IMG/VR virus record: IMGVR_UViG_3300032299_000618
Coordinates: 1-26,530 of that record
DNA: 26,530 nucleotides
Strand: one strand, 5' to 3'
Origin: a virus
In this document: one piece after another, positions 1-26,530 of the stretch
Layout of the letters: every line of letters begins with the position of its first letter
Numbering within the stretch: the first letter of the stretch is position 1
Program-made: the position numbers and the translations under genes
The notes under the pieces: model-generated
Database searches by the model: none
The model's input: only the letters and a program-made list of their open reading frames with translations
Told to the model about the DNA's origin: nothing

Positions 1-416
1 GTTCCACCGTTGAGAGTAGTTTGAACTACATCATCGATTGAATCAGCCATATTGTATGCAAGGATGTTTGCAATACCTGGGTCAACATCTGTTAAAGATG
101 TTAATTGCAGTTTGCGTGTTACTAAAGCAACGTTACCGTATTCGTTTAGAGTAACTGATACAGATGATGTAGAAGGAATTCCTACTGCATCTGGGTCAGT
201 TGTTTCTGTTAATGCGGTTGTTGCAACTGCCAAGTCATTGTAAATTTGAAAAGTTACAGATGTACCTGGGGATGTTACGCTAACTGGACGCTTGTCAGAA
301 ACTGAGCGAAGCATCGGTTGTGAACGTAACGCAAATTCTACTAACTTATCGTAAGCCTGTACAACAAGAGATGTACCGAGCGAACCAGAGTCAGTAGAAG
401 TGAATGTATTCGGCAT
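1..416 (-). CDS. Major capsid protein, N-terminal part (runs off left edge)
   Basis: The visible 138 residues begin MPNTFTSTDSGSLGTSL and include LRSQPMLRSVSDKRPV, FQIYNDLAV, LTETTDPDAVGIPST and LNEYGNVALVTRKLQL, then DVDPGIANILAYNMADSID. A short N-arm, the phrase LTE-T-PD and the EYGN strand are typical of HK97-fold coat proteins of the N4-gp56/actinophage type, which form the icosahedral shell. It follows a scaffold-like gene, which supports the call. The start at 416 is preceded by a good AAGGA Shine-Dalgarno. The family call is from recognition, not a search. The C-terminus lies outside the window. Confidence 0.75.
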   Translation of the reverse strand, partial: MPNTFTSTDSGSLGTSLVVQAYDKLVEFALRSQPMLRSVSDKRPVSVTSPGTSVTFQIYNDLAVATTALTETTDPDAVGIPSTSSVSVTLNEYGNVALVTRKLQLTSLTDVDPGIANILAYNMADSIDDVVQTTLNGG

Positions 417-438
417 TTACTTTTTCCTTTGGTTATAG

Positions 439-930
439 TTATGAGCCGTATCCACCACCAGCATTATGAATCATAGCAATGAGTTCATCTTCACTTGCGT
501 TCTGAATTTTCAAAGCCATATCACTTGTGCCAGCAGGGGTTTGGGCGTTAGCAACAACAGAATCAATCTGACGTAGTGCTGCCAAACTTGGAGCCTGTTC
601 GTTATTAGATTGTTCTTGTTGTATACCAAATACATCACCATATTCTTGTACCCAAGACTCGACAGCGGATGCTGACGGCTCAATGTCTTGAGGAATAAAT
701 TTGGCTACCTTTGGATTAACGCCCCTAGATTCCAAAACTTGTGAGATGATGCTTTCACGTTGACTTGTTCTGAAATTAGTAAGTTCCGCTTCAAGTTCTT
801 TGATGCGTTTTTCTTTCATTCTTTCAGCCTTGCGAAGTTGTTTCACAAGGTCAGTATCAACGGTACGAGTATCTTCTAAATCTAAATCCTCGTCATCGTC
901 ATCCCAGTTATCTTGATTGTTGTTGCTCAT
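439..930 (-). CDS. Capsid scaffolding protein
   Basis: This 163-residue acidic protein has an Asp/Glu-rich N-terminus (DDDDEDLDLED) and a charged helical stretch at about residues 28-60 (KQLRKAERMKEKRIKELEAE) that looks like a coiled coil. A middle section contains ESRGVNPKVAKFIPQDIEPSA, and the tail is Gly-rich (GGGYGS). Size, composition and the place directly before the capsid gene match phage scaffolding proteins, which template head assembly and then leave. A GGAG Shine-Dalgarno about 9 bases upstream supports the start. The start codon overlaps the TGA ending a possible readthrough extension of the upstream gene. Confidence 0.75.
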   Translation of the reverse strand: MSNNNQDNWDDDDEDLDLEDTRTVDTDLVKQLRKAERMKEKRIKELEAELTNFRTSQRESIISQVLESRGVNPKVAKFIPQDIEPSASAVESWVQEYGDVFGIQQEQSNNEQAPSLAALRQIDSVVANAQTPAGTSDMALKIQNASEDELIAMIHNAGGGYGS

Positions 931-1052
931 AGCAACGCTCCCATCATTTTGTTATCGCAAACCTCAAACATATTTGGGGAAATGTGTTTGGCTTTTGCTA
1001 CCAGACTTTCCGCACACAGGGGCTGGTCAATCCTGTTGTGGTCTATGTGTGG
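927..1052 (-). other. In-frame 41-codon extension after the amber stop of the upstream gene
   Basis: After the TAG at 1053-1055 the same frame stays open for 41 codons and ends at a TGA overlapping the scaffold ATG in an ATGA arrangement. The encoded segment reads PHIDHNRIDQPLCAESLV, then AKAKHISPNMFEVCDNKMM, then GALL. No ATG, GTG or TTG near its beginning would make it a normal gene; the only ATG starts leave 14 residues or fewer. It is either readthrough of the amber stop, a gene with a rare start (ATA or ATT), or a decayed remnant. The exact ATGA join to the next gene is why it is listed. Confidence 0.3.
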
Positions 1053-2264
1053 CTAGAAAGTTCCAGCCGTTTTCTGTGCAAGAGAAACATTTGCAATCCC
1101 TGCTTTACCAGCAAAGGATGCTTGTTCTTGTTCCATAAGTTTTTTACGCTTCTGTGAAGCCAAACCAAGGAACTGTTCTTGCTCAAGTTCTGTTTGTAAA
1201 CCTGTTACATTTTCATTATATATACTTGCAAGTCTTTGTGATGCTTCTAAGTTTTTAGAAACCTGACCAAAGCCAACATTTGCTGCAGTTTCTGTGATAC
1301 CAAGTGAAGCAAGTTCCTCAGCACGTTGACGTGAAACAGAAACATTAGACCTAGCAGCAGAAGCACCAAGTGCTGTAGCAGTTTGACGTTTAGCAAGTTC
1401 TGCTTGGCCAATAGTTGGGTCAAGAACAAACCCTAAAATCTCTGTATCATCCATACCATAATATGCTTTAATTGTTGCTTTAAATTGTGGGTCTGCAGCA
1501 GCAACACGAGCCTGAGCATCATTAACTCTTTTAGTTAATTCAGTTGGAGAAATATCGTTAACAAAATACTGTGTTATTTTTTCATCAGAGTAAAATGTTG
1601 CAGGTAAACCTGGTACGTTCTTTAATATTTTTTCATACTGAACTACATTGTTAACAATCTCTGCTGGGCTTAAAGTTGCACGATTAGCCTTAGTTAAAGC
1701 ATCATTATATTTACCATAATACTTAGCAAAAGGTGATTGTTGTTTAACACCGTTAACTGTTATTTCATTATTAAATAAAATAACGTTTGCAACTGCTTCA
1801 GCATCACCTTGATATTCTGATAATAACCCTAAAGCAAGATTGTCAACTTCATTAACAAATGTTTGATTCAAACCCTTTGATGTTAAAGCAGCCTTTAAGG
1901 CTTCACGTTGAGAAGTATAATCTTCAGGCTTAGCAGAAACACCTGAACTAACAAGACTTTTTACTGATGACCCATCAGAGTAAGTTGTTATCTTATATGT
2001 ATTACCTGCATCATCAGTGTATTCATAATTGCCAGTTTCAGTTTTAACAGGAATACCAGGTAGTTTCTTAGCAGCATCAGCCTTAGCCTTAGCATCTGCA
2101 GCAGCCTTTTTCTTAGCAGCATCGGTAGCAGCCTTTGCTTTAGCAGCATTAGCAGCAAGGGTAGCAGCAGTTTCAGCAACACGAGTAATTCTTGCTTGCT
2201 GTGCTGCTTTATTAATAGCAACTGCTTGTTGTACTTTGGAAGGAGGGTTTGGGGTTTTAGCCAT
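1053..2264 (-). CDS. Probable internal virion protein (Ala/Lys-rich, helical)
   Basis: 403 residues. Residues about 10-67 are almost entirely Ala, Lys, Asp and Thr (TLAANAAKAKAATDAAKKKA), a long helix or coiled coil. A short globular segment follows (TGNYEYTDDAGNTYKITTYS), then a helical body. The C-terminal third (SRQRAEELASLGITETAANV and QRKKLMEQEQASFAGKAGIA) resembles C-termini of podovirus internal core proteins, but this is a loose impression. It starts directly at the stop of the upstream gene (TAAATG) and ends in TAG, followed by an open in-frame extension. Its position between the giant virion protein and the scaffold supports a structural role. No enzymatic motif was seen. Confidence 0.55.
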   Translation of the reverse strand: MAKTPNPPSKVQQAVAINKAAQQARITRVAETAATLAANAAKAKAATDAAKKKAAADAKAKADAAKKLPGIPVKTETGNYEYTDDAGNTYKITTYSDGSSVKSLVSSGVSAKPEDYTSQREALKAALTSKGLNQTFVNEVDNLALGLLSEYQGDAEAVANVILFNNEITVNGVKQQSPFAKYYGKYNDALTKANRATLSPAEIVNNVVQYEKILKNVPGLPATFYSDEKITQYFVNDISPTELTKRVNDAQARVAAADPQFKATIKAYYGMDDTEILGFVLDPTIGQAELAKRQTATALGASAARSNVSVSRQRAEELASLGITETAANVGFGQVSKNLEASQRLASIYNENVTGLQTELEQEQFLGLASQKRKKLMEQEQASFAGKAGIANVSLAQKTAGTF

Positions 2265-3740
2265 TTAGCGATTCCCTAATTGTAATTTGGTATCAAAAGC
2301 GGAGAATAAATCTTTATATTTACGTTGACCATCAGCAGACTTTTGCCACTCTTTAGTGCCATAAAGTATTTTAGTAAATTCGTTATCATTAGCAACACGA
2401 TAATTTGAACCATCTTTAACGTTCAATGCTGAAACAAGTAATGGGTCATCATTTGGAATAGCGTCAGCGTTTCTACCAAGAATTGTACTCATAAAGTATT
2501 TGTATCTACCAGTAAAAGTATCTAAATCTTTTCCAGCCTTTAAATCATCAGCAACACCAAGGTAAATCTTTGCTGAGTTTTCACGAAAACCTTGAATGAT
2601 TTCTTTTTTCTTTTGCTCTCTAATAGTAGCATCTGATTCAGAAAGAATATTAACAACAGCGTTTTGTAATTCTGTGTTAGAAAGTTTATTTATACCATTA
2701 AGTTTTGCTAAAGATTCAAGTTCATCAGCAATACTATCAACAATACCTGTACGCTCTTTAGTTATATCAATCTTTTTAGCAATCTCTTGTTGCAAGAAAC
2801 TTGCTTTCTCAATAGCACTTAAACCACCCTCGGTAATGGTTGTGCCATCAGCATAAGTTTTTGTAACAGTTGGTTGACTTTTTTCAAAGTTACGAAAACG
2901 ACTAATGAAGCCATCTTTTTCTTGAGAGGTTGCTGCTCTACCAAAGTTAATTTTGTAAGCATTGTCAATCATAAGCACAGCATCGTTTAAATCAGTTAAG
3001 TTAATTGCTTTAGATATACTTGATAAAACATTGCCTGAACCTGCGCCTGTGCCACTAGGAGTAATGCCTGACCTAAGTTTAACGTAGTCAGTAATAGTAC
3101 GGTTTCTAAGTTGAGGGTTAACTTGATACGCTGCTTCATTATATGCTGCTTGATATGCAGTATAAAACTTTTTATCTGCTATAAAGTTAATGTTTTTTTC
3201 AGTACCATAAAAGCCACCTAATGATAAACTTTTAATAAAGTTATTAAGTTCACCATTTTTTTGCATCTTAACAACTTCAGGAAAAACTTGACTTTGAAAT
3301 TGTTCAATTGTCATCTTACCATATTTAGCGTAAGCAACTTGGCTTTGTGATAAACTTTGTTCTTCTCCAGTATAAACATAAGGAAAAGGATTAGGTTGAT
3401 AACCAGTTCCACCTGTATTGTATTGAAACTTTGGTTGAGCAGGAGGAGGAGTTACTGTTGGTGTTGGAGTTTTCTTTATTAACTCTTCTGCAACAACATA
3501 AGTTCCAGTTCTTTCATCATATTTTGTTGGAACAACATACTGTAATGGGTTTTGCCCACCAGTAGAACTTGTTGTTGCTCTCTTAAAAGCATCGCCAATT
3601 TGTTTTTTAATAGTAGGCGAAAAGACTGAACCAGCAGGGTAAACTGTACCAGGAACCCATTGCTCTTTGGTTCTATTGTAATCTTGGTATGCCCCAATTT
3701 GGGAGTTCCATTGTTGGAGAACAATTATATCATTAGCCAC
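2265..3740 (-). CDS. Probable virion-associated protein, unrecognised family
   Basis: 491 residues with a GTG start overlapping the TAG of the upstream giant gene (TAGTG); GAGG about 10 bases upstream is the likely Shine-Dalgarno. A small N-terminal domain (VLQQWNSQIGAYQDYNRTKE, then VYPAGSVFSPTIKKQIGDAF) leads into a Pro/Thr linker (KKTPTPTVTPPPAQPK, about residues 89-104). A long, mostly helical and polar remainder follows, with INFGRAATSQEKDGFISRF around the middle. No catalytic motif or membrane segment was recognised. Tight coupling to the 1903-residue protein suggests the two are made together and act in the same particle, perhaps in DNA ejection. Confidence 0.55.
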   Translation of the reverse strand: MANDIIVLQQWNSQIGAYQDYNRTKEQWVPGTVYPAGSVFSPTIKKQIGDAFKRATTSSTGGQNPLQYVVPTKYDERTGTYVVAEELIKKTPTPTVTPPPAQPKFQYNTGGTGYQPNPFPYVYTGEEQSLSQSQVAYAKYGKMTIEQFQSQVFPEVVKMQKNGELNNFIKSLSLGGFYGTEKNINFIADKKFYTAYQAAYNEAAYQVNPQLRNRTITDYVKLRSGITPSGTGAGSGNVLSSISKAINLTDLNDAVLMIDNAYKINFGRAATSQEKDGFISRFRNFEKSQPTVTKTYADGTTITEGGLSAIEKASFLQQEIAKKIDITKERTGIVDSIADELESLAKLNGINKLSNTELQNAVVNILSESDATIREQKKKEIIQGFRENSAKIYLGVADDLKAGKDLDTFTGRYKYFMSTILGRNADAIPNDDPLLVSALNVKDGSNYRVANDNEFTKILYGTKEWQKSADGQRKYKDLFSAFDTKLQLGNR

Positions 3741-6700
3741 TATTTATTAACCTCAAGACTCTTAGCAAATACTGATTGGAAAAGGATGTTAAACTTTGGA
3801 TTACTTGTAACTAACTGTTGTGCAAGATTATTTAAATCATTTCTAAATGATTCAACTTGCCAATCTTTTAACTTTAATGGTTCTTCACTAGCAAAACCAA
3901 GATTGTTTGCTTGTTCAATAGCATTGTCATATGCTGACAAAAACAATACGGTTTCATTGTAAATAGGTGAATCTTTGAATATTGGGTCAGCAACTGCTTT
4001 TCTTAATTCAACAAGTTTATTTTGTCTAGTACCAACCCTTGTTGTACCAATAGGTTCAGCACCACCAAACATATTCTTTAACTGTTGTTGTTGTGCTTGG
4101 AACCAGTCATCAGTATATTCGTTATCAATTTGTGATTGACGTATTTGTGATAATGCTGCTTCGTAAACTAAACGAGTAGCACCATCTTCTAATTCTTCTG
4201 TGTTTAAATTACGACGACGATTTGATTGAAACTTAAAGTATTCTCTGGAGAACTCTCCGCCAGGAAAAAGAAGTGGAATAATATCTGTAGGACCTTCAGC
4301 ATATGCTGCTGCTTTTTCACCATACTTTTCTAAGAAACTATATGCTTCCTCAGTTGGTTTACTTGGTCCACCAGTAGTAACTGACATAATTGACAAAATG
4401 TTTTTAACACCAAAAGTATTAGCAAACTCTACAACAGCAGCATCATAACTATCTGGATACTTTTCTGTACGGATAGAATCAAATGCTTGATACAATGCTG
4501 TTTGGCTCATAAATGTGCCATCTTTGGCTAAGTTGTTAATAACTTTTCTTGGTGCAGAAGGTAATACTGATTGGAACAATGCTGTAAATACTTGGTCCCA
4601 TCTTGCTATACGTGCAGCATCTTTGAATAGTTTATTTTTTGTTGCTTCGTCAGTAAAAGGGTTTTCGCCATACTCACCTGTTGATGCTAAGTAGTTAGCC
4701 CAAGGTGCAGTTTTGCGTGCAGTTTTAAGAGTTGCAGATGCTGGATTAAGGCCATCAAGTAATTTGCCTATCCAAGCAGGAACAACATAATCTAGTGCTG
4801 TGCTTTCTGTTTTAGCATAAGGTGTTATATATGTTTTAATAGCAGTAGGTAGTATTCCAAATCCTTTATCCATTTCTAAAATAGATACAGGGATTTGTGC
4901 CATTGGACCAAAACCTGGAACAAATGGGCTAACACCAGAGAAAGCAATGTTTAAGTTTTGAAAAGATGAACTTAATTGTAAGCCTTCAACATCTGGTGCA
5001 TTTGGAACTGCGCTTAACAAACTACCAAGTAAACTTCCAGCAATAGGATACTTAAAACTTAATTCACCTGTTGAATCATCTTTGTATAAAAAACCTTGTT
5101 GGTTATCGTGATTCATACCAAAAATATTGTAAATATTACTTGAACCTGGTTGCTGTAAACCACGTAATAGTTGTCCAGCACGATATACTTTAACAGGGTT
5201 CTGTACTGCTAAATCAACCCATTTTTGTAATGTATTATATTGTGCGTTAGCAAATGGAAAGATAATACGTAAAGCAAACAAAAAGTTCTTTTGTCTTGCG
5301 GCATCATAGAATAGTTCTTTAACAGCATCACTTGCTCTGGCTGCTGCCATATTATCTACTTCACGAAGTGACAAAGTTCCTACAGCACCACTCTTTTCAG
5401 CCTTAGCAAGAGCAGTTTCAATGGTCTTATATACACCTTTTTTGTTACTTAAAGTAATAGGAACATTACCTATTTTAAGTGTTAGTAGGCTTTTATCTGC
5501 TTCAAGTTTAAGTTTACGTAAATCTTCTACACCAAGTAAACCAGCATAACGTGCTGCGTAGTCCCAATACTGCATACGGTATTCAGGTCCAAGAGAGAAT
5601 TTGTTTTCTATTCTGTTAGAGTTCTTAAAGAACCAATCAACACCTTTATCGTATGAACTGATTGCACCTTTACCTGTGATAACACTATCTTCAATTTTAC
5701 CTTTGGTAACAATGTTTTTCATATTTAACTTACTATCTGCTGCAGCAAGTTCTTCACCAAATTTATTTAAACCTGATTTGTTAATAATCTTTATGCCTTT
5801 AGCATTTGTAGTCATAACTTTAGGTAATGCTAATAGTGTTCCATCGGCAAGAGTTGTTTTTTTCTTTGACAATAATTGTATAAGTTCAGTATTGTTACCA
5901 GTGACAAGTTTAATTGCTGCAGATACGCTGTATTCTGGGTCAAATAAGTATTGACGTAAGCCATCATCCGTTGCAAATATGCGTTCAAATGGTTTAACTC
6001 CAGCATCATCAGCAACACTGACACCTTTCATTGTGTCAATCTGTGTTTTTCCTGGACCATTTTTAAAGTATTCAACAATAGCATCTTCACGGCTAATACC
6101 TTTAGGAAGTGTTGCAAGAAAATTTTCTGGCACACCACCAGCAACTATGCGAATAATTGGGTCTGTGCTTAGACGACTAAGTTCTTCACCAAGGTATCTA
6201 TGGAAATCTTTCTCCCCATACTTAATATCTTTCCAAACTTGTGATGCAACTTTAGCGATACGTGGGTCAAAGCGTGACATATGACGTGTCATAAATGTTT
6301 GATATTCTGCTATTGCAGCAAGACCTTCGTCAGCCATATCATCAGTTAATTCGGAATTAAAGTTTTTACCAAATACGTTATTGTCATACTTTGAAATCTT
6401 TGAAGCAAGGCGTTGCATAGCATTACCTTTAGGGTTAGAAATAGACATAGCAATATAACTAAGTGGGTGGTTTAGTATACTGCTATGACCTGCTAAGTAC
6501 TGACGTACTTGCATTTCTCCAAGGTTTCGAAGAACATATGATACACGGAAAGCAAGTTGAAAACTTCTCCAACGGTCACCAAACTCTGAGTTAATCCAGT
6601 CTGATGCTACTGCTGTTCCGTGTTTTACTTTCAATTCTTTTGCTTTAAGTACAGCCTTACGTAATTCTTTAGATGAAGGCAGCATAAACACATCATCTAA

Positions 6701-9451
6701 TAGTTGATGTGGGAAGAATGGTATGGCTTGGTTTACACCGTTAGCCATAAATACTTCAGGTAAACCGTTAACTGCTTCTCTACCAACAAAGTAGTTTGAT
6801 GCTATTTCACGGTCACGTTTTAATATGAGTGAACGAACGTTTAGATTCTTTGCAACTTCAGGGTCTAAGCCTTCTCTGGTTGCTAGATTTTTCATTAGTT
6901 CGTCTAGTTTAGTTAATAAAAAGTTTGAACGTTCAGAGTTTGTTTTAAGTAAACCGTAACCATTTAATGTTGTTGTTATGGCTTTTTCGCTGTATCCAGC
7001 AATTTTCATCCAGTCATCTAAACCACGTGCAACTGAATCAATGTCATCTAGTTGTAATATTGCTACGTTTCTAAAGTTACGTCCGTATCCTTTAGATAAA
7101 CGTTCAACAACTCTGATAAGTTTAGTGTCAAGTTGTGCAACAGTTGGCATAGCAATGCCTTGTTTTTCAAGTTTTGCTATTTCTGCAATACTTCTATTGC
7201 CTAGCAACCCAACCTTTAACGGTTCACTTACTTTTTCAGGGTTCTTACCAATAAATGTAATAAGTTTATTTAGAACATCTTCAGGACTTTTTGCTAATGA
7301 TAGTTCTTGTGCAAGGTTAAAATCAATTTTTGTACCAAACAAACGCCAGATACGTTCAGGGTTACCAGCATATGTTGCTATAACTTTAGCAAGCATCTGT
7401 GATTTGCTACCTAAAAAGAACTTTGCTGCCATATCGCGGTCAAGTTTCATACCTTCGTCTAGGTAATCTGCTATTCCTGCTTCAGTTTTTAACGCTTCTT
7501 CATATTTTTGTGAAAGCGTAACAATGTTTTTCTTGTCTCTAGCAACTTGTTTGCCAAGTTTTTTAGTTTCATTGGCTAATGATGCACGTTCTTTGTATAC
7601 TGTTTCAGCAGTTTTAACGCCTAGACGACTATTAGCACGTACTTGTTTTGCTTCAGATAAAAGATTGTTAACGTCTGTTGCCGCATCAAGGAATGGAATT
7701 GTTGAGTCAACTTCTTTTAATGCTATTTGGTCTAATGGTATTGAACGGTAAACAATTTGTGGACGGTTAAAGTAAACAAACCCACCTTCTTTACCCCAGA
7801 TAGAACGAACACCTTGAACTCCATCAAATCCTACATTTTTTAATGAGAAAATAAATTCTAAACCAAAATCATCAGCGAGTTCTGTGTGTAAGTATTTAAA
7901 TACGTCACCAAATGTTACTTCAGGGTTAGCAAGCAATGTTTCCATTGATTGCAATACTTCTTTTTTAACAGCCTTATCATATCTTTTAGTATATTTAAGG
8001 TTTTCTCCAAAACGAGTAAATAAATATTCTGTAAGTGTGAGTCCTTCTTTACTAAGAAGGTCATCACCAAATTGAAAGTCGTAAATTTTATCTGTTAATG
8101 AAATAAGGTTTGGTTTTACTTTTCCATTCCAACCAACAAGTAGTGTTTTATCACCACGTGCACCAAATACAACGTTTTGATTACGTGCAGTTATTGGGGC
8201 AATAGCGTTATCTGTAAAAATTTGTCCATCAAAAAGTGTTTTAGCGTTATCTGTGTCAGCCTTTAGTCGTCCTGCTGTGGCTGATACTACTGCTGGGTCC
8301 TCTTGACTTATTTTTTCAACAATCTTTGCAACGTTTTGTGGACTAAAAGCCTTTTGTAATGTTTTGCTACCATTAATAGCAGCAGAGGTATCTTTAATAT
8401 CCTCAAATGTTTCAACATCTTTATAGTTAGCAAGTCTTGCTTTATCTAAATCTTCAAATGCAGCAGTTTCTATTTCTCTACCTTTAGCAAAGAGTCTACC
8501 TTCTGCAAGGTTTGCTGCTGTTTCGCCTGCTGTTTCTGAGGCTTTTTGTAATTCATCTAAACTTTGTGATACAACTGTAGGAAGTTTATCTGCTTCTCCT
8601 ACTTTTGTTGCAAAACCAACACTTGCTTTAAGTGCTTCTTCTGCTTTAGATACACCACGAAGTGCTTTAGGTAATGCACCACCTGGAACATATGTTGATG
8701 GGTCTAATGCTATTGTTTTGATAGCATCAATTGTTCCTGAAACAATATTGTAAGCGTTTGTGTTTGGGTCAATGCCAACACCGTTGGCTGCGTAACGACC
8801 AAATGTAAAAGCCTCGCCGTTAATTTTACCGTATGCTGATGCAGCATCGGCTTGTGCGCGACCTACTGAAGAGTTTGGGTCAACAAAGAAACCTGAACCT
8901 GAATCTACTTTACCGTCATCAAGAAAATCTGCCCATAGTTGGTTGAATGTTACATCAGGGTTTGCGAAAGGTAGAGGGTTTGTTGTTGGTGTTTCACCGT
9001 GTGCTCTAGCGTATGCGCGTCGTGCTAAGGATTCAGTGTATTGTACTGGTGCATTGAATGTTGCAAATCCTCCACGAACAAATCCTTTAAATAAACCGTA
9101 TAAAGAATCTCTTACTCCACCTTTTTCTTTAACAGAATCTTTAAGTGAAGCAATTTCTTCATTACTTTTTTGTAATTGTGCAAGACCATCTGCTGATGCA
9201 AGACCTTGCATACCTGGTGTTGTTGAGTTCATCCCCATTGATGCTGAACTTACAATTGTGTCTAATGATAAACCTGGCATATTTTTTGTCAGGTCAGCAA
9301 TGTTATCTGAAATCATCTTCCCAGTTGTTGGGTCAAGACGTGTTTTTAATTCTTCTAAAGCAATTCTGTTAACTTCAGATGTTGCTAGACGTGGAATAGA
9401 GTTGTATGCAACATCTGGTATTTCGTAAAATTGTGCGTTTCTGCCAACCAT
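3740..9451 (-). CDS. Giant internal virion / ejection-type protein, 1903 residues
   Basis: This is the largest gene in the window. The N-terminus carries structural-looking sequence (FVRGGFATFNAPVQYTESLA). Around residues 540-566 the pattern VGFDGVQGV, then GGFVYFNRPQIVYRS, resembles the closing motif of ADP-ribosyltransferase-like or polyvalent-protein domains (GYDG…VVF-PxQI). Helical coiled-coil-rich stretches follow, for example KKLGKQVARDKKNIVTLSQK. The last third has hydrophobic patches (ALRIIFPFANAQYNTLQKWV and YPIAGSLLGSLLSAVP) seen in large phage proteins that enter or line the cell envelope. Length and location between portal and scaffold suggest a protein packaged in the head and ejected with DNA, like T7 gp16 in concept; homology is not claimed. 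ATG overlaps the preceding TAA. Confidence 0.6.
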   Translation of the reverse strand: MVGRNAQFYEIPDVAYNSIPRLATSEVNRIALEELKTRLDPTTGKMISDNIADLTKNMPGLSLDTIVSSASMGMNSTTPGMQGLASADGLAQLQKSNEEIASLKDSVKEKGGVRDSLYGLFKGFVRGGFATFNAPVQYTESLARRAYARAHGETPTTNPLPFANPDVTFNQLWADFLDDGKVDSGSGFFVDPNSSVGRAQADAASAYGKINGEAFTFGRYAANGVGIDPNTNAYNIVSGTIDAIKTIALDPSTYVPGGALPKALRGVSKAEEALKASVGFATKVGEADKLPTVVSQSLDELQKASETAGETAANLAEGRLFAKGREIETAAFEDLDKARLANYKDVETFEDIKDTSAAINGSKTLQKAFSPQNVAKIVEKISQEDPAVVSATAGRLKADTDNAKTLFDGQIFTDNAIAPITARNQNVVFGARGDKTLLVGWNGKVKPNLISLTDKIYDFQFGDDLLSKEGLTLTEYLFTRFGENLKYTKRYDKAVKKEVLQSMETLLANPEVTFGDVFKYLHTELADDFGLEFIFSLKNVGFDGVQGVRSIWGKEGGFVYFNRPQIVYRSIPLDQIALKEVDSTIPFLDAATDVNNLLSEAKQVRANSRLGVKTAETVYKERASLANETKKLGKQVARDKKNIVTLSQKYEEALKTEAGIADYLDEGMKLDRDMAAKFFLGSKSQMLAKVIATYAGNPERIWRLFGTKIDFNLAQELSLAKSPEDVLNKLITFIGKNPEKVSEPLKVGLLGNRSIAEIAKLEKQGIAMPTVAQLDTKLIRVVERLSKGYGRNFRNVAILQLDDIDSVARGLDDWMKIAGYSEKAITTTLNGYGLLKTNSERSNFLLTKLDELMKNLATREGLDPEVAKNLNVRSLILKRDREIASNYFVGREAVNGLPEVFMANGVNQAIPFFPHQLLDDVFMLPSSKELRKAVLKAKELKVKHGTAVASDWINSEFGDRWRSFQLAFRVSYVLRNLGEMQVRQYLAGHSSILNHPLSYIAMSISNPKGNAMQRLASKISKYDNNVFGKNFNSELTDDMADEGLAAIAEYQTFMTRHMSRFDPRIAKVASQVWKDIKYGEKDFHRYLGEELSRLSTDPIIRIVAGGVPENFLATLPKGISREDAIVEYFKNGPGKTQIDTMKGVSVADDAGVKPFERIFATDDGLRQYLFDPEYSVSAAIKLVTGNNTELIQLLSKKKTTLADGTLLALPKVMTTNAKGIKIINKSGLNKFGEELAAADSKLNMKNIVTKGKIEDSVITGKGAISSYDKGVDWFFKNSNRIENKFSLGPEYRMQYWDYAARYAGLLGVEDLRKLKLEADKSLLTLKIGNVPITLSNKKGVYKTIETALAKAEKSGAVGTLSLREVDNMAAARASDAVKELFYDAARQKNFLFALRIIFPFANAQYNTLQKWVDLAVQNPVKVYRAGQLLRGLQQPGSSNIYNIFGMNHDNQQGFLYKDDSTGELSFKYPIAGSLLGSLLSAVPNAPDVEGLQLSSSFQNLNIAFSGVSPFVPGFGPMAQIPVSILEMDKGFGILPTAIKTYITPYAKTESTALDYVVPAWIGKLLDGLNPASATLKTARKTAPWANYLASTGEYGENPFTDEATKNKLFKDAARIARWDQVFTALFQSVLPSAPRKVINNLAKDGTFMSQTALYQAFDSIRTEKYPDSYDAAVVEFANTFGVKNILSIMSVTTGGPSKPTEEAYSFLEKYGEKAAAYAEGPTDIIPLLFPGGEFSREYFKFQSNRRRNLNTEELEDGATRLVYEAALSQIRQSQIDNEYTDDWFQAQQQQLKNMFGGAEPIGTTRVGTRQNKLVELRKAVADPIFKDSPIYNETVLFLSAYDNAIEQANNLGFASEEPLKLKDWQVESFRNDLNNLAQQLVTSNPKFNILFQSVFAKSLEVNK

Positions 9452-9825
9452 TACCTGTTAGTCCTATTCAAAACTTCAATGATTCTACGATTTTGTGGAG
9501 TTGGATATTGACTATAAATAGCGCGTGCTAATAGAGCAACATTATCCTGTGGGTTCATTGAGTTTTGAACAGGTAATTCAGATGCACCAGCACCTGGACC
9601 AGCGTTACTGCCATCAGTTATAGGCTGATTTGGGTATCGTGTTGGTTCTAGTAATGATGTTACTGGTGGTAGTTGTTGTGCATTTATTCCACCAATAAGG
9701 TTTGTTGACGGAAAAGTTGCTGCAGGTATTGCTTCTCCTGCTACTTCCGCGCCCATCTGTTGCTCCATTTGGGCTTTTCGGTCACCGTAGTCTCCACCTG
9801 TGCCGAGTCTAACTGGCTGTGCCAT
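9451..9825 (-). CDS. Small Pro/Gly-rich structural-operon protein
   Basis: 124 residues. The first 90 are rich in Gly, Pro, Ala, Gln and Asn and look disordered (LGTGGDYGDRKAQMEQQMG, then SNAGPGAGASELPVQ). A short helical C-terminus follows (VALLARAIYSQYPTPQNRRI). The start has a GAGGA Shine-Dalgarno and overlaps the end of the upstream 85-residue gene by one base; its own stop overlaps the giant gene's ATG. The C-terminal helix could dock on portal or on the giant protein, but that is inference. No known family was recognised. Confidence 0.6.
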   Translation of the reverse strand: MAQPVRLGTGGDYGDRKAQMEQQMGAEVAGEAIPAATFPSTNLIGGINAQQLPPVTSLLEPTRYPNQPITDGSNAGPGAGASELPVQNSMNPQDNVALLARAIYSQYPTPQNRRIIEVLNRTNR

Positions 9826-10082
9826 TAATCCTCATCTTCTTCAACATATTTGTTGTCAATTTCATATACTGCTGCGTCAAGCATCCCTTTAAGTTTCCAT
9901 ACTGGGGATTTACCGTCATCTATTACGTGTAAAAAATATTTACCATCTGAGTTAATCATCTCTACAACGGTTACAATACCTGTTGCCATACCACCCATTG
10001 GGTGTAAATCTTGTATCCAAGAATCTAATGCTTCTTGAAATTTTTTAACATAGTCAGGTTTAGTATCCCTATTTTCTGACAT
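9825..10082 (-). CDS. Small conserved-looking protein after portal
   Basis: 85 residues with a basic start (SENRDTKPDYVKKFQEAL), a compact strand-rich middle (GIVTVVEMINSDGKYFLHVI then WKLKGMLDAAVYEI) and an acidic tail (KYVEEDED). It reads like a folded small domain, not low-complexity sequence. AGGAAAA lies just upstream of the ATG. It sits 9 bases downstream of portal and overlaps the next gene by one base, so it belongs to the head operon. Function unknown. Confidence 0.6.
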   Translation of the reverse strand: MSENRDTKPDYVKKFQEALDSWIQDLHPMGGMATGIVTVVEMINSDGKYFLHVIDDGKSPVWKLKGMLDAAVYEIDNKYVEEDED

Positions 10083-10091
10083 ATGTTTTCC

Positions 10092-11861
10092 TTAAACTAT
10101 TTGTTGGCGTTGAACTCTTGCTGACATTTCTGGTGAACCTGCTCCGCTTATTCCAGCCATCAATGTCATTAAGTCTGGTTGGGCTTGCATTTCAGGAGAG
10201 GCCCCAGAAGGGGCTGCGGCAGGAGCACTTGGGACGGTTTGCTCAACTGGAGGCACACCTTCTGGGGTGACTGGTGCAGGTGCAGGCGCGAAGGTTTGCA
10301 TTACTGCATCTTCTATTGCCATACCCTTGCGTCTTGAATCAATTACACGTGCAACTTTTTCAACAATTGGTGTTGGGTCTTGTCCGCCAACTGCCATTTG
10401 TGGAATTGCTTGCGTTAGTGCATTGATAGAACCGTTGAGTGAGTCCCTTAGTTTTTCAATTTCTATGCGTTCAGTTTCAGAGGTCACGTTCATTGACCAA
10501 GGTAGTTCACGCATAACAAAATCTCTTGACACTAGGTTTGCACCTAATGCTTGTAAAGCAAATATTAAGGCTCGACCTGGGTCGAGTCCTGACATTAAAC
10601 CGTAGCGTACTTCAATGTTGTAATCTTTTTTAATATCACGTGATGGTTTGTATTTGATTTCATATGGTGCACCTGCTGATACACCGTTAACTGTTTTATC
10701 AAAATCAAAAATAAGTTCATCCATACGGAAACATACTTTCATTACTTCTTGGAATGTTTCTGCTAAGATTTGTTGACCTGTTTTAATTTGTGTGTCGAAT
10801 GCGCCTAGCAAAGCCTGTACGCCTTGCCCTGTGATTATGCTTGCGTCTATGTTGCCTGAACGACCTTCTGGATATCGTGAACCTAGGCGCATTTCTGATT
10901 GTAAAAGTTGTGACTCTGTGAATACTGCTGGAGGAACATTGTATTGTACACGACCAATGCCTGCAGGGTTACTGCTTCTGATTACAGCATCAGGTCCGAA
11001 AGAAAATTCTTGTACATCGTTTGGTAAAGCCAATGGTGCTTGAACAGATTTTTCTGCTGCTTCAAGTGCTAGGCTTGAAAAACGTGCACGTGCTAGTTGT
11101 ACCCATAGAACATCATCAAATTGTCCACGTGGTTCACTGTCAATACCTGGTCTTACTGCTACACGTGTTAACATTTCACCAATTGGGTTTGGTGTGTAGG
11201 AAAGTATTGTGTTTTCACGAGCAGGAATGTATAACATTATTTGGTCTGCATCTTCGTAACGAATAAGTTCTAGTTGTGCAGAGTATGAACCTTCGGTTCT
11301 ACCGTATGGTCCAAGTATTGCACGTTCGTATTCTGGGAACTCTGCAACAAGTTCACCAACTGTTTTCATATAACGTTTAGTGTAAGAAATTAATCTACCG
11401 AAACGGTCAAATTCTGGGTATGCGCCTAGAGGGTTATCTATGCGTATGCGTGGAAGTCCTGCTTCCATATCTGGGTCAACAACGAATGGTAGGAAACCGT
11501 ATGAAACATACCAGTCAGCACCTGTGTACATTTGTGTTTGTAAACGTGAGTGTTGAACATAGTTGTTTGCAACAAGTGTACGTTTGTCAGCAAAGGAACG
11601 AGCCTTATCGTTTGTGCTGTTGTAAACTGAACAGTTAAAAGATGGCAGTGGTGCTAAAAGTTCTGCAATGTCACGTGCAGCAATGTCAACAAAGTTTGCT
11701 ATCATTGGCTTTGGAACATCAGGTGGGAACATATCAGGATATACGTCAGCAAGGTTGCCTCTACGTACATCAAGTATTTGACCCATACGTGTATCGCGGG
11801 CTTGACTTCTATACTTGAGCGCGGCTACACGGTCAAAGACTTGTTCAGGGGTAAGTGCCAT
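10092..11861 (-). CDS. Portal protein
   Basis: 589 residues. The N-terminal region (LTPEQVFDRVAALKYRSQAR, then NFVDIAARDIAELLAPLPSF) and the wing/stem text (TGADWYVSYGFLPFVVDPDM, NPLGAYPEFDRFGRLISYTK) match portals of actinophages. The end is Pro/Ala-rich and disordered (PAPAPVTPEGVPPVEQT). Portals form a twelve-subunit ring at one head vertex, through which terminase packs DNA and DNA later leaves. It follows terminase directly, the canonical order. AGAAGG about 5 bases before the ATG supports the start. No head protease or MuF gene follows it. Confidence 0.85.
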   Translation of the reverse strand: MALTPEQVFDRVAALKYRSQARDTRMGQILDVRRGNLADVYPDMFPPDVPKPMIANFVDIAARDIAELLAPLPSFNCSVYNSTNDKARSFADKRTLVANNYVQHSRLQTQMYTGADWYVSYGFLPFVVDPDMEAGLPRIRIDNPLGAYPEFDRFGRLISYTKRYMKTVGELVAEFPEYERAILGPYGRTEGSYSAQLELIRYEDADQIMLYIPARENTILSYTPNPIGEMLTRVAVRPGIDSEPRGQFDDVLWVQLARARFSSLALEAAEKSVQAPLALPNDVQEFSFGPDAVIRSSNPAGIGRVQYNVPPAVFTESQLLQSEMRLGSRYPEGRSGNIDASIITGQGVQALLGAFDTQIKTGQQILAETFQEVMKVCFRMDELIFDFDKTVNGVSAGAPYEIKYKPSRDIKKDYNIEVRYGLMSGLDPGRALIFALQALGANLVSRDFVMRELPWSMNVTSETERIEIEKLRDSLNGSINALTQAIPQMAVGGQDPTPIVEKVARVIDSRRKGMAIEDAVMQTFAPAPAPVTPEGVPPVEQTVPSAPAAAPSGASPEMQAQPDLMTLMAGISGAGSPEMSARVQRQQIV

Positions 11862-11869
11862 TTTTCCTT

Positions 11870-13771
11870 CTAGACGTAGAATTGTTCAGATTGTTGTGAA
11901 GCGTACAGTTCATCAAGGTCAATTGTTATACGACTATCTAACTGTCGTTTAGTTGCCCATTTGTTTGGCATAAATTTTATTGCGTTGTTGTTTCTTTCAA
12001 GCCATTCACGGTTAACAAGTTCTGTGAACCATAAAGCCATAACTAAATCTGTTGGTTGACGTTTTCTCATATCTGGTTTCCAGACAATAAGTTGGTTAAC
12101 TAATGCTTTGACACCTTCAGATTTTTCTGAAGATGGAAGTTCAATAAGGTTTGAGCCTTTTACGAATTTGTTTTGATTAATCGTTCCAAAGAGGTTAGCC
12201 ATCGATGCAACGCCAAAGCCGACGTCCCACTTGTTATTACCAGTGTAATGCTCACGGAACTGGATTCCCCTTGAACTGAGAAAGTCACGTATCTGTTCAT
12301 CTTTGGTAAGATATAATTGGAAGGCATTTTTCTCCACAACAACAACATTGGGTTGGTACTTGATAGTCCAATCCTCAATAAGGTTTTTAATTTTTTGGGG
12401 GGTGGGCTCTGTCATATTTAAAGCATCTAACACATAACGTTTACGTGTTGTCATTTCTGTTGCAACAACAACTGCTGCTGTTGCACCTTCCATTGCAGGG
12501 TCAATACCCATAACAATACGAAAGTTACCTTCTTTAGGATGCCCAGGTGCGTCAGGGTTTATGACACCTGTTTTACGCATACCGTTAACGGAACCTTGGA
12601 TACATAACGCTGGGAATATGGCATCTTCTTCAACATCTTGTTGCTGATACACCATAGCCCAAGTGTTAGGTGTTACTTCTGAGCGACGTTGGAATAGTGC
12701 AGGACCATCCCACTTTTGATATAAGCCATCGGCGTCGGGTGTGGTGTCCTCATCACCATCCCAAGGACGGTCACTTCTGGACCACAACGTCACCCATTCA
12801 TTAGGGTTCTCCGCAAAATCCAATACTGCTGGCATAGCCAGATATGTGAAAGGGGATTTACCACCAGACCAATGTTCAGGATTACGGAGTTCACGATACA
12901 GGTCGTTAGACCCAATACGTGTACCTACAATCAACAGTTTACCGTTCTTACCCAATCGGGTAATAACTTCCTGTTGAAGCCATTTTATTTGTTTCTCCCA
13001 CTCGTGGGCATTAGCACCAGTGATACAATCATCAAGAATAATTAAATCAGCGCGGGCACCATAAATTTGACCACCCATACCAAGGGCCTGAATAGTAGGG
13101 TCTTTCTCAGAAGAATCCCTAGTCTCAGAACCAAGATACACAGTGTCAGTGCGCCAAGTATCAGCATCCCCCTGCCAACCACCCTCAGGGCCAAACACCT
13201 GCTGCAACTTACCCCACCTAGGGTGAGACAAACGTTGCTTAATAGCGTAAACAAACTCGCGTGCCTTATACAAAGTCTTAGACACAATGATGATACGAAC
13301 ATTAGGGTTTATAGCAACACGGAACGTAGAATAATTAATAGTTACCGTAGTAGACTTGGCGTGCTCAGGAGGAACATTAATCAACAACCTGTTACGAGCA
13401 GAAGGCTCATACACCATACTAGGATGCAACCACTCAGGCTCACCCTGCTCCAACAAAGAAATAAAATTCCTCTGATGCGGAAAAACTTTCATATCTAAAT
13501 ACTTAGACGAAAAATCCTCAAACCCAATATCAAACTTATCAGAAGCCTTAGCCCCCGACCTAACAGAATCGCGCTCCGTCCGAGCGTTATCCAAATCTTC
13601 CCTAAACTGCTTATCAGACTTAACCCAATACTTCACAGTATCAGGAGAAACCCCAGCCACCTTAGACGCATCAGCATTAGTCATACCCTGCCCAATAGAA
13701 ACAAGATAATCCTGCCTCTTCTGCAACGACGCAGCCTTACCGTGATGAAACTCCCCAGCCTTAGCAGCCAT
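11870..13771 (-). CDS. Terminase large subunit with N-terminal helix-turn-helix
   Basis: 633 residues from the ATG at 13771. Residues about 30-55 are a helix-turn-helix (MTNADASKVAGVSPDTVKYW) like those of small terminase subunits. The ATPase domain has Walker A VPPEHAKST at about 133-141 and Walker B LIILDD at about 243-248. The RNase H-fold nuclease shows Asp in VMGIDPAMEG (about 424), Glu in VVVVEKNAF (about 480) and Asp in PTDLVMALWF (about 575). It cuts concatemers and pumps DNA into the head through portal. An in-frame TTG at 13816 extends the ORF by 15 codons, but it lies inside a palindrome and has no Shine-Dalgarno, so ATG 13771 behind GATGGGA is preferred. No separate small subunit gene was seen. 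Confidence 0.92.
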   Translation of the reverse strand: MAAKAGEFHHGKAASLQKRQDYLVSIGQGMTNADASKVAGVSPDTVKYWVKSDKQFREDLDNARTERDSVRSGAKASDKFDIGFEDFSSKYLDMKVFPHQRNFISLLEQGEPEWLHPSMVYEPSARNRLLINVPPEHAKSTTVTINYSTFRVAINPNVRIIIVSKTLYKAREFVYAIKQRLSHPRWGKLQQVFGPEGGWQGDADTWRTDTVYLGSETRDSSEKDPTIQALGMGGQIYGARADLIILDDCITGANAHEWEKQIKWLQQEVITRLGKNGKLLIVGTRIGSNDLYRELRNPEHWSGGKSPFTYLAMPAVLDFAENPNEWVTLWSRSDRPWDGDEDTTPDADGLYQKWDGPALFQRRSEVTPNTWAMVYQQQDVEEDAIFPALCIQGSVNGMRKTGVINPDAPGHPKEGNFRIVMGIDPAMEGATAAVVVATEMTTRKRYVLDALNMTEPTPQKIKNLIEDWTIKYQPNVVVVEKNAFQLYLTKDEQIRDFLSSRGIQFREHYTGNNKWDVGFGVASMANLFGTINQNKFVKGSNLIELPSSEKSEGVKALVNQLIVWKPDMRKRQPTDLVMALWFTELVNREWLERNNNAIKFMPNKWATKRQLDSRITIDLDELYASQQSEQFYV

Positions 13772-13786
13772 AAAAATCCCATCATA

Positions 13787-13816
13787 ATTATATATATAAT
13801 AAAGCAGACTCTCCAA
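13787..13816 (-). promoter_or_regulatory. Candidate late leftward promoter before terminase
   Basis: Read leftward, TTGGAG (13811-13816) lies inside the 22-base dyad and is followed after 18 bases by a perfect TATAAT (13787-13792). Transcription would begin about 9 bases before the ATG, giving almost no leader. The AT-rich stretch (ATATATATAAT) makes chance matches easy, so this is tentative; the real start could lie further right, beyond the dyads. Confidence 0.3.
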
Positions 13817-13825
13817 AGAGTCTGC
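13804..13825. repeat. 22-base dyad, copy A (late-gene control region)
   Basis: GCAGACTCT-CCAA-AGAGTCTGC is a perfect 9-bp inverted repeat 32 bases upstream of the terminase ATG. The same arms recur at 20337-20358, 39 bases upstream of the leftward transglycosylase; copy A read on the minus strand matches copy B on the plus strand at 21 of 22 positions. Both lie in divergent intergenic regions with AT-rich DNA on the late-gene side. It may be an operator or activator site, or an RNA hairpin. There is no U-tract typical of a terminator on either side. Confidence 0.7.
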
Positions 13826-14095
13826 TATAAACTACCCTACAGCCTTCAATACCAGGCTGAAATAAAAACCCTTACATATATACTAATCCGTTACCATACC
13901 ATTTGGTAACGCAACAAAACAAAAAAACTTTTGAAAACCATATAACCGCAGGTCAGAACAATACACAGTTGCAGGCAAATAACCCCAAAAAGTTAAAAAA
14001 GGGACTGTTGCGTCCTAGGGTTTTGGGAGTTTAATACCCTGGGTCAAGGGTTTTAGGTGTGTGGGCTTGTGTGTGGGTTAACTATCTCCTGAGGT
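13826..14095. other. Gene-free divergent control region with small dyads
   Basis: No credible ORF lies here. Two more inverted repeats can be read: CAGCCT-N8-AGGCTG at 13840-13859 and GTTACCA-N7-TGGTAAC at 13890-13910. Around 14010-14060 there is G/T-rich DNA with a repeated GGGTTTT(G/A)GG phrase. The region separates the leftward late operon from the rightward early genes, so it should hold late promoter and operator sites. It could also contain a replication origin or packaging site, but nothing here identifies one. Confidence 0.5.
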
Positions 14096-14115
14096 TGTCT
14101 AGTACGGCCTAGACA
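14096..14115. repeat. Palindromic element, copy 1
   Basis: TGTCTAGTACGGCCTAGACA: 7-bp arms (TGTCTAG/CTAGACA) around six bases. First member of the GTCTAGTA…CTAGAC family. It lies 30 bases upstream of the -35 of the first rightward promoter, so this copy is probably not transcribed from that promoter. Confidence 0.85.
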
Positions 14116-14145
14116 CGCGTAATTCCCTCACAAAATAGGGGGTAT

Positions 14146-14174
14146 TTGACCTATGGGGGGCAATCGTGTAATGT
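14146..14174 (+). promoter_or_regulatory. Rightward early promoter P1
   Basis: TTGACC (14146-14151), 17 bases, TAATGT (14169-14174). The -35 agrees with the bacterial vegetative consensus at five of six positions, the -10 at three. The context TATTTGACY with a 17-base spacer is shared with P2, which raises confidence. The predicted transcript begins near 14181 and includes the long hairpin before the gene at 14376. Confidence 0.55.
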
Positions 14175-14282
14175 CGTTATTGTCACTCCGATTGAAGTTA
14201 AGCAAGGCCTCTCATTAGGGCTCGCACTTTCACTCCGAGAACCAGGACAGAATGAAAGAGAACTCAATAGCGTGATTACTTG

Positions 14283-14346
14283 CTTGAGATGTGCCTAATT
14301 CGTCTAGTACTCCTAGACAAGTTAGGGGCATCTCAAGGCGAGATGC
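14283..14346 (+). promoter_or_regulatory. Long leader hairpin containing palindrome copy 2, with an alternative pairing
   Basis: Arms 14283-14307 and 14313-14337 pair over 25 bp with two mismatches and two G-U pairs, closed by the loop TACTC; the core GTCTAGTACTCCTAGAC (14302-14318) is palindromic copy 2. The base of the stem (CATCTC, 14329-14334) can instead pair with GAGATG just downstream; the full alternative is GCATCTC (14328-14334) with GAGATGC (14340-14346). These two folds exclude each other, as in an attenuator or switch. It lies in the predicted leader, 30 bases before the ATG at 14376. No ligand or known RNA class is recognised. Confidence 0.55.
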
Positions 14347-14375
14347 TTGCAGTATAGAACTCAAAAGAGGTCAAT

Positions 14376-14963
14376 ATGACAAGCACTATCGAACAAGTAG
14401 AACAAGTCACACTCGAACAAGTTGTGACCTTAGTAGTCAAAGCGCATTATTCAGAACGCGCTATCTTTGACGCCATAGACGCATCAAAGACACCTATTGC
14501 CGACGCTTGCTTAGCAATTATGCAAGCCACGCATCAAGGGATGACTATTCGCGAGATTGTCGAACACCCAGCGAACCAAAGTGGGGGCAAGGCAATCGTG
14601 AACAAGGACACAATTAACCGATACCTAGCAATAGGTCGAATGATTGAACGAGTGGGGTCAGACAAGATAGATGCCGAGGGTATTAGCGTTTCAGATATTA
14701 AGTTCAATCTTGATAATGGAATGGGAATAACCGAGTTGAACAAGGTAAACAAGATTGCTCAACTCAAGGCAGTTAGCACCAAGTCTCACCCAGCAGTATT
14801 AGCCAAGCGTGCAAAGCGCAAAGCGAATACCTTGCCAAAGGACTCAAAAGCCGACAAGATTGCCGACGCAATCGAGTCAGGCAAGTTCACCGAGCAAGAA
14901 CTAGGCAAGATTGCGAACGCGCTCAAAATTGCGTACGCTAATCTAACCAAGTCAGGCAAGTAA
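14376..14963 (+). CDS. Possible DNA-binding early regulator
   Basis: 195 residues. An N-terminal helical part (LEQVVTLVVKAHYSERAIFD) leads to a likely helix-turn-helix region at about residues 45-92 (QGMTIREIVEHP, then NKDTINRYLAIGRMIERVG). A very basic linker follows (LAKRAKRKANTLPKDSKADK) and a helical C-terminus (FTEQELGKIANALKIAYANL). AGAGG precedes the ATG. As first gene behind P1, and followed by its own terminator, it is a reasonable candidate for the protein that reads the palindromic elements; that is inference. Codon use is less AT-biased than in the late genes. No family was recognised with certainty. Confidence 0.6.
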   Translation: MTSTIEQVEQVTLEQVVTLVVKAHYSERAIFDAIDASKTPIADACLAIMQATHQGMTIREIVEHPANQSGGKAIVNKDTINRYLAIGRMIERVGSDKIDAEGISVSDIKFNLDNGMGITELNKVNKIAQLKAVSTKSHPAVLAKRAKRKANTLPKDSKADKIADAIESGKFTEQELGKIANALKIAYANLTKSGK

Positions 14964-14977
14964 TCACGCAAGGACTA

Positions 14978-15015
14978 CCCCCACGAAAGTGGGGGCTAGT
15001 TCTATTTTATTTTAT
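14978..15015 (+). terminator. Rho-independent terminator after the first early gene
   Basis: CCCCCAC-GAAA-GTGGGGG (14978-14995) is a perfect 7-bp GC-rich stem with a stable GNRA-type loop. The T-rich run TTCTATTTTATTTTATTT follows closely. It ends the 14376-14963 unit 15 bases after the stop codon, making that gene a single-gene transcript. Confidence 0.85.
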
Positions 15016-15036
15016 TTGTCTAGTACGCCTAGACAA
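15016..15036. repeat. Palindromic element, copy 3
   Basis: TTGTCTAG-TACGC-CTAGACAA: perfect 8-bp arms, directly after the terminator tail and 69 bases before the -35 of P2. Confidence 0.85.
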
Positions 15037-15044
15037 TCGGTCAG

Positions 15045-15088
15045 TATGTTGTCTCTGATGTATGTTGGTTCTGATGTTGGTTCTGATG
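15045..15088. repeat. Short imperfect tandem repeats upstream of P2
   Basis: Two 16-base units, TATGTTGTCTCTGATG (15045-15060) and TATGTTGGTTCTGATG (15061-15076), are followed by a 12-base partial unit TTGGTTCTGATG (15077-15088). They end 17 bases before the P2 -35, a position suited to an activator or repressor bound to several sites. This could also be simple slippage. Confidence 0.6.
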
Positions 15089-15105
15089 TACGCTCTGAAA
15101 TATAT

Positions 15106-15134
15106 TTGACTCAAGGTTTGATGTGTAGTAAACT
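15106..15134 (+). promoter_or_regulatory. Rightward early promoter P2
   Basis: TTGACT (15106-15111), 17 bases, TAAACT (15129-15134). It shares TATTTGACY and the 17-base spacing with P1, and TTGACTCAA with P3. Transcription would begin near 15141, just before the strong Shine-Dalgarno of the gene at 15169, and would drive the micro-gene cluster. Confidence 0.6.
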
Positions 15135-15168
15135 TGTGTTAGCAAGTTAGTTCAAGGAGGAGATAGCA

Positions 15169-15354
15169 ATGCCAATACCAACAAGCAAGGTCTATCGTGG
15201 GGCAGGTCGCTTCGTGGTAGTTAGTAATGGTAGCAAGTTCAGGCAACGCAGGGAACGCAGGTTCTTCCCTGTCACAACTCGTAATGTTATGCCAACTAAT
15301 TGGTATGAGTATTACCTGTTGTTGTCTAGTACACCTAGACAGGATGGTAACTGA
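15169..15354 (+). CDS. Small basic protein, first of the micro-gene cluster
   Basis: 61 residues, Arg-rich in the middle (FRQRRERRFFPVTTRN). The Shine-Dalgarno AAGGAGGAG is excellent. The last ten or so codons (LSSTPRQDGN) are encoded by palindromic element copy 4 and its flank. The TGA overlaps the next ATG (TGATG). No family was recognised; the basic character would allow nucleic-acid binding. Confidence 0.6.
   Translation: MPIPTSKVYRGAGRFVVVSNGSKFRQRRERRFFPVTTRNVMPTNWYEYYLLLSSTPRQDGN
15323..15341. repeat. Palindromic element, copy 4
   Basis: TGTCTAG-TACAC-CTAGACA, perfect 7-bp arms. It lies in the last codons of the 15169 gene and 12 bases before the start of the 15354 gene. Confidence 0.85.
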
Positions 15355-15563
15355 TGTATCCTGAGGGTGACCCATTCTCTAAGGGTCATTGTAATAGTTG
15401 TGGGTCAAGACTCTATGACAATGATTGCTTCGAGTGTGATGTGCAATGTAATGGGTGCGATAAGTATATGTACCCTGAGAACGCCAAGTTAGATAGGAAT
15501 GATGATGCTTGGTGTGCTAAGTGTTATGCCAAACAGATGATGCTACTAGAGGAGGCATTATGA
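15354..15563 (+). CDS. Small double zinc-ribbon protein
   Basis: 69 residues with four cysteine pairs or near pairs: CNSC at about 13-16, CFEC at about 25-28, CNGC at about 32-35 and CAKC at about 54-57. This is the pattern of a treble-clef or zinc-ribbon module and resembles the cysteine-rich N-terminus of the amidoligase encoded 1.2 kb downstream. It overlaps both neighbours by a few bases. Partner unknown. Confidence 0.65.
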   Translation: MYPEGDPFSKGHCNSCGSRLYDNDCFECDVQCNGCDKYMYPENAKLDRNDDAWCAKCYAKQMMLLEEAL

Positions 15564-15700
15564 AAGTTGAACCTGTAATGCAATACACAATTACTAACGG
15601 CAAAACTAAACAAGAATATGTTGGTATTGAGGTTGGTCAATTAAAAGAATTATTGGCTAAACTTGATATTGAATATGTTGAGTTTGAGGGGGATAGATGA
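15560..15700 (+). CDS. 46-residue hypothetical protein
   Basis: It starts MKVEPVMQYTITNGKTKQEY and ends KLDIEYVEFEGDR. GAGGAGG lies about 4-10 bases before the ATG, which overlaps the previous TGA (ATGA). Strand-helix-strand composition suggests a small folded protein. Coupling on both sides supports it being real. No family recognised. Confidence 0.55.
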   Translation: MKVEPVMQYTITNGKTKQEYVGIEVGQLKELLAKLDIEYVEFEGDR

Positions 15701-15786
15701 TTAAAAATAATTGGCGTTGGTTTGCGTGGTCGCTGTTGTTTGTTGCTTCAGCGATTATTGCTGATGAAGTTAGCAGGATGTACTGA
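15697..15786 (+). CDS. 29-residue single-span membrane peptide
   Basis: Sequence begins MIKNNWRWFAWSLLFVASAI and ends IADEVSRMY. A hydrophobic stretch at about residues 9-22 behind a basic, Trp-rich N-terminus predicts one membrane span. It overlaps both neighbours by four and one bases. A short real peptide is likely from the coupling, but conservation cannot be judged here. Confidence 0.4.
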   Translation: MIKNNWRWFAWSLLFVASAIIADEVSRMY

Positions 15787-15917
15787 TGGATGATAACAGT
15801 TTCTTGTGCGAGAGGTGCAAGGTGCGTCATCCTTGGAGTATGTTAGATGGCAATTATTGGATGACAGGTTGGATGTATGCCTGTCGTCTAGTACCTACTA
15901 GACAAGGGAGGAAGTAA
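15786..15917 (+). CDS. 43-residue Cys/Trp-rich hypothetical protein
   Basis: It begins MDDNSFLCERCKVRHPWSML and contains a CERC pair that could be half a zinc site, with a third Cys near residue 33. Its tail (RLVPTRQGRK) is encoded by palindrome copy 5 and the next gene's Shine-Dalgarno. The start overlaps the previous TGA by one base and the TAA overlaps the next ATG. Confidence 0.45.
   Translation: MDDNSFLCERCKVRHPWSMLDGNYWMTGWMYACRLVPTRQGRK
15886..15903. repeat. Palindromic element, copy 5
   Basis: GTCTAGTA-CC-TACTAGAC, perfect 8-bp arms, 13 bases before the ATG at 15917. Downstream flank AAGGGAGGAAGTAATGAAAT is nearly repeated after the decayed copy at 16052. Confidence 0.85.
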
Positions 15918-16096
15918 TGAAATTATATTCTGATGAGATAGAAGAATATAAGAACGCAATAATGGAAACACCTGACAATATCCGTATCAACCTGATGTCA
16001 TTGTATGACTTGTTGGATGAGATGGTTATTGTTGGTGAGATGGATGTAGTGGTCAAGTATGTACCAGACAAGGGAGAAAGTAATGAAATGCGTTGA
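15917..16096 (+). CDS. 59-residue acidic hypothetical protein
   Basis: It begins MKLYSDEIEEYKNAIMETPD and continues with a helical, acidic, Leu/Met-rich part (SLYDLLDEMVIVGEMDVVVK). The Shine-Dalgarno GGGAGG follows palindrome copy 5. Its 3' end encodes a decayed palindrome and overlaps the next gene by 14 bases. No family recognised; small acidic early proteins of phages are often host-directed inhibitors, but nothing here shows that. Confidence 0.5.
   Translation: MKLYSDEIEEYKNAIMETPDNIRINLMSLYDLLDEMVIVGEMDVVVKYVPDKGESNEMR
16052..16069. repeat. Palindromic element, decayed copy
   Basis: GTCAAGTATGTACCAGAC differs from copy 6 (GTCTAGTATGTACTAGAC) at two positions and keeps partial symmetry. 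It is followed by AAGGGAGAAAGTAATGAAAT, almost the same start module as after copy 5. It lies 13 bases before the ATG at 16083, like the others, so it looks like a duplicated module now eroding within coding sequence. Confidence 0.55.
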
Positions 16097-16166
16097 GTGT
16101 GGTAAAAGGCTAACACCTGACGAGATTGGTTATGGTCACGATTGTGAGGTTGGCCTCAATGTCTGA
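16083..16166 (+). CDS. 27-residue mini zinc-finger peptide
   Basis: Starts MKCVECGKRLTPDEIGYGHD and ends CEVGLNV. CVEC plus HDC gives a C-x2-C…H-x-C pattern that could bind one zinc, much like the knuckle used to recognise uncharged or foreign nucleic acid in larger proteins. A GGGAG Shine-Dalgarno is present. The length makes this tentative. Confidence 0.45.
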   Translation: MKCVECGKRLTPDEIGYGHDCEVGLNV

Positions 16167-16395
16167 TGATATAGATGAGATTATCGCTGAGCGTTTGATG
16201 TCACGCGAGCATCTCAGTGCACTGATGCAGGAGGGCATTGTGTCTAATAGAAAGTTAGATATAGATGTTGACACTGTTGATGTAACACTTGACCCAATGT
16301 ACTCACCTACTTGGGTTGAGACTGCTTGGGTAACTTTAGAGGATGAGAGGGAGGTGGAAGATGAACAAGGAGATAGTGGGAATAGAGATAACTGA
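16159..16395 (+). CDS. 78-residue acidic hypothetical protein
   Basis: The ATG at 16159 overlaps the previous stop and is preceded by GAGG about 11 bases upstream; longer in-frame ORF starts lack a good site. The protein is acidic with Asp-rich stretches (KLDIDVDTVDVTLDPMYSP) and a highly acidic tail (EDEREVEDEQGDSGN). Helix at about 5-25. No family recognised. Confidence 0.5.
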   Translation: MSDDIDEIIAERLMSREHLSALMQEGIVSNRKLDIDVDTVDVTLDPMYSPTWVETAWVTLEDEREVEDEQGDSGNRDN

Positions 16396-16606
16396 TGATG
16401 GTTATCGTAGCATTGCAGGTTTATTCATTGTGAATGTCCTTGACAATGTTAAGTCTCGCAAGGGTTGGATGAAGGCTGACGCTTGCGCTTTGATAATGGA
16501 GGCAATAAAGATATGTCGTCAGATGGATGATGAAGCCTATGCTTTTCTCGATGCACAAATCAAGAAAAGATATGGTGTAACTATATCCAATAAAGATATG
16601 GTGTAA
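16361..16606 (+). CDS. 81-residue hypothetical protein with recently altered C-terminus
   Basis: ATG 16361 with GGGAGG upstream is preferred over the in-frame codon at 16343. The body is helical (AGLFIVNVLDNVKSRKGW, ACALIMEAIKICRQ). The last codons come from an 18-base direct repeat (16566-16583 and 16592-16609, 26 bases apart): the first copy reads RYGVT, the second, in another frame, reads KDMV then stop. Without the duplication the end would be RYGVTKS. It closes the P2-driven cluster. Confidence 0.5.
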   Translation: MNKEIVGIEITDDGYRSIAGLFIVNVLDNVKSRKGWMKADACALIMEAIKICRQMDDEAYAFLDAQIKKRYGVTISNKDMV

Positions 16607-16609
16607 CTA
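16566..16609. repeat. 18-base direct repeat with 26-base period
   Basis: AAAGATATGGTGTAACTA occurs at 16566-16583 and again at 16592-16609. The 26-base offset is not a multiple of three, so the duplication changed the end of the 16361 gene. Confidence 0.9.
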
Positions 16610-16636
16610 AATCATAGTGGATGACCCATATCATTA

Positions 16637-16665
16637 TTGACTCAACACCTAGAGTGTGGGATAAT
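16637..16665 (+). promoter_or_regulatory. Rightward early promoter P3 for the amidoligase unit
   Basis: TTGACT (16637-16642), 17 bases, GATAAT (16660-16665); the two hexamers agree with the vegetative consensus at five of six positions each, the best promoter in the window. It shares TTGACTCAA with P2. Predicted start near 16672 puts palindrome copy 6 in the leader of the amidoligase transcript. Confidence 0.7.
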
Positions 16666-16699
16666 AATGGTATGTGCCAATTACTAGGTCAGTAGTTGG

Positions 16700-16719
16700 T
16701 GTCTAGTATGTACTAGACA
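16700..16719. repeat. Palindromic element, copy 6
   Basis: TGTCTAGTA-TG-TACTAGACA, perfect 9-bp arms, about 28 bases after the predicted P3 start site and 25 bases before the amidoligase ATG. Confidence 0.9.
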
Positions 16720-16744
16720 ATTAGCAATATAAAGGAGGTGATGT

Positions 16745-17926
16745 ATGAGTTCTGTGGATGAAGTCGAAGCACCAAGCACACCAGTTATCTGTACTACTCC
16801 TCGTTGTACTGCTGTTGTGTCTGATTCTATAGATGATATAGATGATTCAGATGCAATAGAATATGATGGCGATTGGTACTGTGATAGTTGTGCAGCGTTC
16901 TGTGATGATTGTAGTGATTCTTACCTACCTGATGGTGGGTGGAGGTCTAACAATTCTTACTGTGATAGTTGTTTAGAAAACTACTTTCATTGTGAGAGAT
17001 GTAGTGACTTAACACACAACGACGACCACGCTAATGTTGGTGGTGATTCTTGGTGCAGTGATTGTTTATCGGATGCACATTACTGCGAGAGTTGCGATGA
17101 ATACTACAGCGACCCTTGTCGTAGGTGTAATGGCTCAGAGTTTCTAGATAATTATAGTTGGAAACCTGAACCTGATTTCTTTATGCAACCTAATTCACTA
17201 GAAGCATACTCACGATACGACCTCAGGGAATTAAAACTTTCTAACGAAATGTTTTATGGTCTTGAGATAGAGGTTGAAAGTATGGGCAACAATATACGCA
17301 ATGCTCTCAGCAAGTTGAGCGAGCATTTCGGTTCTGTTGCATACTTCAAATCAGATGGCTCACTCGAAGAAGGATTCGAGATAGTCACACATCCAATGTC
17401 ATATGAGTTTGCTGTCTCAGTTGACTGGACAATCCTTAACAAGTTAAGGGTTATGGGTTTCAGGTCTTGGGATACTAAGACTTGTGGTATTCATATCCAC
17501 TTATCTCGTAAGGGTTTCAAAGATAGGTCTCACCTGTGGAGGTTTGCCTATCTAATCAACACAAGTGAAAGACAATGTGTTGCTATTGCTGGTCGCTCGT
17601 CTCTCCAATGGTCTACATTTGCTGGTCAAAAGGAGAAGGCAGGCAAAGTTATATTAGGTAAGGACTACAACCCTGACCGATATACTGCTATCAACCTGTG
17701 CAATAGCCAGACAGTAGAAATCCGTATGTTCAAGGGTTCACTCAAACCTGAGCGTGTCCTTGCCAACATACAATTCGTGGCATCCATCGTGGAATATACA
17801 AGGGATATAACTATCCCTGATATTACTGTTGGTGCTCTGACTTGGGATACTTATCGTATCTTTGTTGAGGAAAATCAAGATAAATATAAACACATACACA
17901 ACCTAATGGTTGAGAAAGAGGTATAG
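16745..17926 (+). CDS. Amidoligase (glutamine-synthetase-fold COOH-NH2 ligase) with N-terminal zinc-ribbon array
   Basis: 393 residues behind AAAGGAGGTGA. Residues 46-128 carry seven CxxC pairs (46/49, 53/56, 73/76, 83/86, 104/107, 114/117, 125/128), a tandem zinc-binding array. The catalytic part begins at FYGLEIEVES (about 170-179), then SDGSLEEGFEIVTHP (203-217), CGIHIHLSR (247-255) and VEIRMFKGSLKPERV (324-338). These Glu, His and Arg motifs match the phage/bacterial amidoligase_2 family, predicted to join a carboxyl group to an amine using ATP. The next gene, four bases on, is a glutamine amidotransferase that can supply ammonia. The substrate (protein, peptide, cell-wall or nucleotide-linked) is unknown; the zinc array may hold it. 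Confidence 0.85.
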   Translation: MSSVDEVEAPSTPVICTTPRCTAVVSDSIDDIDDSDAIEYDGDWYCDSCAAFCDDCSDSYLPDGGWRSNNSYCDSCLENYFHCERCSDLTHNDDHANVGGDSWCSDCLSDAHYCESCDEYYSDPCRRCNGSEFLDNYSWKPEPDFFMQPNSLEAYSRYDLRELKLSNEMFYGLEIEVESMGNNIRNALSKLSEHFGSVAYFKSDGSLEEGFEIVTHPMSYEFAVSVDWTILNKLRVMGFRSWDTKTCGIHIHLSRKGFKDRSHLWRFAYLINTSERQCVAIAGRSSLQWSTFAGQKEKAGKVILGKDYNPDRYTAINLCNSQTVEIRMFKGSLKPERVLANIQFVASIVEYTRDITIPDITVGALTWDTYRIFVEENQDKYKHIHNLMVEKEV

Positions 17927-17929
17927 AAT

Positions 17930-18754
17930 ATGTGTTTGTTGCACATAGCAGAACGGAACGAATCACCAACATATGAGCAACTGAAGTGTGCGTGTTCCAA
18001 TAACCCAGATGGTTTTGGTTACGCTGTGCACACAGGTGACTCAATCATTACAGGTAGAGGTCTAGATTACGATAGTGTTATCAGACGATTTCTTAATGTA
18101 AGAGAGAGATACTCTGATGGGTATGCAATGTTTCACGCGAGACTTGCAACTCACGGAGGTATCAACAAGAACAACTGCCATCCGTTCAGGGTGGGTGGTA
18201 GTGACAAGGTTATTCTCGGTCACAATGGCATCCTCCCTGTTGATATACCAAAGGGTGACAATCGTTCTGATACTAAAATCTTTGCTGATGAGTTACTGCC
18301 TAAGGCTGGTATCGAATCACTAGATGATGATGTATTCTTTGAAGACTTGGAAAAGTGGGCAGGTGGTAGCAAGATTGCTATCCTGAACGCTAGTCCCAAG
18401 TTGGATTGCGAATTGTACATAGTAAACGAACAACTAGGTGACTGGGATAAGGGACTGTGGTGGTCTAATAGTTCATACAAGTATGACTATACTCGGTGGG
18501 CTTGGTTACCTTCCAGGAAAACAAAGTCAGATGGTGATGTAGCATCCGTCTATGATGAGGATGATTTAGATTCGTCACTTGATTTGACTTTGTGTTATGA
18601 GTGTGGTGCTACATTCACAGAGATGGCAATGATTACAGGTGTATGTGAAACCTGTGAGACCTGTATAGAATGTTACACGCACACAGATTCTTGCTTGTGC
18701 TATCAAGGTAGTGCGTCAAGCAGGGATAGTATATGGAAAGAGAAAACATTCTAA
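17930..18754 (+). CDS. Class II glutamine amidotransferase with C-terminal cysteine cluster
   Basis: 274 residues. Cys2 directly after the initiator Met is the expected N-terminal nucleophile. Family motifs follow: NPDGFGYA (25-32), MFHARLATHGG (67-77), NNCHPF (81-86) and ILGHNGIL (95-102). This Ntn-hydrolase domain releases ammonia from glutamine. Residues 222-257 hold eight cysteines (222, 225, 239, 242, 245, 248, 255, 257), probably zinc ribbons, absent from simple amidotransferases and echoing the array on its partner. It starts four bases after the amidoligase stop, with GAGG upstream, so both are made together. No synthetase domain is fused, so the amidoligase is the likely acceptor enzyme. 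Confidence 0.85.
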   Translation: MCLLHIAERNESPTYEQLKCACSNNPDGFGYAVHTGDSIITGRGLDYDSVIRRFLNVRERYSDGYAMFHARLATHGGINKNNCHPFRVGGSDKVILGHNGILPVDIPKGDNRSDTKIFADELLPKAGIESLDDDVFFEDLEKWAGGSKIAILNASPKLDCELYIVNEQLGDWDKGLWWSNSSYKYDYTRWAWLPSRKTKSDGDVASVYDEDDLDSSLDLTLCYECGATFTEMAMITGVCETCETCIECYTHTDSCLCYQGSASSRDSIWKEKTF

Positions 18755-18777
18755 CTGTCTAGGATGTACTAGACAGT
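18754..18777. repeat. Palindromic element, copy 7
   Basis: ACTGTCTAGGA-TG-TACTAGACAGT: 11-bp arms with one mismatch, the longest dyad of the family. It begins at the last base of the amidotransferase stop and lies 22 bases before the ATG at 18800. Confidence 0.88.
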
Positions 18778-18799
18778 AGAACTAACAAGGAGGAAACAA

Positions 18800-18964
18800 A
18801 TGATAGACGAAAATATTGACCCAAGAATGGCAATAGCACAAGTGTTGCGTGAGTTAAACAACCCAGAGGATGTTGATGCTTTTATGGCAAAGATAAACTC
18901 TGCTGAGGATAATGTTGACGCATACAATATCTGTATGAATACAATGATGGAGGTGAGTAGATGA
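18800..18964 (+). CDS. 54-residue acidic hypothetical protein
   Basis: Begins MIDENIDPRMAIAQVLREL and continues PEDVDAFMAKINSAEDN. AAGGAGGAAA upstream is an excellent Shine-Dalgarno. The start follows palindrome copy 7, and the TGA overlaps the next ATG. The next protein also begins MIDE. Helical, function unknown. Confidence 0.55.
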   Translation: MIDENIDPRMAIAQVLRELNNPEDVDAFMAKINSAEDNVDAYNICMNTMMEVSR

Positions 18965-19212
18965 TAGACGAAGCAACTAACGATTACCCAAAGATAAACA
19001 CAGAACATTACTCTGAATACTTGAGACTCAATGTCAAGTTAAGATACTTGCTCAATGAGGTCAACGATATGATAGAGAATGAAACATACAACCAAATCTT
19101 TGACACACTAGGTGCAGGCTTTGATGTGTGGACTGTTTGGAAAATATTAAACACACTCAACGACGAGGTGAAAGAAAGTGTCACAGAATGTGAGAGGCAA
19201 CTAACTAAGTGA
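18961..19212 (+). CDS. 83-residue helical hypothetical protein
   Basis: Begins MIDEATNDYPKINTEHYSEY, followed by Leu-rich helices (NVKLRYLLNEVNDMIENE, VWTVWKILNTLNDEVKES). Regular hydrophobic spacing suggests a small helical bundle or dimer. ATGA overlap with the gene before and GTGA overlap with the WhiB gene after. No family recognised. Confidence 0.55.
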   Translation: MIDEATNDYPKINTEHYSEYLRLNVKLRYLLNEVNDMIENETYNQIFDTLGAGFDVWTVWKILNTLNDEVKESVTECERQLTK

Positions 19213-19505
19213 ACACATCTGTTCCTGATTTTGAGAACCCTTTATGCAGGGAGGTAGGTCAAGACCTGTTCTTCCCTGAAAAGAATCAACAACAGGAAGC
19301 AATATATGCTAAGTCAATATGTAAAAAATGTGAACACATAGCCCCTTGTTTGGAGTATGGTTTACGTGTTGAAGTTAAAGGCATATGGGGTGGTGAAAGC
19401 ACAGCAGAACGAGCAAGGATAGCAAGTAGCAGGGGTATTGTAAGAGAACAATTACTTACCTCTGCTGATTTCTACACACATAAGGAGATGATACACAATG
19501 AGTAA
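19209..19505 (+). CDS. WhiB-family iron-sulfur transcription regulator
   Basis: 98 residues with a GTG start overlapping the previous TGA. Four cysteines at 13, 38, 41 and 47 (C-x24-C-x2-C-x5-C) should hold a [4Fe-4S] cluster. GIWGGES (58-64), followed by ERARIASSRG, is the WhiB turn and basic DNA-contact segment. WhiB proteins bind region 4 of the host primary sigma factor and are confined to Actinobacteria and their phages, so this gene is the best host clue in the window. Phage WhiB proteins such as that of TM4 can repress host whiB2 and block superinfection; a similar role here is inference. Confidence 0.93.
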   Translation: MNTSVPDFENPLCREVGQDLFFPEKNQQQEAIYAKSICKKCEHIAPCLEYGLRVEVKGIWGGESTAERARIASSRGIVREQLLTSADFYTHKEMIHNE

Positions 19506-19761
19506 AGATAAAGATGTTGCAAAGATGGTCAATGAAGTTTTCAGTAATGACCACGAGAAAGCATTTCAAATGTCAGACCTGATAGATAACCTGACAACTA
19601 AGGTATCTGTTCTCATAGAAGATGATGGATTATGGGAAGAAATGATAGGGTCTAAGCACGACAGAGTTATGTTTGTTGCTATGATAGGTAGTATCGCTAT
19701 CGCTATGGCACAAATGCTTGAGCCTGTAGTAGATATAATCTTTGATGATGATAAGGAATAA
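19498..19761 (+). CDS. 87-residue hypothetical protein
   Basis: Starts MSKDKDVAKMVNEVFSNDHE, with a hydrophobic stretch near residues 56-78 (VMFVAMIGSIAIAMAQMLEP) that could be one membrane span or a buried helix, and an acidic end (IIFDDDKE). AAGGAG lies about 10 bases before the ATG. It overlaps the WhiB gene by eight bases. No family recognised. Confidence 0.55.
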   Translation: MSKDKDVAKMVNEVFSNDHEKAFQMSDLIDNLTTKVSVLIEDDGLWEEMIGSKHDRVMFVAMIGSIAIAMAQMLEPVVDIIFDDDKE

Positions 19762-19764
19762 TAA

Positions 19765-19965
19765 TTGGATTGGCGTGGCATACCAACAGCAGGCTGCCCT
19801 GAATGTGGTTGCTTCTGGCTACGCATATCTGCCGTCTTTGACCCCGACACTTATGAGATTGAAGTGTGGGGTCTTGACGATGCTGAGTGTTATATGTGTG
19901 GTGCTAAACTTACAGCACCTTGCCCAGTTGACCATCCTGATAACGAACAATCAGAGACTTACTAA
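19765..19965 (+). CDS. Small zinc-ribbon protein (TTG start)
   Basis: 66 residues. Translation appears to begin at TTG behind AAGGA, three bases after the previous stop. CPECGCFWLRI (11-21) and CYMCGAKLTAPCP (42-54) form a two-knuckle zinc ribbon. Its TAA overlaps the TAG of the leftward transglycosylase, so the two genes converge with no space for a terminator. Confidence 0.6.
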   Translation: MDWRGIPTAGCPECGCFWLRISAVFDPDTYEIEVWGLDDAECYMCGAKLTAPCPVDHPDNEQSETY

Positions 19966-20297
19966 TACCAACCTTTATAGTTATGAAACCTTAACGCTGA
20001 ACAAGGTGTGCCATACCTTTGTTTAATGTAATCAAACCCTGCTTTAACTTGTTCAGGAACTCTAGTTCCTGGTTTAGTTTTCAAGACTTGAAACAAACCA
20101 TATGCTGACGACTTTGGATTATCTGCATAAGGATTCCAACTTGACTCACGAAAAATTAGTTCATCTAAACAATCCCATTGACGCTCAGACCAACCTTCAA
20201 ACTCTGCTACCTTACGCACATATGAACGAGATGATTCCTCTGACCAACGAGAAGGGGCTTCAGGTTGCAATAGTGAACCAAACAATAACTCTAACAT
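19962..20297 (-). CDS. Lytic transglycosylase / endolysin-type lysozyme domain
   Basis: 111 residues. WDCLDELIFRESSWNPYADN (41-60), SSAYGLFQ (63-70) and DYIKQRYGTPCSAL (89-102), with terminal GWY, match actinobacterial transglycosylase domains of the SLT / resuscitation-factor-adjacent type; Glu51 in RESSW is the likely catalytic acid. It would cleave peptidoglycan at lysis. No signal peptide or second binding domain was seen. CTGGAGG supports the ATG. It is a lone leftward gene inside rightward early genes, with a 22-base dyad 39 bases upstream matching that before terminase, which suggests it is switched on with the late genes. Confidence 0.8.
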   Translation of the reverse strand: MLELLFGSLLQPEAPSRWSEESSRSYVRKVAEFEGWSERQWDCLDELIFRESSWNPYADNPKSSAYGLFQVLKTKPGTRVPEQVKAGFDYIKQRYGTPCSALRFHNYKGWY

Positions 20298-20336
20298 CTG
20301 ACCTCCAGATTATTTGTTATTTATTATTACATACAA

Positions 20337-20358
20337 GCAGACTCTTTGGTGAGTCTGC
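20337..20358. repeat. 22-base dyad, copy B (late-gene control region)
   Basis: GCAGACTC-TTTGGT-GAGTCTGC, perfect 8-bp arms, 39 bases upstream of the transglycosylase ATG. It is the partner of the dyad at 13804-13825. AT-rich DNA follows toward the late gene (TTGTATGTAATAATAAAT read leftward), a possible -10 region. Confidence 0.75.
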
Positions 20359-20365
20359 GTTACTT

Positions 20366-20407
20366 GTTGTTATCTTTTTCAAGTATAACAACCTATTTGT
20401 TTTTTTG
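20366..20407 (+). terminator. Possible rightward terminator
   Basis: GTTGTTAT-N11-ATAACAAC (20366-20392) is a perfect 8-bp but AT-rich stem. The T-rich run CTATTTGTTTTTTTG follows. It would stop rightward transcripts that run through the transglycosylase from the WhiB region. The weak stem keeps confidence moderate. Confidence 0.4.
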
Positions 20408-20432
20408 TCTGTTACGACACACCGTGTATCTT
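20405..20432 (+). promoter_or_regulatory. Weak candidate promoter for the DNA-metabolism operon
   Basis: TTGTCT (20405-20410), 16 bases, TATCTT (20427-20432), four of six consensus matches in each. It lacks the TTGAC(C/T)-17 form of P1-P3. A promoter is expected between here and 20577, but this one is uncertain. Confidence 0.25.
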
Positions 20433-20471
20433 ATGATGGTGTTGTCGGTGTCTATGCTACTATGAATAAGT

Positions 20472-20573
20472 CGCTGGGGTTTGCTGACCTCTTTCACCCA
20501 GCGTACTTCAAAGAGGTAACAGGTTGGGTTTCTCCTCCGTTCTCGCCTGTTACCTCATCTAATTCTTGGAGGA
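20472..20573 (+). promoter_or_regulatory. Structured leader of the DNA-metabolism operon
   Basis: Three pairings can be read: CGCTGGG (20472-20478) with CCCAGCG (20497-20503), ACCTCTTT (20487-20494) with AAAGAGGT (20510-20517), and GAGGTAACAGG (20513-20523) with CCTGTTACCTC (20546-20556), an 11-bp perfect stem. The second and third compete for GAGGT. The loop of the third contains TCCTCC (20533-20538), complementary to the Shine-Dalgarno GGAGGA (20568-20573). This could hide the start site or act as a switch. No known RNA class was recognised. Confidence 0.45.
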
Positions 20574-20576
20574 ATT

Positions 20577-20777
20577 ATGTTAAAGGTTAACGGCTACGAA
20601 GTCCCAGACCACGTGTCTTATTCAAGTTTAACTACTTGGTTAGCGTGTGGATATCAGTACTACCTCTCTCGTATTCAAAAGGTTGAGGAACAACCTGCTG
20701 TGTGGTCGCTTGGTGGTAGTGCTGTTCACCTTGCAACAGAGAACTATGATTTACAGAAATGGGAGTCAGAGCAATGA
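20577..20777 (+). CDS. Cas4/RecB-like nuclease, N-terminal fragment
   Basis: 66 residues behind TTGGAGG. SYSSLTTWLACGYQYYLSRI (14-33) is the opening of the actinophage Cas4-family exonuclease; Cys24 corresponds to the first iron-sulfur ligand. WSLGGSAVHLATENYD (43-58) is the following family helix. The frame then stops, and the matching remainder is encoded at 21154-21813. The intact family is about 280-300 residues, so this is the first quarter. The TGA overlaps the next ATG (ATGA). It may be a subunit of a split enzyme or a disrupted remnant; it has no catalytic residues alone. Confidence 0.75.
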   Translation: MLKVNGYEVPDHVSYSSLTTWLACGYQYYLSRIQKVEEQPAVWSLGGSAVHLATENYDLQKWESEQ

Positions 20778-21163
20778 ATGAACAAGAACTGTTTGATAAC
20801 TTAGCGCAACTTATACCTGACTTAAAGAAATCAGAGAATGAGTATTCAACTTTTGATTGCACATCAGAAATACTTAATGCTTTCATTGAATTAAAATGTA
20901 GGCACACACATTACAATACTTTGTTGATTGAGAAATCAAAGTATGCTCGCCTTGTTGGTGAAGCAAGATTAAAAGGAATGATTCCGTTGTACATTAACTC
21001 AACACCTTTAGGTGTTTGGTCATTTAATCTGGACAAGTTTGATGTAGTGTGGTCAGAGAAAGATAACCTGCCTGTTACAACAGAGTTTGAGAACACTGAT
21101 AAGACAACTAAGGTAATAGGTTTTCTTCCCACTAAAGAAGGCGACCAACTATTTTGGAAATAA
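20774..21163 (+). CDS. Inserted ORF, probable small PD-(D/E)XK-type nuclease
   Basis: 129 residues from the ATG at 20774; an earlier in-frame codon at 20759 is less likely. STFDCTSE (25-32) and FIELKCRHTHYNT (37-49) give the D…E-x-K pattern of restriction-fold nucleases (Asp28, Glu39, Lys41), followed by LLIEKSKYARLVGEA (50-64) and PLYINSTPLGVWSFNL (71-86). Similar text is found in phage proteins of unknown role, as far as I recall. It lies exactly between two halves of the exonuclease with overlapping start and stop codons, as a free-standing homing endonuclease might. Nuclease activity and mobility are inference. Confidence 0.5.
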   Translation: MNEQELFDNLAQLIPDLKKSENEYSTFDCTSEILNAFIELKCRHTHYNTLLIEKSKYARLVGEARLKGMIPLYINSTPLGVWSFNLDKFDVVWSEKDNLPVTTEFENTDKTTKVIGFLPTKEGDQLFWK

Positions 21164-21813
21164 ATAAACTTTGGGATGATGCTTGGGCTGAAGAAGTCAA
21201 CAACATCAGACAAGTACACGGTGAAGATTTTCAATTAGAAACTTTACGTCAATCAGTACGCACAACTAAGGCTAACCCTGATGGTGAGAACGCTAAGTGG
21301 TGGTACGAGAATGGTTTAAAGTTTGTTGAGTCTTGGGTTCAATGGCGTGAAGGTTCAGGTTGGAAAATCTGGACAACACCTCAAGGTAAACCTGCTATTG
21401 AATTGAAACTTGAAATTGTAGTCGGTGGTGTCTATATGTTAGGTGCTGTCGACAGAGTATTTGTTACACCAGATGGTGAACTTGTAATCCTGGATTTGAA
21501 AACAGGAATGAGAACACCACAATCAGACTTGCAATTATCCATATACGCCTCAATGATGGAACGCGCTATAGGTGTGCGCCCTTCATATGGTGCATACTGG
21601 ATGGCAAGGCAAGGAACAACAACACCACCAATATCACTAGAGGCGTTGAGCCTACAAAAACTAGATGAACTTGTGGCAATGTTTCAGAAGGCTAGAGAAA
21701 ACAATATCTACCTTCCTAACTTTGACACTTGTAAAATGTGTTCCTATCAGGAACATTGTTATTGGAAGAATGGAAGTCAAGCACTTCCGATTGGAGAAAT
21801 AAATGTCAACTGA
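21154..21813 (+). CDS. Cas4/RecB-like nuclease, C-terminal catalytic fragment
   Basis: 219 residues, apparently from a TTG overlapping the preceding stop. It holds AIELKLEI (81-88), GAVDRVFVTPDGELVILDLK (97-116) and SDLQLSIYA (124-132). The likely metal and motif residues are Glu83, Asp100, Asp114, Lys116, Gln127 and Tyr131. TCKMCSYQEHCYW (192-204) has three cysteines, C-x2-C-x5-C, the rest of the iron-sulfur site; the fourth is in the 66-residue fragment. The family trims DNA ends in recombination. All catalytic residues are intact, which favours a working split protein over simple decay. AAGAAGG lies about 11 bases before the TTG. Confidence 0.8.
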   Translation: MEINKLWDDAWAEEVNNIRQVHGEDFQLETLRQSVRTTKANPDGENAKWWYENGLKFVESWVQWREGSGWKIWTTPQGKPAIELKLEIVVGGVYMLGAVDRVFVTPDGELVILDLKTGMRTPQSDLQLSIYASMMERAIGVRPSYGAYWMARQGTTTPPISLEALSLQKLDELVAMFQKARENNIYLPNFDTCKMCSYQEHCYWKNGSQALPIGEINVN

Positions 21814-22189
21814 ATCAGCATATGTTGCCAACGTTAAAAGTAAACTTGGAACAATCGTTACTGTACGTGGTGATGATTGGACTTCGTTCTCTAAGAACGT
21901 TAACGACGCAGTAGCAGGTGAAATAGGTAACGTTGTTGGTGCATTAGAGGAAGCCTTCTTAGGTCAAACTAATGAATCAATTGCTCAAGCATTGGGCGCA
22001 TTGAATCCAACATTAGTACCATTTGCACCAGTGCCACCACCAATGGCTGGTTACGCACCTGCACCTGCTTGTGCACACGGACCAATGGTTCGACGCACAG
22101 CAAAACAAGGACCACGTACAGGCAAAGACTTCTGGGCTTGTACAGCACCAATGGGTTCACCAGAAAAATGCAAGACAGTTAATATCTAA
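21803..22189 (+). CDS. GRF-like zinc-ribbon protein, possible ssDNA-binding partner
   Basis: 128 residues. A helical N-terminal half (VNDAVAGEIGNVVGALEEAF) is followed by a Pro/Ala linker (PFAPVPPPMAGYAPAPA). The C-terminal module has Cys at about 89, His 91, Cys 112 and Cys 122 (CAHGPMVRRTAKQGPRTGKD, then FWACTAP and EKCKTV). This resembles the GRF/topoisomerase zinc ribbon that binds single-stranded DNA. It overlaps the nuclease by 11 bases and precedes the helicase-like ATPase, so a replication or recombination accessory role is likely. Confidence 0.6.
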   Translation: MSTESAYVANVKSKLGTIVTVRGDDWTSFSKNVNDAVAGEIGNVVGALEEAFLGQTNESIAQALGALNPTLVPFAPVPPPMAGYAPAPACAHGPMVRRTAKQGPRTGKDFWACTAPMGSPEKCKTVNI

Positions 22190-22197
22190 GGAACTAG

Positions 22198-22983
22198 ATG
22201 AGAACATTAGTTAGAACAATTGGTAAAACAGAATCAGGTGGGGAACCATTACCATCTGTGTTCAATACTTTTGATGTGTCAAAAATTATTTTGAGACGCA
22301 GCGAAGTATCAATGTTTGCTGGTGCACCTGGTGCAGGTAAGTCAACACTTGCATTAGCCATTGCATTAAGAACCAAAGTTCCAACTTTGTACATCTCAGC
22401 AGATACAGGCGCACACACAATGAGTATGCGCCTGTTCTCAATGATTACAGGTAAGAGTCAAGAAGAAGCAGAAAGAATAATCACAGAAGATATGGAACTT
22501 GCTAAGAGAGAACTCTCAAAGACAAGCCATATCAAGTGGGCTTTTGATGCTGCGCCAACACTTAATGATATTGATGAAGAAGTTCTAGCGTTTGAAGAAG
22601 TGCACGGTGAGAACCCACACTTGATAGTGCTAGATAACTTGATTGATATTACTGATGGTGGTGGTGAGGAATGGTCAGGTATGCGTGCAGTTATGAAAGA
22701 AATAAAATATCTTGCACGAGATACTAACGCTGCGATACTTCTATTGCATCACACAAGTGAAGCATTTGAAGGTAAGCCTTGCCCACCTCGTTCATCTATC
22801 CAAGGTAAAGTCTCACAACTACCTGCTCTTATTTGTACGATGTCACAAACAGATAATGGTTTTATGGCTGTTGCACCTGTAAAGAATCGTTATGGTAAAG
22901 CAAACGCTTCTGGTACCGAGGCAGTATTCTTGTCCTTTTCGCCAGAGTATATGTATTTGGCTGACCCTAAAGAGGGGTTATAA
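22198..22983 (+). CDS. RecA/DnaB-fold ATPase (replicative helicase-like)
   Basis: 261 residues. Walker A GAPGAGKST (42-50), ISADTGAHTMSMRLFSMITG (66-85) and Walker B LIVLDN (142-147) identify a RecA-fold ATPase of the DnaB/RepA (AAA_25) group. AILLLHHTSE near 180 matches the sensor-like strand. It lacks the N-terminal primase-binding domain of full DnaB. It probably unwinds DNA at the fork with the primase genes downstream, or loads recombination proteins. AAGGAA before the ATG supports the start. No direct evidence separates helicase from other RecA-fold roles. Confidence 0.8.
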   Translation: MRTLVRTIGKTESGGEPLPSVFNTFDVSKIILRRSEVSMFAGAPGAGKSTLALAIALRTKVPTLYISADTGAHTMSMRLFSMITGKSQEEAERIITEDMELAKRELSKTSHIKWAFDAAPTLNDIDEEVLAFEEVHGENPHLIVLDNLIDITDGGGEEWSGMRAVMKEIKYLARDTNAAILLLHHTSEAFEGKPCPPRSSIQGKVSQLPALICTMSQTDNGFMAVAPVKNRYGKANASGTEAVFLSFSPEYMYLADPKEGL

Positions 22984-23123
22984 TAGATACTGATACTGAC
23001 CAAGGATTTGTATTCAGTCCTTGTATGAATTGTAAAGAACGGCACGCTGGTGTTGTGTACAAGGGCTGGATATTACTCTGTGAAAAATGTTATGTTGATT
23101 GGGAAAATCAAGAAAATGAATAA
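22983..23123 (+). CDS. Small zinc-ribbon ORF without a normal start
   Basis: The frame reads DTDTDQGFVFSPCMNCKERH, then AGVVYKGWILLCEKCYVDW, ending in TAA at 23121-23123. CMNC and CEKC make a convincing zinc ribbon, but the first Cys precedes the only ATG (32-residue product), and no ATG, GTG or TTG lies upstream. ATA at 22983, overlapping the helicase stop, is the nearest possible start. It may be translated from a rare start or by coupling. The stop overlaps the next gene. Confidence 0.4.
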   Translation: MDTDTDQGFVFSPCMNCKERHAGVVYKGWILLCEKCYVDWENQENE

Positions 23124-23226
23124 GACTATTAACCCTTGGCAAGACTGGATTGAACCTGTCTTGTTTAAGTTAAGTGTAATCTTTTTCATTGCAACAATAG
23201 TTATAGGATTGCTTTTAAGTTTATGA
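23116..23226 (+). CDS. 36-residue single-span membrane peptide
   Basis: Starts MNKTINPWQDWIEPVLFKL and ends with the hydrophobic span SVIFFIATIVIGLLLSL. An N-in or N-out orientation cannot be decided. Overlaps both neighbours by four to eight bases. The Shine-Dalgarno is weak (TCAAGAAA). Function unknown. Confidence 0.45.
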   Translation: MNKTINPWQDWIEPVLFKLSVIFFIATIVIGLLLSL

Positions 23227-23321
23227 AAAATCAAGATGGCAAATGTTATATTTGTTCATCTGTTTGGTATTGCACTTGTAACAACGAATCGAATATAGGT
23301 GAGTATGAGTACTCCAAGTAA
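23223..23321 (+). CDS. 32-residue Cys-rich peptide
   Basis: Begins MKNQDGKCYICSSVWYCTC, giving C-x2-C…C-x-C, a possible single zinc site. It overlaps the previous TGA (ATGA) and extends 17 bases into the resolvase gene, which ties its translation to both. Too short for family assignment. Confidence 0.4.
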   Translation: MKNQDGKCYICSSVWYCTCNNESNIGEYEYSK

Positions 23322-23643
23322 GCGTAAAGGCTCAGGTGCTGAGCGAGATGTTGTTAAATACCTACAGAAAAAAGGGTGGAAGTATGCAGAACGCAGGTTG
23401 GCAGGGGATAAAAACGATAGGGGCGACATTGCTGGCGTACCTGGGGTTTGTTTTGAAATCAAAAACCACAAAACGTTCGACTTGGCAGGCTGGACCAAAG
23501 AGTTAGAAGTTGAAATCAAGAACGCTAAAGCAGACACAGGTGCTGTGATACATAAACGTCGTGGCACAGGTGATGTTGGTAACTGGTATGCAACAATGCC
23601 AGTTGAAACTCTGATAGAGTTATTGAAGAAAGCAGGATACTAA
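23305..23643 (+). CDS. Holliday-junction resolvase (PD-(D/E)XK family)
   Basis: 112 residues from the ATG at 23305, which has GGTGA upstream; a GTG at 23299 is an alternative. SGAERDVVKYLQKKGW (10-25), GDI (40-42) and CFEIKNHK (49-56) provide Glu13, Asp41, Glu51 and Lys53, the Hjc-type active site. GAVIHKRRGTGDVGNWYATM in the second half is typical of actinophage resolvases. It would cut four-way junctions made during recombination-dependent replication before packaging. The stop overlaps the primase ATG. Confidence 0.78.
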   Translation: MSTPSKRKGSGAERDVVKYLQKKGWKYAERRLAGDKNDRGDIAGVPGVCFEIKNHKTFDLAGWTKELEVEIKNAKADTGAVIHKRRGTGDVGNWYATMPVETLIELLKKAGY

Positions 23644-24026
23644 TGGTCTCTCCAATCTCTAGACTCCTGTCACATTATGGTGCTAAACAAGTACCAACAG
23701 GGAGTGGTTGGAGAAAAATTAACTGCCCATTTCACCCAGATAGACACGCATCAGCAACAGTTAACAATGATGTAAATGCTTTTAACTGTTTCGCTTGCGA
23801 AGTATCTGGTGACTTATACAAAATAATAATGATACAAGAAGGGATTGATTTCCGTGAAGCAAAATCAAGAGCAGAAGAGATTACTGGAACAAGCGACATC
23901 ACATTATCAACAAGCAGTAAACTTGGCAGAAGGGTATCTAATCAACAGGGGACTATCTCTGCAAGACGCAGAGTATTTCCGCCTGGGGGTAGTACACCAA
24001 CCACTCGTAGGTCACGAGGCTTATGA
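23643..24026 (+). CDS. DNA primase, zinc-binding (CHC2) part
   Basis: 127 residues. CPFHPDRHASATV (28-40) and FNCFACEVSGDLYKII (47-62) form a C-x2-H…C-x2-C zinc finger (Cys28, His31, Cys49, Cys52), as at the N-terminus of DnaG primases. Residues after about 80 become Arg/Ser/Thr-rich (SKLGRRVSNQQGTISARRR) and do not resemble primase. The TOPRIM half lies in the +1 frame and overlaps this gene by about 170 bases. Either two proteins cooperate, or a +1 ribosomal shift joins them. Confidence 0.8.
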   Translation: MVSPISRLLSHYGAKQVPTGSGWRKINCPFHPDRHASATVNNDVNAFNCFACEVSGDLYKIIMIQEGIDFREAKSRAEEITGTSDITLSTSSKLGRRVSNQQGTISARRRVFPPGGSTPTTRRSRGL

Positions 24027-24468
24027 AGGTCGTCTTGCTATCCCTTACATAACACCAGCAGGTGTTGTTGATTTACGTTTCCGTGCAATCAATCACGAGG
24101 AACCAAAGTATTTAAGTTTACCTGGCTCTGAAACAAGACTGTATAACGTTAACGCATTGTTCAAAGCAACCGATTGGATTGCTGTATGCGAAGGTGAAGT
24201 AGACACAATCACTTTAACTAAACTTGGTATCCCAGCAGTAGGTGTGCCAGGTGTTAAGAACATTAAGTCACATCATTACAGAATCTTGGCTGACTTCCAA
24301 CGTATCTATGTGTTTGCTGATGGTGACCCTGCAGGTAAAGAGTTCACTAAAGAACTTGCACGTAAAGTTTCTGGTGTTACACCTATTGCAATACCAGAAG
24401 GTGAAGATGTTAATAGTCTATTCACTAAGCAAGGTTCAGATTGGTTCAAAGGAAAGGTAGCAGCGTAG
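23854..24468 (+). CDS. DNA primase, TOPRIM catalytic part
   Basis: The frame opens at a TTG (23845), but the Shine-Dalgarno AAGAAGGG (23836-23843) is 10 bases from a GTG at 23854, preferred here (204 residues). A helical start (KQNQEQKRLLEQATSHYQQA) leads to GRLAIPYITPAGVVDLRFR, the TOPRIM acid EGE in VCEGEVDT and the DGD motif in VFADGDPAG. These chelate metal for RNA primer synthesis. It needs a zinc domain to find template, supplied by the overlapping gene. No helicase domain follows; the ATPase is separate upstream. Confidence 0.82.
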   Translation: MKQNQEQKRLLEQATSHYQQAVNLAEGYLINRGLSLQDAEYFRLGVVHQPLVGHEAYEGRLAIPYITPAGVVDLRFRAINHEEPKYLSLPGSETRLYNVNALFKATDWIAVCEGEVDTITLTKLGIPAVGVPGVKNIKSHHYRILADFQRIYVFADGDPAGKEFTKELARKVSGVTPIAIPEGEDVNSLFTKQGSDWFKGKVAA

Positions 24469-24761
24469 TGTACAACGAATTAAGATTTGCTGAATTAACC
24501 TATGTGTACACAGATGGTTTAGCAGAGTTGTTGATTAGGAAACAAAAAGATTACGGTCCAAAAAATATTTCTGATTCACCTGGTGGCCCATTGAATGGGT
24601 TGCGTGTAAGAATGTTTGACAAACTTGCTCGCATCAACAACCTTGTTGAAACAGGTGCAACACCAGAGAACGAATCTTTACGTGATTCATTTATGGATAT
24701 AGCAAACTATGCAATCATCGCAATGATGGTGCTAGATAAAAAATGGGAAGGCGTTGAATGA
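24468..24761 (+). CDS. Nucleotide-modification-associated domain protein (DUF1599 type)
   Basis: 97 residues from a GTG that overlaps the previous TAG (TAGTG), with AGGAAAGG upstream; a longer TTG start at 24441 is less likely. RKQKDYGPKNISDSPGGPLN, then RVRMFDKLARINNLV and SLRDSFMDIANYAIIAM, match the nucleotide modification associated domain 1 family (K-x2-DYG, R-x-DK-R, D-x2-D-x2-Y), with the acids probably metal ligands. Members are linked with phage nucleotide metabolism or base modification. No thymidylate synthase or base-modifying enzyme is in the window. Confidence 0.7.
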   Translation: MYNELRFAELTYVYTDGLAELLIRKQKDYGPKNISDSPGGPLNGLRVRMFDKLARINNLVETGATPENESLRDSFMDIANYAIIAMMVLDKKWEGVE

Positions 24762-25513
24762 AACGCATTGTAGTCTTATCGGATATGCAAATACCTTTGC
24801 ATAATAAACCTGCAATAAATGCTGTAATAAAATTCGTTAAAGACTATCAACCAGATGAACTTTTTTGTGTAGGTGATGAGGCTGATTGTTTAGCCCCAGC
24901 ACGCTGGTCTAAAGGGTACGCAGCAGAACATTCTAATCTGCAACGTGACCTTGATGAAACAACTTCGATTATGGGTAAGTTTCGTAAGTCAGTAGGTGAT
25001 AAACCTTTTCATCTTATGAGAAGTAATCACGGCGACCGCATACAAAGATACACTGAAAAGTATGCGCCAGCGTTCTCATCTTTACGTGATTTGAAATATG
25101 AAAAACTTTTAGGCTATCGTGATTTAGATATTACTTACCATAATAAACTATGGAACTTTGCACCTGGTTGGGTAATGGGTCACGGTGATGAAGGCGCAAG
25201 TAGTACATACGCTGGTGGTACAGCAATGACATTAGCCAAGAAGATTGGTATGTCGGTACTTTGTGGACACACACATAAGTTAGGACTTCTTCATTTTAAT
25301 ACTTCGTGTAATGGAAAAGTAACTTCAACTCTTTATGGTTTTGAAGTTGGAAATATGATGGACTTAAAGCAGGCCACATACCTCAAGGGAGGAAGCGCTA
25401 ACTGGCAAAGTGCTTTTGGAATCCTCTATATAGATAAAGGTAAAGTAACTCCTATACCTGTAATAATGACAGGTAACTCTTTTGTTGTGGAAGGTAAAGC
25501 ATACAAGTGGTAA
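24758..25513 (+). CDS. Calcineurin-like metallophosphoesterase
   Basis: 251 residues. LSDMQIP (7-13), CVGDEAD (37-43), RSNHGDR (88-94), VMGHGDEG (139-146) and CGHTHK (169-174) are the five metal-binding motifs of the family (D-x-Q/H, GD, NH, GH, GHTH), all intact. Such phage enzymes hydrolyse phosphomonoesters or diesters, sometimes cyclic nucleotides or DNA ends; the substrate here is unknown. It overlaps the DUF1599-like gene by four bases, so both may act on nucleotides. Confidence 0.85.
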   Translation: MKRIVVLSDMQIPLHNKPAINAVIKFVKDYQPDELFCVGDEADCLAPARWSKGYAAEHSNLQRDLDETTSIMGKFRKSVGDKPFHLMRSNHGDRIQRYTEKYAPAFSSLRDLKYEKLLGYRDLDITYHNKLWNFAPGWVMGHGDEGASSTYAGGTAMTLAKKIGMSVLCGHTHKLGLLHFNTSCNGKVTSTLYGFEVGNMMDLKQATYLKGGSANWQSAFGILYIDKGKVTPIPVIMTGNSFVVEGKAYKW

Positions 25514-26166
25514 TAAATTATGTAAAAGAATACGGTTCGATGGTTAAACAAATATCAGAGTCAAAGCACAGACAATATCCTATGATTGCTAAAGACGATA
25601 TTGTTCAAGAACTTTGGTTATGGTTTGCTGAACATCCAAACAAAATAATTGAATGGTATTATATGGACGATAAAAAGTATGCAAACAAACTGTTTGCTAA
25701 GTCTTTACATAATGCTGCGTTAAAGTTTTGTCAGTACGAAAAGGCTAAAACATCAGGGTATGAGATTAATGATGTGTTTTATTATCGTCGTGAAATGGTT
25801 GAAGAACTACTACCATCTATTATAAATGGTGACTGGTCAAGACCAGATAATATGCACGATGTTAACTACGATAGAACATCAAGAGCACCAAGTGAGGGTA
25901 ACAATTTGTTTGCAATGCAAGCAGATATCTCTTACGCTTTTGATAGAATACCAGCAACACAACAGAATGTTTTAATTGTGTGGCATATGTGTAATCGTAA
26001 CTCTAAAGACTTATCTAACGCTTTGAATCTACCTAACGAGAAGGCTGCACGTATGCGTGTTACTCGTGCCATTGATGCAATCATTAACAGATTAGGTGGC
26101 CATCACCCATACTATGATAGGGATTATCCTATTATTAAAAAGGAGATGACAGATGTGGTGGAGTAA
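25507..26166 (+). CDS. Sigma-factor-like protein
   Basis: 219 residues with a GTG overlapping the previous stop. KDDIVQELWLWFAEHPNKII (29-48) resembles the region 2 helix of sigma-70 family proteins. IPATQQNVLIVWHMCNRNSK (147-166), followed by LSNALNLPNEKAARMRVTRA, resembles region 4 with its helix-turn-helix. The middle linker is long and unusual, and region 3 is absent, as in ECF-type sigma factors. It could direct host polymerase to late promoters, perhaps those next to the GCAGACTC dyads; this is inference. Alternatively it may be an anti-termination or other HTH protein. Confidence 0.6.
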   Translation: MVINYVKEYGSMVKQISESKHRQYPMIAKDDIVQELWLWFAEHPNKIIEWYYMDDKKYANKLFAKSLHNAALKFCQYEKAKTSGYEINDVFYYRREMVEELLPSIINGDWSRPDNMHDVNYDRTSRAPSEGNNLFAMQADISYAFDRIPATQQNVLIVWHMCNRNSKDLSNALNLPNEKAARMRVTRAIDAIINRLGGHHPYYDRDYPIIKKEMTDVVE

Positions 26167-26377
26167 TGATTACATCTATGATAATAAATCCAGCAATATT
26201 GCTATGCGAGATAACTGGGCTATCAAGTTTCCTATAGAAAAACGTGCAGATAGTTGGGCTAAAGCGTGGTCAACTTGGGCTAATAAAACTAGACACGAAG
26301 TCATAGTTATGACCAATGACCTTCCACCTATTGGTCAATATCAATTGAAATTAAAATGGAAAAAGAGGCAGGTATAG
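26153..26377 (+). CDS. 74-residue Trp-rich hypothetical protein
   Basis: Begins MWWSNDYIYDNKSSNIAM, with several Trp residues in SWAKAWSTWANKTRHEV and a basic end (LKLKWKKRQV). AAAAAGGAGA upstream is a good Shine-Dalgarno. It overlaps the sigma-like gene by 14 bases and its stop lies inside the terminator stem. Last gene of the rightward operon. Confidence 0.55.
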   Translation: MWWSNDYIYDNKSSNIAMRDNWAIKFPIEKRADSWAKAWSTWANKTRHEVIVMTNDLPPIGQYQLKLKWKKRQV

Positions 26378-26397
26378 GTATTGCTACCTATCCTGCC
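26367..26397. terminator. Bidirectional terminator between convergent units
   Basis: GGCAGGTATAGGTA-TTGC-TACCTATCCTGCC forms a 13-bp stem with one bulged T, followed by TTAAACTATCTAATTTTG on the right and preceded by an A-rich run on the left (AAAATGGAAAAAGA), which is T-rich read leftward. It ends the rightward operon and could also stop the leftward gene at the edge. Confidence 0.75.
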
Positions 26398-26418
26398 TTA
26401 AACTATCTAATTTTGCCC

Positions 26419-26530
26419 TTATTTGTCCTCTGATTCGGTGTTCAGGGTGACCTTAAACAAGGTCCAAACACCAAAAGCACCAATGCAAATAATACCTACA
26501 GTATTACGACTGTCGCCAGGAGGTAAAACA
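26419..26530 (-). CDS. Membrane protein, C-terminal part (runs off right edge)
   Basis: The visible 36 codons read VLPPGDSRNTVG, then a hydrophobic span IICIGAFGVWTLFKVTL, ending NTESEDK and TAA. One membrane helix with a charged cytoplasm-type tail fits a holin or other small membrane protein. A leftward lysis gene also occurs at 19962, so holin is possible, but no family was recognised. It converges on the rightward operon across the hairpin at 26367. Confidence 0.5.
   Translation of the reverse strand, partial: VLPPGDSRNTVGIICIGAFGVWTLFKVTLNTESEDK

Follow-up and report, generated by a model that had tools for sequence, protein, structure and literature searches.

What are the seven near-identical palindromes in the early region of this phage for? 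They have the form GTCTAG-N5/6-CTAGAC and lie between 14,097 and 18,774; elsewhere in the window (the whole stretch of DNA analysed, 26,530 nt) there are none. Judged from the sequence, they are most likely docking sites for the DNA-binding protein of the adjoining gene. The fuller reading is probable: a dimeric helix-turn-helix regulator, the product of 14376-14963, uses the palindromes as its DNA operators, acts mainly as a repressor and switches specificity together with its sites. The sites and their neighbours are as follows.

14097..14114, + strand: operator site 1, GTCTAGTACGGCCTAGAC, from the pattern scan; in the divergent region between the leftward terminase and the rightward early genes, its centre 40 bp before TTGACC
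14146..14174, + strand: putative promoter, TTGACC...TAATGT, from a pattern match
14283..14337, + strand: leader hairpin around site 2, with 25-nt arms that are 84% complementary
14302..14318, + strand: operator site 2, GTCTAGTACTCCTAGAC, 57 nt upstream of the regulator's ATG and forming the tip of the leader hairpin
14376..14963, + strand: gene of the regulator, a putative helix-turn-helix protein of 195 aa that is proposed to bind each of the seven sites
14978..14995, + strand: putative terminator-like hairpin 3' of the regulator gene, then a T-rich stretch; from direct reading of the sequence, the scan not having called the hairpin
15018..15034, + strand: operator site 3, GTCTAGTACGCCTAGAC, upstream of a promoter-like sequence at 15106-15134
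15324..15340, + strand: operator site 4, GTCTAGTACACCTAGAC, within the end of the ORF 15169-15354 and 13 nt before the ATG at 15354
15886..15903, palindromic, no strand given: operator site 5, GTCTAGTACCTACTAGAC, 13 nt before the ATG at 15917
16701..16718, palindromic, no strand given: operator site 6, GTCTAGTATGTACTAGAC, between a promoter-like sequence (16637-16665) and the amidoligase ATG at 16745, 26 nt upstream of the latter
18757..18774, - strand: operator site 7, in reversed orientation, 25 nt before the ATG at 18800

A scan of the whole window with the pattern GTCTAGTA N0-6 CTAGAC gives nine strand matches at seven places. The same pattern has no match in 100 dinucleotide shuffles of the window, and its reversed version has none in the window itself. 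The family of seven copies reported by the first-pass annotation is therefore real; the start positions given there are correct to within 0-3 bases, and its confinement to 14.1-18.8 kb holds, with zero full sites outside. Half sites with at most one mismatch are barely above chance (27 in the window against 20.3 +/- 4.2 in shuffles). At 18757 the + strand reads GTCTAGGATGTACTAGAC, so the GTCTAGTA arm of that site is on the - strand. The four distances to start codons listed above (13, 13, 26 and 25 nt) are close to the 12-25 bases first claimed. A "decayed copy" at 16052 had also been proposed; it is missing at the matching place in the relatives L127 and L128 and for that reason is left out of the site count.

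Conservation in close relatives agrees with the earlier remark that symmetry is being kept. L127 retains all seven palindromes at matching places, and within their contigs L128 retains 6/6 and L208 2/2, one of the latter being 16 nt long. Site 1 is identical in sequence across the three. The TTGACC and TAATGT hexamers at 14146-14174 are kept in L127 and L128; in L208 only the final base of TTGACC differs. Palindrome positions are thus the same in relatives at the 87% level. The spacer between the arms varies by 1-2 bp in the window, which is unusual for a rigid dimer and speaks against the operator reading. Neither an Rfam nor a tRNA scan found anything in the window, and a DNA search with 13600-20600 against phages gave no match.

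An important part of the system was invisible to the first-pass annotation: between relatives, the palindrome sequence is replaced wholesale. Dispersed palindrome families of their own, with at least three copies, are found in 93 of 113 distinct contigs (the 20 with fewer than three copies were excluded). These 93 contigs hold 45 different consensus sequences and 539 exact copies around the same early genes. An earlier tally had found at least three copies in 67 of 81 records, and 405 shuffles never gave more than two. In a later fresh set, all 30 loci carry a family of their own; 46 of 76 later loci had been excluded because half their 60-mers were common to earlier loci, and 23 loci of the second collection because they repeated contigs already in the first. 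L038 and L067 were rejected as members, each having a local TAGACA array and no dispersed family. A one-pattern scan across viral contigs was not used, since among the matches listed nearly all rows were single matches, about the chance level estimated for 14 fixed bases in a collection so large.

Sites in the relatives are palindromic, 14-20 bp long, and usually number 4-10 in the early region, where copy density is 1.45 per kb against 0.049 per kb outside, about 29-fold. The conserved unit is the palindrome alone: the commonest base has a frequency of 0.93-0.99 inside, compared with about 0.5 at 3-12 bases outside. Symmetry extends through the centre in most families.

Placement just before start codons also holds among the relatives. 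There, 261 of 600 sites are followed at 8-45 nt by an ATG that has a ribosome-binding site; random placement predicts 84, and the opposite direction gives 13. Of 76 close site pairs, 43 flank a promoter-like sequence, versus 4.8% of control segments. In 49 of 91 site-promoter matches the -35 box is 65-85 bp before the site centre, and the site is thus downstream of the start point. Not every site is intergenic, since 170 of 437 centres fall inside ORFs with homologues (ORFs called mechanically). Promoter bracketing, start-codon placement and restriction to the early region suggest an early-gene repressor resembling the stoperator systems of mycobacteriophages, except that its sites are palindromic and its protein belongs to no named family.

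The same regulator and sites might instead activate early or middle promoters. Other site centres lie about 13, 22, 29 or 40 bp before -35 boxes, which hints at helical phasing; class I or II activators fit at such positions, and to that extent these sites speak against repression. Activation is nonetheless unlikely, given the matches in which the site falls beyond the start point and the many sites immediately before start codons, an awkward place from which to activate.

Evidence for the operator reading also comes from the protein. Among all genes compared on shared loci, the gene of about 200 aa adjoining the first sites (14376-14963 in the window) tracks the palindrome sequence best. Its partial Spearman correlation with the operators is 0.551 over 54 loci, against a maximum of 0.126 in 999 permutations, and every other gene family scores below it on the same loci. 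In all 126 regulator pairs with a likeness of 50% or more, the operators are shared too, at a similarity of about 0.8-1.0. Conversely, L150 and L157 have amidoligases that are 89% identical, regulators that are 43% identical, and different operators. The regulator is detected in 73 of the 93 contigs with a palindrome family; 20 of the 93, and 3 of the 30 fresh loci, are without a detected one. The prediction that the 14376 product is the binder is well supported by this covariation across relatives.

For the window's 195-aa protein no family match reached significance, and the scans made assigned the larger regulator set to no named family. Profile comparison of the window-type and larger sets is not significant, so common descent cannot be claimed; the window protein's likely membership rests on synteny, its length, a putative helix-turn-helix and its presence among the proteins tested for covariation, and not on the residue rule described below. 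Foldseek gave no significant match to PDB for either of two structure models, nor to BFVD for the L145 model, which alone was searched there. The top VIA-align Z scores of the two models are only 4.3 and 5.2. Six of 18 A2 members show similarity to the LacI-type helix-turn-helix (best 7e-7), and the Lac repressor headpiece gives a profile E of 0.0024; a protein of 195 aa has scant room for a LacI ligand-binding domain.

Several scattered sites near a single regulator gene would also suit a dispersed centromere or replication-control array of the parS/KorB type, with effects on transcription secondary. Both models resemble the DNA-binding domains of ParB, KorB and Noc weakly (Z 2.9-4.1, within the tool's stated noise range; Foldseek match to ParB 6s6h, E 0.85), and a parS-like palindrome adjoins site 1 in L139, L141 and L149. 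Such an array is quite improbable. The sites track starts of genes and promoter-like sequences, and no ParA-type ATPase (PF13614) was found in 20 records. No ParB family stands among the 25 Pfam families listed for 18 A2 members, nor among those for the window protein.

In the larger subfamily (84 regulators; 16 loci for which the window-type profile gave the best match were left out of the count), one residue of the putative recognition helix predicts one operator base. Gln goes with A (22/22), Glu or Asp with C (28/33), and Pro, Ser, Arg or Lys with T (29/29). Among 1,116 column-by-base tests this one ranks first, with z 10.8 (next 7.8). Operators were registered from the centre, which places GTCGGC/Arg under T, a class fixed after that case had been seen; registration from the outer end had made it an exception. 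Held-out loci are correct in 25 of 27 cases by letter, or 26 with Lys grouped with Arg. Advance predictions for L289-L343 were correct in five of six testable cases, L302 having Ser where Pro was predicted. The rule fails for all five TCCGTTT-type regulators, in which Pro goes with C. A strict phylogenetic test is not significant for C with Glu/Asp (five independent pairs agree, none against, one neutral; p 0.0625) or for A with Gln (2/2, p 0.5).

A rule of this DNA-binding kind argues against the palindromes working as RNA hairpins in transcripts, for processing or translation control. That idea has in its favour the closeness of sites to starts, the variable loop length in the window, and site 2, which caps the 25-bp leader hairpin (RNA fold z -5.8; three pairs with both sides changed, among four sequences). 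However, symmetry runs across the centre, which would be unpaired in a loop, and imperfect copies show no clear transcribed-strand bias (G.U 63, A.C 58). A general hairpin role is very unlikely; of the operator, RNA hairpin and silencing site originally offered, the operator is the one favoured by covariation across relatives. Least probable of all is a host-encoded regulator, with the phage protein covarying through shared regional ancestry only: covariation tests cannot fully remove linkage, and the small family F26 scores 0.58 on 16 shared loci, but the regulator scores 0.78 there, close genomes differ in operators where their regulators differ, and one host protein is hard to square with dozens of specificities.

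Under the operator reading, the regulator would be one of a large, fast-diverging set at the same place in related uncultured actinobacteriophages. Binding the palindromes as a dimer, it would control its own gene, with sites 1-3 around it, and the rightward early genes. The main early promoter would be occluded or bracketed, and start-proximal sites inside the operon may block elongating RNA polymerase or initiation. In this way a single protein could turn down the entire early region. Joint switching of the regulator and all its site copies would yield phage types blind to each other's sites, an outcome that superinfection immunity, or rivalry among phages infecting the same cell, may select for.

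The 20 records yielded neither an integrase nor a ParA, leaving lysogeny without support. Among bacterial genome contigs, none of 80 amidoligase relatives has at least three copies, and hence no prophage carrier was found. A broader proposal is possible, though tentative: these apparently non-integrating aquatic actinobacteriophages may possess a polymorphic regulator-operator system of dozens of mutually blind types, with specificity partly readable from one helix residue, giving superinfection immunity or exclusion without classical lysogeny.

Immunity specificity is usually learned from pairs of isolated phages. Here at least 45 operator sequences, with a regulator in 73 of 93 contigs, were obtained straight from environmental DNA, from which self/non-self specificities can be read as matching protein-and-site pairs. 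Together with a residue-base rule able to predict held-out cases, this opens the evolution of repressor specificity to direct test, and likewise any mutual interference among phages of abundant aquatic actinobacteria. A structure of the larger regulator set would be informative, as it matched no named family in the scans made.

A literature search, with bioRxiv preprints outside its scope, returned nothing on these palindromes. In the same broad phage group, the Planktophila phages LanE43-AprE7 and LanE43-AprF5 have 39-kb genomes and both lyse their host, according to PMC10202952. Their terminase is about 55% identical to that of the window, and WhiB occurs on both sides of the comparison; neither phage has the regulator or a dispersed palindrome family, showing at most four copies of CAGCAG/GCAGCA-type arms with unequal spacers. 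The Streptomyces relatives FlowerPower, WRightOn and Immanuel3 have 3-4 scattered matches with unequal spacers and no palindrome family.

KorB of plasmid RK2, a ParB-family protein, is a global repressor that acts through OB operators near and far from promoters, binds CTP and slides, as PMC11790492 describes. The window protein is weakly similar to its DNA-binding part in fold, at a Z within the noise range, but shows no recognised CTPase domain.

The first-pass annotation named the start-associated sequences of cluster K mycobacteriophages as a precedent, which stands for position only. Those repeats lie directly upstream of gene starts, and the extended form (ESAS) adds 17-bp inverted repeats with a variable spacer; SAS is asymmetric, the ESAS arms and spacer are much longer than the palindromes here, and the binder is left open, in the portions of PMC3203893 concerned. 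The position just before starts and in one direction is shared. In contrast, GGGATAGGAGCCC is absent from the seven sites and their flanks, the palindrome stands alone, and a binder is proposed.

A further close likeness is to cluster A mycobacteriophages (L5, Bxb1, Trixie). PMC6550527 describes many dispersed sites per repressor, some at promoters and most elsewhere, where they block elongation; the consensus is particular to each phage type, and repressor and site distances correlate. The sites here are likewise dispersed, with a single consensus in each genome that changes from one phage type to another. Cluster A stoperators, as that source describes them, are asymmetric, orientated 13-bp sites, up to 30 in a genome, whose motifs are alike throughout the clade, and the repressor is a monomer according to the title of PMC9283540. 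Here the sites are palindromic, consensuses are wholly different between relatives, and no integrase accompanies them in the records searched.

Evidence for a family of putative regulatory sites is first provided by the window itself. A pattern scan of the 26.5-kb record finds seven palindromes of the form GTCTAG-N5/6-CTAGAC and none elsewhere, and in shuffled window sequence the pattern is found 0 times. The first lies just right of a divergent point, with the terminase gene leftward and the early genes rightward.

14097, start of site 1
14302, start of site 2
14376-14963, regulator gene (195 aa, putative helix-turn-helix)
15018, start of site 3
15324, start of site 4
15886, start of site 5
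16701, start of site 6
18757, start of site 7
19209, WhiB

The divergent intergenic region also holds GTTACCA...TGGTAAC (13890-13912), a palindrome distinct from the operator family and identical in all four sequences compared.

Gene content includes the terminase, a DnaB-like helicase, an amidoligase and a class-II glutamine amidotransferase domain. Amidoligase and glutamine-amidotransferase genes accompany the operator region in the window (16745-18754) and nearly all relatives. Since the terminase is about 55% identical to those of Planktophila phages AprF5 and AprE7, the virus is classed by sequence as an actinobacteriophage; its host is likely to belong to the Nanopelagicales. Public records OX376640 and OX376641 are the cultured Planktophila phages E7 and F5, which name searches miss under the organism field 'Caudovirales sp. 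ct2KA10'.

Three close relatives keep the sites: 7/7 in L127, all 6 that fit its contig in L128, and both that fit in L208. The arms are constant while the flanks drift. Site 2 of L208 is 16 nt long, and arm spacing therefore varies, by up to 2 bp. Adjoining site 1, the 18-bp segment TAATTCCCTCACAAAATA (14120-14137) is reversed in all three relatives with its flanks aligned, a tiny inversion with CCTA/TAGG-like ends.

Distant relatives were sampled by an amidoligase search. Of the 80 records obtained, 78 have a protein with just 30-42% identity to that of the window. In most records short palindromes are likewise scattered as a family, with a sequence unlike the window's, such as GTATGATAATCATAC, GTCCGATAATCGGAC, GCCGTATAATACGGC, GTCGGGTTAGCCCGAC, CTAACAGTACTGTTAG and GTTTCTATTAGAAAC. 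At least three copies are present in 93 of 113 distinct contigs (45 consensus sequences, 539 exact copies), and two at most in 405 shuffles; a later scan found a family in 30/30 fresh loci. Copies number 1.45 per kb in the early region versus 0.049 outside. Identity among copies stops abruptly at the palindrome edge, so the palindromes are not parts of larger repeats.

Many sites (261/600) precede, by 8-45 nt, an ATG that has a ribosome-binding site and points in the early-gene direction; random placement gives 84, and the reverse direction has 13. Of 76 site pairs spaced 85-160 bp apart, 43 enclose a promoter-like sequence, versus 4.8% of control segments. A purely intergenic view is countered by the 170 of 437 site centres that fall within mechanically called ORFs with homologues. 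In many relatives one operator follows the 3' end of an apparent phage tRNA gene (L145 3847, L184 9465, L205 552 and similar); a tRNA scan of the window alone found none. In L141 (8180) and L149 (8090) a parS-like GTTTCACGTGAAAC precedes site 1 by about 10-20 bp, and L139 has it at the matching position (7970), as though the phages used or titrated host ParB.

An RNA hairpin was among the roles raised in the first-pass annotation. Mismatched pairs in imperfect copies are 63 G.U and 58 A.C, which counts against RNA, as RNA pairing should give a G.U excess. Symmetry runs through the centre in most families. The palindromes thus appear to act as DNA, with site 2 of the window partly excepted. That site caps a long leader hairpin (RNA fold z -5.8). 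Across four sequences, three of the hairpin's base pairs have both partners altered, a count reached in 46/500 shuffles. The hairpin's 3' strand GCATCTC may alternatively pair with GAGATGC just downstream (14283-14350), an alternative-hairpin arrangement ahead of the regulator gene.

A candidate for reading these sites is the protein of about 200 aa adjoining the first of them, which ORF clustering places in a family of 40 loci, a second of 11, and the window type. How alike two operators are is predicted by how alike their regulators are, over and above amidoligase similarity (partial rho 0.551, 54 loci; 999 permutations gave at most 0.126). No other gene family tested scores as high as the regulator on shared loci, including a family of about 45 aa (0.58 on 16 loci; regulator 0.78 there). 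All 126 regulator pairs at least 50% alike have operator similarity of about 0.8 or more. The window-type set gives a LacI-like helix-turn-helix signal in 6/18 members (best 7e-7; profile E 0.0024). The larger set has no significant match in family databases, and profile comparison finds no significant likeness between the two. Predicted structures (mean pLDDT 68.9 for the window regulator, 79.1 for that of L145, a larger-set locus) give weak matches in which ParB/KorB/Noc domains recur (Z 2.9-4.1), a likeness to be treated as a lead only.

Within the larger set, the putative helix-turn-helix has the motif S-H-V-X at the start of its second helix; in the predicted L145 structure the two helices span 79-90 and 100-115, and X is residue 104 by count. 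When 1,116 column-by-base combinations were scanned without bias in 23 representatives, the highest score (z 10.8; runner-up 7.8) paired X with the base lying about five positions out from the operator's centre. Over 84 regulators, Gln goes with A (22/22), Glu or Asp with C (28/33), and Pro, Ser, Arg or Lys with T (29/29); the five exceptions are all Pro with C, of the TCCGTTT type. In 27 held-out regulators, Gln-A holds in 9/9 and acidic-C in 12/13, and T occurs with Pro four times and Lys once. Regulators of the GCCGTA (Asp) and GCTGTA (Pro) types, about 50% identical, differ at the rule residue and at others; their operators differ at the rule base. Gln-adenine and Glu-cytosine are textbook contacts. 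Corrected for descent, C with acidic residues has five independent pairs for, none against and one neutral (p 0.0625), which makes the rule suggestive but short of proof.

Sites flanking the regulator gene imply self-control: the regulator would control its own gene through these putative operators. Repression with roadblocks would fit sites either side of a putative promoter and ahead of starts. Ordinary lysogeny is unsupported: a search of 20 records, 19 of which measure 38-42 kb, gave neither a tyrosine or serine recombinase nor a ParA-type ATPase, and no such palindrome family occurs with any of 80 amidoligase relatives from bacterial contigs. Two isolated phages of this broad group, both lytic, have neither regulator nor sites. 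Our preferred inference is that strong diversification of specificity without lysogeny comes from interference between co-infecting or resident phages.

Position is the sole feature shared with the start-associated repeats (SAS) of cluster K. The proposed mode of action is like that of the cluster A repressor-stoperator system, but the defining site form of the latter is lacking here. Although the window system has no recognised CTPase domain or partner, its plan is similar to that of KorB/OB.

Follow-up and report, generated by a model that had tools for sequence, protein, structure and literature searches.

A putative two-chain Cas4-like exonuclease of actinophages and the changing genes at its junction

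A survey of Cas4 proteins reports four cysteines in all members, and the word 'split' does not occur in it (PMC5704561). In Sso0001 one of these cysteines is N-terminal and three are C-terminal, as at the viral locus described here, and substitution of Ala for any one of the four yields insoluble protein (PMC3466216). Both Sso0001 and the Argonaute-associated Cas4 ACE1 have a fold like that of L194, a fused relative of the proteins that we describe, although they are single-chain proteins and no CRISPR or Argonaute link is seen at our locus. Among the actinophages, GaugeLDP gp69, Remus gp82 and Pacnes 2012-15 gp37 (pfam12705) have the same domain and motifs as the two ORFs of interest, and the cas4-like genes of mycobacteriophages and gordoniaphages lie upstream of a gene for a DnaB-like helicase, as they do here. 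The actinophage pfam12705 nucleases are nonetheless one polypeptide, whereas at this locus there are two, with genes between them.

Two kinds of interrupted phage gene offer useful comparisons. The RecB/Cas4-like nuclease of C1 mycobacteriophages carries inteins (PMC5050341), a case of mobile DNA within a member of the same nuclease superfamily; the C1 intein lies in the PD-(D/E)XK motif and is spliced out to give one chain, whereas at our locus the three ORFs lie in differing frames, which rules out an intein. In phage Aeh1, nrdA is split by mobE, and Aeromonas phage 25 and 44RR have a gene 43 divided into 43A and 43B (PMC2988022). These resemble our case in that a DNA enzyme of a phage is divided in two and an endonuclease gene lies where the parts meet, but they concern other enzymes, and here we find a clade-wide fission, many junction genes and a divided metal-cluster site. 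For gene 43 the authors considered that the endonuclease may have invaded a gene that was already split (PMC2988022). A phrase search of the open-licence literature found no report of a split Cas4, nor was any split metal-cluster nuclease of this family met with in the papers searched.

Organization of the locus

The window, by which we mean the whole stretch of DNA analysed, is the 26,530 nt of IMG/VR record IMGVR_UViG_3300032299_000618 (39.6% GC). The presence of a WhiB gene (PF02467) points to an actinobacterial host, and the relatives of this virus suggest a link with freshwater Nanopelagicales. Three ORFs follow one another on the + strand, each in its own frame and slightly overlapping the next (Table 1), and re-reading the sequence bore out the coordinates, frames and stop/start overlaps given in a preliminary description of this DNA. 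The layout is not an assembly artefact, since the independent contigs L002, L003 and L015 match it at 93-100% identity. ORF1 and ORF2 overlap by ATGA and ORF2 and ORF3 by 10 nt, so that 376 nt, including one whole gene, separate ORF1 from ORF3. The ORF3 start codon in the window is TTG, which we count against the interpretation favoured below.

Table 1. Features of the split cas4-like locus, in window coordinates
Feature	Position	Strand	Basis
Shine-Dalgarno-like GGAGGA, 5' of ORF1	20568..20573	+	sequence reading
ORF1 (66 aa), putative small chain of the two-chain Cas4-like exonuclease	20577..20777	+	frame 3; PF12705 E 2.9e-5
ORF2, 129 aa, predicted PD-(D/E)XK-fold passenger gene	20774..21163	+	frame 2, ATG 20774
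Shine-Dalgarno-like AAAGAAGG, within ORF2 3' end, 5' of ORF3	21134..21141	+	sequence reading
ORF3 (219 aa), putative large chain of the two-chain Cas4-like exonuclease	21154..21813	+	frame 1; PF12705 E 2.4e-11

Neighbouring genes match those for a DnaB-like helicase, a RusA-like resolvase and a primase (Pfam and PHROG), a neighbourhood that suggests a role for the Cas4-like pair in replication or recombination. The DNA primase is itself encoded by two overlapping + strand ORFs in different frames (23643-24026 and 23845-24468), one with the CHC2 zinc ribbon (PF01807) and one with Toprim (PF13155). At 16745-18754 (+) an amidoligase-like gene (PF12224) adjoins one for a class-II glutamine amidotransferase-like protein (PF13230), and a 1903-aa ORF lies among the structural genes at 3740-9451 (-).

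Division of a Cas4-like exonuclease between ORF1 and ORF3

ORF1 and ORF3 match PF12705 in consecutive pieces, at profile positions 1-50 and 52-246 respectively, and both exceed the cut-off of 22 bits, with scores of 24.6 and 44.5. Consecutive matches are also seen to PHROG 1870 (E 2.9e-49 for ORF3), with ORF1 matching PHROG 69/1870 and ORF3 also Cas_Cas4 (E 1.1e-5); a PDB sequence search with ORF3 gave weak RecB-type matches only. Two further profiles annotated 'exonuclease' are short, PHROG 31737 (146 aa, matched by ORF1) and PHROG 3953 (186 aa, matched by ORF3), and may hold other split Cas4 halves. A genome-contig scan for cellular copies gave 10 pattern matches, none of which was confirmed.

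The key residues are likewise distributed over the two ORFs. ORF1 has Cys24, the putative first ligand of a predicted metal cluster, together with His51, Glu55 and Asp58; His51 lies in the sequence GGSAVHLATE, which we take to be RecB-type motif I. ORF3 has Glu83, Asp100, Asp114-x-Lys116, Gln127, Tyr131, Cys193, Cys196 and Cys202. The cysteines are thus placed as the preliminary description proposed, but its statement that all of the PD-(D/E)XK residues are in ORF3 does not hold, since the motif-I His (with Glu55 and Asp58) is in ORF1, so that the active site, like the four-cysteine site, is shared out between the two ORFs.

Relatives were collected from IMG/VR scans with ORF2, ORF3 and ORF3 alignments, and from protein searches of phage records, and were sorted by whether both parts share one open frame. 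After removal of identical pairs there are at least 129 complete split and at least 14 fused examples; retrieval was based on similarity, and these proportions are therefore neither a census nor frequencies in nature. Among the matches listed, Cys24, His51 and Asp58 of the small chain are kept in all 129 split pairs and Glu55 in 128 of them, while in the large chain each of the residues named above is kept in 129 of 129. Both the PD-(D/E)XK catalytic set with its motif-I His and the arrangement of one N-terminal and three C-terminal cysteines are thus complete in every listed pair, although divided over two chains. What is missing is the single-polypeptide form, which is customary for the family but lies outside the profile definition: at least 129 distinct pairs are encoded by two genes. 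The lowest identity among split representatives is about 37% for ORF1 and about 35% for ORF3, and the conservation of these residues is therefore old.

The RecB/Cas4 fold was recognized on the fused relative L194 rather than on the pair itself; the L194 model (pLDDT 85.6) matches the Cas4 ACE1, AdnA, Dna2, AddAB and Cas4 SSO0001 in Foldseek. Mapped onto this model, the break lies between two helices, that of motif I (52-72) and the one after it (80-99), in a loop whose length differs among fused relatives.

Age of the split and turnover of genes at the junction

In a tree of 56 representative rows, one clade of 47 rows (support 96/90) includes 46 that are split, the fused relatives other than L194 fall outside it, and two changes between the split and fused states suffice. 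L194 (143-991), the only fused cas4 within the split clade, is on a long branch and may have arisen by re-fusion or be an ancestral form that the tree misplaces; a single-sequence search for its close fused relatives returned L194 alone, and an alignment search found a separate fused clade. Four cultured phages have the single-gene form (Gordonia Remus, Propionibacterium Pacnes 2012-15, Mycobacterium GaugeLDP and Elephantoon) and these, with the other fused relatives, agree with the earlier view that the family is normally one protein. The cas4 fission was probably a single event in the ancestor of a freshwater actinophage clade. Two members of the split group are in culture: records OX376640 and OX376641 are those named LanE43-AprE7 and LanE43-AprF5, and the Planktophila phages E7 and F5 have been isolated and lyse their host (PMC10202952). 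Each genome has one cas4 place, with the split pair as overlapping genes.

The interval between the halves varies, among the matches listed, from an overlap to 841 nt. Half of the split tree rows (23 of 46) have no occupant, and these include overlapping ATG/stop pairs and in-frame TAG-TTG arrangements; in L217, L219, L220, L221 and L197 the halves are in one frame, with a single TAG and, immediately after it, a TTG start. The occupants form 13 BLAST families, or 12 if two that match PHROG 18407 are merged, and include the ORF2 family, a DUF7004 protein, the PHROG 18407 proteins, a PHROG 35836 transglycosylase (in L185, L186, L189 and L195), small CxxC proteins and several short unknowns. In most cases checked the interval is taken up by the occupant ORF, which overlaps the halves. 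The tree calls for no fewer than 14 occupant changes, as against at most two between split and fused. L137, the nearest relative of the window on the tree, is split around a gene unrelated to ORF2, and ORF2 is found between the halves in one subclade only, the other split subclades being without it there.

Two observations on junction genes may be recorded here. The PHROG 18407-like junction genes of L137, L139, L142, L147 and L060, which match or resemble that profile, share a conserved E-[VI]-R motif that recalls another family of small nucleases. In the window an SLT transglycosylase-like ORF, the same kind of gene as the PHROG 35836 occupant, lies near the split gene on the opposite strand (19962-20297, -).

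ORF2 has no Pfam or PHROG match at E up to 1, and so cannot be placed in the Hjc sequence family, and a PDB sequence search gave no convincing match. Its AF2 model (pLDDT 88.9) nevertheless has as its best PDB matches in Foldseek the archaeal Hjc Holliday resolvases (prob 1.0, TM 0.5-0.65, about 0.6), with 13-18% identity in the best matches, and is closer still to models of uncharacterised phage proteins. The predicted fold is thus Hjc-like and of the PD-(D/E)XK kind used by homing endonucleases, and Asp28 and Glu39-x-Lys41 are invariant, in agreement with the initial reading of the middle ORF as nuclease-like. At least 54 ORF2-related loci were found, most of them elsewhere in their genomes, where they adjoin genes that we read from their sequences as sigma-factor-like, FmdB-like or nucleotide-modification genes. 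L010 and L059 are 99% identical over ORF1, a DUF7004 gene and ORF3; what distinguishes them is the clean presence or absence of ORF2 at one site, the flanks of which are 680/686 and 647/648 identical. Between the window and L015, ORF2 has a dS of 0.22, as against 0.04-0.05 for the two halves. Both comparisons fit independent movement or recombination of this gene, and ORF2 may be mobile and a candidate homing gene. To judge by the ORF2 tree, its entry into the junction may have been single or repeated.

It could be supposed that the first fission, deep in the clade, was made by a mobile element that was later replaced or removed; this could have been a homing endonuclease, which might be an ancestor of ORF2, or else an intron since lost. 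Known split phage genes arose in this way (PMC2988022), and the junction attracts genes, one of them, ORF2, with a nuclease fold. No trace is common to all split lineages, however, and in many split pairs the halves overlap one another, with nothing inserted; the window has no Rfam intron, and an intron between the halves is also rejected there since ORF2 fills the interval and leaves no non-coding room. A plain stop and start within a variable loop would suffice, and we consider an origin through a mobile element unlikely.

The preliminary description proposed more specifically that ORF2, as a homing-type nuclease, had inserted into an intact cas4 and left a functional two-chain enzyme. The predicted fold of ORF2, its clean presence and absence in L010 and L059, its synonymous divergence, which differs from that of its flanks, and the phage precedents (PMC2988022) are in keeping with this. 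But most of the clade is split without ORF2, with no insert or with other genes at the same place; the polymorphic site in L010 and L059 is between the DUF7004 gene and ORF3 and not in an intact cas4; and no intact cas4 allele closely related to the window is present among the relatives found. The split is also kept where the ORF2 family lies at another place in the genome, as in contigs 3300047561_000687, 3300027754_000498 and 3300045999_001152 and in phages E7 and F5. The preliminary description had held that a middle ORF with no nuclease fold, encoded elsewhere by relatives, would speak against such an insertion; its relatives are indeed encoded elsewhere, but ORF2 does have a predicted nuclease fold. 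The split is thus wider than ORF2 and independent of it, unlike one of the mobE/nrdA type, and with ORF2 elsewhere in relatives we conclude that ORF2 was not the cause of the split in this lineage. This part of the proposal is largely refuted, and we regard it as very unlikely, whereas a conserved and very probably functional two-chain enzyme stands. ORF2 is best seen, from these comparisons, as a later and replaceable passenger that would have entered the boundary between two existing genes.

Selection on the two halves and a model for their assembly

Purifying selection prevails in both halves, with dN/dS mostly 0.03-0.25, and mostly below 0.16 in ORF1, where two pairs have values of 0.68-0.85 on little synonymous change. 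The pairwise distances for one half correlate with those for the other (r 0.85), which is partly expected from linkage alone. A Shine-Dalgarno-like motif precedes 91 of the 129 ORF3 starts, compared with 118 of 645 internal control starts, among the matches listed. To judge by their sequences, the split halves are separate genes, each translated independently, and the site between them is one of gene turnover.

That ORF3 alone is a working nuclease, with ORF1 a remnant or a protein of unrelated role, is an idea prompted by the D...D-x-K core of ORF3 and the mere 66 aa of ORF1, but it is hard to reconcile with the invariance of Cys24, His51 and Asp58 and the low dN/dS of ORF1, and we find it highly improbable. 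Since Sso0001 becomes insoluble on loss of any one cysteine (PMC3466216), the small chain should by analogy be needed by the large one. Nor do we expect the halves to be joined in expression into one chain by frameshift, bypass or splicing: although some relatives overlap in different frames or have the one in-frame TAG described above, a whole gene lies within the 376 nt between the window halves, the intervals elsewhere hold unrelated contents and reach 841 nt where the halves do not overlap, the window has no Rfam intron, and in most loci the ORF3 start is preceded by its own Shine-Dalgarno-like motif, so that this carries very little weight. Sequencing or assembly error, or gene decay, might be suspected of a metagenomic window but can be dismissed, since the split recurs in many independent contigs and in two cultured, isolate-sequenced phages, and both halves show the marks of purifying selection.

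The explanation that we consider likely is a fission of cas4 that gave a probable obligate heterodimer, with the junction as an insertion site and ORF2 as its present occupant. The fission would have occurred, probably once, in the variable surface loop after the motif-I helix, and the ORF1 and ORF3 polypeptides would be translated separately from adjacent genes and would assemble, most probably, as an obligate heterodimer. To this the small chain would supply Cys24 and motif-I His51, and the large chain the metal-binding D...D-x-K, the Gln/Tyr and the other three cysteines, with a putative Fe-S cluster and active site completed between the chains. The gene boundary would, after fission, have become an insertion site with a turnover of small genes, and ORF2, itself gained and lost, would be the present occupant. 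Of this account the gene layout, the conservation, the selection, the tree and the turnover of occupants are borne out by the data, and we infer the heterodimer, the shared cluster, the nuclease activity and the mechanism of ORF2 mobility. A more tentative extension, possible but as yet doubtful, is that the pair is obligate with a cluster complete only on docking of the small chain, that subunit supply gates the nuclease during infection, and that the junction is permanently open to the insertion of small phage genes, of which some are mobile nucleases.

The two-chain reading is directly testable with the pair from the cultured phages E7 and F5. The locus also provides a case, with a tree and controls, in which an endonuclease gene at a split gene would be a late occupant and not the cause of the split, a question not settled for the divided gene 43 of Aeromonas phages. 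A long-lived, clade-wide fission running through the cluster ligands and the active site alike would further serve as a natural test of how such an enzyme assembles.
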